This document shows positions 1-53,855 of a DNA stretch of 53,855 nucleotides, in pieces. Each line of letters starts with the position of its first letter. Within the stretch, counting starts at the first letter, position 1. Source of the DNA: Candidatus Poribacteria bacterium (GTDB lineage: Bacteria > Poribacteria > WGA-4E > WGA-3G); NCBI GenBank assembly GCA_009843785.1, contig VYCT01000082.1, positions 1 through 53,855 on the forward strand, in the 5' to 3' direction. Below the pieces are notes generated by a model. That model worked only from the letters and a program-made list of their open reading frames with translations. It had not been told where the DNA came from and did no database searches. Position numbers and translations under genes: made by a program.

Positions 1-10
1 CGAAAATAAG

Positions 11-72
11 TTTACACTTTTCGCTCGTAGGGGTTGGGTAACCCAACCCCTACGGTTTCTCCAGTGTGAAAA
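11..72. repeat. Palindromic repeat or hairpin
   Basis: A perfect 14-bp inverted repeat (26-39 with 41-54, arm CGTAGGGGTTGGGT) has outer arms near 11-19 and 63-72 that pair with one mismatch. It lies upstream of the first lipoprotein gene. It resembles a dispersed REP-like palindrome or bidirectional terminator; which of these cannot be told from one copy. Confidence 0.6.
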
Positions 73-156
73 TAATTATGGGTTCTACCATAAGAAAATG
101 AAAAATGAGGAAAATCGGTTTCCTGTAGGTTGGGTTGAGCGGTAAGGAGATTTCTT

Positions 157-672
157 GTGAAATTCTTGCTATATTTCTGTTGTTTGTTAATTGTTTTTAC
201 AGGTTGCGGTTCTAAAGGTTATGAAAATATACCGCATGATCCCATACATCTTCAGGCGAAAGTAGATGCTGAATCGGATGCCAAAAGCGATGTCAATTTA
301 CCGGCTTATTTTGGAGCAGGCATGAGTGCACCTCTCGCTGCGGGGATGTGTGCTTTGATGACTGGATGTATCGCTGACTTGCACTTTGGACATAGGCAGC
401 CCGAACCTTCATACATAATTGCTGGAATGAGTGCTGCAACGGTCTTCAGTCTGCTGACTCGATATTATATGCGTCTCCATCCACCGAATCCGCCCCCTGA
501 AAGATTGATCGGAAAATCGCCTGAATACGTTAATTTTTACGCCGATGCCTATCGGGCGAAAATGCGATCGTATCAGATTAAATCAGGTGCCGCAGGATCC
601 GCTTTCGGTTGCCTGACCCTAACCGGTGGGACGATTATTATTATTGTCGGTGTGGTTGGTATAGATGAGTAA
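157..672 (+). CDS. Putative lipoprotein, unknown function
   Basis: This 171-residue protein has no recognised family. It begins with a short hydrophobic signal segment ending in a lipobox-like F-T-G-C (Cys17), so it is probably exported and lipid-anchored. Two further hydrophobic glycine/alanine-rich stretches follow, around residues 48-65 and 85-100, and the C-terminus ends in a strongly hydrophobic segment (about 150-168). These could be membrane-associated glycine-zipper-like helices. The start is GTG, supported by AAGGAGA about 7 nt upstream. The next gene also encodes a small lipoprotein on the same strand. No function is assigned. Confidence 0.7.
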   Translation: MKFLLYFCCLLIVFTGCGSKGYENIPHDPIHLQAKVDAESDAKSDVNLPAYFGAGMSAPLAAGMCALMTGCIADLHFGHRQPEPSYIIAGMSAATVFSLLTRYYMRLHPPNPPPERLIGKSPEYVNFYADAYRAKMRSYQIKSGAAGSAFGCLTLTGGTIIIIVGVVGIDE

Positions 673-781
673 AAGGCAAATGAACTGTTGTCCCCGGGGC
701 TTGCGCTCCGAGGTTACGACCTGACCAAGCTGGACAATGACACACCGACCCAAATGAAGACCGTCAAGAGTGGAAAATTCC

Positions 782-1288
782 ATGACTTTATTGAAGAAAA
801 AGCAGAAAATGTGTGTGTTAGCTCTTTCTTGTTTGGCTATCACCATCCTATCTTCATGTGGCGATTTACAAGACGAAACACCTGATCCCGAAATACTTGA
901 CCTCTTTGAGGTGTTTTTTCGCTATAAATTTGAAAATAATGCCTCCGCACAACAACAAGATGCCGAGGCGTATTTCTTGGAAATTGACGGAGAAGACCCT
1001 TCGCCAGAATTTCTTGCGCGATTTAAGGGACACTCGCCACCGGTAAAGAAGGGTTCGGAATTTGTAATGGGGGGCAGTATTGTGATTGAGGGAGAGGCTC
1101 CAACGGAGGGAAATGGTCTTCTATTCCGAATTGATAGTTATCAATGGATTGGTTTGTTTGGAAATTGTGTTAAAATTTCTGGCGGATACTCCGAAGGCAA
1201 TCTTAGCGCATCTTGGGCTTCATACATTTGGATCAGAAGAAAAGGGAAGTGGGAGTTGGAATTTATTGGTGATAGAGCAATCGCATAG
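782..1288 (+). CDS. Putative small lipoprotein, unknown function
   Basis: The protein starts with a basic stretch (KKKQK), a hydrophobic core and a lipobox-like L-S-S-C, so it is a likely exported lipoprotein. The mature part is acidic and about 140 residues long. It reads like a small secreted beta protein with a conserved-looking end (W-x-S-Y-I-W-I-R-R-K-G-K-W-E-L), which recalls lipoprotein or NTF2-like folds, but no family was recognised. ATG 782 was chosen because GAGTGGA lies about 7 nt upstream; an in-frame GTG at 770 is an alternative. The stop precedes the convergent cydB gene by 28 nt. Confidence 0.6.
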   Translation: MTLLKKKQKMCVLALSCLAITILSSCGDLQDETPDPEILDLFEVFFRYKFENNASAQQQDAEAYFLEIDGEDPSPEFLARFKGHSPPVKKGSEFVMGGSIVIEGEAPTEGNGLLFRIDSYQWIGLFGNCVKISGGYSEGNLSASWASYIWIRRKGKWELEFIGDRAIA

Positions 1289-1316
1289 AATAGTCTGTGA
1301 CAACTACTTGCTCACG

Positions 1317-2357
1317 TTAAGTACTAATATCTTCTTCGGTTTGCCCTGTCTTCCGAGCTGCACCCTTAAATACAGCGTAAAGATACCAGAAAGCAGGCAC
1401 CAATAGTATCCCCCCCACGATCAGCACAATCAGTACCGGACGCAGTACAGTATCTGGTGCAGCCGTATTTGAAAAGGTTAAGTTTGGGGTGACAAGATAT
1501 GGATACTGTGCTAACCCCCAACCGAAAACGATTAGCGTCACCTGTATCGGGACGAGGACACGCGCAAGGCGAAATTGACGGTTCCAAATCGTCCAGATGC
1601 CCCACAATGCCACTCCACCTGTTAAGATATGAAACGGGATTGACCAAGGTGCATTACCGAGTCCACGTCGAATTGTTGGTGCGCCTCCAGCCGATAAGAT
1701 AAAACTCAGTCCTGCCATTGCGCCGACACTTACTGCGGCAATGAGCGCGCGTCGTCTGAAATCCTCTTGCAACGCGGTGTCATCCGTCTCCAGCGTGAGA
1801 TATACTGCAGCAAGCAACGCGCAAAGCGTCAAAGTGAAAAAACCTATCGCAAATGGAAACGGCGCGAGCCATGCCGAGATGAAGTCGGTGTCTACCTGTC
1901 CGCTTTCTATATCAACATGAATCGTTCCGGCGGCAACAGCCCCTAAGGTAATCCCTAACATCACAGGCGTGATGACACTCCCAATAGCGAATACCCGGCT
2001 CCAACGGCGGTGTGTTGTATCCGATTGGACATCGTAGGTACGAAATACAAACGCCGAGCCACGCAGCACAATCCCGATCAGCATCAACGTCAGTGGAATG
2101 TGTAACGCTGTGCTAATCGCCGCGAATGCGACAGGGAATGCCACGAAAAGCAGCACGACAATCACAATCAACCAGACATGGTTCGCTTCCCAGATAGGTG
2201 CGATGGCTTGTGTAATAAGGGTGCGTTGTGATTTTGCCCGCGGACCGGTCGCGAACAGGTCCCAGACACCACCGCCGAAATCTGCGCCACCTGTCAACAT
2301 ATAGATAATTAGTGAGATAAGCATCACACCAGCAACGCAAAGCTCAAGTGTTAACAT
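1317..2357 (-). CDS. cydB: Cytochrome bd ubiquinol oxidase subunit II
   Basis: CydB is the second membrane subunit of the cytochrome bd terminal oxidase, which passes electrons from quinol to oxygen with high affinity and without pumping protons. The 346-residue product has about eight to nine hydrophobic helices. It carries the family N-terminal pattern G-G-A-D-F-G-G-G-V-W-D-L and the A-x-I-x-E-A-N-H-V-W-L motif. Length fits the family (about 340-380). The start is preceded by a strong GGGAGGA site. It lies 12 nt after cydA on the same strand, forming a cydAB operon. No CydX-like small subunit was seen. Confidence 0.95.
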   Translation of the reverse strand: MLTLELCVAGVMLISLIIYMLTGGADFGGGVWDLFATGPRAKSQRTLITQAIAPIWEANHVWLIVIVVLLFVAFPVAFAAISTALHIPLTLMLIGIVLRGSAFVFRTYDVQSDTTHRRWSRVFAIGSVITPVMLGITLGAVAAGTIHVDIESGQVDTDFISAWLAPFPFAIGFFTLTLCALLAAVYLTLETDDTALQEDFRRRALIAAVSVGAMAGLSFILSAGGAPTIRRGLGNAPWSIPFHILTGGVALWGIWTIWNRQFRLARVLVPIQVTLIVFGWGLAQYPYLVTPNLTFSNTAAPDTVLRPVLIVLIVGGILLVPAFWYLYAVFKGAARKTGQTEEDIST

Positions 2358-2369
2358 CCGATCCTCCCC

Positions 2370-3680
2370 CTAATTTGTATCATACAAGCGTGGACTCTGG
2401 AAGATATGTCGGCGCATGAGGACAAAAACAATAATTGAGAGGAAAATGTAAAGCACTGTAAAACTGATAAAGGGAACAACGAGGTTCGGCATTGGGGTCA
2501 CCGCATCTGCTGTGCGCATGATATTGTAGATAACCCACGGTTGCCGTCCGACCTCTGTGACCGTCCAACCGGCTTCAATCGCAATAAATCCAAGTGGCGT
2601 GCAAAACGTAACGAACCGAAGATACCAGCGTTGGGTTGGTAGACCTTTGTGTTTCCACGCAAGCCAGCCTCCAATGATACCGACGGTAATCAAGACTATC
2701 CCACACGCGACCATAATCTGAAATGCGAAATGTACGATTGTCACCGGTGGACGATCTTCGCGCGGCACTTCCTTGAGCCCCATGATTTCTGCGTTGAAGT
2801 CAAAATGTGCGAGGAAACTGAGTGCCTTCGGAATCTCAAGTGCGTATCGTGTTTCTTCGGCATCTTCATCGGGAATACCGCCGATGCGCAAGGGCGCGCC
2901 GCGCTCCGTCTCCCATTGTGCTTCCATCGCTGCGAGTTTAATAGGTTGGTATTTTGCAACGCGCTTGGCACTGATGTCGCCGGAGATCGGTTGGAGGAGC
3001 GCGAATACAGCCCCAACGCTTAAAGCAATTGCAAACGCTCGACGATGGAATAGGTTATCGGGGTCGTGTCTGAGGAAATAGGCGTGGATGCCGGCGACTG
3101 CAAAGCCGACTGCGAGAAAGGCAGCGATCGTCATGTGGAGTGCTTGGCTGAATGAGGAAGGGTTAAGCATCGCTGCAATCGGATCAACGTTTGTCACCTC
3201 GCCATTGACAATAGAGAAACCGGTAGGTGTGTTCATCCATGCGTTGGCAGTAACAACGAAGATACCGGAAAATGTGCCGCCGAGCAGCACCATCATCCCC
3301 GCAAACCAATGCGCTAATTTTGGGATACGGTCCCAACCGTAGAGGTAAAGCCCTAAGAAGATTGCCTCTAAGAAGAATGCGAACCCTTCCAACGAAAACG
3401 GCATGCCGATGATCGGACCGGCGTAAGCCATGAAATTGGGCCACAACAGACCGAGTTCAAAAGACAAAACAGTCCCTGAGACCGCGCCGACAGCGAACAT
3501 GATAGCCGTGCCTTTCGCCCACTGTTTCGCCAAAGTCAGGTAGACTTCCTCGCGTGTTTTGAGCCAGAGCCCTTCGGCAATCACCATCAGCATCGGCATC
3601 GCTATGCCGACTGCCGCGAAAATGATGTGAAATGCGAGTGACATCGCCATTTGTGCACGTGCTGCCAATAAATCTGTCAT
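2370..3680 (-). CDS. cydA: Cytochrome bd ubiquinol oxidase subunit I
   Basis: CydA is the haem-bearing, quinol-oxidising subunit of cytochrome bd oxidase in the inner membrane. The 436-residue product has the family N-terminus with a haem-ligand candidate His18 (S-L-A-F-H-I-I-F), many transmembrane helices, and the conserved G-R-Q-P-W motif near the C-terminal third. It is shorter than the E. coli protein (about 520), as expected for the short-Q-loop class. The open frame extends 19 codons further upstream, but ATG 3680 was chosen because AAGGAGA lies about 8 nt before it. It is first in a two-gene operon with cydB. Confidence 0.95.
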   Translation of the reverse strand: MTDLLAARAQMAMSLAFHIIFAAVGIAMPMLMVIAEGLWLKTREEVYLTLAKQWAKGTAIMFAVGAVSGTVLSFELGLLWPNFMAYAGPIIGMPFSLEGFAFFLEAIFLGLYLYGWDRIPKLAHWFAGMMVLLGGTFSGIFVVTANAWMNTPTGFSIVNGEVTNVDPIAAMLNPSSFSQALHMTIAAFLAVGFAVAGIHAYFLRHDPDNLFHRRAFAIALSVGAVFALLQPISGDISAKRVAKYQPIKLAAMEAQWETERGAPLRIGGIPDEDAEETRYALEIPKALSFLAHFDFNAEIMGLKEVPREDRPPVTIVHFAFQIMVACGIVLITVGIIGGWLAWKHKGLPTQRWYLRFVTFCTPLGFIAIEAGWTVTEVGRQPWVIYNIMRTADAVTPMPNLVVPFISFTVLYIFLSIIVFVLMRRHIFQSPRLYDTN

Positions 3681-3762
3681 GAGAGTGTTCTCCTTCATGC
3701 ACGAGCTGCACACCGGCGAGTGGTCCCAAGCACCCACCCTATTTATTAACTACAGAGACGCA

Positions 3763-4587
3763 TCACGCAACCCACGGTTCGAGTCCGAGAAGTTTCTTGC
3801 CTAAAGGTGTCAATTCGGCAGTCTTACCGTGGTGATGCTCCTTCTCTTGCGCCTCTTTTCCAAGACCCGTTAACCGTTCACGCCATCCTTTAACACGCCC
3901 TTCGCTTGTATCCTTGCCCTCATTTGGTGCCGGTGACATTGTGATGTACTGCGCCATCCGTGGACGTTCCGCGGAGTTTGGGCTGCTGCCGTGCGGCAAC
4001 GCGCTATGCCAGATAACGAGATCGCCAGCTTTGCCTGCAACTGGCACCGCTTCTGCTTGGTATTCTCGCACCACTTCCCGTGGGTTCGCATCCTCAGGCA
4101 GGTCGTTCAACCACGCTTCCAACTTCCGATGGAAACCCGGAATACAGGTAAACGCGCCTTGATTGCCCGGCGTATCCGCCAGATATAGCACACCTTGCAC
4201 TTTTAAACGCACCGGCATACTGTCTAACGACATATCCCAATGTAGGTAAGGACCGGTGAATTTCCAATCCGGACGTTCAGGTGGATTCATACTCGCGCGA
4301 TCGAAACTGACCCAGAGTTTATCGTTTCCCCAAATCTCTGTGAACGCCTGATGAACGCGAGGGTATTGGCGGTTATTCCATAACGCCTGATGCTGATAAA
4401 TTTCCACCATGATGCTCCGGCGCGGTGGATCTGGATACCAACTGTCTGGATCATCGCCATCCATTTCAAGAAAATCCCAGACGGCTTGTTCCGCGGCGCG
4501 GCAATTTTCAAGAGGCACCGCTTCTGGCACGACAACATAACCGTTTTCTTCCCAAAATTCTAAGGCTTCTGCATCAAAAACTGGCAT
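3763..4587 (-). CDS. Phytanoyl-CoA dioxygenase (PhyH) family protein
   Basis: A probable Fe(II)/2-oxoglutarate-dependent oxygenase of the PhyH superfamily, which hydroxylates diverse small molecules; the substrate is unknown. The 274-residue product shows the facial-triad pattern His116-Trp-Asp118 and a distal His199 in P-H-G, with Arg210 eleven residues later as the likely 2-oxoglutarate anchor. The motif G-A-F-T-C-I-P-G-F-H matches the family's IPGSH region. The open frame runs 32 codons further upstream; ATG 4587 was chosen because TAAGGAG sits about 7 nt before it. It stands alone, downstream of nothing obvious, next to cydAB on the same strand. Confidence 0.9.
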   Translation of the reverse strand: MPVFDAEALEFWEENGYVVVPEAVPLENCRAAEQAVWDFLEMDGDDPDSWYPDPPRRSIMVEIYQHQALWNNRQYPRVHQAFTEIWGNDKLWVSFDRASMNPPERPDWKFTGPYLHWDMSLDSMPVRLKVQGVLYLADTPGNQGAFTCIPGFHRKLEAWLNDLPEDANPREVVREYQAEAVPVAGKAGDLVIWHSALPHGSSPNSAERPRMAQYITMSPAPNEGKDTSEGRVKGWRERLTGLGKEAQEKEHHHGKTAELTPLGKKLLGLEPWVA

Positions 4588-4747
4588 GAGTTTCTCCTTA
4601 TCAATTGGATCAATTCCAAGTTGTTCTATGAATAGAACAATACGCTGATTGCCTGAAAACCAATGTAGTGTTAAGAATACCACAAAACGTTAAGAAAATT
4701 CAAATTTTTAGAGTGTAGGTGTCAATTTAGGGATTTTTTTAAAGGTC

Positions 4748-4868
4748 AGGACTTACGCAATTTTGCTCATCGCAGACTCTGTGAGAGGAGACACCTGTAA
4801 AAAACGCAACTGGTCTCAGTGCACAGGCTAACAGCCTATGCTACAAAAGAGTGCACTGCGTAAGTCCT
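4748..4868. repeat. MITE-like element with 12-bp terminal inverted repeats
   Basis: A 121-bp stretch is bounded by perfect 12-bp inverted ends (AGGACTTACGCA at 4748-4759 and its complement at 4857-4868). It carries an internal small hairpin (AGGCT aac AGCCT near 4815). It is flanked by copies of AAAGGT at 4741-4746 and 4869-4874, the left one offset by 1 nt, so these may be a target duplication. It has no coding capacity and fills most of the gap between two divergent genes. Confidence 0.6.
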
Positions 4869-4992
4869 AAAGGTGTTTGATCGCAATCAAAACTCTGAAA
4901 AATTTTCTTGCAATTGACTTTACCGCGTGCTAAAGTACGGATACTTGACTCATAAAATTTAACGAACACTGAGATGGAGAGGATAGTTCCCA

Positions 4993-5946
4993 ATGCTTAA
5001 AGCAGGATTTATCGGTGCAGGGGGTCGCAGCCAAGGGGCACATTACCCAAGCGTTAACCGCCTCGAAGATGATGTTGAGATGCTCGGTGCGTGTGAATTA
5101 GACGAGGCAAAACTCGCACAAGTCGCACAGAAATACGAGTTCCCCCATACCTTCACAGACCACCGGAAGATGTTAGATACCTTAGATTTAGATGTCGTCT
5201 ATTGTGTCATGAACGAGAAGTGGATTTTGCAGCCTGCCTTGGATTGTCTCAACGCTGGCAAGCATATGTTCATAGAAAAACCGCCCGGTGCCAACAGTGA
5301 CGAAACACAACAATTACTCGATGCAGCGGTTGCGAACGATGTCTACTGCATGGTAGGGTTTCAGCGGAGATACGCCGCTGTCACACGCGAAGCTATGCGG
5401 CGCGTTGGAGAAAAAGGACCCGTTACATTAGCCGTCACCACATTTAACAAACAGATGTTGGGCGGGAATCGGGAATTTACGACGACACTCTGGAACGATG
5501 TTTGCCACGTCGTCGATCTACTCCGCTATATGGCAGGCGGTGAACCCGTGGAAGTCACCGCGCATCGCGACACGTTTGGTGCCGAACAACGCAATTTTTA
5601 CACTGCCTTTGTCCGTTTTGATAACAACGTTACAGGTGTACTTTTTGGGAGTCGCGCATCGGGTGGACGTGTCTTACGTTCCGAATTGCACGGTGTCGGC
5701 ATCGGTTGTTATATGAAGATTCCCGAAGAGATCGAAATCCATGAAGATAACCAAAGAAGTGTAATGGGCGGTTGGGAAGTTGATGGAGTTGATCAGCGCG
5801 ACTCACCGAGTTATGAAGGGGTGCTAACCATGCATCAACACTTCGTTGATAGTGTCCGCAATCGGACAGTCCCGCTCACAGACCTCCGTGATGTTATCCA
5901 CTCCATTCATCTCGTGGATATGATAGAAGGGCCCTTACCCGATTAA
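4993..5946 (+). CDS. Gfo/Idh/MocA family oxidoreductase
   Basis: A probable NAD(P)-dependent dehydrogenase acting on a sugar, inositol or related polyol. The 317-residue product opens with a Rossmann nucleotide-binding motif (F-I-G-A-G-G-R-S, residues 6-13). It carries the family E-K-P motif (F-I-E-K-P-P) that supplies the catalytic lysine region, followed by the C-terminal alpha/beta substrate domain. Length is normal to slightly short. A GGAGAGG-like site lies upstream of the ATG. It is followed at 47 nt by a PhyH dioxygenase on the same strand, a pairing that suggests joint catabolism or modification of an organic substrate; the substrate cannot be named. Confidence 0.9.
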   Translation: MLKAGFIGAGGRSQGAHYPSVNRLEDDVEMLGACELDEAKLAQVAQKYEFPHTFTDHRKMLDTLDLDVVYCVMNEKWILQPALDCLNAGKHMFIEKPPGANSDETQQLLDAAVANDVYCMVGFQRRYAAVTREAMRRVGEKGPVTLAVTTFNKQMLGGNREFTTTLWNDVCHVVDLLRYMAGGEPVEVTAHRDTFGAEQRNFYTAFVRFDNNVTGVLFGSRASGGRVLRSELHGVGIGCYMKIPEEIEIHEDNQRSVMGGWEVDGVDQRDSPSYEGVLTMHQHFVDSVRNRTVPLTDLRDVIHSIHLVDMIEGPLPD

Positions 5947-5993
5947 TTTGTGCGTGTACTTGGATAAAACACGACGCATTGGAGATCGAATCT

Positions 5994-6857
5994 ATGCTTG
6001 ATGAACGCCATCTACAACATCAGATGACTGACGAACAACGCAATAGCTTAAATGAGGACGGGCATTTCACCGTTGAAAACGCGCTGCCGTTAGACCTTGT
6101 TGAACGCCTTGAAGCCCGGGTGGATAATATCTATCAGAACCATCTTGATGCTGGTTATGATCCGCATACCAAAAATCAGATGACTGCGCACAGCAACTTT
6201 TTCTACCCGAACTTCCTCGGCAGAGATCAGATTTTCGTAAATATTTTGGACTGGTATAAAACGTTCCCGAAGGTGTGGGGCATTTTGGGCTGGAATATCT
6301 ACTCTTACCACAGCCACTTCATTATCACACCGCCACGTCCGGAGGCGGTTCGCGGCAAACCCGCCCCACTCGGTTGGCATCAAGACAGTGGACGCGTTAA
6401 CATTGAAATCGAAAGCTCACCACGACCACGTCTCTCCATCAAAGTCGTTTACTGGCTATCCGACTGCTCTGAAACGGGACGCGGGAACTTTTATGTGATT
6501 CCGGGGAGTCATCTGTGGGATAAACTTGAACGTCCAGCAGATGGATCATTACCGGAAGGTGCGACCCCGGTCTGTTGCAAACCGGGGGATGCGGTTTTCT
6601 TTGACCGTCGCCTATGGCACGCCCGCAGCGAAAATGATTCCGACATTACGCGTAAAGGTCTCTTTTACGGATACGGTTATCGTTGGTTACGGAGCAAGGA
6701 TAACATGACAATTCCACACGAGATGTTTGAACGGAATGATCCGATTCGGCAGCAGCTGCTCGGGGGTGGGACTAATGCGAATGGGCATTTCTCGCCCAAG
6801 GATGCAGACGTTCCGCTGAAGGTATGGCTTGAGGAAAAAGGCATCCTCTCAAACTAA
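5994..6857 (+). CDS. Phytanoyl-CoA dioxygenase (PhyH) family protein
   Basis: A second Fe(II)/2-oxoglutarate oxygenase of the PhyH family, 287 residues. The triad reads His129-Gln-Asp131 (G-W-H-Q-D-S-G-R) with distal His209 (L-W-H-A-R) and Arg220 eleven residues on. The N-Y/F-Y-V-I-P-G-S-H motif is present. All metal and co-substrate ligands are intact, so it is probably active; the substrate is unknown. An in-frame TTG at 5979 would add five residues, but ATG 5994 has GGAGA about 8 nt upstream and is preferred. It is probably co-transcribed with the Gfo/Idh/MocA gene. Confidence 0.9.
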   Translation: MLDERHLQHQMTDEQRNSLNEDGHFTVENALPLDLVERLEARVDNIYQNHLDAGYDPHTKNQMTAHSNFFYPNFLGRDQIFVNILDWYKTFPKVWGILGWNIYSYHSHFIITPPRPEAVRGKPAPLGWHQDSGRVNIEIESSPRPRLSIKVVYWLSDCSETGRGNFYVIPGSHLWDKLERPADGSLPEGATPVCCKPGDAVFFDRRLWHARSENDSDITRKGLFYGYGYRWLRSKDNMTIPHEMFERNDPIRQQLLGGGTNANGHFSPKDADVPLKVWLEEKGILSN

Positions 6858-6923
6858 TAGGAACCCTATCACAGTGTGAGACTGTCCAAGCACAAAGCGG
6901 TGTCCTACTGAACATAAATTCAC

Positions 6924-6952
6924 TTGACACCAACAACAAAATAGCGTATAAT
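6924..6952 (+). promoter_or_regulatory. Consensus sigma-70-type promoter for the peroxiredoxin gene
   Basis: TTGACA (6924-6929) and TATAAT (6947-6952) both match the consensus exactly and are separated by 17 bp. They lie 35 bp before the ATG at 6988, which itself has GGAGG at 6974-6978. This implies strong constitutive-type expression. Confidence 0.8.
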
Positions 6953-6987
6953 TTCATTAACTAACGTATTCATGGAGGCATAACGCG

Positions 6988-7998
6988 ATGTTTCAAACGC
7001 GGCTTAATTTAAGCGTGTTGGCTGTTATCCTCACGACAGTCATTTTGATTGCAGCAGCTTCAGGGGAGAAGGCAGTGACAACTCCAAACACATTAAAAGT
7101 AGGAATGATCGCGCCCGACTTTACATTGAAAGATGAAGAAGGCGTTGAGCGGAGTCTCAGTGACTATATCGGGCAGAAGAGTGTCGTCCTCGCATTTTAT
7201 CCAAAAGATTTCACCGGTGGCTGAACAGCTGAACTTTGCTCGCTCCGGGATAATTTGAGCGAGATAGAAGCCACCGGAAGTGTCCTTTTCGGTGTTAGTG
7301 TTGACGATGTCGATTCACATAAACGGTTCAGAGCAGAACAAAAATTTGGATTTTCGTTGTTAGCGGACACCGAATTTGAGGTAAGCAAACAGTACAGTGG
7401 GATCATTGAGCGTTTTAATGCTTCAAAACGGATGACCTTCATTATTGATAAAGCAGGATACATCCGCGCGATCGACACAGAAGTCAATGTCAAAACGCAC
7501 GGTGAAGATGTTGTCGCCCTGCTTCAGGAAGTGTTACCGAAGGTAGAGGTTGGGCAACCTGCTCCAGATTTCATCGCAACGGATAGTACAGGCGAAAGTT
7601 ATCAGCTCAGCGAGTTAATCGAGAAAAAGAACGTCGTCCTATCGTTTTACCCGCGCGACTTCGGGCGTGGCTGAACGGCGCAAGTTTGCTCGCTCCGTGA
7701 TGAGTCGAGTCGTTTGGCAAAATACGATGCCCAGATTTTCGGGATCACCCACAATGACGCAGATTCGCGTCAGAAATTTTCTGAAGAAAACCAGTTGAAC
7801 TTCCCGCTTTTGGTAGATACTGGACGCAATCTCGCGCTTTTGTACGGTGCAACAGATGCCTCCGATGGCGCAATCCAACGGTCCGCTATCATCATTGATA
7901 AAACAGGGAAGATTGTAGAAATTGATAAAGCGGTCAACGCCAGTACACACGGAACAGACTTAGTTAACTTCTTCCAAACTTTGGAAACATCAAATTAA
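6988..7998 (+). CDS. Secreted tandem peroxiredoxin with two predicted selenocysteines
   Basis: Two BCP/PrxQ-type thioredoxin-fold peroxiredoxin domains are fused in one 336-residue chain behind a signal peptide (residues 1-25), so it probably reduces peroxides outside the cytoplasm. Each domain has the family lead-in F-Y-P-[KR]-D-F. At the peroxidatic cysteine position each has an in-frame TGA (codons 79 and 229; bases 7222-7224 and 7672-7674). The following residues, T-A-[EQ]-[LV]-C-S-L-R-D, match the BCP pattern with a resolving Cys five residues on (Cys84, Cys234). The frame is open from 6988 to 7998 apart from these two codons, and each is followed by a SECIS-like hairpin. Read as Sec79 and Sec229. 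A pseudogene is unlikely because two identical-position stops would be needed. The PAP2-like gene starts 3 nt after the stop. Confidence 0.88.
7222..7263 (+). promoter_or_regulatory. UGA-Sec codon and bacterial SECIS-like hairpin, first domain
   Basis: TGA at 7222-7224 is followed by a perfect 7-bp stem, CTCGCTC (7239-7245) with GAGCGAG (7257-7263), closing an 11-nt loop with G at positions 2-4. Exactly 21 nt separate the codon from the loop, inside the range known for bacterial SECIS elements. It overlaps coding sequence, as bacterial elements do. Confidence 0.75.
7672..7709 (+). promoter_or_regulatory. UGA-Sec codon and bacterial SECIS-like hairpin, second domain
   Basis: TGA at 7672-7674 is followed by CTCGCTC (7689-7695), which pairs with GAG-T-CGAG (7702-7709, one bulged T). 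The 6-nt loop CGTGAT has G at position 2. The codon-to-loop distance is again 21 nt. The left arm is identical to that of the first hairpin, whereas the right arm differs yet still pairs. Confidence 0.75.
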
Positions 7999-8001
7999 TA
8001 G

Positions 8002-8616
8002 ATGGTGCGTAGCAATTTATCAACAATTCCGGCAGGCATTGCGTGGGGAACCTCTGTTCTGTTCAGCCCATTTTTGGTGCCAATCGTCACGGCTGTCGGT
8101 GTTGTCCAAAAGCATTCGGACCCGCAAAACGCCCTGCGTTGGTTAGCGATTGTTGTGCTATTTGTTACTGTATTGCCAGCACTCTCAATAGCACTGATGG
8201 TGCGGTTTGCGAAAGTGAGCGATTTACATCTGCAGAACAGAGAGGAACGGCTCTTACCTTTATGCTGCACGCTTGTGAGTATGATTATCGGTACGGTTCT
8301 ACTCCATCGGCTCGGTGCGGCACGTGAAATTGTTTGGGCAGGTATCGCTTACATCACGAATAGTATCATTTTCTCGGCGATTACCCCGATCTGGAAAATC
8401 AGTTTTCACAGTAGCGTTGCCACCGGATGTGTCACTGTGCTTGTCATGCTCGTTAACCCGCAATTCGGCTGGCTCTTTCTGTTGGTTCCGTTGATTTCAT
8501 GGGCGCGGGTTTACCGAAAACGTCATACGCTTCTCCAAACGGTTGTCGGGGCGGTCCTCGCGGTTGGTAACACGGTCATCGTTCTTCATATCGTGCAACT
8601 TGGCAGCCCAGTTTAA
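8002..8616 (+). CDS. PAP2-like integral membrane phosphatase family protein
   Basis: A 204-residue hydrophobic protein with about six membrane segments. The spacing of polar motifs recalls type-2 phosphatidic acid phosphatases: K-x-x-x-x-x-x-x-R (K-V-S-D-L-H-L-Q-N-R), an S-F-H-S motif in place of P-S-G-H, and R-V-Y-R-K-R-H in place of S-R-x-x-x-x-x-H. If active it would dephosphorylate a lipid phosphate or undecaprenyl pyrophosphate at the membrane. The motifs are imperfect, so the assignment is to the fold rather than to a substrate. The ATG follows the peroxiredoxin stop by 3 nt with no clear ribosome site of its own, suggesting translational coupling. Confidence 0.65.
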   Translation: MVRSNLSTIPAGIAWGTSVLFSPFLVPIVTAVGVVQKHSDPQNALRWLAIVVLFVTVLPALSIALMVRFAKVSDLHLQNREERLLPLCCTLVSMIIGTVLLHRLGAAREIVWAGIAYITNSIIFSAITPIWKISFHSSVATGCVTVLVMLVNPQFGWLFLLVPLISWARVYRKRHTLLQTVVGAVLAVGNTVIVLHIVQLGSPV

Positions 8617-8676
8617 ACAGCAGAGGTTTCCACGCCGAAGATTTTGAGGATACCGTTTCCAAAACAGGGAGTTTAC

Positions 8677-11600
8677 ATGCGAATCAAACACTTATTTTTT
8701 ATCCTCACAGTTATCTGCACGCTTTTAGTGCCGGGTTTCGTCCGCGCGCAGCAAGAGGAACCGCAAGTCGTGAACGTCCCCGATCCGAATTTGGCAGCAA
8801 AGATACGCGTCACACTTGGCGTAGGGACAATCACGACACACAACTTGCTGAAGCTGACGGTTCTACATGCCTCAGGTATCAAGATAGAAGACCTGACCGG
8901 GCTTGAATACGCACAAAATCTCGAAAGTTTGTTTCTTTCTAATAACAACATCTCGGACCTATCGCCTCTCGCTGAACTTACAAAACTGGGGCACTGGGTG
9001 GGGCTTGACGGTAACAATATATCGGATCTCTCACCTCTCACAGGACTTACAAAACTGACACAGTTGAGTCTTCTGGATAACAATATTTTGGACATATCGC
9101 CACTTGCTGAACTTACAAAACTGGAGGCTTTGAGACTCGGTAACAATCTATCGGACATATCGAACAATCTGTCGGACATATCACCTCTTGCCGAACTAAA
9201 AAACTTGAAACAGTTGTATCTTGAGAATAGCAACATCTCGGACATATCACCTCTCACAGGACTTACACAACTGCGAGAGGTGCGGCTTAGGAATAACAAC
9301 ATCTCGGACCTATCACCACTTGCTGGACTTACAAAACTGCGAGAGTTGCTTCTTGACGATAACAACATCTCAGATGTATCACCCCTTGCTGAACTAAAAA
9401 ACTTGACAGTGTTGTGGCTCGATAATAACAACATCTCGGACCTATCACCTCTCGCTGAACTAAAAAACTTGACATACTTGTGGAAGATAGTATCTTATGC
9501 CAAAAACCTTTCAGATCTTTTACCCTTCGCTGATCGTCTGACATCTTTGAATTTTAGCAATAGAAACATATCAGATATATCACTCCTTGCTGAATTTAGA
9601 AAACTGGAGAGATTGCTTCTTGATAACAACAACATATCGGATCTATCACCTCTCGCTGAACTCACACAACCGGAGGAATTGTCGCTTTCTAATAACAACA
9701 TATCGGACATCTCGGACCTATCACCCCTCGCTGAACTCACACAACTGGAGGAATTGTCGCTTCACAATAACGACATCTCGGATGTCTCCGCTCTGGCTGA
9801 ACTCAAAAGACTGGAAAGCCTGCGTCTTACCGATAACAACATATCAGATGTCTCGCCCTTGGTCGGGTTAATAAATCTGAAACATTCCTCCAGCGACCTT
9901 TACAGCGGATTGTGGCTTGAGGCAAATCCACTGAGTTACGCCTCCATCAACACACACATTCCCGCCATGCAAGCGAAGGGTATTGCCGTGTATTTTTGGG
10001 AGCGCGTCCCGGAGACACTTGTGAAAATATCGGGGGATACCCAACAAGGCGGTGTTCATTCGGCGTTGCCGCTCCCGTTTGTCGTGCAAGTGCGGGATCA
10101 GCGGAATTGGCGGTTCGCAGGGGTGCCGGTAACGTTTACCATCACTGCGGGGGAGGGCGAGCTCAGCGCGACAACCGTTGAAACAGACAGCAGTGGAAGG
10201 GCATCGGTACATTTGCGGATGGGAGCCGCCCTCGGCGCGACAACAGTCCGTGTAACTGCCCCGAATATCTCCGAACCGATTGAATTCACGGCGACGGCGA
10301 TCCCGCATACTGAACCGATGATTGTCAACGATACGAACCTCCGGGCGAGGATCATGGAAACCCTCGGCAAACCCGCCGGTGAAGTGCTGACGCTCGCGGA
10401 TATGCTGCAGCTGCGGAGGTTGACCGCGGAGAATATGGGCATCTATGACCTCACAGGACTCGGATATGCCGCGAACCTGAAAAGCCTGTCGCTACAAGGC
10501 AACCGCATATCCAACGTAGCACCCCTCTCGGGCTTGACGCAACTGACATCGTTGGACCTCAGGGACAATTGGATAGCGGATATGACACCCCTGTCGAGCT
10601 TCGTCCGTTTAAGAGAGGGCGATGGTTTGTTCATCCAAGGTAACCCTCTCAGTGACACGTCTCTTCAGACGCATATTCCGCTGCTGCAGGCATCCGGTGT
10701 GAACGTCCATTTTGATGGTGATTCTACTCCATCACGCCCCGTCGTTCGGCTCATCTATTTCCTTCCGCGCGACCGCCGCCCTCGCCCGGACATAGACGTA
10801 CAGATGGATCGGTTGATAAAAGACATCCAAACATTCTACGCCGATGAGATGGAACGCCACGGGTTCGGCAGAAAGACCTTCCAGTTTGAGACTGACACGG
10901 ATGGAAACGCTGTTGTGTATCATATCACGGGGAGATACGACGATACACACTATCAACGTTATTCAGTATGGGGCGAAATCGGTGAACAGTTTGACACCTC
11001 ACGGGATATCTATCTCGCCACGCTGGATGTAAGTACGGAAGTCATTGGATCCGCATGCGGTGTGGTGCCCTACGGGACGAGTCGTGGATTTGCTAATAAG
11101 GCACTTATCCCCGCAGATGGGATGTGTTTCAATGTTACTGCTGCGGCACACGAATTGGGACACACTTTTCACCTACCACACGACTTCCGCAATGACTCCG
11201 ACCTTATGTCGCACGGACGTTACAAGAACAAGTTGTCAAAATGTGCTGCGGAGTGGTTGGAGGTCAATCCATATTTCGACAGCAATAAACGAGTTGACGA
11301 CAGTCTATTCAGGGAGCGGAGTGAAATTGAGATGCTGCCTCCGAGTCTGGAATCGCAGCCCTATGGGGTCCGCCTCCGCTTTAAATTAAATGATCCCGAT
11401 GGACTCCACCAAGCGATGCTGGTAAAAAAGAGCGTGAACTTGATTGCGTGTCAACTCTTAAATGGCACATCAAGCCAAATGGTTGATTTTGTCACCACAG
11501 ATCTAAGCCTGAAAGACAGAAGCGTAGGCCTATGGGTTATTGACAAACGTGGCAATGTCACTTTATTACAATCATTTTCTGTGGATATCACTGCCCTACT

Positions 11601-13611
11601 GCCGCCCGAGGAACCGGTCTCCATACCCGACCCCAATTTGGCAGCGGCGATCAGAGAAGAGATTGGCGATAATATTACGACACATACGCTGCTGAATCTA
11701 ACAAGTCTTTATGTCCGGAATAATGAGATAGCCGACCTCACCGGGCTTGAACACGCACACTATCTCCGTGAACTGAATCTTAGCGGTAACGCCAATACGG
11801 TATCCGATTTTTCACCGCTGGCAGGACTCACAAACTTGAAATATCTGGATCTCTCTCACAGTCCCTACGCCGATATATCGTCCTTGATAGGGTTGACAGG
11901 CCTGGAGGATCTCAACCTTCGAGGCAGCAATCTTTCTGATATATCACCCTTGGCGAACTTGCCAAATCTCAACCGACTGACGCTTTCAAGCAATAATCTC
12001 TCTGATATATCGCCTCTGGCAAGCCTGACCGGCCTCGCTGTTTTGGATCTTTCTTCTAACGACCTCACCGATATATCGCCGCTCGCGAACTTGACCGGCC
12101 TCGGATATCTGGTTCTTTCTTATAACAACATATCAGATGTATCGCCATTGGTGAACTTGACGAATCTCACCCGTCTCTATCTTGCTTCTAACAACATATC
12201 AGATATATCGCCGTTGGCGAACTTGACGCACCTAAGTGGAGCATTGTCTCTTGTTAGCAACAACATCTCTGATGTGTCGCCGTTGGTAGCGTTAGAAAAT
12301 CCATCAAGTCACCCACTCTGGATTCAAGGAGAAAACGGAGTTACCCTAAGCTTACGTCTTAGTGGCAATCCGTTGAGCGATGCCTCTATCAACATACACA
12401 TCCCGGCTATAGAGGCGAAAGGGATTCGTGTAGGTTACGGTTACAGTTCATCGTCCGATACGCCCGCATCCACGGAAAAAATCACGGGACCCTGGCTCTG
12501 GATGATCACATCCACCGAGCGCGACCGAGGCGGCGTGCAGTCCATAGATATGGATTCACTGTCCGCTAACAACGCGGGGACAATCACGGAAGCAGAGATC
12601 GCCACAAACGGCGCAAACGCGGGCGATAGAATCGGAAATTTCGTCTGGACCCCCGGAGAGATTAATACTGTCATCAGCAATAATATTAGTGAATGTCTCC
12701 TCAGGATCGGGATGATAGAAGGCAATGTTGAAGACTGGACGGCTTACGCCCTGCTTTCATGGATGTCTGATGCCGATCGAACAGGCGTGCCGATGCACAT
12801 CGGTGGCGGTGATGCTGTCAAAGCTTGGCTCAACGGGGAAGTGGTTCACAGAACTTACACACCGGATTATCGGAGGGCCTTTGAAGTGGATATAAAGCGC
12901 GGAGAGAATCTGCTGCTTGTGAAGGTCAGTCAACGGGATGGTGGTTGGAGTATGTTCGTCGGTATTGATGGTTTTGAAAACATGCGGGTGCCCGACATCG
13001 CTGCGGATGTCAACAAGGACGGCGTTGTAAACGTCCAGGATTTGGTGTTGGTCTCTTCACAGTTAGGGCAAGCCGGGCAAACGGAGGCGGATGTCAACGG
13101 CGACGGTGCGGTGAATATTCAGGATCTGGTTTTGGTCGCGGGGGCGTTGGGGGACGCTGCTGCCGCGCCTTCGGCATTCCGCGCGACTGCTACGGCGTTA
13201 GCGTCGCGCGTTACAGTTGAGCAGTGGCTGGCAGATGCATACCGGCTGCCGCGCCTTGATGCGCGTTTGGAGCGTGGGGTTGCGTGGCTGGAACGACTCT
13301 TGGCGGCGTTAGTGCCAGCGGAAACGGCACTGCTGACGAATTATCCGAACCCGTTCAACCCGGAGACGTGGATACCCTACGAATTGGCTGAACCTGCGGA
13401 GGTGACGCTGCGTATCTATGCTGTGGATGGCACTTTGGTGCGGCGTTTGGTCTTGGGACATAGAGCAGCAGGCATTTATCGTAGCAAGAGTCGTGCGGCG
13501 TATTGGGATGGCAGGAACGCGCAAGGCGAGAAAGTCGCCAGCGGTCTCTATTTCTATACATTCTCAGCAGGCGATTTTGAAGCCACGCGGAAGATGCTGA
13601 TAAGGAAGTAA
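8677..13611 (+). CDS. Giant secreted LRR / metalloprotease-like / dockerin protein with FlgD-like tail
   Basis: A 1644-residue exported mosaic. In order: signal peptide (to about 24); internalin-like 22-residue leucine-rich repeats (about 60-430, N-I-S-D-[IL]-S-P-L-A-x-L); an invasin/Big-1-like Ig domain (about 448-544); a short second LRR block (about 547-680); a zincin-like domain (about 681-968) with H825-E-L-G-H829-x5-H835; a third LRR block (about 975-1254); a beta-rich region; two dockerin-type Ca-binding repeats (D-V-N-K-D-G-V-V-N-V-Q-D-L and D-V-N-G-D-G-A-V-N-I-Q-D-L, about 1441-1491); and a FlgD/type-9-like C-terminal domain (N-Y-P-N-P-F-N-P-E-T-W ... R-K-M-L-I-R-K). The role is probably surface adhesion or host interaction with possible proteolysis. 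ATG 8677, preceded by AGGGAG, places the signal peptide correctly; an ATG 33 nt upstream is less likely. Confidence 0.85.
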   Translation: MRIKHLFFILTVICTLLVPGFVRAQQEEPQVVNVPDPNLAAKIRVTLGVGTITTHNLLKLTVLHASGIKIEDLTGLEYAQNLESLFLSNNNISDLSPLAELTKLGHWVGLDGNNISDLSPLTGLTKLTQLSLLDNNILDISPLAELTKLEALRLGNNLSDISNNLSDISPLAELKNLKQLYLENSNISDISPLTGLTQLREVRLRNNNISDLSPLAGLTKLRELLLDDNNISDVSPLAELKNLTVLWLDNNNISDLSPLAELKNLTYLWKIVSYAKNLSDLLPFADRLTSLNFSNRNISDISLLAEFRKLERLLLDNNNISDLSPLAELTQPEELSLSNNNISDISDLSPLAELTQLEELSLHNNDISDVSALAELKRLESLRLTDNNISDVSPLVGLINLKHSSSDLYSGLWLEANPLSYASINTHIPAMQAKGIAVYFWERVPETLVKISGDTQQGGVHSALPLPFVVQVRDQRNWRFAGVPVTFTITAGEGELSATTVETDSSGRASVHLRMGAALGATTVRVTAPNISEPIEFTATAIPHTEPMIVNDTNLRARIMETLGKPAGEVLTLADMLQLRRLTAENMGIYDLTGLGYAANLKSLSLQGNRISNVAPLSGLTQLTSLDLRDNWIADMTPLSSFVRLREGDGLFIQGNPLSDTSLQTHIPLLQASGVNVHFDGDSTPSRPVVRLIYFLPRDRRPRPDIDVQMDRLIKDIQTFYADEMERHGFGRKTFQFETDTDGNAVVYHITGRYDDTHYQRYSVWGEIGEQFDTSRDIYLATLDVSTEVIGSACGVVPYGTSRGFANKALIPADGMCFNVTAAAHELGHTFHLPHDFRNDSDLMSHGRYKNKLSKCAAEWLEVNPYFDSNKRVDDSLFRERSEIEMLPPSLESQPYGVRLRFKLNDPDGLHQAMLVKKSVNLIACQLLNGTSSQMVDFVTTDLSLKDRSVGLWVIDKRGNVTLLQSFSVDITALLPPEEPVSIPDPNLAAAIREEIGDNITTHTLLNLTSLYVRNNEIADLTGLEHAHYLRELNLSGNANTVSDFSPLAGLTNLKYLDLSHSPYADISSLIGLTGLEDLNLRGSNLSDISPLANLPNLNRLTLSSNNLSDISPLASLTGLAVLDLSSNDLTDISPLANLTGLGYLVLSYNNISDVSPLVNLTNLTRLYLASNNISDISPLANLTHLSGALSLVSNNISDVSPLVALENPSSHPLWIQGENGVTLSLRLSGNPLSDASINIHIPAIEAKGIRVGYGYSSSSDTPASTEKITGPWLWMITSTERDRGGVQSIDMDSLSANNAGTITEAEIATNGANAGDRIGNFVWTPGEINTVISNNISECLLRIGMIEGNVEDWTAYALLSWMSDADRTGVPMHIGGGDAVKAWLNGEVVHRTYTPDYRRAFEVDIKRGENLLLVKVSQRDGGWSMFVGIDGFENMRVPDIAADVNKDGVVNVQDLVLVSSQLGQAGQTEADVNGDGAVNIQDLVLVAGALGDAAAAPSAFRATATALASRVTVEQWLADAYRLPRLDARLERGVAWLERLLAALVPAETALLTNYPNPFNPETWIPYELAEPAEVTLRIYAVDGTLVRRLVLGHRAAGIYRSKSRAAYWDGRNAQGEKVASGLYFYTFSAGDFEATRKMLIRK
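8925..9870. repeat. In-gene tandem repeats of about 66 bp (LRR coding)
   Basis: Degenerate direct repeats of about 66 bp encode 22-residue leucine-rich repeats. The most conserved core is AACATCTCGGACCTATCACC. Unit number can change by slippage or recombination; one unit (about 9475-9540) is visibly degraded and another carries an extra ISDIS duplication near 9155-9180. Confidence 0.8.
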
Positions 13612-13612
13612 A

Positions 13613-14395
13613 TTATCGTTTATCTCTGAGAGGAGGGAGGTTGTCCCAATCGCACTCTAAGCAGAAATCGGCTTCTCTACCGAGTCGGCGTACGCTGCCG
13701 CCACACTCAGGGCACTTATTAATGCGAGGTGAGTTTGTATCTTCGGTACTCGGTGGAAACATGAGCAACTGTTCTATAGGTAAAGGTTGCTCTCTTTGGC
13801 CAACAAGTTGGAGTTGCAGACTCTCAATTATATCGCGGGTATCAAGTTTAAATGGCGGTGGTGAATTCTCGGTGAGGTTAATAAAATCGCTACGGTAGAC
13901 CCGAATGGTGTTTTCTTCTCGTACCTGCCGTATAAAAAGTGTATATTTATCAGGTGCTACCAAATAAGCGGCAGTATCCAAGATGTGTCTGCGGGGTTTG
14001 ATTGTTATTTCGTATCCGCCATAGTGGAAAATAGAGGTGTTTGCGTCAGGCTGCATCTGGCAAATCTCAAAGAGTTCATGGGAACGCGAGGTGGAAAGGA
14101 TCAATGCATATTGCTGGCAAGGATGGTGCGCGAGGCGTTCAAATGGCAGAAAATTTTCAGGTTCAGCACTATTTCGGAGAAACGTGATAAAGGTCGCGTA
14201 AGCGTTTTCGGTGGCTTCGTGCAAGATCACTTGGCTTAATCTTCGCGACTCTGGCGTACGCGGCACATCAGCCCGGTTAATCTCCCGGGCGTAAAGTTCA
14301 ACTTGTACATTAACGTCAATAGACTGACTTTCAGCACTGATACGCTGCAGGCGTTCTATAGGCTGATCCGCGATTTTCAAGACAAAAGGTAACAT
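13613..14395 (-). CDS. Hypothetical protein with C-terminal zinc ribbon
   Basis: This 260-residue cytoplasmic-looking protein has no recognised family over its first 220 residues. The C-terminus holds two C-x2-C knuckles (C-P-E-C-G-G and C-L-E-C-D-W), a typical zinc ribbon that could bind nucleic acid or protein. An earlier in-frame ATG exists at 14443. ATG 14395 starts a better-looking N-terminus (M-L-P-F-V-L-K-I), but the nearest AAGGAG is 15 nt upstream, so the exact start is uncertain. Its stop lies 1 nt from the stop of the convergent LRR gene. Confidence 0.65.
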   Translation of the reverse strand: MLPFVLKIADQPIERLQRISAESQSIDVNVQVELYAREINRADVPRTPESRRLSQVILHEATENAYATFITFLRNSAEPENFLPFERLAHHPCQQYALILSTSRSHELFEICQMQPDANTSIFHYGGYEITIKPRRHILDTAAYLVAPDKYTLFIRQVREENTIRVYRSDFINLTENSPPPFKLDTRDIIESLQLQLVGQREQPLPIEQLLMFPPSTEDTNSPRINKCPECGGSVRRLGREADFCLECDWDNLPPLRDKR

Positions 14396-14470
14396 AGCAA
14401 CCCGTTTAGACTCCTTAAATGAAAGGTGTAACAAGTGTAGCATAGATGCGGATCTTTGTCCAGTCCAATT

Positions 14471-14537
14471 GAGGAATAGTTGTCAGTTGTCAGTACGATT
14501 TTTTTTCAAAAAATCTTTCAGTTTTCAGAGGAATAGT
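14471..14537. repeat. 47-bp hairpin element flanked by 10-bp direct repeats
   Basis: A 47-bp element (14481-14527) has a central hairpin of 8 bp (GATTTTTT with AAAAAATC). It is flanked directly by two copies of GAGGAATAGT (14471-14480 and 14528-14537), which look like a target-site duplication. A second, gap-free 47-nt relative lies at 16542-16588. Confidence 0.65.
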
Positions 14538-14593
14538 AACCAGAAATACCATACGCACATTTAGCGTTATACGCATTCAGAAAGGAACAGGTT

Positions 14594-15340
14594 ATGTCAG
14601 GGCACTCCAAATGGTCAACAATCAAACATAAAAAAGCGGCGAACGACTCCAGACGTGGCAAACTTTTCTCAAAGTTAGTCAAAGAAATTACAGCGGCTGC
14701 GCGCATCGGTGGTGGCGATATAGACACCAATCCACGCCTTAGAACCGCGATTGCGGCCGCAAAATCGAGCAATGTCCCCAACGATAACATTGCCAAAGCG
14801 ATTCTTCGGGGTACCGGTGAACTTGAGGGTGAAACCTACGAGGAAATTCTCTATGAAGGTTACGGCCCCGGTGGTGTCGCCGTGATGATAGAAGTCTTGA
14901 CCGACAACCGCAATCGGGCCGTCGCAGCGATCCGACATGCCTTTAGCAAACACGAAGGCAGAATTGGGGAACGCGGCTGTGTCGCATGGGGATTCAATAA
15001 ATGTGGATTGATCGTCGTCACACCTGATAGCATTGACGAAGAAGAATTGTTTATGACCGCGGTTGAAGCCGGTGCTGAAGATGTAACCGCTTCTGAAACA
15101 GGCATGGAAATCGTTACACCGTTTGAGATGTTCGATAGCGTCCTAACAACAATCCAGAAAACATCTGCTGAAGTTCAACTCGCTGAAATTAGCATGATTC
15201 CGCAAAATACGGTGAAACTCGAAGGGAAAGAAGCGGAACGGATGTTACGCCTCATGGATGCCCTTGATGAACTCGATGATGTTCAAAAGGTTTATGCTAA
15301 TTTCGATATCCCCGACAACCTTTTGGAAGCTGCAGCGTAA
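14594..15340 (+). CDS. yebC: YebC/PmpR family protein
   Basis: YebC-family proteins bind DNA or ribosomes and act as transcriptional regulators; recent work on family members links them to translation of proline-rich stretches. The 248-residue product starts with the hallmark M-S-G-H-S-K-W-x-x-I-K-H-K-K and continues with R-G-K-x-F-S-K-L-x-K-E-I, P-x-x-N and the C-terminal M-I-P family pattern. Length is standard. A GGAACAGG stretch precedes the ATG. It heads a same-strand block with ruvC, ruvA, ruvB, queA and yajC, the common yebC-ruvCAB arrangement, here 14 nt before ruvC. Confidence 0.95.
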   Translation: MSGHSKWSTIKHKKAANDSRRGKLFSKLVKEITAAARIGGGDIDTNPRLRTAIAAAKSSNVPNDNIAKAILRGTGELEGETYEEILYEGYGPGGVAVMIEVLTDNRNRAVAAIRHAFSKHEGRIGERGCVAWGFNKCGLIVVTPDSIDEEELFMTAVEAGAEDVTASETGMEIVTPFEMFDSVLTTIQKTSAEVQLAEISMIPQNTVKLEGKEAERMLRLMDALDELDDVQKVYANFDIPDNLLEAAA

Positions 15341-15354
15341 CTAAGGGACATCAA

Positions 15355-15894
15355 ATGCAAAATCCACCTCCGCCAACCGCAAGGAACAGTAAAAAAACAA
15401 TTCTTGGCATTGACCCTGGTATTGCGAATACTGGATACGGCGTGGTTGAATCTCACGCGAACCGCCACATTGCGCGGGACTTCGGCAATATTAGAACGAG
15501 CCCGAAAACAGCATCGGAAGTACGACTGAAACAAATTTACGATGCCGTAACCCGTTTGATTGCGGAACACGCTATTGAGAGTGTCGTTCTTGAGGATATT
15601 TTCTTTAGTAAAAACGTCAGCAGTGCCTTCGCCGTTGGCGAAGTCAAGGGCATTGTGAAACTTGCGGCGGCAAATGCGGATTGTCCGGTTACGCTATACA
15701 CGCCTACGCAAGTTAAACAGGCAATTGTGGGTTACGGAAAAGCCACGAAACAGCAGATGCAAAAGATGGTGCAGGTACTGCTGAAACTTAAGGAACCGCC
15801 TCGCCCTGATCACGCGGCAGATGCGCTCGCACTCACACTTTGCCATGCGCGTTCTTATAAAGTGCTTGAACTCCGTAAAAAATTGACGCAGTAG
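15355..15894 (+). CDS. ruvC: Crossover junction endodeoxyribonuclease RuvC
   Basis: RuvC cleaves Holliday junctions symmetrically during recombinational repair, working as a dimer with RuvAB. The 179-residue product shows the RNase H-like catalytic acidic residues: Asp20 in G-I-D-P-G, Glu80 in V-L-E-D, and Asp152/Asp156 in P-D-H-A-A-D-A. The sequence N-V-x-x-A-F-A-V-G-E-V-K-G matches the family (usually N-x-x-x-A-x-x-x-G-x-A-R-G). It carries about 13 extra N-terminal residues compared with E. coli. It lies 33 nt before ruvA. Confidence 0.95.
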   Translation: MQNPPPPTARNSKKTILGIDPGIANTGYGVVESHANRHIARDFGNIRTSPKTASEVRLKQIYDAVTRLIAEHAIESVVLEDIFFSKNVSSAFAVGEVKGIVKLAAANADCPVTLYTPTQVKQAIVGYGKATKQQMQKMVQVLLKLKEPPRPDHAADALALTLCHARSYKVLELRKKLTQ

Positions 15895-15927
15895 CATTCG
15901 CGTCTCTCTGTCCAAAGGAATAGTCAG

Positions 15928-16524
15928 ATGATCGCTTATATCAAAGGCATTATCGTCCATAAAGAGACAAAACAGGTTATCGTAGATGTCAACGGTATCG
16001 GGTATATCCTTGACGTACCACCGAGAGTTGTAACGGGTTTACCCGCTATAGGTGATACCGTTACCCTCTATACATCTTACCACCAAAGCCGTGAAAACAA
16101 GATTACACTCTACGGGTTTCCTTCAAGGGACGCAGTGAAAGTTTTTGAATTGGCACTGACGGTCAGCGGTGTAGGACCGGCACTCTCGCAAAACATCGTT
16201 GCGCGGTTATCGCCTTTACAATTCCAACGCGCTATCAACCGGGGCGAAGTTACCACCCTGATGCGGGTGCCACGGTTAAGCAAAGACCTTGCCCAAGTTA
16301 TCATTACCAAACTGAAAAAAAATATCGCTAAAATGAAATTTGAAGGCGACACCGATCCTTCAAAATCCATGGCTCCAAACGCAGAGGTGATCGAAATGCT
16401 TGTCAATCTTGGTGCATCAGAACTTGAAGCAGAACAAGCCGTCGAAAAAGCACAAAAAGTCCTCGGCGACTCTGTCCAACGGGAGAACTTAATCAAACAG
16501 GCACTGCGTTATATCCGAAATTAG
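15928..16524 (+). CDS. ruvA: Holliday junction branch migration protein RuvA
   Basis: RuvA binds four-way DNA junctions as a tetramer and loads the RuvB motor. The 198-residue product has the usual three parts. The N-terminal OB-fold begins M-I-A-Y-I-K-G and contains G-x-G-Y. The helix-hairpin-helix region holds V-S-G-V-G-P-A, and a second hairpin reads R-V-P-R-L-S-K where most homologues have G-I-G-x-K. The C-terminal UBA-like domain, which contacts RuvB, contains L-V-N-L-G-A-S-E-L-E-A. The degenerate second hairpin is slightly unusual. It is followed by a 146-nt gap holding repeats before ruvB. Confidence 0.94.
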   Translation: MIAYIKGIIVHKETKQVIVDVNGIGYILDVPPRVVTGLPAIGDTVTLYTSYHQSRENKITLYGFPSRDAVKVFELALTVSGVGPALSQNIVARLSPLQFQRAINRGEVTTLMRVPRLSKDLAQVIITKLKKNIAKMKFEGDTDPSKSMAPNAEVIEMLVNLGASELEAEQAVEKAQKVLGDSVQRENLIKQALRYIRN

Positions 16525-16541
16525 TCTTTATTTTCAGAGGC

Positions 16542-16652
16542 GTCAGTTATAGGTTCGGTTTTTCTGCGAAAAACCTTTCAGTTGTCAGGTAAGAGGTTTC
16601 GTTTAACGAACCCCTCTTGTAACTGATAACTGGCAACTGACAACTGATAACC
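16542..16652. repeat. 47-nt hairpin repeat followed by a nested palindrome
   Basis: Positions 16542-16588 align without gaps to the element at 14482-14528 (37 of 47 identical by eye). Two stem pairs have changed on both sides (A-T to G-C, T-A to C-G), preserving the hairpin. Downstream, CAGTTGTCAG...CTGACAACTG and AAGAGG...CCTCTT with TTCGTT...AACGAA form a nested palindrome up to about 16652. It occupies the ruvA-ruvB gap and could attenuate ruvB transcription. Confidence 0.65.
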
Positions 16653-16670
16653 ATTCAAGGACGAAACGAA

Positions 16671-17681
16671 ATGGATAACGATAAAATATTAGATTTATCT
16701 GAAGATGATGATTTCGGATATAGTCTTCGTCCGAAAACGTTGAACGAATTTATCGGACAGGAGAAAGCTAAAGAGCAGCTTCGCATCCACATTGAAGCCG
16801 CCAAACAGCGCAGCGAAGCCTTGGAACATGTTCTGCTTGTGAGTCCACCGGGCTTGGGGAAAACTACACTTGCGAGAATCATCGCGAATGAGATTCAGAG
16901 TAATTTTAAACAGGCGATCGGTCCTGTTATGGAAAAGTTAGACTTAGCCTCAACCCTGACGAATCTCGAAAAGGGGGATATCCTCTTTATTGATGAAATT
17001 CATCGGGTGAAAGGGTACGTGCAAGAATCGCTCTATCCAGCGATGGAAGACTATCAACTCGATTTAACGATCGGTCAAGGTCCAGGGTCGGATGTTATGC
17101 AAGTACCACTGGATCCATTCACGCTCGTTGGGGCGACAACGCGCGAAGGTTTGTTAGCGGGTCCTTTCCGAGATCGGTTTGGTATTCGCATTCACCTTGA
17201 TTATTATGCAGCAGAAGACATCCAACAGGCAATCCGTATCAACAGTGCCAAGCTGAAAATTAATATCGATGAAGACGCAGAATATGCCTTAGCGCGCCGC
17301 TCGCGCGGCACGATGCGCATTGCCAACAAACTCCTCGCCAACGTTAGGGATTATGCTGAAGTCAAAGGCGACGGTATACTTTCGCTTGAAATAGCAGAGG
17401 AGGCACTCGAATTCTTTGATATAGATGAACGCGGATTAAACACACAGGATTATGCCTACTTTCAGACACTCATTGAGAACTTCAGTGGAAGCGCGGGGCT
17501 TAAGGCACTCGCTGTCGCGCTGAGTGAAGATGAGCGCACTATTTCAGAGGTTTATGAACCTTACTATATTAAAGAGGGTTTTTTGGCACTAACACCGAGA
17601 GGACGCGTCGCAACGGATGCGGCTTACGTGTATTTTAACTATCCTGTAAGCTCACAAGCACCGTTGTTTAATTCTTTCTAA
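16671..17681 (+). CDS. ruvB: Holliday junction branch migration ATPase RuvB
   Basis: RuvB is the hexameric AAA+ motor that drives Holliday-junction branch migration with RuvA. The 336-residue product opens with the family L-R-P-K-T-L-N-E-F-I-G-Q. It has a Walker A motif P-P-G-L-G-K-T-T (about 59-66), Walker B L-F-I-D-E-I-H-R (about 105-112), sensor 1 G-A-T-T-R, the F-R-D-R-F-G arginine-finger region, and the winged-helix C-terminal domain with T-P-R-G-R. Length is standard. It is separated from ruvA by a repeat-bearing 146-nt gap and lies 32 nt before queA. Confidence 0.97.
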   Translation: MDNDKILDLSEDDDFGYSLRPKTLNEFIGQEKAKEQLRIHIEAAKQRSEALEHVLLVSPPGLGKTTLARIIANEIQSNFKQAIGPVMEKLDLASTLTNLEKGDILFIDEIHRVKGYVQESLYPAMEDYQLDLTIGQGPGSDVMQVPLDPFTLVGATTREGLLAGPFRDRFGIRIHLDYYAAEDIQQAIRINSAKLKINIDEDAEYALARRSRGTMRIANKLLANVRDYAEVKGDGILSLEIAEEALEFFDIDERGLNTQDYAYFQTLIENFSGSAGLKALAVALSEDERTISEVYEPYYIKEGFLALTPRGRVATDAAYVYFNYPVSSQAPLFNSF

Positions 17682-17713
17682 ATTCTGGCGAAGTCTCTAT
17701 TTCACCCATAATT

Positions 17714-18748
17714 ATGAAACTCACAGATTTCGATTACCATCTTCCGTCTGATCGGATCGCGCAAAGCCCGCTTCAACAGCGTGATGCATCACGACTTTTG
17801 GTAGTTGACCGTGACACCTGTGATTTTCATCATATCCAGTTTTCGCAGATTGGGGAATACTTATCGGGCAATACGGTGTTAGTTCTGAACGATACGAAGG
17901 TCATCCCAGCACGGTTAATCGGTCATAAGATTGGAACTGGAGGCAAGATAGAACTGCTGCTCATCCGAGAAAAAGAACCGGATACTTGGGAAGTGCTCGC
18001 GAAGCCGCGGCGGAGCCTCCGAATCGGTACACAAGCAGTCTTTGGTAACAGTAAACTGATAGCAGAAGTGCTTGCGAAACCAGATGATGGACACTGCATC
18101 GTTCGCTTTGACTATGATCCGAACGACGCGTTTTTGAGCATCCTCACAGATGTCGGCATGATGCCTTTACCGCCTTATATTCGCCGTCCACCGAATGCCG
18201 AAGATAAGGTGCGTTATCAGTCAGTCTACGCGGAGAGTGAAGGTGCCATCGCTGCCCCGACAGCTGGGCTGCATTTCACACAAGAGTTGTTGGCGGAATT
18301 GAAAAGTAACGGGATAGAGATAGCGACGTTAACACTGCATGTTGGCCCTGGAACGTTCCAACCGGTGAAAGTTGACAATATTCAGACGCACAAGATGCAC
18401 GCCGAATATATCCATCTCACCGAAGCAGAAGCGAACCGAATTCGGACAGCACGGGATGCGGGGGCGAAAATTGTTGCTATCGGGACTACAGTGGTGCGTT
18501 CGCTCGAAACAGCTGGGGCAACGGGAACTGTCTGTCCTTACAGCGGCGATAGCGAACTTTTTATCTATCCCGGACACCAATTTAACGTGGTAGATGCGTT
18601 GGTTACGAATTTCCATCTACCCAAATCAACCTTACTCATGCTTGTGAGTGCCTTCGCTGGACGCGATTTGATTCAGAAAGCGTATCAAGAGGCACTCCAA
18701 CACAACTACCGTTTTTACAGTTATGGCGATGCCATGCTGATTCTTTGA
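17714..18748 (+). CDS. queA: tRNA preQ1(34) S-adenosylmethionine ribosyltransferase-isomerase QueA
   Basis: QueA transfers and isomerises the ribosyl part of S-adenosylmethionine onto preQ1 at tRNA position 34 to make epoxyqueuosine. The 344-residue product begins M-K-L-T-D-F-D-Y-x-L-P and shows L-N-D-T-K-V-I-P-A-R-L, the A-P-T-A-G-L-H-F-T segment, L-H-V-G-x-G-T-F-x-P-V and the C-terminal N-F-H-L-P-K-S-T-L-L-M-L-V-S-A-F. Length is standard. It ends with a genuine TGA stop, showing that TGA is not generally reassigned in this genome. It lies in the common ruvB-queA-yajC order. Confidence 0.97.
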   Translation: MKLTDFDYHLPSDRIAQSPLQQRDASRLLVVDRDTCDFHHIQFSQIGEYLSGNTVLVLNDTKVIPARLIGHKIGTGGKIELLLIREKEPDTWEVLAKPRRSLRIGTQAVFGNSKLIAEVLAKPDDGHCIVRFDYDPNDAFLSILTDVGMMPLPPYIRRPPNAEDKVRYQSVYAESEGAIAAPTAGLHFTQELLAELKSNGIEIATLTLHVGPGTFQPVKVDNIQTHKMHAEYIHLTEAEANRIRTARDAGAKIVAIGTTVVRSLETAGATGTVCPYSGDSELFIYPGHQFNVVDALVTNFHLPKSTLLMLVSAFAGRDLIQKAYQEALQHNYRFYSYGDAMLIL

Positions 18749-18790
18749 TCTTTTAACAGCAAGTTACGTCAAAAGAGAAGGAGATATTCC

Positions 18791-19099
18791 ATGGGAATGG
18801 AAGCGATCGCAAGTCCACTTTTTTTATTTGTGGCAATGGGTGCAATTTTTTATTTTTTGCTATTCCGACCTGAACAAGCTAAACGCAAAAAACACCAGAA
18901 TATGCTGGAGAATCTGTCTAAAGGCGACGAAATCGTAACCAACGGCGGACTTCACGGCAAGATCCTTGGGCTCAGTAATGATAAAAACACGATTCTTATT
19001 GTCATCGGAGAATTGAATAGTCAAGAGGTAAAGGTTCAAATTTCCCGGAGTGCTGTCGCTTTTCTCAAAAAGGGCGGCGAACTTATTGAAGGTGAGTAG
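18791..19099 (+). CDS. yajC: Preprotein translocase accessory subunit YajC
   Basis: YajC is a small single-pass membrane protein that associates with SecDF and the SecYEG translocon. The 102-residue product has one N-terminal membrane helix and then the family motif F-L-L-F-R-P-E-Q-A-K-R-K-K, followed by L-x-K-G-D-E-I-V-T-N-G-G-L-H-G-K-I. The start codon follows AGAAGGAGA closely. It is the last gene of the yebC-ruv-queA run; no secD or secF follows, and the next gene is convergent. Confidence 0.95.
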   Translation: MGMEAIASPLFLFVAMGAIFYFLLFRPEQAKRKKHQNMLENLSKGDEIVTNGGLHGKILGLSNDKNTILIVIGELNSQEVKVQISRSAVAFLKKGGELIEGE

Positions 19100-19139
19100 T
19101 CCCGTGGATTTACTATGGTGATATAGGGCAGCCGATTTT

Positions 19140-19808
19140 TCAGAAATTTGGCTGTACCCACAACTGGTAGCCAACGCCTTCAGACGTTAGCAACACGATG
19201 CTATCTTGCTCTGGAACAGCGAACACATCGTTGTGATACAACTGCACGCGTGCCGTCTCAGTGGTACGCGTGACATTGAAAACAGCAACACCCTCCGTAT
19301 TTCGGAATCGATGGAGGCAGATCGCTTCCGATGCGTCAGGTATTGTTGAGGTCCCTCTGACGTTTGCTGCCAAATCATCTGAAAAGACATTCTCCCAAAT
19401 TCTAAGGTGCGTCTCATCTTCATCTACTGCCTCACCCGCCTCCAGAATAACCGCTGCGGATTCCGAGTGAGATGGCACTTTACACACTGCGATTTCGACA
19501 CCGGTTTCATTTGCGAGGACTTCATAAGTTGTGTGATGGGGGATATATGCGATACAGGCCTCTCCTTGGAAAACATCTGGACGCTCACCCAAAATCCCGT
19601 ACGCTTTATTGCCGTTATGTCCCACCAATAAAGTACAGTCACCACCTAATGCAATTAGTGCGACTTCAGTATCGTCAGAATGATCAAAGAAGGTTGTCTC
19701 AGGTGTGAGATTCAGAATCCCGAAATGGAGTTTCGTGATGCCCAGTTCGCCGGGCTTCACGATTTCAGTGTATCCGTTGGTAGGTGTATAATTCTTAGAT
19801 GCCAACAT
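19140..19808 (-). CDS. IolB/KduI-like cupin, possible 5-deoxy-glucuronate isomerase
   Basis: A 222-residue double-cupin-like protein. The order of motifs (G-I-T-K-L-H-F-G at the start, V-A-L-I-A-L-G-G-D-C, L-G-E-R-P-D-V-F-Q-G-E, Y-I-P-H-H-T-T-Y-E-V, V-E-I-A-V-C-K-V-P-S) matches the IolB family of myo-inositol catabolism, which isomerises 5-deoxy-glucuronate. It is shorter than usual (about 270), and the second cupin is weak. The gene overlaps the maf 3' end by 14 nt, so it is probably translated in the same operon. An upstream TTG at 19835 is possible; neither start has a clear ribosome site. It ends in TGA. Confidence 0.65.
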   Translation of the reverse strand: MLASKNYTPTNGYTEIVKPGELGITKLHFGILNLTPETTFFDHSDDTEVALIALGGDCTLLVGHNGNKAYGILGERPDVFQGEACIAYIPHHTTYEVLANETGVEIAVCKVPSHSESAAVILEAGEAVDEDETHLRIWENVFSDDLAANVRGTSTIPDASEAICLHRFRNTEGVAVFNVTRTTETARVQLYHNDVFAVPEQDSIVLLTSEGVGYQLWVQPNF

Positions 19809-20409
19809 TGGATGGAAAATTCGAGAGATGTTCAACGAGGCTTGCTAATGGAAGTCCAACGACATTAAAATAGCACCCTTCAATGCGGCGAGCGAAAGCG
19901 GCACCGCGTCCTTGAATTCCATAAGCACCGGCTTTGTCCGATGCCTCTCCGCTTTCAATATAAGCGGTTATCTCAGCAGCATGTAACTGCCGAAAGTAGA
20001 CTTGAGTCGTTTCTGCCCAAATCCGTTTCTCTGCTGTTGCTGCATCAATTAATGCCACGCCTGTTACAACTTCGTGGCAAGTGCCGCTAAGGCGCGACAA
20101 CATCACCGATGCGTCTGCATCGTCAGCGGGTTTACCCAGAAGCTCCCCATCTAAAGATACTAACGTATCGGCTCCGATAATCAGACCGTGATCGTAATAT
20201 TGTGTAACAGATGTAGCCTTTAGCAAGGCAAGTTCTTGTGTTACCTCACTCACAGGCTTGTTTGCGTGGACATTGGGCGGTGGTTCAACAATATCACTCG
20301 GATGTATTTTAAATGTTAACCCAATCTGTGATAGCAACGCTGAGCGTCGAGGCGATGCAGAGGCTAAAACAAGGTGCGGAACTTCTACAGGACATTCTCG
20401 CGTTTGCAT
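19795..20409 (-). CDS. maf: Maf-family nucleotide pyrophosphatase
   Basis: Maf proteins hydrolyse non-canonical or modified nucleoside triphosphates (dTTP/UTP or m7GTP classes) and are linked to cell-division arrest. The 204-residue product shows the family L-A-S-A-S-P-R-R motif near residue 15, I-I-G-A-D-T-L-V near the centre, L-G-K-P near residues 89-92, the L-S-G-x-x-H-x-V-x-T-G-V segment and G-A-Y-G-I-Q-G. Length is standard with about ten extra N-terminal residues. It starts 1 nt after the stop of the upstream small gene and overlaps the iolB-like gene downstream, forming a tight three-gene operon. Confidence 0.93.
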   Translation of the reverse strand: MQTRECPVEVPHLVLASASPRRSALLSQIGLTFKIHPSDIVEPPPNVHANKPVSEVTQELALLKATSVTQYYDHGLIIGADTLVSLDGELLGKPADDADASVMLSRLSGTCHEVVTGVALIDAATAEKRIWAETTQVYFRQLHAAEITAYIESGEASDKAGAYGIQGRGAAFARRIEGCYFNVVGLPLASLVEHLSNFPSNVGI

Positions 20410-20410
20410 G

Positions 20411-20728
20411 CTATTTTAGACAATACCATTTTGTATCTTGCCCCTCGTGGATTTGCAACAGATCCGCCTGGACCAATTCTTGGAGACCGTTTTCAATATC
20501 AGCCTTAGAAAATCCGATCTTTTGAAGAAGCGGGTCACGGCGCGGCATACGAAACCACTCAGGGTTGTCGGAAGAACGATATCTTTTTTTAAAGACCTCC
20601 AAAGCATTGTACAAACGCAGCGTCCTTGGAGGCAATCCAACAAGTGGGTTAATCTCAGCAAAGGATTGGAGCGATTCGTTCGGCATTGCTTCAGTCCATA
20701 GATAAGCAGAGTTATTCATACTATGCAT
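20411..20728 (-). CDS. Hypothetical small protein, possibly winged-helix-like
   Basis: About 105 residues with no recognised family. The middle reads P-L-V-G-L-P-P-R-T-L-R-L-Y-N-A-L-E-V-F-K-K-R-Y. It continues with short helices and ends L-Q-E-L-V-Q-A-D-L-L-Q-I-H-E-G-Q-D-T-K-W-Y-C-L, which looks like the recognition helix and wing of a small DNA-binding domain; this is only an impression. The open frame extends to 20869. ATG codons at 20728, 20719 and 20686 are all possible, and none has a good ribosome site. It ends 1 nt before maf, indicating co-transcription. Confidence 0.55.
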   Translation of the reverse strand: MHSMNNSAYLWTEAMPNESLQSFAEINPLVGLPPRTLRLYNALEVFKKRYRSSDNPEWFRMPRRDPLLQKIGFSKADIENGLQELVQADLLQIHEGQDTKWYCLK

Positions 20729-20886
20729 AACGTATGTAACTGAAGACTGGTTACAAAAAGTAATAAATGACCTTAGGGGTCTTCTTAGTCCATGACTATT
20801 GCAGCGTCCTTTGATGTACCCATCCCGCTGTTTTTGACAATTTTTTGAAGTTGTGGTAAACTCCACCAAATTTCATACAAGACGGT

Positions 20887-22944
20887 GTGCTATTGCCTTC
20901 CTCAAACGAAAATCGCCTATCTGTGCGTTCCCTCCTGCTCGGTATCTGCTTCGTTATCCTGATATGTTGCATCGTCTCCTATGCGGAACTTGTAATTACC
21001 TACATCCAAATCGGGTTTTTGCAATTACCGCCAGCAGTAATCGGGGTGTTCTTTTTCCTTGTATTAGGGAATCGGCTACTTGCCAGACTCAACGCGCGGT
21101 TTGCCCTGTCGCCGCGCGAGTTGATGTGTATCTACTGCATGATGCTCGTTGCCTCGATGATTTCATCGCGCGGCATTATGGAAAAACTCATCCCTGCGCT
21201 CATCGCCGTCAATTATTTTACTGACGAGACTAACAGTTGGGATACGCTCTTCTTCCCACATATCAAGCCGTGGTTGATCCCATTTTCACCTGAACAAAAA
21301 GGACAAGCCCCTATTGCCATCAGTTTCTATGAAGGCACACAAACAGGCGATGCTATTCCGTGGCGTGCATGGTTAGAACCGTTGTGTGCTTGGAGTGTGC
21401 TTGTCTTTTTAGTATTCACCGCCTTTCTCTGTCTGGCAGCAATTTTGCGTAAACAGTGGATTGAAAATGAGAAACTTTCGTTTCCATTAGTTTCCCTCCC
21501 GCTCGAGTTCGTCCACGAGGGCCGCGGTTTTCTTCGGAACCGATTTATGTGGTTAGGGTTTGCGCTGCCTGCCTTCATTTTCACGTTAAATGGACTTCAT
21601 GAAATCTGGCCCCAAATTCCGAACATCTCCCTGAGATATCTGCTCAACCAATATTTCACCGAACAACCGTTCAATGCCATCGCTTACACACCTATTTTTC
21701 TTTCTTTTGCGGCGATAGGGTTTTTCTACTTGTTGCCGACACAACTCCTTTTCAGTCTATGGTTCTTTTTTTTACTCACGCGGCTTCAAGATGTTGTTGC
21801 GGCAATGTTCGGTTTACGGATTAGTAGCATGCCGCTCTATCCAACCCGTCTCTATATCGGCTACCAAGTCGCAGGGGCTTACGTCGTGCTGGTCATTTCG
21901 TTTATCTATATGGGATTACCACATTTCCGACGTGTATTTCGTCACGCCTTCACCGCAAACAAAACAGATGATACTGAGGAACTCCTATCTTACCGGACAG
22001 CAGTTTGGGGACTTATCGTCAGTTTGATCCTTGCGATAGGTTGGTGCTACGCGGCAGGACTGAATTTAGGGTTTGCGGCATTTGAGATACTGGTTTATAT
22101 CTGCATTGTCGCTGTTGTGATGGCACGGAGTACGGCGGAAGGTGGGTTGCTAATGACAGAAACATCGTTTCGCCCTTTAGATTTGTATCAACTCGTTGCG
22201 AGCAAAGCTTCATTAGGCGCGCAGAGCCTCACCGTGCTGTCGTTCCTTGATGCGATTTTGGCTCATGTCGAGATTGAATGCAGAAGGAAAATTTAATCCT
22301 TGTAGTTATTGGCTTCGCTGATACAGTTGCATTAAATTTATACATGAGCCGCGATTTTTACTCGCGATCAGCGCGGGTTAATCCTGACAGGTTTCCTTGA
22401 TGGCTTAAAAATCCGGGATCGGGTCGGGATGTCTTATCGGTCATTGGTAGGGGTGCTCGTATTCGGCAGTACGTTGGCGTTCATAACCGCAGCAGCCATC
22501 CACCTCTGGCTTCCCTACACCCACGGTGCCAACTATATGTATAGCTACACGTATCGTGGGAATCCGCTTTGGGCATTTCAAGACAATGTCGCGGCGATAG
22601 AAGGGTTAGGCGCGGCCCACCGCACAACTGGAGGCCTCTTCTTCGGGATAGGCATATTTGTGACGACTGGTTTGGTCATCTTGCGGATGTTATATTGGTG
22701 GTGGCCCCTGCACCCACTTGGATATGCGTTATCGGCTTCGTGGACACTGATAGTGTTCTGGTTTCCTGTCTTAATCGCGTGGGGCATTAAAACGCCGCTG
22801 CTCCGCTACAGCGGAATTCGGCAATATCAGCGGTTTCGCCCTTTCTTTTTAGGCATGGTCTTCGGGGAATTCAGTATGGCGGTTGTGTGGTCACTCATCA
22901 GTTGGGCAGCAAATGTCCCTGCACCGTTCTTTCCATGGCCCTAA
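20887..22944 (+). pseudogene. Multi-pass membrane protein (DUF6785-like) split by a MITE
   Basis: The 5' part (20887-22296) and the 3' part (to 22944) are in the same reading frame and together encode a polytopic membrane protein with more than ten helices, resembling the DUF6785/DUF6784 oligopeptide-transporter-like proteins (motif W-I-E-N-E-K-L-S-F-P-L). Between them lie four in-frame stops contributed by a 91-bp inserted element. Removing the element and one copy of its 8-bp target duplication (99 bp, 33 codons) rejoins the halves as F-L-D-A-I-F-T-R-D-Q-R-G, giving a 652-residue protein of normal length. A truncated product might still be made. GTG is the start. The host gene looks otherwise intact, so the insertion is probably recent. 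Confidence 0.82.
22260..22350. mobile_element. 91-bp MITE with 8-bp target-site duplication
   Basis: The ends are inverted repeats of about 23 bp (22260-22282 against 22328-22350, four mismatches), perfect over the outer 9 bp (GGCTCATGT/ACATGAGCC). The element is abutted on both sides by GCGATTTT (22252-22259 and 22351-22358), a perfect 8-bp target duplication. It encodes nothing and must move with a transposase from elsewhere. Confidence 0.9.
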
Positions 22945-22962
22945 GCGTTATATTCTACAGGT

Positions 22963-24072
22963 TCACGCAGCAGTCCGATTGCGCGCTATGACCTCCCATG
23001 TGCCCCGACAATACCCATCGGCATCTATGACGTAGTAAAAGGGATGCAACGCGACACACGGACAGATATGCGTTGGACAAACATAAATCTCCTGTCCGAT
23101 ATGCATCGGTGTACTGTCAGGGACGTTAATCGCCCAATGTTCCTCGTGCTGCTTGTCTACTTCAGCGTTCCCAACATTCAAAATGATCCCGCGCACACCA
23201 TCAGGATCCGCGGCAATGGCTTTATGCCCCAAATCGAGCGTAATCCGATGCGGTGTAGGAATACTAATGATACGGCTTAGGAGTAGAGCTGCTGGCGTAA
23301 AACCGAGGTCAGGAAAGTGGGTTGTATAGCCGTGGTCGTGGAAAACGAAAGTCCCTGGTGATGCTTCTACACCCGGTGTCTCGGCATACATTGGAAATGT
23401 CGGTGTGCCGCCCATTACAATCAATGGCACGTCAAGACCTTTGGCAGCAAGTTTATCCTGCATCTCTGCTACTTGCGCGAGACTTTTGTTGCAGGATGCC
23501 TTCCGCTCGGCGACATCTTCATCGTGGATATGTCCATCGTAGACGTGCAATCCCCACGGTCGCAACCCTTCTGCGGCTTCAATCTGTGCGTAGAGGTCCA
23601 CAGCAGCATCGCCGACGGGTATCCCTGTGCGGTTCATCCCTACGTCCAAGTCTAACATGACTTTGACGGTCAAGCCGAACTTCGCCACTTCCGCCGAGAG
23701 TGCTGACACTGCTTCTGCATGATCGACGACGACTTTGAAATCTGCGTCGGGATATTGCCGCTGTAGCGACACAAAACGGTTGACGTTGGGTCCCACCATC
23801 TGATAGGCGATTAGAATATCCTGAATACCGTTCTGCGCCAACATTTCTGCTTCCCGCAACGTGGCACATTTGTGCTTGAGGATGCCAGCATCGCGTTCCA
23901 TCGCGATAATCTCTGCGGTTTTGTGCGTCTTCGCATGCGGTCTCAGCTTCGAGACATCCCCATTAACAGTAGCGATCGCATGTTCAATGTTCCGCTGAAC
24001 CTGCGCGAGATAGACGACAAGGGACGGACTCGGTATCGTCTCAGCGTTCTGAATACGGTATTTTTGATCCAT
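22963..24072 (-). CDS. D-threonine aldolase-like PLP enzyme (alanine racemase fold)
   Basis: A 369-residue fold-type III pyridoxal-phosphate enzyme of the D-threonine aldolase / D-serine dehydratase-like group, which cleaves or dehydrates D-3-hydroxy amino acids. The N-terminal P-S-L-V-V motif is followed by R-P-H-A-K48-T-H-K, whose first lysine should bind PLP. The C-terminus has the metal-binding pair in C-P-T-H-I-C-P-C (His and Cys). The central segment D-L-D-V-G-M-N-R-T-G matches the family. Length is normal. AAGGAGATAAACCC precedes the start. It converges with the MITE-split gene. The exact substrate is not resolvable. Confidence 0.88.
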   Translation of the reverse strand: MDQKYRIQNAETIPSPSLVVYLAQVQRNIEHAIATVNGDVSKLRPHAKTHKTAEIIAMERDAGILKHKCATLREAEMLAQNGIQDILIAYQMVGPNVNRFVSLQRQYPDADFKVVVDHAEAVSALSAEVAKFGLTVKVMLDLDVGMNRTGIPVGDAAVDLYAQIEAAEGLRPWGLHVYDGHIHDEDVAERKASCNKSLAQVAEMQDKLAAKGLDVPLIVMGGTPTFPMYAETPGVEASPGTFVFHDHGYTTHFPDLGFTPAALLLSRIISIPTPHRITLDLGHKAIAADPDGVRGIILNVGNAEVDKQHEEHWAINVPDSTPMHIGQEIYVCPTHICPCVALHPFYYVIDADGYCRGTWEVIARNRTAA

Positions 24073-24156
24073 GGGTTTATCTCCTTATCAATAGACTGCC
24101 ACCTGCAAGAATCAGATCTATCACTGCTTAGACTGAAAAACACACTTCATCTGTTT

Positions 24157-24378
24157 CTATGCGTTGACTTCTGCATCCTGTTCTACCAATTCGTTTGGAT
24201 GAATTGATAGATATTCTCTGACCTCCAGATTCATTCGGTCAATTTCAGCAAGGAAACCACCCGCTGATAACTTATAATTCCGTGGATTGGTTTCAACTTG
24301 TCGAAGTTTTTCGACCTGTTTCTCAAAGCGTTCAATACGATCTAACGTTGCTTTAAGTTCTTGATTGTTCTGAATCAT
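24157..24378 (-). CDS. Small hypothetical protein, antitoxin-like
   Basis: A 73-residue, helix-rich protein (M-I-Q-N-N-Q-E-L-K-A-T-L-D-R-I-E-R-F-E-K). It ends with an acidic tail. It resembles the N-terminal part of HigA-like antitoxins or stand-alone relatives with a coiled-coil start, but no DNA-binding helix-turn-helix and no adjacent toxin are visible. GAGGG lies about 10 nt upstream of the ATG. It sits between the sulfatase (upstream, 37 nt) and the D-threonine aldolase-like gene on the same strand. Its role is unknown. Confidence 0.6.
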   Translation of the reverse strand: MIQNNQELKATLDRIERFEKQVEKLRQVETNPRNYKLSAGGFLAEIDRMNLEVREYLSIHPNELVEQDAEVNA

Positions 24379-24415
24379 TATGAATTTACCCTCACTACAC
24401 TACACTTGCCGCTGG

Positions 24416-25837
24416 TTAGGTTAACGTTGCTGTACGGAGGATAACCCGATCTTCGGTCCAATTATCGCGATACCATGTACACGCCTCAAAGGTATCGTTA
24501 AGCGCATCCATGCGGTGCCGCAACATTGCTCGGAATTGCTGGCGTAAATCTGCTGATTCGGGTTCGTCAATCAGGTTTTGGGTTTGAAACGGATCAGCAA
24601 TATTATCGAAAAGTTTCTCACTCCGATCTGGACGATGGACGGCGTAGGTGTGTTGCTTTGTGCGGAGGGCGCGCCACTCGTAACCGTCTTCCCATTTCGC
24701 GGTACACCCCATTCCTTGCATGAACGCTGCATCCGGTTCATCTACGGGTTGATTAAACGCAGCGTTGCTTAAATCAGTGCCTTCAACGTCCTCTGGAATC
24801 GGCAGATCCAGCATTGATAGCAGCGTCGGCATGATGTCGGGTGTATTCAGGCATGCGTCTGAGACGTGTCGCTCTGGAATTTGCTCCTGCCATCGGACGA
24901 GAAAAGGCACGCGGACAGCCTCTTCATAAAAAATATTCTTTGCGCGACGCCCCTGTGCCCCAAACATCTCACCGTGATCGGAGGTGAAAACAAAGATGGT
25001 ATCGTCGCGCAATCCAAGGTCATCAACGGCTCGTAGCAACCGCCCAATATTTCGATCCAGATTGGCAGTCATGGCGTAATAGACACGCCTCCATTCAGGG
25101 ATTTGGGTCCTTTGTTTAGGGGACATAATTGCCCACGTATCGCCGTAAGGGTCATTCTCATCGCGGTAGTTGGGTGGCAGCGGGAAGTCGATGTCTTGGA
25201 ACATCTCATAATCAGTGGCTGGAACGTTGTCCTGTGTCCACGGGTCGTGCGGTGTCCCGATTGAGAGGAAAAGCGCGAAGGGATCATCTCCTGTTGATGC
25301 TCGTTGCAGATAGTCGATTGCCAAATCGGTTTGTCCGTCGGGTTCATATCCGGGCAGTACGATCTTTTCAGGTGAGTCCTTGTGGTAATATGTGTCAAAA
25401 TAGAGATGATGAAAATTGTACGCCGACCACTCTCCATCAAAACCGAGCCGATGCTGTCCGGGGGGGATGTAGGAATTCCCCGGATCGTTGTGTCTCCCCA
25501 ATTGATTTGCCCACAGATGCCATTTTCCGATGTAACTCGTCTGGTATCCGTTGCGATGCAAAACATGCCCGAAACAGTCATGATTCGGATTCATACGGAG
25601 TTCGTTAATCGCCATGCCGGTGCTACTCGCGTATTTGCCGGTGAAAAGCGAGGCGCGATAGGGCGCGCACATCGGGCTGCCAGAGACAGCGTTGCAGAAA
25701 TCCACACCCTCTGCCGCGAGCCTGTCAATGTGAGGCGTGTGCGCGCGAGCATCCCCAGCGTATCCACACGACTGGTAGCGGAGTTGATCTGCGAAAACAT
25801 AGACAAGATTCGGTCGCTTATTTGTTGAACGAGACAT
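24416..25837 (-). CDS. Sulfatase, type I (formylglycine)
   Basis: A 473-residue alkaline-phosphatase-fold sulfatase that should hydrolyse organic sulfate esters. The N-terminus R-P-N-L-V-Y-V-F-A-D-Q-L holds the metal-binding Asp. The maturation motif is C57-A-P-Y-R61, in which the Cys would be converted to formylglycine. F-T-S-D-H-G-E-M-F-G-A-Q-G-R carries the C-terminal metal-site Asp/His. No signal peptide is evident. No sulfatase-maturing enzyme is encoded in the window. A 17-bp-spaced promoter lies just upstream. The substrate is unknown. Confidence 0.93.
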   Translation of the reverse strand: MSRSTNKRPNLVYVFADQLRYQSCGYAGDARAHTPHIDRLAAEGVDFCNAVSGSPMCAPYRASLFTGKYASSTGMAINELRMNPNHDCFGHVLHRNGYQTSYIGKWHLWANQLGRHNDPGNSYIPPGQHRLGFDGEWSAYNFHHLYFDTYYHKDSPEKIVLPGYEPDGQTDLAIDYLQRASTGDDPFALFLSIGTPHDPWTQDNVPATDYEMFQDIDFPLPPNYRDENDPYGDTWAIMSPKQRTQIPEWRRVYYAMTANLDRNIGRLLRAVDDLGLRDDTIFVFTSDHGEMFGAQGRRAKNIFYEEAVRVPFLVRWQEQIPERHVSDACLNTPDIMPTLLSMLDLPIPEDVEGTDLSNAAFNQPVDEPDAAFMQGMGCTAKWEDGYEWRALRTKQHTYAVHRPDRSEKLFDNIADPFQTQNLIDEPESADLRQQFRAMLRHRMDALNDTFEACTWYRDNWTEDRVILRTATLT

Positions 25838-25868
25838 CAGGATATTCCCCTTGATTTGTGATGTCTAC

Positions 25869-25897
25869 AGTATAGCATATTTCAGCGGATCTCTCAA
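25869..25897 (-). promoter_or_regulatory. Promoter for the sulfatase gene
   Basis: On the minus strand TTGAGA (25897-25892) and TATACT (25874-25869) are 17 bp apart and lie about 31 bp before the ATG at 25837, a good sigma-70-type match. Confidence 0.65.
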
Positions 25898-26067
25898 GAT
25901 AAATTCAGGCTGATTTTTCTTCACAATCTTTCCGACTTCTGTTAGACTTATGCTTACCAAACAAAGATGGGACAAGAGCATTATGAGAAACCTCTATCTC
26001 ATCATCATTTCACTGAAAACCCTCTATTTTTTTGAAACTCACATTCATCATTAAGGAGTATTTTCTG

Positions 26068-28953
26068 ATGCAGAATAAGGAACCTCTTGTTCCGAATGTT
26101 ATGGGGCTAAAAGCCCAGATTAGAAAAATAGTTTTCTCGATTTTATTGTTAGGTCTTCTCACGCCTGCTTTTTCCCAAAACGAAGAAGCACCCTTGTCTA
26201 AAACGACACTTCAACTGCTCCACGCAGCAGACATGGAGGGCGGTATTGAGGCACTCGAAAACGCGCCTCGCTTCTCATCCGTGCTGAACGCACTCAAAAC
26301 CGAGGTTGAAAATACCGTCATCATCGGTGCTGGTGATAGCTATATTCCCGGTCCGTTTTTCGCAGCTGCGAATAACGGGAGCCTTCGTGAAGTATTAGGG
26401 AGAGAAGGCTCAGGACGCGCTGATATTCTGATGCTCAACGCGATGGGCTTCATGGCGGGCGCACTTGGAAATCACGAATTTGACGCAGGGACCGGCACAC
26501 TCGCAAGTTTGATTGCAGCAGATAGAGACTATGTTGGAACAGCGTTCCCATTCTTGAGCGCGAACTTGGATTTTAGTCTTGATAGCAATCTCGCCTCGCT
26601 TGTCGTTGATCCAGGGCAAGAAGCAAGCACAATTCCGAACAGTATCACGAAGAGTGTCGTTATCACCACTTCTTCCGGTGAGAAAGTCGGTGTTGTCGGT
26701 ATGACAACACCACAGCTCGGCAGTCTCTCTGTCCCTGGAAACGTCGGAATCGCACCGGCAGACCCGAACGATATGGTAGCATTAGCAGCCATCGTTCAAG
26801 AATCCGTTGACGCACTAACCGCAACGGGCATCAATAAGATTATTCTTACCGGACATCTCCAACAAATTAGCCTCGATGAAGAAATCGCAGCACACATCAC
26901 GGATGTTGACATTATCATTACGGGTGGTTCAAACACACTCCTCGCCGATGAGACGGATCGCCTCCACTCTGGCGATACCGCAGACCGCCCTTATCCGATT
27001 TTGACGCAATCCGCATCAGGCGAACCGATTGCGATCGTCGGTACAGATGGGAATTACCGATACGTCGGACGGTTAGTCGTCGATTTTGATGCATCAGGTG
27101 TCTTAGTTGCCGAATCGATTGATGCTGCCGTCAGCGGTGCATTCGTTACCGACGAACAAGGTGTTGTAGACACAGGCAATGCGGAACCTGCAGCACGCGT
27201 GGTCGAAATTACGGAAGCGGTACGGGATGTCGTGACTGAAAAGGACGGTAACATTTTCGGACAAACGAGTGTCTATCTGAACGGGAATCGCGGCTCTGTC
27301 CGCACAGAGGAAACCAACATCGGTAACCTCATCGCCGAGGCAAACCTTGCTGCGGGGAAACGGGTTGACCCAAGCGTCGTTGTGTCTTTGAAAAATGGCG
27401 GAGGTATCCGCGCCTCAATTGGTGTGGCTGCCTATGGAGAATTGCTCCCACCGCCTGCGAATGCCTTGGTCGGTAAAACAGAAGGTCAGATTTCACAGAT
27501 TGACATCGAAAATACACTTCGATTCAACAACGGATTGACACTTTTGACTTTAAGCGCAGCGGAACTGCTTGAAGTCATCGAACACACAGTTGCTGCCTCT
27601 GGTGAAGGCTTAACCCCCGGACGTTTCCCGCAAATCGCAGGCATGGCGTTCAGCTTTGATACTTCACTGCCGGAGGGTTCAAGGGTTCAGTCGCTTGTCA
27701 TCACCGATGCAGATGGAAACCCGACGGACACAATTGCCCAGAACGGTGAAATTGTGGGCGATGCAGATCGCACGTTCCGAATGGTCACGATCACTTTCCT
27801 TGTCGATGGCGGTGATGACTATCCGTATGCTAATTTCCCGAATACGCATCGCGTTGACCTTACTAAAGCGATGACAGAGGAGCAGTCTGGTGGACAGGCA
27901 ACCTTCACTGATCCTGGTACAGAGCAAGACGCGCTCGCCGAATACCTCGCGGCGAACTTCGCCGAAACACCCTTTGACATGGCAGATGTTGGACCCGAAA
28001 GCGATGAACGCATTCAGAATCTCGCATTCCGTGCCGACAGCCTTGTTGTGCCGGTGGCAGGCGAGAACGCGTTTGAAGTCGCACTCAGCACAGGTTTGAA
28101 CATGATCAGCTTACCTCTCATGCCAAACAAACCTTACACAGCACGTTCTTTCATGGAAAAAATCGGTGCGACGACTGTTATTGAATTGGATTCCGCTACG
28201 CAACGATTCGTCGGATTCACAGCACATTCTACCGGCAACGGATTCCCGATTGAAGGTGGGAGTGGTTATATCGTTAACGTCACCGAAGCAAAGAGTGTCA
28301 GCTTCACAGGTAGCGCGTGGCAGAATACAACCGCGGAAGTCGCAGCAGCACCGGTGCAGCTGTCAATTCCGAAAACATGGGCATTTGTCTTACGCGCGCA
28401 GCTTGAAGGCATCAGCGGCGTGACGCTCACTGTCTATAATGAACAGGCCAGAGTTGCCGAAGCGGATGCCGCTAATAACTTCCATGCTGCTTGGGCAGAT
28501 ATGAACCGCCACGCCGTTGTCTCTGTTGGTGATAGGTTGACGATTGAAGTGCGTGATACCACCGGGGAACTCATTCGTACACTCCAACACGAAATCAGTG
28601 TCACAGACGTTCACCGCGCGTTCACCGAACTTCGACTCACACCGGCTGACCTGATCCCGAAACGGACTGTTCTGCTTGCCAATTATCCGAACCCGTTCAA
28701 TCCAGAAACGTGGTTGCCCTATCAGTTAGCAAACGACGCGGAAGTTGCAATTCGTATCTATTCCTCAGCAGGACAACTTGTCCGGTATTTGGACCTCGGA
28801 TTCCAACAGGCGGGGTATTATATCGGGAAGTCACGTGCTGCTTACTGGGATGGACGTAATGATTTGGGTGAACGGCTCGCTTCAGGCGTTTACTTCTACC
28901 AGTTGAGCACGCCTGAATCATCGGCAACACGTAAGATGGTGATTATGAAATAA
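26068..28953 (+). CDS. Secreted 5'-nucleotidase/2',3'-cyclic phosphodiesterase with FlgD-like tail
   Basis: A 961-residue exported enzyme. After a signal peptide (about 20-37, ending A-F-S-Q) comes a calcineurin-like metallophosphatase domain (about 45-290) with L-L-H-A-A-D and the diagnostic G-N-H-E-F-D. A 5'-nucleotidase C-terminal domain (about 388-610) follows, with K-N-G-G-G-I-R for nucleotide binding. It continues with a domain starting L-N-M-I-S-L-P-L (about 665-745) and ends in the FlgD/type-9-like tail N-Y-P-N-P-F-N-P-E-T-W ... R-K-M-V-I-M-K. The first metal motif reads H-A-A-D rather than the usual D-x-H. It probably scavenges phosphate from extracellular nucleotides. ATG 26068 has AAGGAG nine nt upstream; an in-frame start at 26032 is less likely. 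Confidence 0.9.
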   Translation: MQNKEPLVPNVMGLKAQIRKIVFSILLLGLLTPAFSQNEEAPLSKTTLQLLHAADMEGGIEALENAPRFSSVLNALKTEVENTVIIGAGDSYIPGPFFAAANNGSLREVLGREGSGRADILMLNAMGFMAGALGNHEFDAGTGTLASLIAADRDYVGTAFPFLSANLDFSLDSNLASLVVDPGQEASTIPNSITKSVVITTSSGEKVGVVGMTTPQLGSLSVPGNVGIAPADPNDMVALAAIVQESVDALTATGINKIILTGHLQQISLDEEIAAHITDVDIIITGGSNTLLADETDRLHSGDTADRPYPILTQSASGEPIAIVGTDGNYRYVGRLVVDFDASGVLVAESIDAAVSGAFVTDEQGVVDTGNAEPAARVVEITEAVRDVVTEKDGNIFGQTSVYLNGNRGSVRTEETNIGNLIAEANLAAGKRVDPSVVVSLKNGGGIRASIGVAAYGELLPPPANALVGKTEGQISQIDIENTLRFNNGLTLLTLSAAELLEVIEHTVAASGEGLTPGRFPQIAGMAFSFDTSLPEGSRVQSLVITDADGNPTDTIAQNGEIVGDADRTFRMVTITFLVDGGDDYPYANFPNTHRVDLTKAMTEEQSGGQATFTDPGTEQDALAEYLAANFAETPFDMADVGPESDERIQNLAFRADSLVVPVAGENAFEVALSTGLNMISLPLMPNKPYTARSFMEKIGATTVIELDSATQRFVGFTAHSTGNGFPIEGGSGYIVNVTEAKSVSFTGSAWQNTTAEVAAAPVQLSIPKTWAFVLRAQLEGISGVTLTVYNEQARVAEADAANNFHAAWADMNRHAVVSVGDRLTIEVRDTTGELIRTLQHEISVTDVHRAFTELRLTPADLIPKRTVLLANYPNPFNPETWLPYQLANDAEVAIRIYSSAGQLVRYLDLGFQQAGYYIGKSRAAYWDGRNDLGERLASGVYFYQLSTPESSATRKMVIMK

Positions 28954-28969
28954 ATAGTTATCGGTTGTC

Positions 28970-29080
28970 GGTTATCAGTTTTCAGTTAAGAGGTTTTGAC
29001 GTAACAATTCGCTACTTCCCGGAGTACGCTAAGTCAGGGCAGACTGTCACAAAGTGACTCTTAACCGATAACTGACAACC
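28970..29080. repeat. Long imperfect inverted repeat between convergent genes
   Basis: Arms of 23 bp (28970-28992 and 29058-29080) pair with three mismatches around a 65-nt spacer. The arms are built from TCAGTT-type words shared with the repeat at 16581-16652. It lies between the stops of the nucleotidase and the next sulfatase, and may act as a bidirectional terminator or be a decayed miniature element. Confidence 0.6.
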
Positions 29081-29083
29081 CAC

Positions 29084-30493
29084 CTACTCAGGAAATTTCC
29101 TCCATTGTCCCTCAGTGACTTGGTCGATTAGAATGCGGGCTTTTTGACTCGTCCGAACCTGTTTTTCGATTTCAACAGGGTCCCACTCTGCCAACAGCTG
29201 GGTTTCAAGTTCTTGGCATATCGCTTGATACGCTTCGTCAGTGGCGAGATTCCGAAATTCACCTGGATCCTCAGCGATGTTGTAGAGTTCCGGTGCGTCG
29301 CCGAGGCTGTAGTTAAACTTATACTGCCCCTTCCGCAGCATCGCCATCGGACGTTCAACACCGTGCGCGAGGTATTCAGAGAAGGCGAAATCTTTCCAGT
29401 TCGTTCTGGTGCGCTGCATCACAGGCAACAGACTATCCCCATCAAGTTGATGCCCAGGCTGCGCGCCTGCAATATCAACAAGCGTTGCCGTTAAATCTAC
29501 AAGCGAAACGACTTCATCAATCTGTCTACCGGCAGCCATCTCATCAGGGAACATAATCTGTAGGGGAACACGTGAAGACGCTTCATAGAAATTCGACTTT
29601 CGCCACATCCCGTGCTCACCGTTCATTTCGCCGTGGTCGCTGGTATAGATGACAACAGTATTCTCCGCCTGCCCGGTCTCCTCAAGTGCTCTGAGCAAGT
29701 TGCCAATTTTTTCGTCAAGGTAGGTAATCAATCCATAATAACCGGCACGGCCACGGCGGACGAGTTCCTCTGGAAAATCCACACAGCCGAACATGCGTCG
29801 CATCCGTTGATAGACAGGGTGCTGGTTTTCGAGGTGTCCCTCTGGAATGTCGGGGAGATCAATCTCGTCAAGTGGATAAAGGTCCCAAAATCGCTGTGGC
29901 ACAATCAGCGGGAAATGGGGTACGATAAACGAGACATTGAGTGCCCACGGCTGTTCGTGGCGTGCTGGGTTTCGGAGATACGCAAGAGCCTCTGCCTCCG
30001 CGAGGTCATCGACTTCAATCTCTACCGTTGTTCCAGGACGTGCTTGCGAGAGTCCTTGCCATGGACGCTGTGCTGGTGGTGTGCCGTTATCCCAGTCTGT
30101 AAGTCCGTGTTGTCGTTCTGCGTGCAGATCGCGAGCGAGTTGTGCGCGAAATCCGTGGAGTTGGTCCATCCCACCGAAATGCTGTTTTCCTGAGAGCACA
30201 ACATCATAGCCTACTGCGCGCAGACTGTGTGCCCACGTGACAGCATCTGGACGTAATGGTGCAGCGTTGTCCCACGCACCAATTTTGTGGATATACCGAC
30301 CTGTCATAAACGACATCCGAGACGGCATACAGAGCGGTGAATTGCAGTAAGCGTTTGCGAAAGTGGCACCGTCTTCAGCGAGTCTGTCCATATTCGGTGT
30401 CTGGACAAGCGGGTGTCTGTACGGACCGCTGTACATCGGTGCGTGTTCGTCGGACATAATGATGAGGAGATTGGGTCGTTGTTTTGAGAACAT
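29084..30493 (-). CDS. Sulfatase, type I (formylglycine)
   Basis: A 469-residue sulfatase. It begins R-P-N-L-L-I-I-M-S-D-E-H with the metal-site Asp and carries the maturation motif C55-M-P-S-R59 followed by M-S-F-M-T-G-R-Y. Y-T-S-D-H-G-E-M-N-G-E-H-G-M supplies the second metal-site residues. It is most like the choline-sulfatase or aryl-sulfatase branch, but the substrate is not resolvable. No signal peptide is evident. AGGAAT lies just before the ATG. A truncated copy of its first 30 or so codons is present at 31621-31708. Confidence 0.93.
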   Translation of the reverse strand: MFSKQRPNLLIIMSDEHAPMYSGPYRHPLVQTPNMDRLAEDGATFANAYCNSPLCMPSRMSFMTGRYIHKIGAWDNAAPLRPDAVTWAHSLRAVGYDVVLSGKQHFGGMDQLHGFRAQLARDLHAERQHGLTDWDNGTPPAQRPWQGLSQARPGTTVEIEVDDLAEAEALAYLRNPARHEQPWALNVSFIVPHFPLIVPQRFWDLYPLDEIDLPDIPEGHLENQHPVYQRMRRMFGCVDFPEELVRRGRAGYYGLITYLDEKIGNLLRALEETGQAENTVVIYTSDHGEMNGEHGMWRKSNFYEASSRVPLQIMFPDEMAAGRQIDEVVSLVDLTATLVDIAGAQPGHQLDGDSLLPVMQRTRTNWKDFAFSEYLAHGVERPMAMLRKGQYKFNYSLGDAPELYNIAEDPGEFRNLATDEAYQAICQELETQLLAEWDPVEIEKQVRTSQKARILIDQVTEGQWRKFPE

Positions 30494-30708
30494 GGTATTC
30501 CTAATACCACAGGAAAATTATCAATTTCCTCTAAGATACCATCTCTTTTACACATTGTCAAGAGAAAACAACCGTGACTTTTTCAGCAAAATACAGTTGT
30601 CTCCAGCAATATCAGTATATGGCAAGTCCCCTTAAAAACAGGGGTATTTAGTTTTCGGTTTTGATTTTGGTTTTCGTTTACAGATGGTAAGGTTTTTTCT
30701 ACAATATC

Positions 30709-30731
30709 GCGAGCACAGCTCGCTCCTACAG
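30709..30731. repeat. Short hairpin with TCCTACAG tail
   Basis: GCGAGC (30709-30714) and GCTCGC (30718-30723) form a 6-bp hairpin followed directly by TCCTACAG. The same tail follows a different hairpin at 37968-37990. The surrounding gap (30494-30905) otherwise holds only the toxin-antitoxin promoter. Confidence 0.45.
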
Positions 30732-30799
30732 AGGAAAGTATATCGATATATGAAGTCAATTTTTAAAACTGAATCGCTCTGCCTTAAAAACGAAAAACA

Positions 30800-30828
30800 T
30801 TGACACGGACAGCAAACTCTGATAAAAT
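30800..30828 (+). promoter_or_regulatory. Promoter for the toxin-antitoxin remnant
   Basis: TTGACA (30800-30805) and TAAAAT (30823-30828) are separated by 17 bp, 77 bp upstream of the antitoxin start. The start codon region carries AAAAGGAGG. Confidence 0.65.
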
Positions 30829-30905
30829 GGACAGCAAGTTCGTGAAGATCGCTGCACGACCACTTTTTTATCAACTTCGGTGCACGGCGAAAAAGGAGGA
30901 AAATC

Positions 30906-31211
30906 GTGTCAGTTACAAGAAAAGAATGGGTGCTTGATACCGTTGAGAAATTACCCCCCTCTGAAATCGAAGAACTGAGGAGGTACTTGGAATATCTCAT
31001 TTGGAAATCACAACTTTCAACAACAAGTCTTGAAACCCCACCAGATTCGCCAAAATCTGAACCAACGGGCCAACCAACACAAGTTTTAGCTGCCCTTAAC
31101 AGATCACATCATGTGTCAATTGAAGATGCTGAGGCATTGCTTCAATCCATTGAAGAAGGCGAAATCCCCATTCGATTTGATTCTGATTTTGACGAATCGG
31201 CAGGTAAATAG
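30906..31211 (+). CDS. Putative antitoxin of a PIN-domain pair
   Basis: A 101-residue acidic protein with a helical start (T-V-E-K-L-P-P-S-E-I-E-E-L-R-R-Y-L-E-Y-L). A proline/serine-rich linker and a C-terminal acidic helix (S-I-E-D-A-E-A-L-L-Q-S-I-E-E-G) follow, which could wrap a PIN toxin. It lies 3 nt upstream of a PIN-domain pseudogene, the classic antitoxin-first order, behind a good promoter. No DNA-binding family was recognised in the N-terminus, so antitoxin status rests on position, size and charge. GTG is the start, with AAAGGAGG upstream. Confidence 0.65.
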   Translation: MSVTRKEWVLDTVEKLPPSEIEELRRYLEYLIWKSQLSTTSLETPPDSPKSEPTGQPTQVLAALNRSHHVSIEDAEALLQSIEEGEIPIRFDSDFDESAGK

Positions 31212-31214
31212 TTG

Positions 31215-31640
31215 ATGAATTACCTCCTGGACACATCAACGTGCAGTCTCTTGATGGCACACGCCCCTTACGTTACTTCTCATTTCGATTCTTTGTCCAA
31301 TCTCAACGACTACCTTTTTACCTGTACGATTGTTAGAGGCGAAATCTTTTTTGGAATTTAGAGACTTCCAATAGGACGCAGGCGACAAGTTCTGGAGAAC
31401 CAAGCTATTAATTTATTTGAAGGATTGCCATGTTTGGCAGTTCCAAAAGAAGCTGGCGATTACTACGCGCCGATGAAGGAGTATGCTGAACAACATGGAA
31501 CGCCCTTATCAGAGAATGACCTCTGGATAGCCGCAACTGCTATGGCATTTGAGGCGATTCTTGTCACCGCTGATTTAGACTTTCAAAGAATTGCCGGATT
31601 CGGGTTGCGACTCGAAGATTGGACGAGTGAGTGTCCATAG
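31215..31640 (+). pseudogene. PIN-domain toxin (VapC-like) with an in-frame amber stop
   Basis: In one frame the 142-codon gene reads M-N-Y-L-L-D-T-S-T-C (first PIN acidic residue). It passes R-G-E-I-F-F-G-I to a TAG at 31359-31361 (codon 49), then R-L-P-I-G-R-R-R-Q and E-N-D-L-W-I-A-A-T-A with V-T-A-D-L-D-F, the remaining PIN acidic residues. Homologues normally have E-R-L at the stop, so GAG to TAG is the likely lesion. Intact PIN toxins are Mg-dependent RNases that often cut tRNA or rRNA. The rest of the frame is undamaged, so the mutation is recent or is a sequencing error. Confidence 0.75.
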
Positions 31641-31708
31641 GGGCCACTGTACATCGGTGCGTGTTCGTCGGACATGATGAAAAGATTGGACGGTCGTTTT
31701 GCGGGCAT
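31621..31708 (-). pseudogene. Truncated 5' fragment of a sulfatase gene
   Basis: On the minus strand, ATG at 31708 opens a 41-codon frame starting M-P-A-K-R-P-S-N-L-F-I-M-S-D-E-H-A-P-M-Y. It matches the start of the sulfatase at 30493 (M-S-D-E-H-A-P-M-Y-S-G-P-Y-x-H-x-L-V-Q). The two copies share an identical 29-bp stretch (30429-30457 and 31647-31675). Similarity is lost after about 30 codons, inside the 3' end of the PIN gene. This is the stub of a duplicated or recombined sulfatase gene. Confidence 0.8.
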
Positions 31709-31940
31709 GATGTTCCTAAATTTCAGAGTATTCAGAGTAAATACGAAAAGCAATGCGTTAAAAAATGGGCGAAACCATACGTCAGACGTGGCTTTGTGGG
31801 AATATTAGGAGAAACGGAACCCAGAACTATTCTGAAATCAACGAGGTATTCGCGATCCCCTAATTTTCACTGCGATTATCTCTCCCATTCCGTACAACTT
31901 TCAGCATGTCAATTGGTTAATTTCTGCCCACGGCAAAACC
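31709..31940. other. Intergenic stretch, no feature recognised
   Basis: The sequence upstream of the sulfatase stub up to the end of the WD40 gene holds no convincing open frame, promoter or repeat. It may be remnant upstream DNA of the truncated sulfatase. Confidence 0.5.
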
Positions 31941-34874
31941 CTAACTTGATTCTCCTACTTTGGAGAGCAATTCCTGGAGATAGTATACAGGAACTACAAA
32001 GTTAGGGTTCTGAAACACCTCTTTTATTTTCATCGGATGAAGTCCTACTCTGCCGTTACTTCCATATCCTCCAGGGAGCCAATTGATTCTTGCTGCAATA
32101 CCTATAACTTGTCCCTTGCTGTTGAGTACAGAGCAGCCGTTACATCCATCAGGAATCGGGGCAGTAATTTGAAAAAATGCTCGGCTCCGAAAAGAGAATA
32201 TACTACTGATGACACCCTGTGAAAATGTGTCCGGGCTACTTACGACGTAAACGATATCACCTATCTGAACGTCATCGTTATTGAAACATAGCGGTTGTAC
32301 GTCAGTATCCGACACCTTTAGTATCGCTAATTGATCGTCAATGGCGGCTATACTTTCAATTTCAATACCGGAAACAGTATCACCTCCCCGCCGGTCGTGG
32401 GACAGGGCCAAGGAATTAATGTTACTTTCTTTGATAATACGATTTCTATCAATAATATCCTGAATAATCAAATTAATCCAATCACCCAAATATTTTCGTC
32501 TGAAGTATCCTGGGGGAGTCCAAAGATGAATATATGTGGCAATCAGATTCTGTTTAACGAAGAAACCGTTACCGATTATATTCCTTCCTCTTACTATCCG
32601 GACCGTACTACCTAAAGCGCGTCGGGCTATCTGCTTGGAAATTTGTGGTGTTTTTGTAATATCCCATAGGAGAATTGTGCCATCTGTACCCCCGCTAGCA
32701 AGCGTCCGTCCATCGGGACTGAAGGCTACGGAACTAACAAAACCCGTGTGTCCTTTAAGAGTAGTTTTATGTCGACCCGTGACATCAAATTCTCCACTTC
32801 CAACTTTATAGAAATAACGATCATCAGAAGTAGATTGGTAAAGGACTTTGTGCACATCCCATAAGGTTACACCATCCGTCCCTCCAACAGCAAGGGCAGA
32901 ACCATTAGGACTGAAAGTAATACTACTGACACCGTCCCTATACATATTAAGAGACGCTTTGCATTCTCCACTGATTGCATCCCACAAATATACCTCGCCA
33001 TCTCCCGATGCTCTTGCCCCACTGGCAAGAGTACGGCCATCAGGAGAAAAGGCAACACCCATGACAAATCTTTTGCTATGTCCGGTGAGTGTGGTTTTAA
33101 GTTCCCCACTGATTGCATCCCACAGATACACATCACCATCGTTACCACCGCCAGCGACAGTACGGCCATCAGGAGAAAAGGCAATACTGTTGAGAGTTTT
33201 AGCTTCCCAAGACCCAGTGAGTGTGGCTTTGTGTTTGCAAGTAACAGCATCCCACAATTGAATTGTAGTGTCATCAGAATACTGAGCCCTACTGCTGGTC
33301 GCAAGCGTTTTCCCATCAGGGGAATAGGCTAATACGAAACCATGAATAGAATATTCTCGTAACGGTTCACTCGTTTGAACACCTCTCAGACCTTCAAAAG
33401 TGGTAGCTCGAGGTTTCTCAGATTCCACATCCCAAAGTCGGATGGTACCGTCTTCACTTGCACTCGCGAGGGTTTTTCCATCAGGGGAATAGGAGACAGC
33501 GTCAATAAACGTTCTATCATGATTTATCCACCGCCCTATAGGCACTTTGAGCGTACTTTGAAGGACCTCTGATCGCACATTCCAGACGCGAATTATTTTG
33601 TCGCCGCTCGTACCATCGGAAGACCCATTTCCAGCAGTAGCAAGTCTACTGCCATCAGAACTGAATGATATGGAAGAAACAGATCTGGTATGCCCAGTGA
33701 TAGTTTGTAAGTGTTCCCCAGTTACAGCGTCCCACAATCGTATCGTACTATCACCGCCTATGCCTGCAAACGTTCTGCCATCTGGATTGAAAATAAGATC
33801 GTAGACCTCATCAGTCTGATCAGCGAAGGTTAACTTGTGCTCGCCGCTCACAGCATCCCATAGCCTAATCTTCTTGTCCCGACTTGCAATAGCAAGTGTG
33901 CTGCTATCGAGGCTGAAGGCAATAGCATATGGATATCCCGTAAATTCTGCCTTGAGTTGGTCCGTGGCAGTATCCCACAGAAGAATTTTGTCATCCTTAC
34001 TCCCACTAACAAAAGAAACACCATTGGGAGAGTATGCTACCGTAAAGACACTGTTTGTACCCTGTTCTGTGAGTGTTTTTTTATGTTCACCTGTGGCAGC
34101 ATCCCATAATTGAATAGTACCCGGCCATAGATCTCTATCAATATCGTTGTCCCAACCTCCAGTAGCGATTGTGTCTCCATCTGGGCTGAATGCGATGGAA
34201 TTGGCGCGAAAATCAGGATACTCAAGGGTAATGTGCTGACCAGTTTCTATACTCCACAATCGAACCATCTCGACATTTTCCATAGGTCCCCCGAAAAAAC
34301 CACCATTATCTGCACTTGCAAGCGTTTTGCTATCAGGACTGAATACCATCAATTTATGTCCGCCTGTATGTCCTTCAAGTGTTGCTTTGGATTCACCGGT
34401 AACGACATCCCACAATCGTATCGTTCCGCGTCCCCGTTTGTTCACACTTCCACTCGCGAGGATATTACCATTGGGACTGAATTCTACACAGGTTACACGT
34501 TCCTCATGCTCACCAAGCGTTACTTTGTGTTCTCCAGTGTTTGGATCCCACAAGCAAACCGTACCAGCATACAAGGAACCATCAGCGGAGTACGTAATCA
34601 ACTCCGGCCAAACTGTCCCACCGCTAGCCAAGATGTGACCATCAGGGGAGTATGCAATCAACTCCGGTCCCTTTATATGTCCTGTGAGAAGATTCAATTC
34701 TTTGCCGGTATGGGCATTGTATATCCAAATCCCAATGGAACTACCGACTGCAAGCTGAGTACCATCTGGGGAATATCTGATTTGACCTATAATTCCCTTT
34801 CCAAGGCGCGTCTTAGGTTCTTCGGACACATACCATTCGGTATTGCTTGGGGTGGGGTCGTTTGGAAAAAACAT
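31941..34874 (-). CDS. WD40-repeat protein with C-terminal degenerate trypsin-like domain
   Basis: A 977-residue protein. About sixteen WD40 repeats (residues about 25-735; units such as F-S-P-D-G-R-T-L-A-S-G ... I-x-L-W-D) suggest two beta-propellers that bind partner proteins. From about 751 a chymotrypsin-fold domain follows: G-N-G-F-F-V-K-Q-N-L-I-A-T-Y-I-H783 matches the catalytic His. However, the D-L-A-L-L position reads Q-L-A-I-L (flanked by D846-D847) and the G-N-S-G-G position reads G-C-N-G-C, so Ser is Asn912. It is probably a non-cleaving pseudo-protease. No signal peptide or membrane helix is seen. It is third in an operon with a TPR and an FRG protein. The ATG lacks a clear ribosome site. 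Confidence 0.85.
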   Translation of the reverse strand: MFFPNDPTPSNTEWYVSEEPKTRLGKGIIGQIRYSPDGTQLAVGSSIGIWIYNAHTGKELNLLTGHIKGPELIAYSPDGHILASGGTVWPELITYSADGSLYAGTVCLWDPNTGEHKVTLGEHEERVTCVEFSPNGNILASGSVNKRGRGTIRLWDVVTGESKATLEGHTGGHKLMVFSPDSKTLASADNGGFFGGPMENVEMVRLWSIETGQHITLEYPDFRANSIAFSPDGDTIATGGWDNDIDRDLWPGTIQLWDAATGEHKKTLTEQGTNSVFTVAYSPNGVSFVSGSKDDKILLWDTATDQLKAEFTGYPYAIAFSLDSSTLAIASRDKKIRLWDAVSGEHKLTFADQTDEVYDLIFNPDGRTFAGIGGDSTIRLWDAVTGEHLQTITGHTRSVSSISFSSDGSRLATAGNGSSDGTSGDKIIRVWNVRSEVLQSTLKVPIGRWINHDRTFIDAVSYSPDGKTLASASEDGTIRLWDVESEKPRATTFEGLRGVQTSEPLREYSIHGFVLAYSPDGKTLATSSRAQYSDDTTIQLWDAVTCKHKATLTGSWEAKTLNSIAFSPDGRTVAGGGNDGDVYLWDAISGELKTTLTGHSKRFVMGVAFSPDGRTLASGARASGDGEVYLWDAISGECKASLNMYRDGVSSITFSPNGSALAVGGTDGVTLWDVHKVLYQSTSDDRYFYKVGSGEFDVTGRHKTTLKGHTGFVSSVAFSPDGRTLASGGTDGTILLWDITKTPQISKQIARRALGSTVRIVRGRNIIGNGFFVKQNLIATYIHLWTPPGYFRRKYLGDWINLIIQDIIDRNRIIKESNINSLALSHDRRGGDTVSGIEIESIAAIDDQLAILKVSDTDVQPLCFNNDDVQIGDIVYVVSSPDTFSQGVISSIFSFRSRAFFQITAPIPDGCNGCSVLNSKGQVIGIAARINWLPGGYGSNGRVGLHPMKIKEVFQNPNFVVPVYYLQELLSKVGESS

Positions 34875-34967
34875 AGTGGTAATTTCTTTTGAAGTAAACC
34901 TTCTGCAACATAATACCGACGTGTTTAAGTATTGAAAAAAAATGCGAAGTTAACGTACTTTAACACC

Positions 34968-37187
34968 TTAACTCGCGAATAGGCCAGGAGACATTGTGCT
35001 TGGAGCCTGGGGCAAGCCAATGAGATCAGATAGAGTTTGGGTTTGCTCCTCTGTTTGGACTTGCTTCTCTGGTTGTGGGGACCTTGCAGCGAAGTTTTCA
35101 AATGGATACTGTTTCATTTGGGTTTGAAATTCAAGCAGGTTTTCCGCCATAGATGAAGTACGGACTTCCTCCTCTCGTTGTCTTAACATTGAAGCAATAT
35201 TCCTTGGTAATTTAAGACCTGTTTTCTCCTCAAAACCTTCTACGCCTTGATAGGCTTTACCAAAAACAGCAGTAATATCTATACCTTTGTCCGCTGCATC
35301 TTTTAAGCTTGCTTCGGCTTTGTCCCATCTTCGTTCGCGCAACCAAGCCATTGCGCGATTGTAATAGGCTGGTGCATAATCGGGATTCAATCTTAGTACC
35401 CTCGTATAGTCTTCCCGTGCTCGAACAAAATCATTATTGCTGAAACAAGCTAGACCGCGATTGTGATAAAATGCTGGATCATTTGGATTCAATTCTATCG
35501 CCTTACTATAATTTTCTATAGCAGCGTCAAAATCGCCATCGTTACTGTAAATGTTGCCAAGGTTGTTATAAGCTACAGCATTATCCCGTTCCAATTTTAT
35601 CGCCTTATTTAAGTCATTAATTGCTAAATTCACTTCACCTATATCACCATAAGTAACACCGCGATTGACATAGGCTCTAACATGTTCAGGATTGATCTCT
35701 ATTGTTTTTGTATAGTCTTTGATAGCCAAATCAAGTTTTCCCATACTATTGTAACCAATAGCACGATTGAAATAGATATCCGGATGATTGAGACCAAGCT
35801 CTATTGCCTTCGTACAGTCAATGACAGCTTTGTCAACCTCGCCTATAAGACCGTAAACTGCTCCCCGACTGGCATAGGTACTCGCATCATTAGGATTGAG
35901 CTGGACGGACACCGTATAATCTTTAATAGCCGAGTCAAAATCACTCTTGAGTAAATAAACATTGCCTCGATTATGATAGGGTACAGCAAACTTTGGATAT
36001 ATTTGTATCGCAGTAGTATAATCTGCGATAGCATTGTCAAATTTGTCTTTGAGACTATAAGCGATGCCACGATTAATATAGGATGGAACATGACCTGGTT
36101 GATTTTGAATAACCGTAGTATAATCTATAATGGCTAAATCAAATTCCTCTCTTCTGCTATAAGCAATACCACGATTAAAATAGCACTCGGCGTGATTTGG
36201 AACATGTCGAATTACTTCCGTATAGTCCGCGATAGCATTGTCAAATTCACCTTTACTGCTATAAGTGTTGCCTCGCTCATAATAGGCATTGAGATAATTG
36301 GGTTGCAATCCTATTGCGTTTGTATAGTTTGCAATAGCTAAGTCGAAATTGTTTTTGTTACTGAAAGCCATGCCGAGAATGAGATATGCATCTGCCGCTT
36401 TCGGATTGTATTCTATTGCTTTTTGGCAGTCTGCGATAGCAGAATCAAAATCGCCTTTGAGACTATAAGCAATCGCGCGAGTGACATAAGGACGAGCAGC
36501 ATTCGGATTGTATTCTATCACTTTTTGATAGTCGGCAATAGCAGCATCATAATCTTGCTTAAGTACGTACGTGCCCGCTCGAATTACATAGACTTCAATA
36601 TAATCCGGTTTCAGTTCTAATGTTTTTGTATAGTCTGCAATAGCACTATCAACTTCCCCTTTACTGCTATAAGCGTTCCCGCGAGCAGCATAGGCGTTAG
36701 CATCAGGCTTGAGTCGTATTGCCTTGCTATAGTCCATAATGGCAAAGTCAACCTCATCTTTGCTGCTATAAGCATTCCCGCGAATTAAGTAGGCATCAGC
36801 AGCATCGGGATTAAGCTGTATTGCCTTATCACAATCTTCAATGGCACGATTAAACTCGTCTTTTATAACATAAGAATTTCCGCGATAATAATACGCCTCG
36901 GCATAGTTCGGCTCGTATTGGATCGCCTTGGTGAAATCCTCAATCGCCTTGTCAATGTCCCCTTTAGCACCATGTGCTATACCCCGGTGATAATAGGCTT
37001 CAGCAGGCTGTCCAGTGAGTCTTATCGCAGTGTTATAGTCCTCAATAGCAAGATCAAGCTTGCCCATATCACGGTGAAAATTGCCGCGCCGAATATAGGC
37101 ATCGACGAAATCCACTTTCAATTCAATGGCTCTGTTAAGATGCTTGATGGCGTGCTCATAACGATCCAATTCGGTTTGAGTAGCCAT
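34968..37187 (-). CDS. Large tetratricopeptide-repeat protein
   Basis: A 739-residue cytoplasmic protein made of about 17 near-canonical 34-residue TPR units (A-Y-x-x-R-G-x-x-Y-x-x-x-G-x-x-D-x-A-I-x-D-Y-x-x-A-I-x-L-x-P). They form a long superhelical scaffold. The tail (about 620-739) leaves the repeat pattern with G-I-D-I-T-A-V-F and G-L-K-L-P-R-N-I-A-S-M-L-R, then a Q/E-rich linker. GAGGAG precedes the ATG. It lies 19 nt after the FRG gene and 93 nt before the WD40 gene, so the three are probably one transcript. It likely bridges the other two proteins, though this is inference. Its DNA shows about 102-bp tandem repeats. Confidence 0.88.
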   Translation of the reverse strand: MATQTELDRYEHAIKHLNRAIELKVDFVDAYIRRGNFHRDMGKLDLAIEDYNTAIRLTGQPAEAYYHRGIAHGAKGDIDKAIEDFTKAIQYEPNYAEAYYYRGNSYVIKDEFNRAIEDCDKAIQLNPDAADAYLIRGNAYSSKDEVDFAIMDYSKAIRLKPDANAYAARGNAYSSKGEVDSAIADYTKTLELKPDYIEVYVIRAGTYVLKQDYDAAIADYQKVIEYNPNAARPYVTRAIAYSLKGDFDSAIADCQKAIEYNPKAADAYLILGMAFSNKNNFDLAIANYTNAIGLQPNYLNAYYERGNTYSSKGEFDNAIADYTEVIRHVPNHAECYFNRGIAYSRREEFDLAIIDYTTVIQNQPGHVPSYINRGIAYSLKDKFDNAIADYTTAIQIYPKFAVPYHNRGNVYLLKSDFDSAIKDYTVSVQLNPNDASTYASRGAVYGLIGEVDKAVIDCTKAIELGLNHPDIYFNRAIGYNSMGKLDLAIKDYTKTIEINPEHVRAYVNRGVTYGDIGEVNLAINDLNKAIKLERDNAVAYNNLGNIYSNDGDFDAAIENYSKAIELNPNDPAFYHNRGLACFSNNDFVRAREDYTRVLRLNPDYAPAYYNRAMAWLRERRWDKAEASLKDAADKGIDITAVFGKAYQGVEGFEEKTGLKLPRNIASMLRQREEEVRTSSMAENLLEFQTQMKQYPFENFAARSPQPEKQVQTEEQTQTLSDLIGLPQAPSTMSPGLFAS

Positions 37188-37206
37188 TTCCTGAATCTCC
37201 TCACTG

Positions 37207-37881
37207 TTAGTTGGCGGTTAAGAAAGACTTATAAAACGCTACATAAGCTTCCAAATGGTTTTCCTGATATGTAATAAAACCGTGAATATCATTGTAGATC
37301 GTTTCAGTAGATACATCATACTCCGTTCGCAAGTGTTCTAGCATGGGGATTTTGAGACTTGACGGAATATTGATGACATCGTTATTATTAGGTCTGATAA
37401 ATCCCTCAGGTGGTCGAACAAACACGCTACTTTGAGCAACAACACGGTTTATTGACTCCGGAGGTTCTTTGATAAATGGACGTATCAGTTCTCCTTTTTG
37501 AAAGATAATCCTGCCGTCTTCGCTAGAAAATTTTTCACAAGCAAAGAAAAGTGCAACACAGCAATCCGTCGTGAAATCTATGAGATTAGTTTTCCCACCA
37601 TAGTGTTGCATTTCGGCGAGAAGTTCACAATTGCTGCTTGTTCTACGAAGATACTTTTCCGCCTCCTCCAGCATCCCTTTTTGGACTACCTCTATATCAA
37701 ATTGTTCTGTTTCAACATCAAATTCTTTGTGTTCAAGAAAGACGCGATAGAGGTTTGAGGAAACTGTCTCAAAGTGTTTTGATTCTCCGCGGTAGATGTA
37801 CTCCCCGGCATCCGTCTTTTCTTCTATTTGCCGGAGTATTTCATCAACTGTGTTTGGTGCGTTTTGGTTTTCTCTATCCAT
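37207..37881 (-). CDS. FRG-domain protein
   Basis: A 224-residue protein with the FRG-domain hallmarks: Y-I-Y-R-G-E-S (about 29-35), a central M-Q-H-Y-G-G-K-T-N-L-I-D-F-T-T-D (about 105-120), A-L-F-F-A-C, and a later V-A-Q-S-S-V-F-V. The FRG family has no established biochemical activity; members occur in phages, plasmids and accessory gene clusters. No membrane segment is seen. AAAGGAAAG lies directly upstream of the ATG, and a consensus-like promoter is 34 bp before it. It is the first gene of the operon with the TPR and WD40/pseudo-trypsin genes. Confidence 0.85.
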   Translation of the reverse strand: MDRENQNAPNTVDEILRQIEEKTDAGEYIYRGESKHFETVSSNLYRVFLEHKEFDVETEQFDIEVVQKGMLEEAEKYLRRTSSNCELLAEMQHYGGKTNLIDFTTDCCVALFFACEKFSSEDGRIIFQKGELIRPFIKEPPESINRVVAQSSVFVRPPEGFIRPNNNDVINIPSSLKIPMLEHLRTEYDVSTETIYNDIHGFITYQENHLEAYVAFYKSFLTAN

Positions 37882-37914
37882 TCACTTTCCTTTACAATTG
37901 CGATGCTGCCTAAA

Positions 37915-37943
37915 AGGATAACATGTTTTGTGAAGGATGTCAA
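37915..37943 (-). promoter_or_regulatory. Promoter of the FRG-TPR-WD40 operon
   Basis: On the minus strand TTGACA (37943-37938) and TATCCT (37920-37915) are 17 bp apart, 34 bp before the FRG start. It is the only convincing promoter seen for the three genes. Confidence 0.7.
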
Positions 37944-37967
37944 CCGAATTTAATACGCTCCAAAATC

Positions 37968-37990
37968 GGGGTTACAAACCCCTCCTACAG
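37968..37990. repeat. Short hairpin with TCCTACAG tail
   Basis: GGGGT (37968-37972) pairs with ACCCC (37978-37982) and is followed by TCCTACAG. It lies between the two divergent promoters of this gap and shares its tail with the hairpin at 30709-30731. Confidence 0.45.
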
Positions 37991-37998
37991 CATTTCTC

Positions 37999-38027
37999 TT
38001 GAATTATTCCGTGTAAAGTGCTATGCT
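37999..38027 (+). promoter_or_regulatory. Promoter for the third sulfatase
   Basis: TTGAAT (37999-38004) and TATGCT (38022-38027) are spaced by 17 bp, 34 bp before the ATG at 38062. Confidence 0.6.
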
Positions 38028-38061
38028 GATTTTATCAACAAATACATACAAAGGAAATAAT

Positions 38062-39576
38062 ATGGGAACCGAAACCAGACCTAATATCTTACTTATCACC
38101 AGCGATCAGCAGCATTGGAACACTTTGGGATGTCTCAACCCCGAAATTCAGACGCCTTACTTGGATACATTAGCACAGCAAGGGACGCTCTTTAACAGAG
38201 CCTACTGCCCGAATCCCACTTGTACACCGACGCGCGCATCTATTATCACTGGAAAGTATCCGAGTCAACACGGTGCCTGGTCTCTCGGTACCAAACTTTC
38301 TGAAGCCGAACATACCGTCGGTGAAGACTTCGTGGACGCAGACTATCGGACTGCCTTGGTCGGAAAAGCACACTTTCAACCGCTCCACGGGACTGAGGAA
38401 TTTCCGTCTCTCGAATCCTATCCGATTCTCCAAGATTTAGATTTCTGGCGGAGTTTCGACGAACCGTTTTATGGCTTTGAACACGTTGAATTGGCGCGCA
38501 ATCACGCCGACGAAGCACATGTCGGACAGCACTATGCTATCTGGATGGAAGAGAACGGCTGCACCAATTGGCGCGACTATTTTGCACCACCGACAGGGAA
38601 CACCCGCGGGCAATATCGAAAGTGGCCCATCCCAGAGGAATACCATTACGATACATGGATTGCGGAACGCACAAACGCACTCATGGAGGCGTACCAACAA
38701 AATGGCGAGAACTTTTTTCTTTGGGCGAGTTTCTTCGATCCACATCCGAAATATCTTGTGCCGGAACCGTGGGATACGATGTATGACCCAGCAGAATTGA
38801 CAGTGCCTTCTGTGACGGAGGGAGAGCATGATAATAATCCACTGCATTTCCAATTAACACAGCAGGAAAAGCCTGATTTCTCTGCTTGGCGCGAAAGTGG
38901 TAAAGGGGTACACGGTTTCAGGTCACATTTACGGGATCGGGATGAACTTGCTAAAGACATTGCCGTCTACTACGGTATGGTGAGTCTGATGGACAAGTAC
39001 ATCGGGCAAATTTTAGCGAAACTCGACGAGCTCGGACTTGCAGATAATACGCTGGTTGTGTTCACATCGGATCATGGACATTTTTACGGACAGCACGGTT
39101 TGATCGCAAAAGGGGCGTTCCACTACGAGGATGTCATCCGAGTGCCGTTCATCGTGCGGTATCCGGGTGTTGTGCCTGCGGGTCAGCAATCGGAGGCGTT
39201 GCAGACATTGGTGGATTTAGCACCTTCGTTCTTGAGTGCCACCGGTATTGATATTCCGCGTCCGATGACCGGTGTAGATCAGATGCCGGTCTGGTCAGGT
39301 CAAGCGGAACAGGCACGCGATCATATCCTCGTTGAGAACCGTCACGAACCGACAACGGTACACGTGAAAACCTACGTCGATGATCGCTATAAACTGACCG
39401 TCTACTACAACCGAGACTATGGTGAGTTGTTTGATCTGAAAACGGATCCTGGAGAGATCAATAATCTCTGGAATTCGGCTGAACATGCCGAATTGAAGGC
39501 AGATTTGGTTATGAAATTGCTGTTCGCAGAGATGGGAAAAGAGCCGTTGTGGATGCCGCGAACTGCAGGGGCGTAA
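38062..39576 (+). CDS. Sulfatase, type I (formylglycine)
   Basis: A 504-residue sulfatase with R-P-N-I-L-L-I-T-S-D-Q-Q (metal Asp), maturation motif C54-T-P-T-R58 followed by A-S-I-I-T-G-K-Y-P-S, and F-T-S-D-H-G-H-F-Y-G-Q-H-G for the second metal site. No signal peptide is evident. An upstream in-frame ATG at 38023 is possible, but 38062 has AAAGGAAA just before it and is favoured. It is divergent from the FRG operon and convergent with the ATPase gene. The substrate is unknown; it differs clearly from the other two sulfatases in the central insert. Confidence 0.93.
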   Translation: MGTETRPNILLITSDQQHWNTLGCLNPEIQTPYLDTLAQQGTLFNRAYCPNPTCTPTRASIITGKYPSQHGAWSLGTKLSEAEHTVGEDFVDADYRTALVGKAHFQPLHGTEEFPSLESYPILQDLDFWRSFDEPFYGFEHVELARNHADEAHVGQHYAIWMEENGCTNWRDYFAPPTGNTRGQYRKWPIPEEYHYDTWIAERTNALMEAYQQNGENFFLWASFFDPHPKYLVPEPWDTMYDPAELTVPSVTEGEHDNNPLHFQLTQQEKPDFSAWRESGKGVHGFRSHLRDRDELAKDIAVYYGMVSLMDKYIGQILAKLDELGLADNTLVVFTSDHGHFYGQHGLIAKGAFHYEDVIRVPFIVRYPGVVPAGQQSEALQTLVDLAPSFLSATGIDIPRPMTGVDQMPVWSGQAEQARDHILVENRHEPTTVHVKTYVDDRYKLTVYYNRDYGELFDLKTDPGEINNLWNSAEHAELKADLVMKLLFAEMGKEPLWMPRTAGA

Positions 39577-39616
39577 AAGGCGGGTAAGGTGCGGTTAAGC
39601 AGGATATGGTTTGTTG

Positions 39617-41236
39617 CTAAATGGTTGAAGGGCGTTCTTGTATCACCGGGATGACGTAACTCCGAATTTTCACACTCTCAACTGTTTCGGTCTCCAAGCG
39701 CGGCTCCGGCTCCACCCGATGATCAAATACGACATAATATCCTTCTCTCACGCCCTCCAATTTAAGATATGCGGCGAGTTGCTTTTTACCTGCTTGATAG
39801 CGGCTGGCACCTCTCCAAACTTTCGTTTCGACAATATATTTTCGCTGATTGTGGGTAATGATGAGGTCCATCCGTCCGCGCCCGGTTTGCACCTCAATGT
39901 GCATCACACCACCGACGAGCTTAACAAATTGATCAAGATAGGCAAGCAGGAGGTGTCTGCCCACAGACTCTCGTGGCGTATCTGGTACCTGCAGAATCTG
40001 GAAACTTGCACGCCCGATGAAGTCTCGGAAATTATCAAGGAGCGATACGAGGTCAATGTGTCCAGCAGGTGTGAGGTAATCGCTGAAGCCTGCATCAGTG
40101 TCTTCGGGGAGGTATTGGTGCTCTAACCCGTTTATCAGCGGTTTGAATGTCTGTAGAATGCAATAGAGATAAATCGGGTTCAGGATTTCACAGAGACCGT
40201 CAGTCCCTTTCGTAATCACGCCGTATGTAAAGAGCGCGCTGATAAGTTCATTTCGGAGGCTAAAGTGCACACTCTCCTCAGCGGCTGTGATCCTCATGAG
40301 CAGCGTCTCAAATCGGCGATCTCTGCGAATATTGGTAATCAGATGTGTAAGATTGGTATTGTCTTCTTCAAGGAGTTGCGCGTGTGCCTTTGAAAAATGT
40401 GCCATCGTGAAGGTTTCGGTTTTCGGAATGTCCAACGCTTCAGTAAGTATCTGTCCGAATCGATTCACGAGGAAAGGTTGACCAGCAGTCTGTTTGTGAA
40501 TAGACGCAATGACCTCTGGAGCGAAGGCTTGTCCCATCTCATTTGTATACTGTTGGAAGAGTTCCTGTATCTGTTCAAGTGTGAAGTTCGGCAATTTGAA
40601 TTCATCTTGGATATTGAACGGAGAGACCGATCGGTCATAGTCGAGCTGCGCGATGCTCCTGACACCCACGATACCAACGCTGTAGGGACATTGCATCTCC
40701 TCAGAGAGATAAATCTGGCGGAGCGAATACAGAAAATTGCTGATGACTGTTTTTGGAATGCCATCAAACTCATCAATGAGGAGCACAACCCTTTTGAAAG
40801 CCGGAACATCTTTGTGCGAATCACTGTCCAAAAAATTTGCGAGTTGCTTAAAAAACAGCAGCATCGAAAAATCATCGGTTAGCGTTGTATCCGCCAAAAA
40901 TTGTGTTAGTGCCTCAGAAGGCGCGCCACCGCGCTTTTCAAAAACGCTCTCAATTTGCATGCAAATCATTTGGTAGAACCGACTATAAAAAACGGCTGAC
41001 GTAGCACTGCGCATTGTTTGGAAATCCAACAGGATAGGAAAATAGGTGGGATCCTCAGCCGTGAGCGTATTAAGTGCTAATCGGAAAAAGGTCGTTTTTC
41101 CGGTCTGACGTGGTGCGAACAACACAATGTATCTGCCTGCTTTAACACGGTTGATGAAATCAGCAACCTCCGTAGTGCGCGGAACAATATAATGCTGCTC
41201 AGGACGTACACGTCCGTAGGTACCAAAACTTCTCAT
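39617..41236 (-). CDS. AAA-family ATPase with C-terminal PD-(D/E)XK nuclease-like domain
   Basis: A 539-residue protein of the AAA-ATPase-like/PDDEXK group often found as mobile or selfish genes. It has Walker A A-P-R-Q-T-G-K-T-T (about 41-49), Walker B V-V-L-L-I-D-E-F-D, a central helical/winged-helix part, and a C-terminal nuclease-like core G-R-M-D-L-I-I ... Y-I-V-E-T-K-V-W that matches D-x(n)-E-x-K. The biological role of this family is not established. The open frame extends to 41344, but ATG 41236 is preceded at 5 nt by AGGAGG and is the clear start. The upstream PhyH gene ends 34 nt before it. Confidence 0.85.
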   Translation of the reverse strand: MRSFGTYGRVRPEQHYIVPRTTEVADFINRVKAGRYIVLFAPRQTGKTTFFRLALNTLTAEDPTYFPILLDFQTMRSATSAVFYSRFYQMICMQIESVFEKRGGAPSEALTQFLADTTLTDDFSMLLFFKQLANFLDSDSHKDVPAFKRVVLLIDEFDGIPKTVISNFLYSLRQIYLSEEMQCPYSVGIVGVRSIAQLDYDRSVSPFNIQDEFKLPNFTLEQIQELFQQYTNEMGQAFAPEVIASIHKQTAGQPFLVNRFGQILTEALDIPKTETFTMAHFSKAHAQLLEEDNTNLTHLITNIRRDRRFETLLMRITAAEESVHFSLRNELISALFTYGVITKGTDGLCEILNPIYLYCILQTFKPLINGLEHQYLPEDTDAGFSDYLTPAGHIDLVSLLDNFRDFIGRASFQILQVPDTPRESVGRHLLLAYLDQFVKLVGGVMHIEVQTGRGRMDLIITHNQRKYIVETKVWRGASRYQAGKKQLAAYLKLEGVREGYYVVFDHRVEPEPRLETETVESVKIRSYVIPVIQERPSTI

Positions 41237-41270
41237 TTTTCCTCCTGCAAAACGCTGGATATTATGAGGT

Positions 41271-42089
41271 TTAATACCGACGTCTCCAGTGCCAACTGTC
41301 ACTCCCTGAAATAAGCGGACGGATGTCTTCTGGCAAGGTCTCAATAAATTCAGGGCTGACTTCGTTGCCGGGCCATTCGCGTACCATCGGAGGTGTGTAA
41401 CCGGAGATGAGGATGACGCGCTCTTTGTCGCTACGGATGGCAGTGGTACTGTGAATCAACGCTTCGGCGAAAAGCAGGACGGAACCGGCTGTTGCTTCGA
41501 CCTGGTAGATGAGTTTGTCATCGGAGAGTGCCGCTTCGATCATCTCATTCTGATTCCACGTTAATCGGTGGCTTCCGGGTATGACACATGTCCCACCGTC
41601 ATCGGGACCGACATCGGTGAGGTAGGCGAGCGTCTTGACAAAAATGCAGTGGAATTTGTTCTGCTCTATATAGGTGCCCCACCCGTGTTGCGTCCCGCGA
41701 TGAAACCCTGTCGGGTTATAGCGGCGTTTGTGGAGTTCGTCCAATTCTGTCTCTGGGTTACGACTATTAATGATCGCTTCGGTCTCCTCAAGGCGTACTG
41801 CCCCGCCAACCACCTCTTCAACCAATGGCACGAGTTTTGGATGCACAGCATATTCCAATAATGCTGGGTCATATTCAACAAGATTGCCGAAAAGCACATG
41901 GTGTTCTCCGCCCGGACGCGCATAAACACGCTTAGCATCCCGATCTTCGTCGGCTTTTATTTTATAGAGTGCGTCCTTCATACGTTGAATTTCATCGCTG
42001 TTTAGGACGTTCTCTAATAGGACGAAACCATAAATGTCGAAATGGAGTCGTTGTGCTGGCGTTAGACAAACCTTTTCACCGTTTTTCAT
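41271..42089 (-). CDS. PhyH-family protein with an HxG facial triad
   Basis: A 272-residue PhyH-superfamily protein. It has the family D-G-G-T-C-V-I-P-G-S-H segment (about 164-174), distal His213 (L-I-H-S-T) and Arg224 eleven residues later, the expected 2-oxoglutarate anchor. At the first metal motif it reads G-F-H130-R-G132 instead of H-x-D, so the carboxylate ligand is missing. Loss of this Asp to Gly or Ala is the known signature of Fe/2-oxoglutarate halogenases, but many non-halogenase variants may exist. The start follows GGGGTAAG. It sits in a same-strand run with a secreted protein and another PhyH gene. Confidence 0.82.
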   Translation of the reverse strand: MKNGEKVCLTPAQRLHFDIYGFVLLENVLNSDEIQRMKDALYKIKADEDRDAKRVYARPGGEHHVLFGNLVEYDPALLEYAVHPKLVPLVEEVVGGAVRLEETEAIINSRNPETELDELHKRRYNPTGFHRGTQHGWGTYIEQNKFHCIFVKTLAYLTDVGPDDGGTCVIPGSHRLTWNQNEMIEAALSDDKLIYQVEATAGSVLLFAEALIHSTTAIRSDKERVILISGYTPPMVREWPGNEVSPEFIETLPEDIRPLISGSDSWHWRRRY

Positions 42090-42117
42090 TTCTTACCCCC
42101 ACGTTTATAAGATCGCT

Positions 42118-42867
42118 CTACAATCCGCGCTTAACTTGCCCCCAGAAAGTGGTGAGTTTTCCGTTTGGATCAACGGCGAGATCGAGTGCCTCTTCTCCTT
42201 CATAGACCAACAAATCATCAACGTAACCAGGGACAGTTATTCCCCACGTATAGAAAGCGACCCATTTGGCGACAGGACCGAGGGCAGCATTTCTAAAGGC
42301 GAGTCCCTTTTCTGGCTTGGCACCCAATGCATCGTCTCTGTCATCGCCTACGTAAAAATCAAATTCGCTTTTGCTGACATCAGCGATAATGCGGACGTAT
42401 TTCCATGTATCGGTTTCAAAATCACCAATGGGTTGCCATGCGGCACCGTCATAAAGCCGGACAATCCCGGCATCCCAGTTGATGTAGGTGCAACCATTGT
42501 TTTCGCCAAAACCATCAGCGGTGGCGACTTTGAGATTGAAACACCTGCCGCCGCCTTCAATATAGACATAGAATTCGACGGAAATAATGGGGTCTTCGGT
42601 CTCTATAGGGATCCCGATCCCGTCTCCATCCGCACCGTTTAAAATAGCGAGTGCTTTTTTATCGGTTTTGACGGTATCGCCAGAAACTTCAAAGTCGCCG
42701 CCAATTGCTTCCCAGTCTTTGGGTGGATTACCGGTGGGGAATTCCTCAAACCCAGTTCGTGCGAACACTTTTCGTGCGTCTGAGCTTCCCACGAAAACAA
42801 AGGTTAAAGCAACAATAAGCGTTAAGAGAACATATTGGTAAAAAGCAATCTGTTTATTTTGAATCAT
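42118..42867 (-). CDS. Secreted beta-sandwich-like protein, unknown function
   Basis: A 249-residue exported protein: signal peptide to about residue 31, then a jelly-roll-like domain with F-E-E-F-P-T-G-N-P-P-K-D-W and I-I-S-V-E-F-Y-V-Y-I, Y-V-R-I-I-A-D-V and V-D-D-L-L-V-Y-E-G. This pattern resembles LamG/DUF1080-type carbohydrate-binding folds. The C-terminus L-A-V-D-P-N-G-K-L-T-T-F-W-G-Q-V-K closely matches the end of the LamG protein at 52692. GAGGAG lies 8 nt before the ATG. It is flanked by two PhyH genes on the same strand, with gaps of 28 and 23 nt, so the three are probably one transcript. Confidence 0.75.
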   Translation of the reverse strand: MIQNKQIAFYQYVLLTLIVALTFVFVGSSDARKVFARTGFEEFPTGNPPKDWEAIGGDFEVSGDTVKTDKKALAILNGADGDGIGIPIETEDPIISVEFYVYIEGGGRCFNLKVATADGFGENNGCTYINWDAGIVRLYDGAAWQPIGDFETDTWKYVRIIADVSKSEFDFYVGDDRDDALGAKPEKGLAFRNAALGPVAKWVAFYTWGITVPGYVDDLLVYEGEEALDLAVDPNGKLTTFWGQVKRGL

Positions 42868-42890
42868 CTTCTATTTCTCCTCTTAGTTTT

Positions 42891-43670
42891 TTATGGCATC
42901 CAGATATTCCACTCGCCTTTTTTCTCCCATTTACGACATGCAACGCACAAACACATAAATCGAATTGCGAAACGTGGTGCAGTACCGACATTCATTGTGC
43001 CAGAATGCGGTAACAGGTGATGAAAAAACAGGACATCGCCCTGTTTAGCGACGACTTCCATCGGTTCGCCTAAATCCATTTCAGGAAAGAGTGCTCGGAC
43101 ATCGCGGACATGATTGGAGAATTTTGGGTTTTTCTTACGGAATTTGCGAATGCGCTGCGGTCCTTCGGGCCATATCAGAGTCGTTCCGCCGTGTGAAGTT
43201 GCATCGGTGAGGTAGGTTAAACTGGTCGCTCGAAACGTCCCCGGGTCCAACCGAAAATCTCGGAAATCGCCATCTAAATGCAGCGACGGGCTTTTCCATT
43301 TGGCTGAAACGGGGAATTGGTTGAGTGCCCAGATACCATCAGGACGCGGGTCTTCACAATGTGGAATTTCTGGGTATCGGGATGCGAGTTGTTTGAGAAC
43401 AGTCAGATAATCAGGGGTACAACACGCCAATACGTCCGGATTGGTAACGCCAAAAAGTTCTATGCGATTCCCGTTAGACAGCTGCTCCATGTAAAACCCA
43501 GCAAGCCCTGGACGCTTGAAATGTCCCCATGAATCTGGATCATCTGACTCCATTCCCATCATGCTCCACATCGCTGCCTCTGCTTTTGTGACAGTCTTTT
43601 GTGGAATCAATCCAGAAAGAAGTAGATAGCCTTCTTCTTCAAACCGTGCTAACTGCTGCTCTGAAAGCAT
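42891..43670 (-). CDS. Phytanoyl-CoA dioxygenase (PhyH) family protein
   Basis: A 259-residue PhyH oxygenase with the full ligand set: His131-Leu-Asp133 (S-L-H-L-D-G-D), distal His222 in L-L-P-H-S-G-T and Arg233 eleven residues on. In place of the I-P-G-S-H motif it has L-I-W-P-E-G-P, an uncommon substitution. A C-x2-C pair (C-L-C-V-A-C) lies near the C-terminus; it might bind a metal or be incidental. The start is preceded by AAGGAG. The substrate is unknown. It lies 18 nt downstream of the ppk2 gene, in the same direction. Confidence 0.88.
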   Translation of the reverse strand: MLSEQQLARFEEEGYLLLSGLIPQKTVTKAEAAMWSMMGMESDDPDSWGHFKRPGLAGFYMEQLSNGNRIELFGVTNPDVLACCTPDYLTVLKQLASRYPEIPHCEDPRPDGIWALNQFPVSAKWKSPSLHLDGDFRDFRLDPGTFRATSLTYLTDATSHGGTTLIWPEGPQRIRKFRKKNPKFSNHVRDVRALFPEMDLGEPMEVVAKQGDVLFFHHLLPHSGTMNVGTAPRFAIRFMCLCVACRKWEKKGEWNIWMP

Positions 43671-43688
43671 GGAAAGCTCCTTATCGTG

Positions 43689-44501
43689 TCAATCCTCAAT
43701 CATGAGTTTGGTAACATCAATCTTAGGTTCAGGGTACTTCATGTCCAGTTTCTCAAGCGTCTCCACGATACACTCCGTGATAACGAGGTTCCGATACCAT
43801 TTCTTATTTGCTGGAATTATATGCCAAGGTGCCCAGTCGGTGCTACACTTTTGGAGCATCACTTCGTACGCCTGCATATAATCATCCCAATAGGCGCGCT
43901 CACGAATATCGGATGCCTCAACCTTCCAATGTTTTGTAGGATCGTTAATCCGAGATTCCAAACGTTCTTTCTGTTCAGCCTTTGAGATATGAAGGTAAAA
44001 CTTTAAGACAACTGTCCCATTCTCAACGAGCATCCTCTCAAAATCGTTGATCTGCTGATAGCGCTGCATCCAAATCTGCTCTGGCACCAGGTCATGCACA
44101 CGAACCACGAGGACATCTTCATAATGCGAACGGTTAAAGATGCCGATTTTTCCTTTCGGTGGAACGGCTTTGTGCGCTCGCCATAAAAAGTCACGGGAGA
44201 GTTCATCTGCAGTTGGGACTTTGAAACTGACGACATCGCATCCTTGGACGTTGACCCCCTCCATCACACGTCGGATCGTGCCATCCTTGCCACATGTATC
44301 CATACCTTGCAAGATAATAAGAAGGGCATGTTGGCTTTCGGCATAAAGCAGCCACTGAAGTTCCAGCAGCTGCTTATGCAGTTTTTTGAGGCGTTTTTTC
44401 GTTTGACCTTTCTTCTCGTAAACTCCGGTAAACTCCGGTGGGTAATCGTCCAAACTGACCAATTCACCAGGCGTAATAATATTCTTAGGCTTAAGTTCCA
44501 T
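43689..44501 (-). CDS. Polyphosphate kinase 2 family protein
   Basis: PPK2 enzymes transfer phosphate between polyphosphate and nucleotides (usually making ADP/ATP or GTP from polyphosphate). The 270-residue product has Walker A G-M-D-T-C-G-K-D-G-T (about 65-74), the lid-like R-A-H-K-A-V-P-P-K-G and Walker B N-R-S-H-Y-E-D-V-L-V. Single-domain length is typical of the class III or class I enzymes that use AMP or ADP; which one cannot be told. No strong ribosome site is seen. It is followed 18 nt later by a PhyH gene, but no functional link is evident. Confidence 0.93.
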   Translation of the reverse strand: MELKPKNIITPGELVSLDDYPPEFTGVYEKKGQTKKRLKKLHKQLLELQWLLYAESQHALLIILQGMDTCGKDGTIRRVMEGVNVQGCDVVSFKVPTADELSRDFLWRAHKAVPPKGKIGIFNRSHYEDVLVVRVHDLVPEQIWMQRYQQINDFERMLVENGTVVLKFYLHISKAEQKERLESRINDPTKHWKVEASDIRERAYWDDYMQAYEVMLQKCSTDWAPWHIIPANKKWYRNLVITECIVETLEKLDMKYPEPKIDVTKLMIED

Positions 44502-44601
44502 CGCAGATTTCTAACCCTTCGCGCTTCATAGTAAGCAGCTTAGTATTAATGTCTTATGCTGGTGAGGTTTGAAACGTCGCCAGCAACAGTGTGTTCGTGA
44601 A

Positions 44602-47600
44602 TTATTGCGATAAAGATTCATAGTAGTCATCAACGAGCCTTCGGTACTCAGGCGGGACATCCTCTTTCGCGACTTGGAAGAGTTGCTTTTGCTCCTGAAG
44701 GGTGTTGAGTCGCTCTTCAAGTGCGGCTTCCAATTTCGCCAAGTCCCGAATAACGAATTCATAGTTAGGGAACGGATTTGAGCGATTTCCAGGACGGTAG
44801 TCCATAGTATTCAGCAGATCGAGCCAGAGTTCGTCAATTTCACGCCCGGATTCCCGACCACCGGCGCGTGCCTCTTGGTTCTCACCCTCACCTTCAGCCT
44901 GTCCGGGCTGCTGCCCCTCCTGGCCAGGTTGTTGTCCGGGCTGTTGACCGGGTTGTTGTCCTTCCTGCCCATCTTGCATAGCTTGTTGCGCCTGTTGCAT
45001 CCGCTCCTGAATCTGTTGCTGTTGTTCAGCGAGTTGTTGCTGACGGCGTTGTTGTTCTTCCGTCTGCTCTTGCCCCTCCATGGCTTGAAGTTCGCGTTGG
45101 ATGTCCTCCATCTGTTCCCGCGATTGTTGAAGCTGCTGAAGTGCGGCTTCGAGCTGTTCTTCTTCAGTGTTTGCCATGTTGGCTTGCGCCTGTTGCAGAT
45201 CCCCCTGTACCTGTCTGAGGGTCTCCACGACTTCTTGTTGATTCAGTTCAGCGGCGCGGAAACTACGCCATTGCAGGGCGCGTTGTGCGGTTGACATGTC
45301 CCCGGCAGTCTGCTCTTCAGTGAGCCGTCTGGTAGCATCCGTTACATTTCGGGCTGCCTCTGGATTCTCCTCACGGAGCTGCTCCGGCAAATTCTCCAAT
45401 GTATCTTCAAGTGCTTTGAGATCCTGTTGAAGTTCTCGCTGTTCGTTAGCAAGTTCAGATGCCTTTCGGAAATCTTCGGGCCGCATTTCCGACTGCTGAG
45501 AGCGGTTCCTGAGTTCTTGTGTCTCCTGTTGGACACCCGATTGTTCATCTATCAACTGTTGGACCTGTTCTGCAGCATTGGCGAGCGCGGCATCGGTGAA
45601 TTCCGATGCGACCTTTTCCAACTGTTCAATGGCTTCCTCAAGCCGTTCCTCTGCTTTTTGGCCTTTGGCGGCACTGAGTTGCGGTTCTTGTTGTTGCATG
45701 CCTTCTGAGGCTTGATCCATCTGTTCGCCAGCCTGTTGCATCGCCTGACCGGCTTGATCCAAGCGTTGGCCTTGGGTTCCTTGCGCATTCTGCTGCATGG
45801 TACTGAGCTGCTCTGCCATCTGCTGTGCCTGCTGTGACAGCTGCCCCTGTTGCTGACTGTTCTGTTGCATTTCGCTCGGAGATGGTTCGTTTTCACGTCC
45901 TAACTGCTGGCTCTGTTGACTTAGCTGCTGTTGATCTGCCAACATTTGACGTGCCTGATCTAACATCTCCTGCGTCTCCTCCTGCATCTCCATATCAAGC
46001 TCGTTCTGCTGTTCCTCAAGTTCACTTTGCAGCTCCTCCATTTCGAGCTCAAGATTCTCAGCAAGTTGGGGATTACTGTTCCGCATCTGCATCAGTATGT
46101 TCGGAAGTTCAAGACTCACTTTTATCAATAGTTCAAGTGCCTCTTGTTCCGCGGGTATTGCTGCAACAGGTTGGACAGCGTTCAGACTATCGGTCGCCTC
46201 ACGCATTTTTTCTATTGCATCCTCCAAGTTCATCAGAATCTCGGGCGTGACCGCCGATTCACCTTGCATCGCCATGCTAAACTCATCTGCAAGCCGCTGC
46301 GTCTTATCCTTCAATTCATCTTGCTTGTCTCCTGTTTTCTTAACGGCACTCCGATATTCCTCCGTAACTGATGAGGGTTTTGTGCTGATGTGTTTCGCTG
46401 TTTCTCGAATAATCTGCTTCTGGGAGGCGAGTATCTCTAAAAGCGGATTCGGCATTGGTGGCCCCTGTTCTGCCTCCATCTCTTGGAAATCTTCATTAAA
46501 CGGGCGGATTTCAATAAAATAAATATCGCTACTCGCTTCGCCGGGACCAGTGAGCGTGTTGTTATCAACAGCATGTGCATAGTAGGAGATAATATCACCC
46601 GGTTCAACATCAAATTCCTCAAGGTAGAATGTATAACTACCCTCTGCAACGCGGCGTTGAATCGTATCAATAGCCCCTGATTCTATAACAGCATCAGGCG
46701 TGGAGGTTTCCAAGGTTAATTCCTGTAGTTCGTCAGACCCGATGCGATACATAAGTTTTAGTGCTGCGATGCCATAATCGTCTGTGGCTTCAGCAATGAT
46801 TTCCACCTCACCCAACTTTGTCGTTTTGATATCGCGCCCAGGATCCTTTACCACAACCTCCGGCACAGCATCTGGGATGGCTTTTATGGTGTATTCAATG
46901 GGTATCTCGTTATTGAAACCATCAATACCCAGAAGCTCAACGGTATATGTCCCGTCCGCAATAACATCTACGGTTGTTGTAAGGATGTTCCCGTCGGAGA
47001 TAACCATCTGGGTTGAAGCAGGTTCCTGAGTTTCGTCTTTTTCCGGCTTAACATCCATCTTCAGAGCAAATGTTGCAGTTTGAATGGCTTTATTGGTCGT
47101 GAGTTTTATTTCCGCTTGTGTTCCGACGACCGCTTGGATGTCACCCGTCCCAGTTTGCACGACAGGTTTAAGACCTGTGTAGTCCGGATAAGTGTAAGCC
47201 ACAGAAATTTCCGTTACCTTCGGCATCTCAAATACTTCAACAGTATAACGTTCCGAAGTCGTCTCGTTTGCGACGACGTAGTATTCGATATCTGCGTCAA
47301 TGTTAAAAATTTCATAAGCAAACCCACGTTTATCGTCCGGGTTTTGTAACATATTAATCTGTTGCTGGGTTGTTTCCGTTTCGGCGGCGGTGGCTTCTCG
47401 GTTCTCCACATTCTCATAAGTCAAAACAACCTTCTCAGCAGATTTTCCGGTGACAGTGACGTGAATAGGTAGGCTCTTGCCACGAAGGATGCGTACATTT
47501 CCCGGTTCGACAGTTAACTTCGTTGTCAAAACTGGTTCAGTCTTCTCCCAAGGGATCAACACACGAAAAAGACTGGTTTGGAGTTCCGTTGGAAATAGGA

Positions 47601-48105
47601 GTGCGAGTACACAACAGCCAACAACAACCAAAGCTGCGATGCCGACATGCTTACGGGTCCGACTGTGATCAACCGTTGCTTTAAAATCAATACTTTTCAC
47701 GCGCTGCGTGGTATCTTCAATCAGGCGTTGGAGCATGTGCGCTTCAATGGGATCTGTTGACTCACGATTGCCGAATTCAATAGCACTCACCAATCTATCT
47801 TCAAGGTCAGGGTGGTTTTGCTCAACGTTGAGTGCGATATCCCGGAGCGTGAGTGCTGCTCGGAGCGGTTGAACGAGATACTTATAAAGCAGGTAACCCG
47901 TCACACCGATACCGAGTGTTAACAAAGCAATTCGCACAAAACTTGGCAGGGGCATTACCCAATCAATGATAGCCTCACCCACGAAGACAGCAATGATGCC
48001 CGTCAGGACGATAGCGAAGCCCGCCCAAAAAATGCTACGTTTCCAAACGCGTCTGGCATCTAAAATTTTTGTTTGTAACTCTGCGTAACCTTCTCTTGTA
48101 TTCAT
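44602..48105 (-). CDS. Large membrane protein, DUF4175-like
   Basis: A 1167-residue membrane protein. There are three transmembrane helices near the N-terminus (about 25-48, 58-80, 160-178), then beta-rich Ig-like domains (about 200-480). A very long glutamine-, glutamate- and methionine-rich coiled-coil region follows (about 590-1060), and a low-complexity Q-P-G-Q / E-G-Q-Q stretch (about 1060-1090) precedes the C-terminal segment. Architecture and the A-L-T-L-R-D-I-A segment fit DUF4175-type proteins, whose function is unknown. The start M-N-T-R-E-G is preceded by GGAGGA; an upstream ATG at 48129 is less likely. Confidence 0.75.
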   Translation of the reverse strand: MNTREGYAELQTKILDARRVWKRSIFWAGFAIVLTGIIAVFVGEAIIDWVMPLPSFVRIALLTLGIGVTGYLLYKYLVQPLRAALTLRDIALNVEQNHPDLEDRLVSAIEFGNRESTDPIEAHMLQRLIEDTTQRVKSIDFKATVDHSRTRKHVGIAALVVVGCCVLALLFPTELQTSLFRVLIPWEKTEPVLTTKLTVEPGNVRILRGKSLPIHVTVTGKSAEKVVLTYENVENREATAAETETTQQQINMLQNPDDKRGFAYEIFNIDADIEYYVVANETTSERYTVEVFEMPKVTEISVAYTYPDYTGLKPVVQTGTGDIQAVVGTQAEIKLTTNKAIQTATFALKMDVKPEKDETQEPASTQMVISDGNILTTTVDVIADGTYTVELLGIDGFNNEIPIEYTIKAIPDAVPEVVVKDPGRDIKTTKLGEVEIIAEATDDYGIAALKLMYRIGSDELQELTLETSTPDAVIESGAIDTIQRRVAEGSYTFYLEEFDVEPGDIISYYAHAVDNNTLTGPGEASSDIYFIEIRPFNEDFQEMEAEQGPPMPNPLLEILASQKQIIRETAKHISTKPSSVTEEYRSAVKKTGDKQDELKDKTQRLADEFSMAMQGESAVTPEILMNLEDAIEKMREATDSLNAVQPVAAIPAEQEALELLIKVSLELPNILMQMRNSNPQLAENLELEMEELQSELEEQQNELDMEMQEETQEMLDQARQMLADQQQLSQQSQQLGRENEPSPSEMQQNSQQQGQLSQQAQQMAEQLSTMQQNAQGTQGQRLDQAGQAMQQAGEQMDQASEGMQQQEPQLSAAKGQKAEERLEEAIEQLEKVASEFTDAALANAAEQVQQLIDEQSGVQQETQELRNRSQQSEMRPEDFRKASELANEQRELQQDLKALEDTLENLPEQLREENPEAARNVTDATRRLTEEQTAGDMSTAQRALQWRSFRAAELNQQEVVETLRQVQGDLQQAQANMANTEEEQLEAALQQLQQSREQMEDIQRELQAMEGQEQTEEQQRRQQQLAEQQQQIQERMQQAQQAMQDGQEGQQPGQQPGQQPGQEGQQPGQAEGEGENQEARAGGRESGREIDELWLDLLNTMDYRPGNRSNPFPNYEFVIRDLAKLEAALEERLNTLQEQKQLFQVAKEDVPPEYRRLVDDYYESLSQ

Positions 48106-48267
48106 ATTTCCTCCACCTATATTATCCATGAGCTATTAAGATTCCACCGACTCTCTGATTTAACCCCGTAGATTAGACAAAATAAAGCTGAAACTGTTCT
48201 TAAAGATTTTTCAGGTTGAGGTAAACGCTGCACGTTAATCACAGGCGTTAGCCATGTTTTTGTGCGT

Positions 48268-49398
48268 TTAGGGTTTGCTTACCTCAGTTTCTAATTGTGT
48301 CTTCTGCCAACCGTAATCAACATCTCCATCATAGAATTTGTCTGGATGTTCAACTGCCCAAATTTGCTTATGGATAATCCAGTTTTTCGGATCTAACGCG
48401 AGTGCCTTTCGCCATTCCGCCATCGCTTCTTCCTTCTTATCGCCTTCCAATAAGATGAGCCCGAGTTGAAAGCGTGCAGCAGCTTCAGCATTCGTTTTTA
48501 CAACCGCCTCGCTTGAGGGTTTCATTTCGTGAAGCAGCATCGCATTATAGTCGGGATCCGACAACCACTTTTCGAGCATTGCAAGGTGCTTCTGATTTTT
48601 GACATTAACGTTGAAAGGTGCTTTCACGAGCCGTCCAGCCTCGTCAACCATGACAGCGTAAGGAATCGCTTTGAGGTTATAACGGGTGCCAAAAATATTC
48701 TGTGAATCAACGAGTGTGACAAAATCGGCATTCGCAGCTTCATGCCAAGGACGTACAACAGATGCGCCTTGGGCATCGAGTGCGATTGAGATAAAGTTTA
48801 ATGCTTCGTTGTGTTTGGCGTAAAATTCCTGCCAACCTGGCAGTTGTCCACGACACCCTCACCACGACCCCCAAACATAGAGGAAAGTCTTTTTGCCGCG
48901 AAACTCTTTTAAATGTCTTGGGTTACCCTCTAAATCGGGGAGTGTGAATTCTGGAGCGAGATATGCGGGTTGGATAATCTCCAGCGTGTTCGCTGATGCT
49001 TCGTAAATCTCAAAGCCGAAGGTTTTCGCGAGGTGCGCCGGTTGGACATAAGTTACACCATCAATGTCCACAGCACCCGCCTTGCCGTCTTGGAATTGGA
49101 GTGGCACACAGAGTTCTGATTCCACACCGCCGCAAAGTACCACCATCTCCGCGCCTTCGGGGTATTCTACCTTCAATTCGAGTTGTTTAGCGAACGGTTC
49201 CAAAGGCACCAACCACGCGCCATCTTTGAAAATAGCAGGCTTGGTAAATTCAATACGTTGTGCGTTTACTGAAACCTGAAAATCCTTTTTTTTCATATTA
49301 TCCTCTTCAGTGAATCCGATTTGCATGCCTATTAGAGAAAATAATATCGCCAACATCAAGCGTTTTACTATAGCATGAAGTTTACGCGTAACAATCAT
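48268..49398 (-). CDS. Exported redoxin/TPR protein with predicted selenocysteine (U-G-C)
   Basis: One open frame of 376 codons interrupted only by a TGA at 48859-48861. In order: signal peptide (1-30); copper-amine-oxidase-N-like stalk domain (about 35-140); redoxin domain with P-E-F-T-L-P-D-L-E-G; then F-L-Y-V-W-G-S-W-U180-G-C-R-G-Q-L-P-G-W; and a TPR-like C-terminus (A-E-A-A-A-R-F-Q-L-G-L-I-L-L). In TlpA-type redoxins the sequence is W-C-x-x-C-R, so the TGA occupies the nucleophilic Cys position. The expected C-x-x-C is shortened to U-x-C. A SECIS-like hairpin follows at the same 21-nt spacing as in the peroxiredoxin. The gene overlaps the cytochrome gene by 4 nt (ATGA), so the two are translationally coupled. 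Pseudogenisation is the alternative, but the post-TGA frame is clean over 196 codons. Confidence 0.83.
48829..48861 (-). promoter_or_regulatory. UGA-Sec codon and bacterial SECIS-like hairpin in the redoxin gene
   Basis: On the minus strand TGA (48861-48859) is followed 15 nt later by CTGCCA-GGT-TGGCAG (48843-48829), a perfect 6-bp stem with a GGT loop. The codon-to-loop distance is 21 nt. The GG at the start of the loop resembles the G-containing loops recognised by SelB in known bacterial elements. Confidence 0.72.
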
Positions 49399-49763
49399 TT
49401 TGTTTTTCTCTCCCTATGTTGTTCATCGTAAATGAGGAATCTAATTATTTTTTCAGCGGTTTTCGGCGTGAGCCCAGAACCCGGCTTCCGCATCATTTTA
49501 TAGACATACTTGCGCCACTCTTCCGGCATGAAAGTAGAGTTAATGGGACGTGCAACAGTGTGGCATCGACTACACTTGTTGGTGAAGAGTTTGTAAGCTT
49601 CCTGCATCTTCGCAGGGTAGGCAGTAACATCAATAAAGTTAGGTCCCTTATCCGCTGGATAGGTTTTTGTAACTGCGCGCGGCGCGCGCAAGGCATAGAT
49701 CATTCCAATGCCTACAAGGATGATCACACCTAAGACAGTCCCCCAGATAATTATCCTTTGCAT
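49395..49763 (-). CDS. Membrane-anchored monohaem c-type cytochrome
   Basis: About 122 residues: one N-terminal membrane helix (I-I-I-W-G-T-V-L-G-V-I-I-L-V-G-I-G-M) and a small domain with the haem-attachment motif C-S-R-C-H. A Met in the following segment (S-T-F-M-P or Y-K-M-M) could be the distal ligand. It is probably a periplasmic electron carrier. The start could be ATG 49763 or an upstream GTG at 49787; neither has a strong ribosome site. The stop TGA overlaps the redoxin ATG, so the two are co-expressed. A redox partnership is plausible but not shown. Confidence 0.8.
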   Translation of the reverse strand: MQRIIIWGTVLGVIILVGIGMIYALRAPRAVTKTYPADKGPNFIDVTAYPAKMQEAYKLFTNKCSRCHTVARPINSTFMPEEWRKYVYKMMRKPGSGLTPKTAEKIIRFLIYDEQHRERKTK

Positions 49764-49813
49764 AATAAATGTAGTTTCGAGCCGCACCTACAATCCAGTT
49801 TTAGTGATTGTTG

Positions 49814-51664
49814 CTATTGCACGATAATGTCCTTCACCTTCTGTACAATAGCATTCGCACTAATACCGTGATGTTCCAAGAGCTCTTCCGGTTTTCCAGA
49901 ACGTGGCATCCCTGTAACGGCGAGTTTGTGGACGTAAACATCTGCTGTTGCGACAGCATCCAACACAGCATCCCCTAACCCACCTTCGGGGTAATGGTCT
50001 TCAACGGTGACTAAAGTATTGTTCGTCTCGGCTGCTGCCGCTTTTAGTGCCTCTGCATCAATCGGTTTGATGGAATATAGGTCAATGACCCGGATAGCGA
50101 TACCTTCGGCTGCAAGTGCGCTGTGTGCTTTCAACGCTTCATGAACGGTAACCCCCGCGGCAACAACAGTTAGGCTATCTTGATTGCTTTGTTGAACAAC
50201 CTTAGACCCACCGATGGGGAAACTTTCATCGGCATCATAGAGAATAGGCGTTTTGGGGCGCGAGGTTCGGAGGTAAACAATACCTTCGTGTGCGGCAGCC
50301 TCAGCGACAAGCCGTTCAGCACTGCCAGCATCGCTTGGATAGAGCACGACTGCCTCTGGGATTGCCCGGAACATCGCTATATCCTCTAAACCCATTTGCG
50401 AGGGCCCGTCTTCTCCGATTGAAACGCCGCAGTGTGAACCGGCATACTTAATATTGGCTTGTGAAATCGCAGACATCCGAATCTGATCGTAGGCGCGCGA
50501 TAAAAACGCAGCAAATGTGGAGACAAACGGAATTTTCCCGCGCTTCGCCAACCCTATGCCTGCGCCTACTAAATTCTGTTCCGCGATAAACATCTCAAAA
50601 TAGCGATTCGGATAGCGTTCCATAAACTGTTCGGCATAGGTGGAGTTCTTAGTATCTCCATCTAAAGCGACAACATTAGGGTTCACACCGCCGAGTTTTG
50701 CGAGCCCGATGCCGTATCCGCCGCGCGTCGCGACCTCTTCACCGGAAGGATAGTCGGGCGGCTCACACTCAGTTGCACCAACACGCTCAGCACGCTCAGC
50801 TACAGGCTGAGGTGCCTCAACCTGAACAGGATCACCCAAATTTAGCGGACCGAGTTCGGCTAATGCTTTGTCAAGTTCTTCACCTTTGGCAACTGCCTTT
50901 CCGTGCCAGTTGTCTGCGTTTTCAAGAAATGAAACGCCTTTGCCTTTAAACGTCTTTGCGACTATCATCGTCGGTTTATGAGTCGAAGCTTTAGCTTGTG
51001 CAAGCGCTGGCAAGATTTCATCAAAATTATGGCCATCAATCCCGATGGTTTGCCATCCAAATGCCTCAAAACGCCTACAATAGGTATCAACATCAAAAGC
51101 GTGCATAGTGCGCTGACTCTGTCCAAGTGCGTTGACATCCACAATCCCGATTAGATTATTAAGTTGGTAGTGAGATGCCAAAGCGGCTGCTTCCCAGACG
51201 CCACCTTCAGCAGTTTCGCCATCGCCGAGAAGAACGTAGACGCGGTAATCGGATTCGTCTAAGTATTTGCCGTTGAGTGCCATACCGAGTCCAAGCGATA
51301 AACCCTGTCCAAGTGATCCAGTTGCGACCTCTGTCCATTCAAACCGAGGTGTCGGATGCCCTTCCAAGATGCTGTCAATTTGCCGTAGTGTACGGAGTGC
51401 CTCGGTCGGAATGATCCCCGCTTCGGCATACGCAGCGTAGAGTAGTGGTGCGGCATGTCCCTTGGATAAGATGAACCTATCGTTGTTAGGGTTTTGGGCA
51501 TCGCTACAGTCATAACGCATAGCGTGAAAAAAGAGGGCGGAGACGATATCCGCAGCCGAAAGACACGTGGTTGGATGTCCAGACCCCGCCTCCGAAGTGG
51601 AGATTATGGAATGAATACGTAAGTTCGTTGCCTTTTGTTTTAGAAAGTTTTTTAAGGTTTCCAC
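49814..51664 (-). CDS. tkt: Transketolase
   Basis: Transketolase moves two-carbon ketol units between sugar phosphates in the pentose-phosphate and Calvin pathways using thiamine diphosphate. The 616-residue product is a full-length fused chain. It has the N-terminal S-G-H-P-T-T motif (residues about 28-33) and the TPP/Mg signature G-D-G-E-T-A-E-G ... I-V-D-V-N. The middle pyrimidine domain contains F-I-A-E-Q-N-L-V-G-A-G-I-G-L, and a C-terminal domain follows. It is close in length to the animal-type enzyme (about 620). The start is GTG with AAGGA about 11 nt upstream. It lies 51 nt before the cytochrome gene. Confidence 0.94.
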   Translation of the reverse strand: METLKNFLKQKATNLRIHSIISTSEAGSGHPTTCLSAADIVSALFFHAMRYDCSDAQNPNNDRFILSKGHAAPLLYAAYAEAGIIPTEALRTLRQIDSILEGHPTPRFEWTEVATGSLGQGLSLGLGMALNGKYLDESDYRVYVLLGDGETAEGGVWEAAALASHYQLNNLIGIVDVNALGQSQRTMHAFDVDTYCRRFEAFGWQTIGIDGHNFDEILPALAQAKASTHKPTMIVAKTFKGKGVSFLENADNWHGKAVAKGEELDKALAELGPLNLGDPVQVEAPQPVAERAERVGATECEPPDYPSGEEVATRGGYGIGLAKLGGVNPNVVALDGDTKNSTYAEQFMERYPNRYFEMFIAEQNLVGAGIGLAKRGKIPFVSTFAAFLSRAYDQIRMSAISQANIKYAGSHCGVSIGEDGPSQMGLEDIAMFRAIPEAVVLYPSDAGSAERLVAEAAAHEGIVYLRTSRPKTPILYDADESFPIGGSKVVQQSNQDSLTVVAAGVTVHEALKAHSALAAEGIAIRVIDLYSIKPIDAEALKAAAAETNNTLVTVEDHYPEGGLGDAVLDAVATADVYVHKLAVTGMPRSGKPEELLEHHGISANAIVQKVKDIIVQ

Positions 51665-51743
51665 AAATTCGCCAATCCTTTTCTAAATATAGGTTTGTGA
51701 TAAGCAATATAGAGTTGCATCGGTACGTCAAAACGCCCGACGT

Positions 51744-52472
51744 TTAAGAGTTTTTCGTGTTCAATTGATCCGCTCTGCGCTGTGCGGCTAATGAGAGATA
51801 ATGTCCTTGGCAAGTTTTGGCCAGATCCTCAAAAGTCCCAATAGCTTGGGGAAGGTCTTGTAACTTGACGTACGCTTCGGCTTGCCAGTACTTCGATTTC
51901 GCAACAATTTCGTTGGCATCGGTGAGACTGCCCTCAGTGCTTTGAACTTCGTATTCAATAGCCTCGTTAAATTTCTCGATTGCCCGCTGATAATCATTTT
52001 CTTCATAGTAGGCTGTCCGCGCGTCCCTATAGGCAGCGTTACTCTGTTCCTGGGGGCGAAAGAGCTCGACTTCGAGTTCCGTCGGAACTAGTTCAAGCGG
52101 CGGCAGTTCTACTTCTAAATCATCTTCGTTTTCATCAGGCAGTGCTTCTACCGGCTCTATAAGTTGTTGTTCGTCAGTATTAGCATCAGCGGCATTATCT
52201 TCCTCAGTATCAGCTTCTGCTTCAGGATGGTCCTCTTCTGCTTCCGTACCAGCATCTGCTTCGGGATCGTCATCTTCGTCATCTTCGTCATCTGTCTCAT
52301 CCTCATCCACTATTGTGCCCGCTGCTTGACGAAAAGCCTGAGAGAGTGCTGTATCAGGATCGTCATCATCTTCCTCCAAGAACACATCCTGTGGCTCCTC
52401 CTCAAAATCATCGGCTTCGTCAAGAGTATCGGTTTCGTCAAAGTCATCTACTTCATCATAACTAAACGTCAT
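51744..52472 (-). CDS. Highly acidic protein with C-terminal TPR-like repeats
   Basis: A 242-residue protein. Residues about 5-130 are extremely rich in Asp and Glu, with runs such as D-E-D-E-T-D-D-E-D-D-E-D-D; this part is probably disordered and could bind cations or nucleic-acid-binding proteins. Residues about 150-240 resemble two or three TPR units (A-Y-R-D-A-R-T-A-Y-Y-E-E-N-D-Y-Q-R-A-I-E-K-F). No signal peptide is visible. The open frame extends to 52505; ATG 52472 follows ACGGAGG and is the clear start. The function is unknown. Confidence 0.7.
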   Translation of the reverse strand: MTFSYDEVDDFDETDTLDEADDFEEEPQDVFLEEDDDDPDTALSQAFRQAAGTIVDEDETDDEDDEDDDPEADAGTEAEEDHPEAEADTEEDNAADANTDEQQLIEPVEALPDENEDDLEVELPPLELVPTELEVELFRPQEQSNAAYRDARTAYYEENDYQRAIEKFNEAIEYEVQSTEGSLTDANEIVAKSKYWQAEAYVKLQDLPQAIGTFEDLAKTCQGHYLSLAAQRRADQLNTKNS

Positions 52473-52549
52473 GTGTGCCTCCGTTTTCTGTTTTTTATAT
52501 CGCAATGCGCTTGAGGGTTCACCTACCCATTCGCCTTACTATCCGATAT

Positions 52550-52645
52550 GTGCTGTAGAACGAGGGCTTCGCTTGCCTTTCACCGTGCGTGTGGGCGGGT
52601 ATGGGCCCGCCCTTTACGCTAATTTTGAAGGTCAGTATACAGCAC
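52550..52645. repeat. Nested palindrome with GC-rich inner hairpin
   Basis: An outer inverted repeat (GTGCTGTA at 52550-52557 with TACAGCAC at 52638-52645) encloses a perfect 7-bp GC-rich hairpin (GGGCGGG 52593-52599, CCCGCCC 52606-52612, followed by TTT). It lies in the gap between two same-strand genes and may terminate transcription or be a small miniature element. Confidence 0.5.
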
Positions 52646-52691
52646 TATGCGCCTATAGGCTTACAAACGCCGCGTGAATATCTAAAGATTC

Positions 52692-53522
52692 CTAATACTT
52701 GACCTTCACGTTTGCCCAAGTGGTTGTCATTTTATCAGCGGGTTCAACTGCTAAGACACCAAAATAAAGGCCATCCTTATACAGTTTTTCAATATCTTCT
52801 TGTTCCAAAGCGACACTGAAAATCGCCACTTCATCGACAGCACCTAAACCAAAGCGTGCGCCGCCGCAACAATCATCAAATCCGATATTGGCGGGACCCG
52901 TATCAAGATCAATCGGATTTTTAGCCAAATCCAATGCGCTCGCTTCTTCCGCATCAATATAAATATACCACTCACCGGTATCACTATCAAAAGTGGTTGT
53001 GTACATGTGCCATTCGGTAATATCATCTGTGCCAACATTACCGTCATTCCACCCGCCGGGTTTATTCCAACAACCGCCATTGCAAACTGGCCATGCGATG
53101 TTTTTCGTCCCGCTGTTAGGATGGATGATATAGGCATTGCGTTTTTCAACTATCCAACCGGGTTGGTTCCAAAGGTCGGCTCCACTCTTCGCCCAAGCGG
53201 ATACCGTGATTGCCTCAGTTGGGTTCTCATGTGCTGGAATCTGAACATAAGCCGATTTACCATCGAATTCAAGTGCCATTCCAAATTTACCTTCAACCCA
53301 TTTCGGACTGCCTTCAAATTCGCCGTCCAACTTGTTTCCAGAAGCATCAGTTGCGACTTTTCCTTTACCTTCATCAAAAAGCCACATCCCTACAAGGGTA
53401 TCGGGATCAATTTCGGCTGAGGTGGTGGAAACGAATAGAACGCCTAAAGAAAAGAGGCTGAAACACGTAAGCGTTATACTCGAAAGCCAGAACTTTCGAG
53501 AAAAAATAACATTGAAATTCAT
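52692..53522 (-). CDS. Secreted LamG-domain protein
   Basis: A 276-residue exported protein: signal peptide (about 10-37, ending T-T-S-A), then a concanavalin-like LamG domain with the typical start L-V-G-M-W-L-F-D-E-G-x-G and G-K-F-G-M-A-L-E-F-D-G. I-T-V-S-A-W-A-K and W-H-M-Y-T-T-T-F follow, and the late F-G-L-G-A-V-D-E-V-A-I-F closes the fold. Such domains bind glycans or mediate adhesion. It ends L-A-V-E-P-A-D-K-M-T-T-T-W-A-N-V-K, a tail shared with the secreted protein at 42118. ATG 53522 follows GGAGG by 5 nt and is preferred over the ATG at 53534. A consensus promoter lies upstream. Confidence 0.9.
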   Translation of the reverse strand: MNFNVIFSRKFWLSSITLTCFSLFSLGVLFVSTTSAEIDPDTLVGMWLFDEGKGKVATDASGNKLDGEFEGSPKWVEGKFGMALEFDGKSAYVQIPAHENPTEAITVSAWAKSGADLWNQPGWIVEKRNAYIIHPNSGTKNIAWPVCNGGCWNKPGGWNDGNVGTDDITEWHMYTTTFDSDTGEWYIYIDAEEASALDLAKNPIDLDTGPANIGFDDCCGGARFGLGAVDEVAIFSVALEQEDIEKLYKDGLYFGVLAVEPADKMTTTWANVKVKY

Positions 53523-53631
53523 TATTACCTCCATTTGTACAATTCAAGCACTCCTACCTACATATAAGCGATTTATCCAAGTACAGCGACCACGTCCTAA
53601 GGCATAAAACGCTTAAAATACCAATATATTT

Positions 53632-53660
53632 ATCATATCAGATTCAATGGTACATGTCAA
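53632..53660 (-). promoter_or_regulatory. Promoter for the LamG gene
   Basis: On the minus strand TTGACA (53660-53655) and TATGAT (53637-53632) have 17-bp spacing. It lies 110 bp before the ATG, leaving a long leader. Confidence 0.65.
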
Positions 53661-53788
53661 GCGAAAAATGAAATTTTCAGGTGTCAGTAATCAGCAGTCA
53701 GTGCAAGTTGCCCCTACAAGAAATCACTCGTGAGTGAAGATCGAAATTACGGAAGACCTGAATGGCACTGCTATATTCTAAAAAAGCG

Positions 53789-53855
53789 TTGACATTATAG
53801 GAAATTTCGTCTACAATATCTTCATATATTTCAACGCAAAGTGTGGGAAAACATG
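53789..53855 (+). promoter_or_regulatory. Promoter and start codon of a gene continuing past the window
   Basis: TTGACA (53789-53794) and TACAAT (53812-53817) are spaced by 17 bp. They precede GTGGGA and an ATG at the very end (53853-53855). The gene beyond cannot be read. Confidence 0.55.

Follow-up and report, generated by a model that had tools for sequence, protein, structure and literature searches.

A Poribacteria redoxin with a conserved in-frame TGA as a divergent branch of the known UGC-containing selenoproteins

Selenoproteins with a UGC active site were listed in the GOS survey of 2008 as a 'Prx-like (UGC-containing)' family of 46 sequences (PMC2398784); the family is also listed in a 2022 review (PMC9312934) and carries the name 'UGC-containing TlpA disulfide reductase family protein' in a 2026 review (PMC13188914). 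NCBIfam holds the model NF041054, 'ResA-like WAxxUGC motif-containing protein' (WAxxUGC_long), with an equivalog cut-off of 300 bits. The main texts of the selenoprotein papers searched did not mention Poribacteria, and in those on UGC selenoproteins no mention was found of a Cu_amine_oxidN1-like domain, a second Cys pair or a cytochrome neighbour. The protein described here scored 156.1 bits against NF041054 (110 bits in the genome scan), under the 300-bit cut-off, and is thus a divergent relative that belongs to the broad UGC-TlpA kind of selenoprotein and not an NF041054 equivalog. The same model matched 24 of the 24 aligned family members, and its cut-off was exceeded in none of the 387 genomes searched. 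The original prediction had proposed an undescribed selenium module; as to the motif and the protein type this was not upheld, since UGC Prx/TlpA-like selenoproteins have been catalogued since 2008 and NF041054 exists. The protein is therefore a divergent new branch of a known selenoprotein type and not a new kind, and what seems not to have been described before, as far as the papers searched go, is the branch found in Poribacteria, marked by a stalk-like domain, a second Cys pair, a TPR tail and UAC variants.

The window, the whole stretch of 53,855 nucleotides analysed, is one contig in the 6.17 Mb draft genome of a Candidatus Poribacteria bacterium. The selenoprotein gene lies on the minus strand at 48268-49398, with the ATG at 49398 and the stop codon at 48268-48270, and encodes 376 amino acids with one TGA read through. 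This single in-frame TGA stands at residue 180 and is followed by 196 residues, so that the minus-strand reading bore out the lone TGA in a redoxin motif with 196 clean codons after it. Reading with table 11 gave two ORFs (48859-49398 and 48268-48651), and the protein is therefore easily mis-annotated by standard gene calling. The product is a ResA/TlpA-type redoxin with an N-terminal stalk-like domain and a C-terminal TPR tail. A hydrophobic helix at residues 3-28 (49315-49392, minus strand), seen in the structure model and the sequence, is a presumed signal peptide or anchor. The Cu_amine_oxidN1-like (stalk-type) domain at residues 44-88 (49135-49269, minus strand) scored 22.9 bits in Pfam, just below the 24.2 cut-off, and was matched at E <= 0.01 in 17 of 24 family members. 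The redoxin/AhpC-TSA (ResA-like) domain at residues 148-260 (48619-48957, minus strand) was assigned from Pfam, at 51 bits and over the cut-off, and from fold comparison. The TPR at residues 306-339 (48382-48483, minus strand) rests on Pfam TPR_2, below the cut-off in this protein and matched by 24/24 family members, and on the family alignment; a conserved tail, NWIIHKQIWAxExPxxFYxGxVDYxWQ, follows it. The same trio of redoxin, Cu_amine_oxidN1-like stretch and TPR recurs across the family in Pfam. The proposed three-domain make-up thus stood above the Pfam cut-off for the redoxin, while the other two domains were under the cut-off yet recurrent in the family.

Homologues were drawn from relatives, a GTDB-based contig collection and a second phylum (that of genome G168), which gave 87 distinct sites, 57 of them Poribacteria-type (L087, on a short contig with the label Armatimonadia, being one of these) and 30 in the second phylum. 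The codon at Sec180 (48859-48861, minus strand), which aligned with the first Cys of the CxxC in ResA/TlpA proteins, was TGA in 87/87 sites and Cys in 0/87. Apart from this TGA the homologous frames were open, and the protein downstream of it was conserved. A TGA at residue 180 in every homologue examined is far beyond chance. With the TGA read as U, the alignment placed Sec at position 180 in all 87 sites, and the pattern of neither Cys nor Sec at this position was absent. The active-site motif of the window protein was WGSWUGCRGQLPGWQ and that of the Poribacteria-type sequences W[GA]SWU[GA]CR, with UAC in place of UGC at eleven loci. In a search for a Cys (CGC) counterpart, each of the 14 matches without a TGA that were read proved to be an ordinary ResA/TlpA paralogue with CxxC and fell outside the UGC clade; the plasmid matches listed were distant ResA/DsbE/TlpA proteins. 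The CGC variants next to the cytochrome that had been envisaged were not found. It is unusual for 87 sites to include no Cys version, and this suggests that the short U-x-C geometry cannot do without Sec. Elsewhere in the window TGA served as an ordinary stop. From sequence comparison, the reading of UGA180 as a genuine selenocysteine codon is very well supported.

Bacterial SECIS elements have been modelled with an apical loop of 3-9 nt, a stem of 4-16 bp, a G in the first two loop positions and a loop 16-37 nt from the UGA (PMC13188914). A putative apical SECIS hairpin of 15 nt, CUGCC-AGGUU-GGCAG (48829-48843, minus strand), was placed by comparative pairing and covariation together with this model. 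Its family form, CUGCC-xGGxU-GGCAG, spans nucleotides 19 to 33 when the T of TGA is numbered 1. The stem has 5 bp, the loop is the 5-nt AGGUU with G at loop position 2, and the loop starts 20 nt after the UGA, so that the hairpin agrees with the published model in loop, stem length and spacing. The Leu186 codon was CTG in 54/57 sequences, whereas CTG makes up 14% of the Leu codons in the rest of these genes; the Gln190 codon was CAG in 54/57 sequences, the corresponding share of CAG being 42%. TTG at Leu186 and CAA at Gln190 occurred in exactly the same three sequences (L089, L092 and L100, from three different families); because TTG and CAA always came together, a C-G pair of the stem becomes U-A. 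This synonymous-site covariation is the decisive evidence for the predicted SECIS. Over 45 aligned sequences 88.9% of the stem cells paired, with a covariation score greater than that of all 500 shuffles; in slid controls pairing was far lower, although one of them (+3), with 50% pairing, equalled the covariation score. Folded as a single sequence, the region did not stand out significantly (z -1.2); the hairpin was seen only by comparative analysis. Rfam, also when run with loose thresholds, returned neither a SECIS nor any other RNA in the window.

The sel genes expected for such a system were all present in the genome, namely selA (600 bits), selB (346 bits, adjoining the tRNA-Sec gene), selD (361 bits) and tRNA-Sec (78 bits), each above its cut-off. 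The selD gene also encodes a selenoprotein: an in-frame TGA lies in its KCAGUASK motif (L106, G000:C132:36283-37206). Within the phylum selA was detected in 50/58 genomes with the redoxin gene and in 21/26 without it, and presence of the redoxin gene does not track presence of selA. Among the 8/58 genomes that had the redoxin gene and in which selA was undetected, several were incomplete MAGs. The universal TGA, the Sec machinery in the genome and the co-varying SECIS hairpin together give strong support to the proposed selenium dependence of the redoxin.

In the alignment U180 corresponded to the first (nucleophilic) Cys and C182 (codon 48853-48855, minus strand; invariant) to the second Cys of the CxxC relatives, with one residue deleted between them. 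Both predictions, Sec as the nucleophile and a U-x-C contracted from CxxC, agree with this. The maximum-likelihood tree of the redoxin core placed all UxC sequences on one side of a 100/99 branch, and the CxxC sequences with one UPSC selenoprotein on the other. On this alignment and tree, the U-x-C is read as a CxxC shortened by one residue, common to one well-supported clade. The AlphaFold model of the window protein had a mean pLDDT of 84 and a pTM of 0.76, and residue 180 lay just ahead of helix 181-196, the expected catalytic place in a thioredoxin fold. The nearest solved folds were ResA, StoA, TlpA and DsbE, with Foldseek matches to ResA at E around 1e-10 and TM-scores by target of 0.78-0.86. 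Further TlpA paralogues were encoded in the same genome.

Other Sec-containing proteins were seen among the sequences examined. A TlpA-type Sec redoxin with WATWUPSC (UxxC; L147, G115:C245:2000-10275) fell outside the UGC clade, in a group with the CxxC branch. At a Poribacteria locus (L101, G070:C730:9000-14500) two large frames lay side by side, and the Prx-like motif of each contained an in-frame TGA (GNWUPFC in one, GSWUPHC in the other). Both followed repeats of beta-rich domains that by eye are carboxypeptidase-regulatory-like, and they make up a further tandem of Poribacteria selenoproteins. The UGC homologue on the Armatimonadia-labelled contig (L087; WJIW01000434.1, a very short contig of 3039 bp) was 41%-identical and adjoined Poribacteria sequences in the core tree, so that a binning error or a transfer is possible.

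A second cysteine pair, absent from the original prediction, was found in the N-terminal domain. Cys89 (codon 49132-49134, minus strand) and Cys97 (codon 49108-49110, minus strand) form a hairpin Cys pair in the alignment and the AlphaFold model, on strands 85-90 and 96-102, and C89, C97, U180 and C182 were all invariant in the Poribacteria-type family. The pair also occurred in many second-phylum relatives, for example as CREGLCVPLP. A second-phylum UGC subclade (L146, L164, L167, L171-L173 and L175-L177) had a shortened N-terminus, no CxxxxC pair and no obvious signal peptide, and the redoxin of L146 was flanked by short-chain dehydrogenase genes, which suggests a cytoplasmic version of this subclade. 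The pair thus goes with the N-terminal domain and is dispensable for the UxC core; the UGC family as a whole requires neither the second pair nor export. C89/C97 may either serve as a relay or form a disulfide with a structural role. In a selenocysteine-only redox relay within one chain, which we regard as doubtful, Sec180-Cys182 would exchange electrons with Cys89-Cys97 of the stalk domain while the TPR tail binds the client. If true, the protein would work in the periplasm as a self-contained, selenium-dependent reductase or isomerase, never converted back to Cys in evolution.

The upstream neighbour was the gene of a membrane-anchored single-haem cytochrome c (CSRCH) at 49395-49787 on the minus strand, whose TGA stop and the redoxin ATG overlap by 4 bp as ATGA, which confirmed the reported overlap of the two genes. 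Because of this overlap, TGA is a stop in the cytochrome gene and Sec in the redoxin gene. A same-strand cytochrome c directly upstream, mostly overlapping the redoxin frame, was present in every locus of one Poribacteria family (f1) with enough flank. Downstream on the same strand lay genes for a 1175-aa DUF4175 protein (44602-48129) and a PPK2 polyphosphate kinase (43689-44501), an order conserved in close relatives. The cytochrome is conserved throughout the order, and at least 17 genomes have it but no redoxin (G008, G017, G038, G040, G041 and G058-G069). At the same-genus sites of G008 and G017 the transketolase, cytochrome and DUF4175 genes were present and the redoxin was missing between cytochrome and DUF4175. 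The redoxin occurred without such a cytochrome in 7 genomes (G072, G074, G076, G078, G079, G080 and G082); the two genes were on different contigs in G070 and about 0.8 kb apart in G071. An obligate pairing was rejected on this presence and absence of each gene without the other, and since each occurs alone the pairing is lineage-specific and not an obligate module. Of the proposed redox module with the cytochrome, the overlap held as a conserved feature of one Poribacteria family, but elsewhere each gene was found without the other.

At the sequence level, comparison established the insertion of Sec, the fold, the placement of Sec at the catalytic position and the four conserved redox residues; we infer export, the direction of the reaction, the reductant, the role of the TPR tail and the client. 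Taken as a whole, the best explanation, which we hold to be likely, is an exported ResA/TlpA-type thiol-disulfide oxidoreductase, recoded by SelB and tRNA-Sec, with Sec180 as nucleophile and Cys182 as resolving residue. SelB and tRNA-Sec would recode UGA180 as Sec on the compact SECIS hairpin 20 nt downstream. After export, the redoxin would probably stay in the periplasm, kept there by its N-terminal helix. Disulfides of the substrate would be attacked by Sec180, which lies at the N-terminal end of the active-site helix; the resulting mixed selenenylsulfide would then be resolved by Cys182, leaving a tight bond between Sec180 and Cys182 that a periplasmic DsbD-type pathway may reduce again. 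The genome encoded one clear DsbD-type transporter homologue and also cytochrome c assembly proteins. The TPR tail may hold a client or partner, and in one Poribacteria family the redoxin gene is probably co-transcribed with the overlapping small cytochrome c gene.

A role as a Sec peroxidase of the Prx/GPx-like type, in which Sec180 would reduce peroxides and Cys182 resolve, is the main rival to disulfide exchange and is judged unlikely. The AhpC-TSA and Redoxin Pfam models scored equally and the UGC family was named 'Prx-like' in the 2008 survey (PMC2398784), but the sequence and fold neighbours are ResA, StoA and TlpA, the active site is W-x-x-W-U-x-C-R and not the peroxiredoxin P-x-x-x-(T/S)-x-x-C, and the presence of another redox residue two positions further along is in keeping with thiol-disulfide exchange. 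In favour of the peroxidase, the chemistry of Sec is well suited to peroxides. The possibility that the TGA is a true stop or Trp, with a separate or dead downstream frame arising from a pseudogene, an assembly error or ordinary readthrough, draws on the splitting of the gene by standard callers. It is extremely improbable given the identical TGA in 87 distinct sites of independent assemblies with conserved downstream protein, the synonymous covariation of the SECIS stem and the full Sec machinery. As TGA is also used as a stop nearby in the window, both the pseudogene and the alternative-code readings were rejected on these grounds.

ResA-like proteins serve cytochrome c maturation, and the redoxin might accordingly belong to a dedicated electron-transfer or maturation module, reducing the CxxCH thiols of the overlapping apocytochrome or exchanging electrons with it. 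The 4-bp ATGA overlap in this genome and the same-strand upstream cytochrome throughout the f1 loci with enough flank are consistent with such a module, but it is made quite improbable by the cytochromes that lack a redoxin, same-genus sites included, by the seven genomes with a redoxin and no cytochrome, by the separate contigs in G070 and by the other TlpA paralogues in the genome. For the redoxin gene, an ecological context is given by a sponge metagenomic survey in which SelA and SelB were found in most sponge-symbiont bins and not in most related reference genomes (PMC5649159). The redoxin gene is one concrete, widespread use of the Sec machinery in sponge symbionts. Poribacteria are themselves uncultured sponge symbionts.

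Compared with known systems, the window protein shares with ResA, TlpA and CcmG (DsbE) the fold, the overall position of the active site and, by prediction, the membrane-anchored periplasmic layout; those proteins are CxxC, whereas this one is UxC, with one residue fewer and extra N- and C-terminal domains. Like the E. coli fdhF-type SECIS, the predicted hairpin lies inside the coding region right after the UGA, with a small GG-containing apical loop and spacing in range, but its 5-bp stem is short and matches no Rfam family. With NF041054 the protein has in common the Sec-Gly-Cys active site in a ResA-like domain, and the profile also aligns ahead of the redoxin and, in distant members, to the C-terminal tail; it differs in having WGSW instead of WAxx and in falling below the 300-bit cut-off. 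The published UGC-containing Prx/TlpA-like selenoproteins likewise combine a redoxin/TlpA domain with the UGC motif, here WGSWUGCR, whereas some Poribacteria members read UAC.
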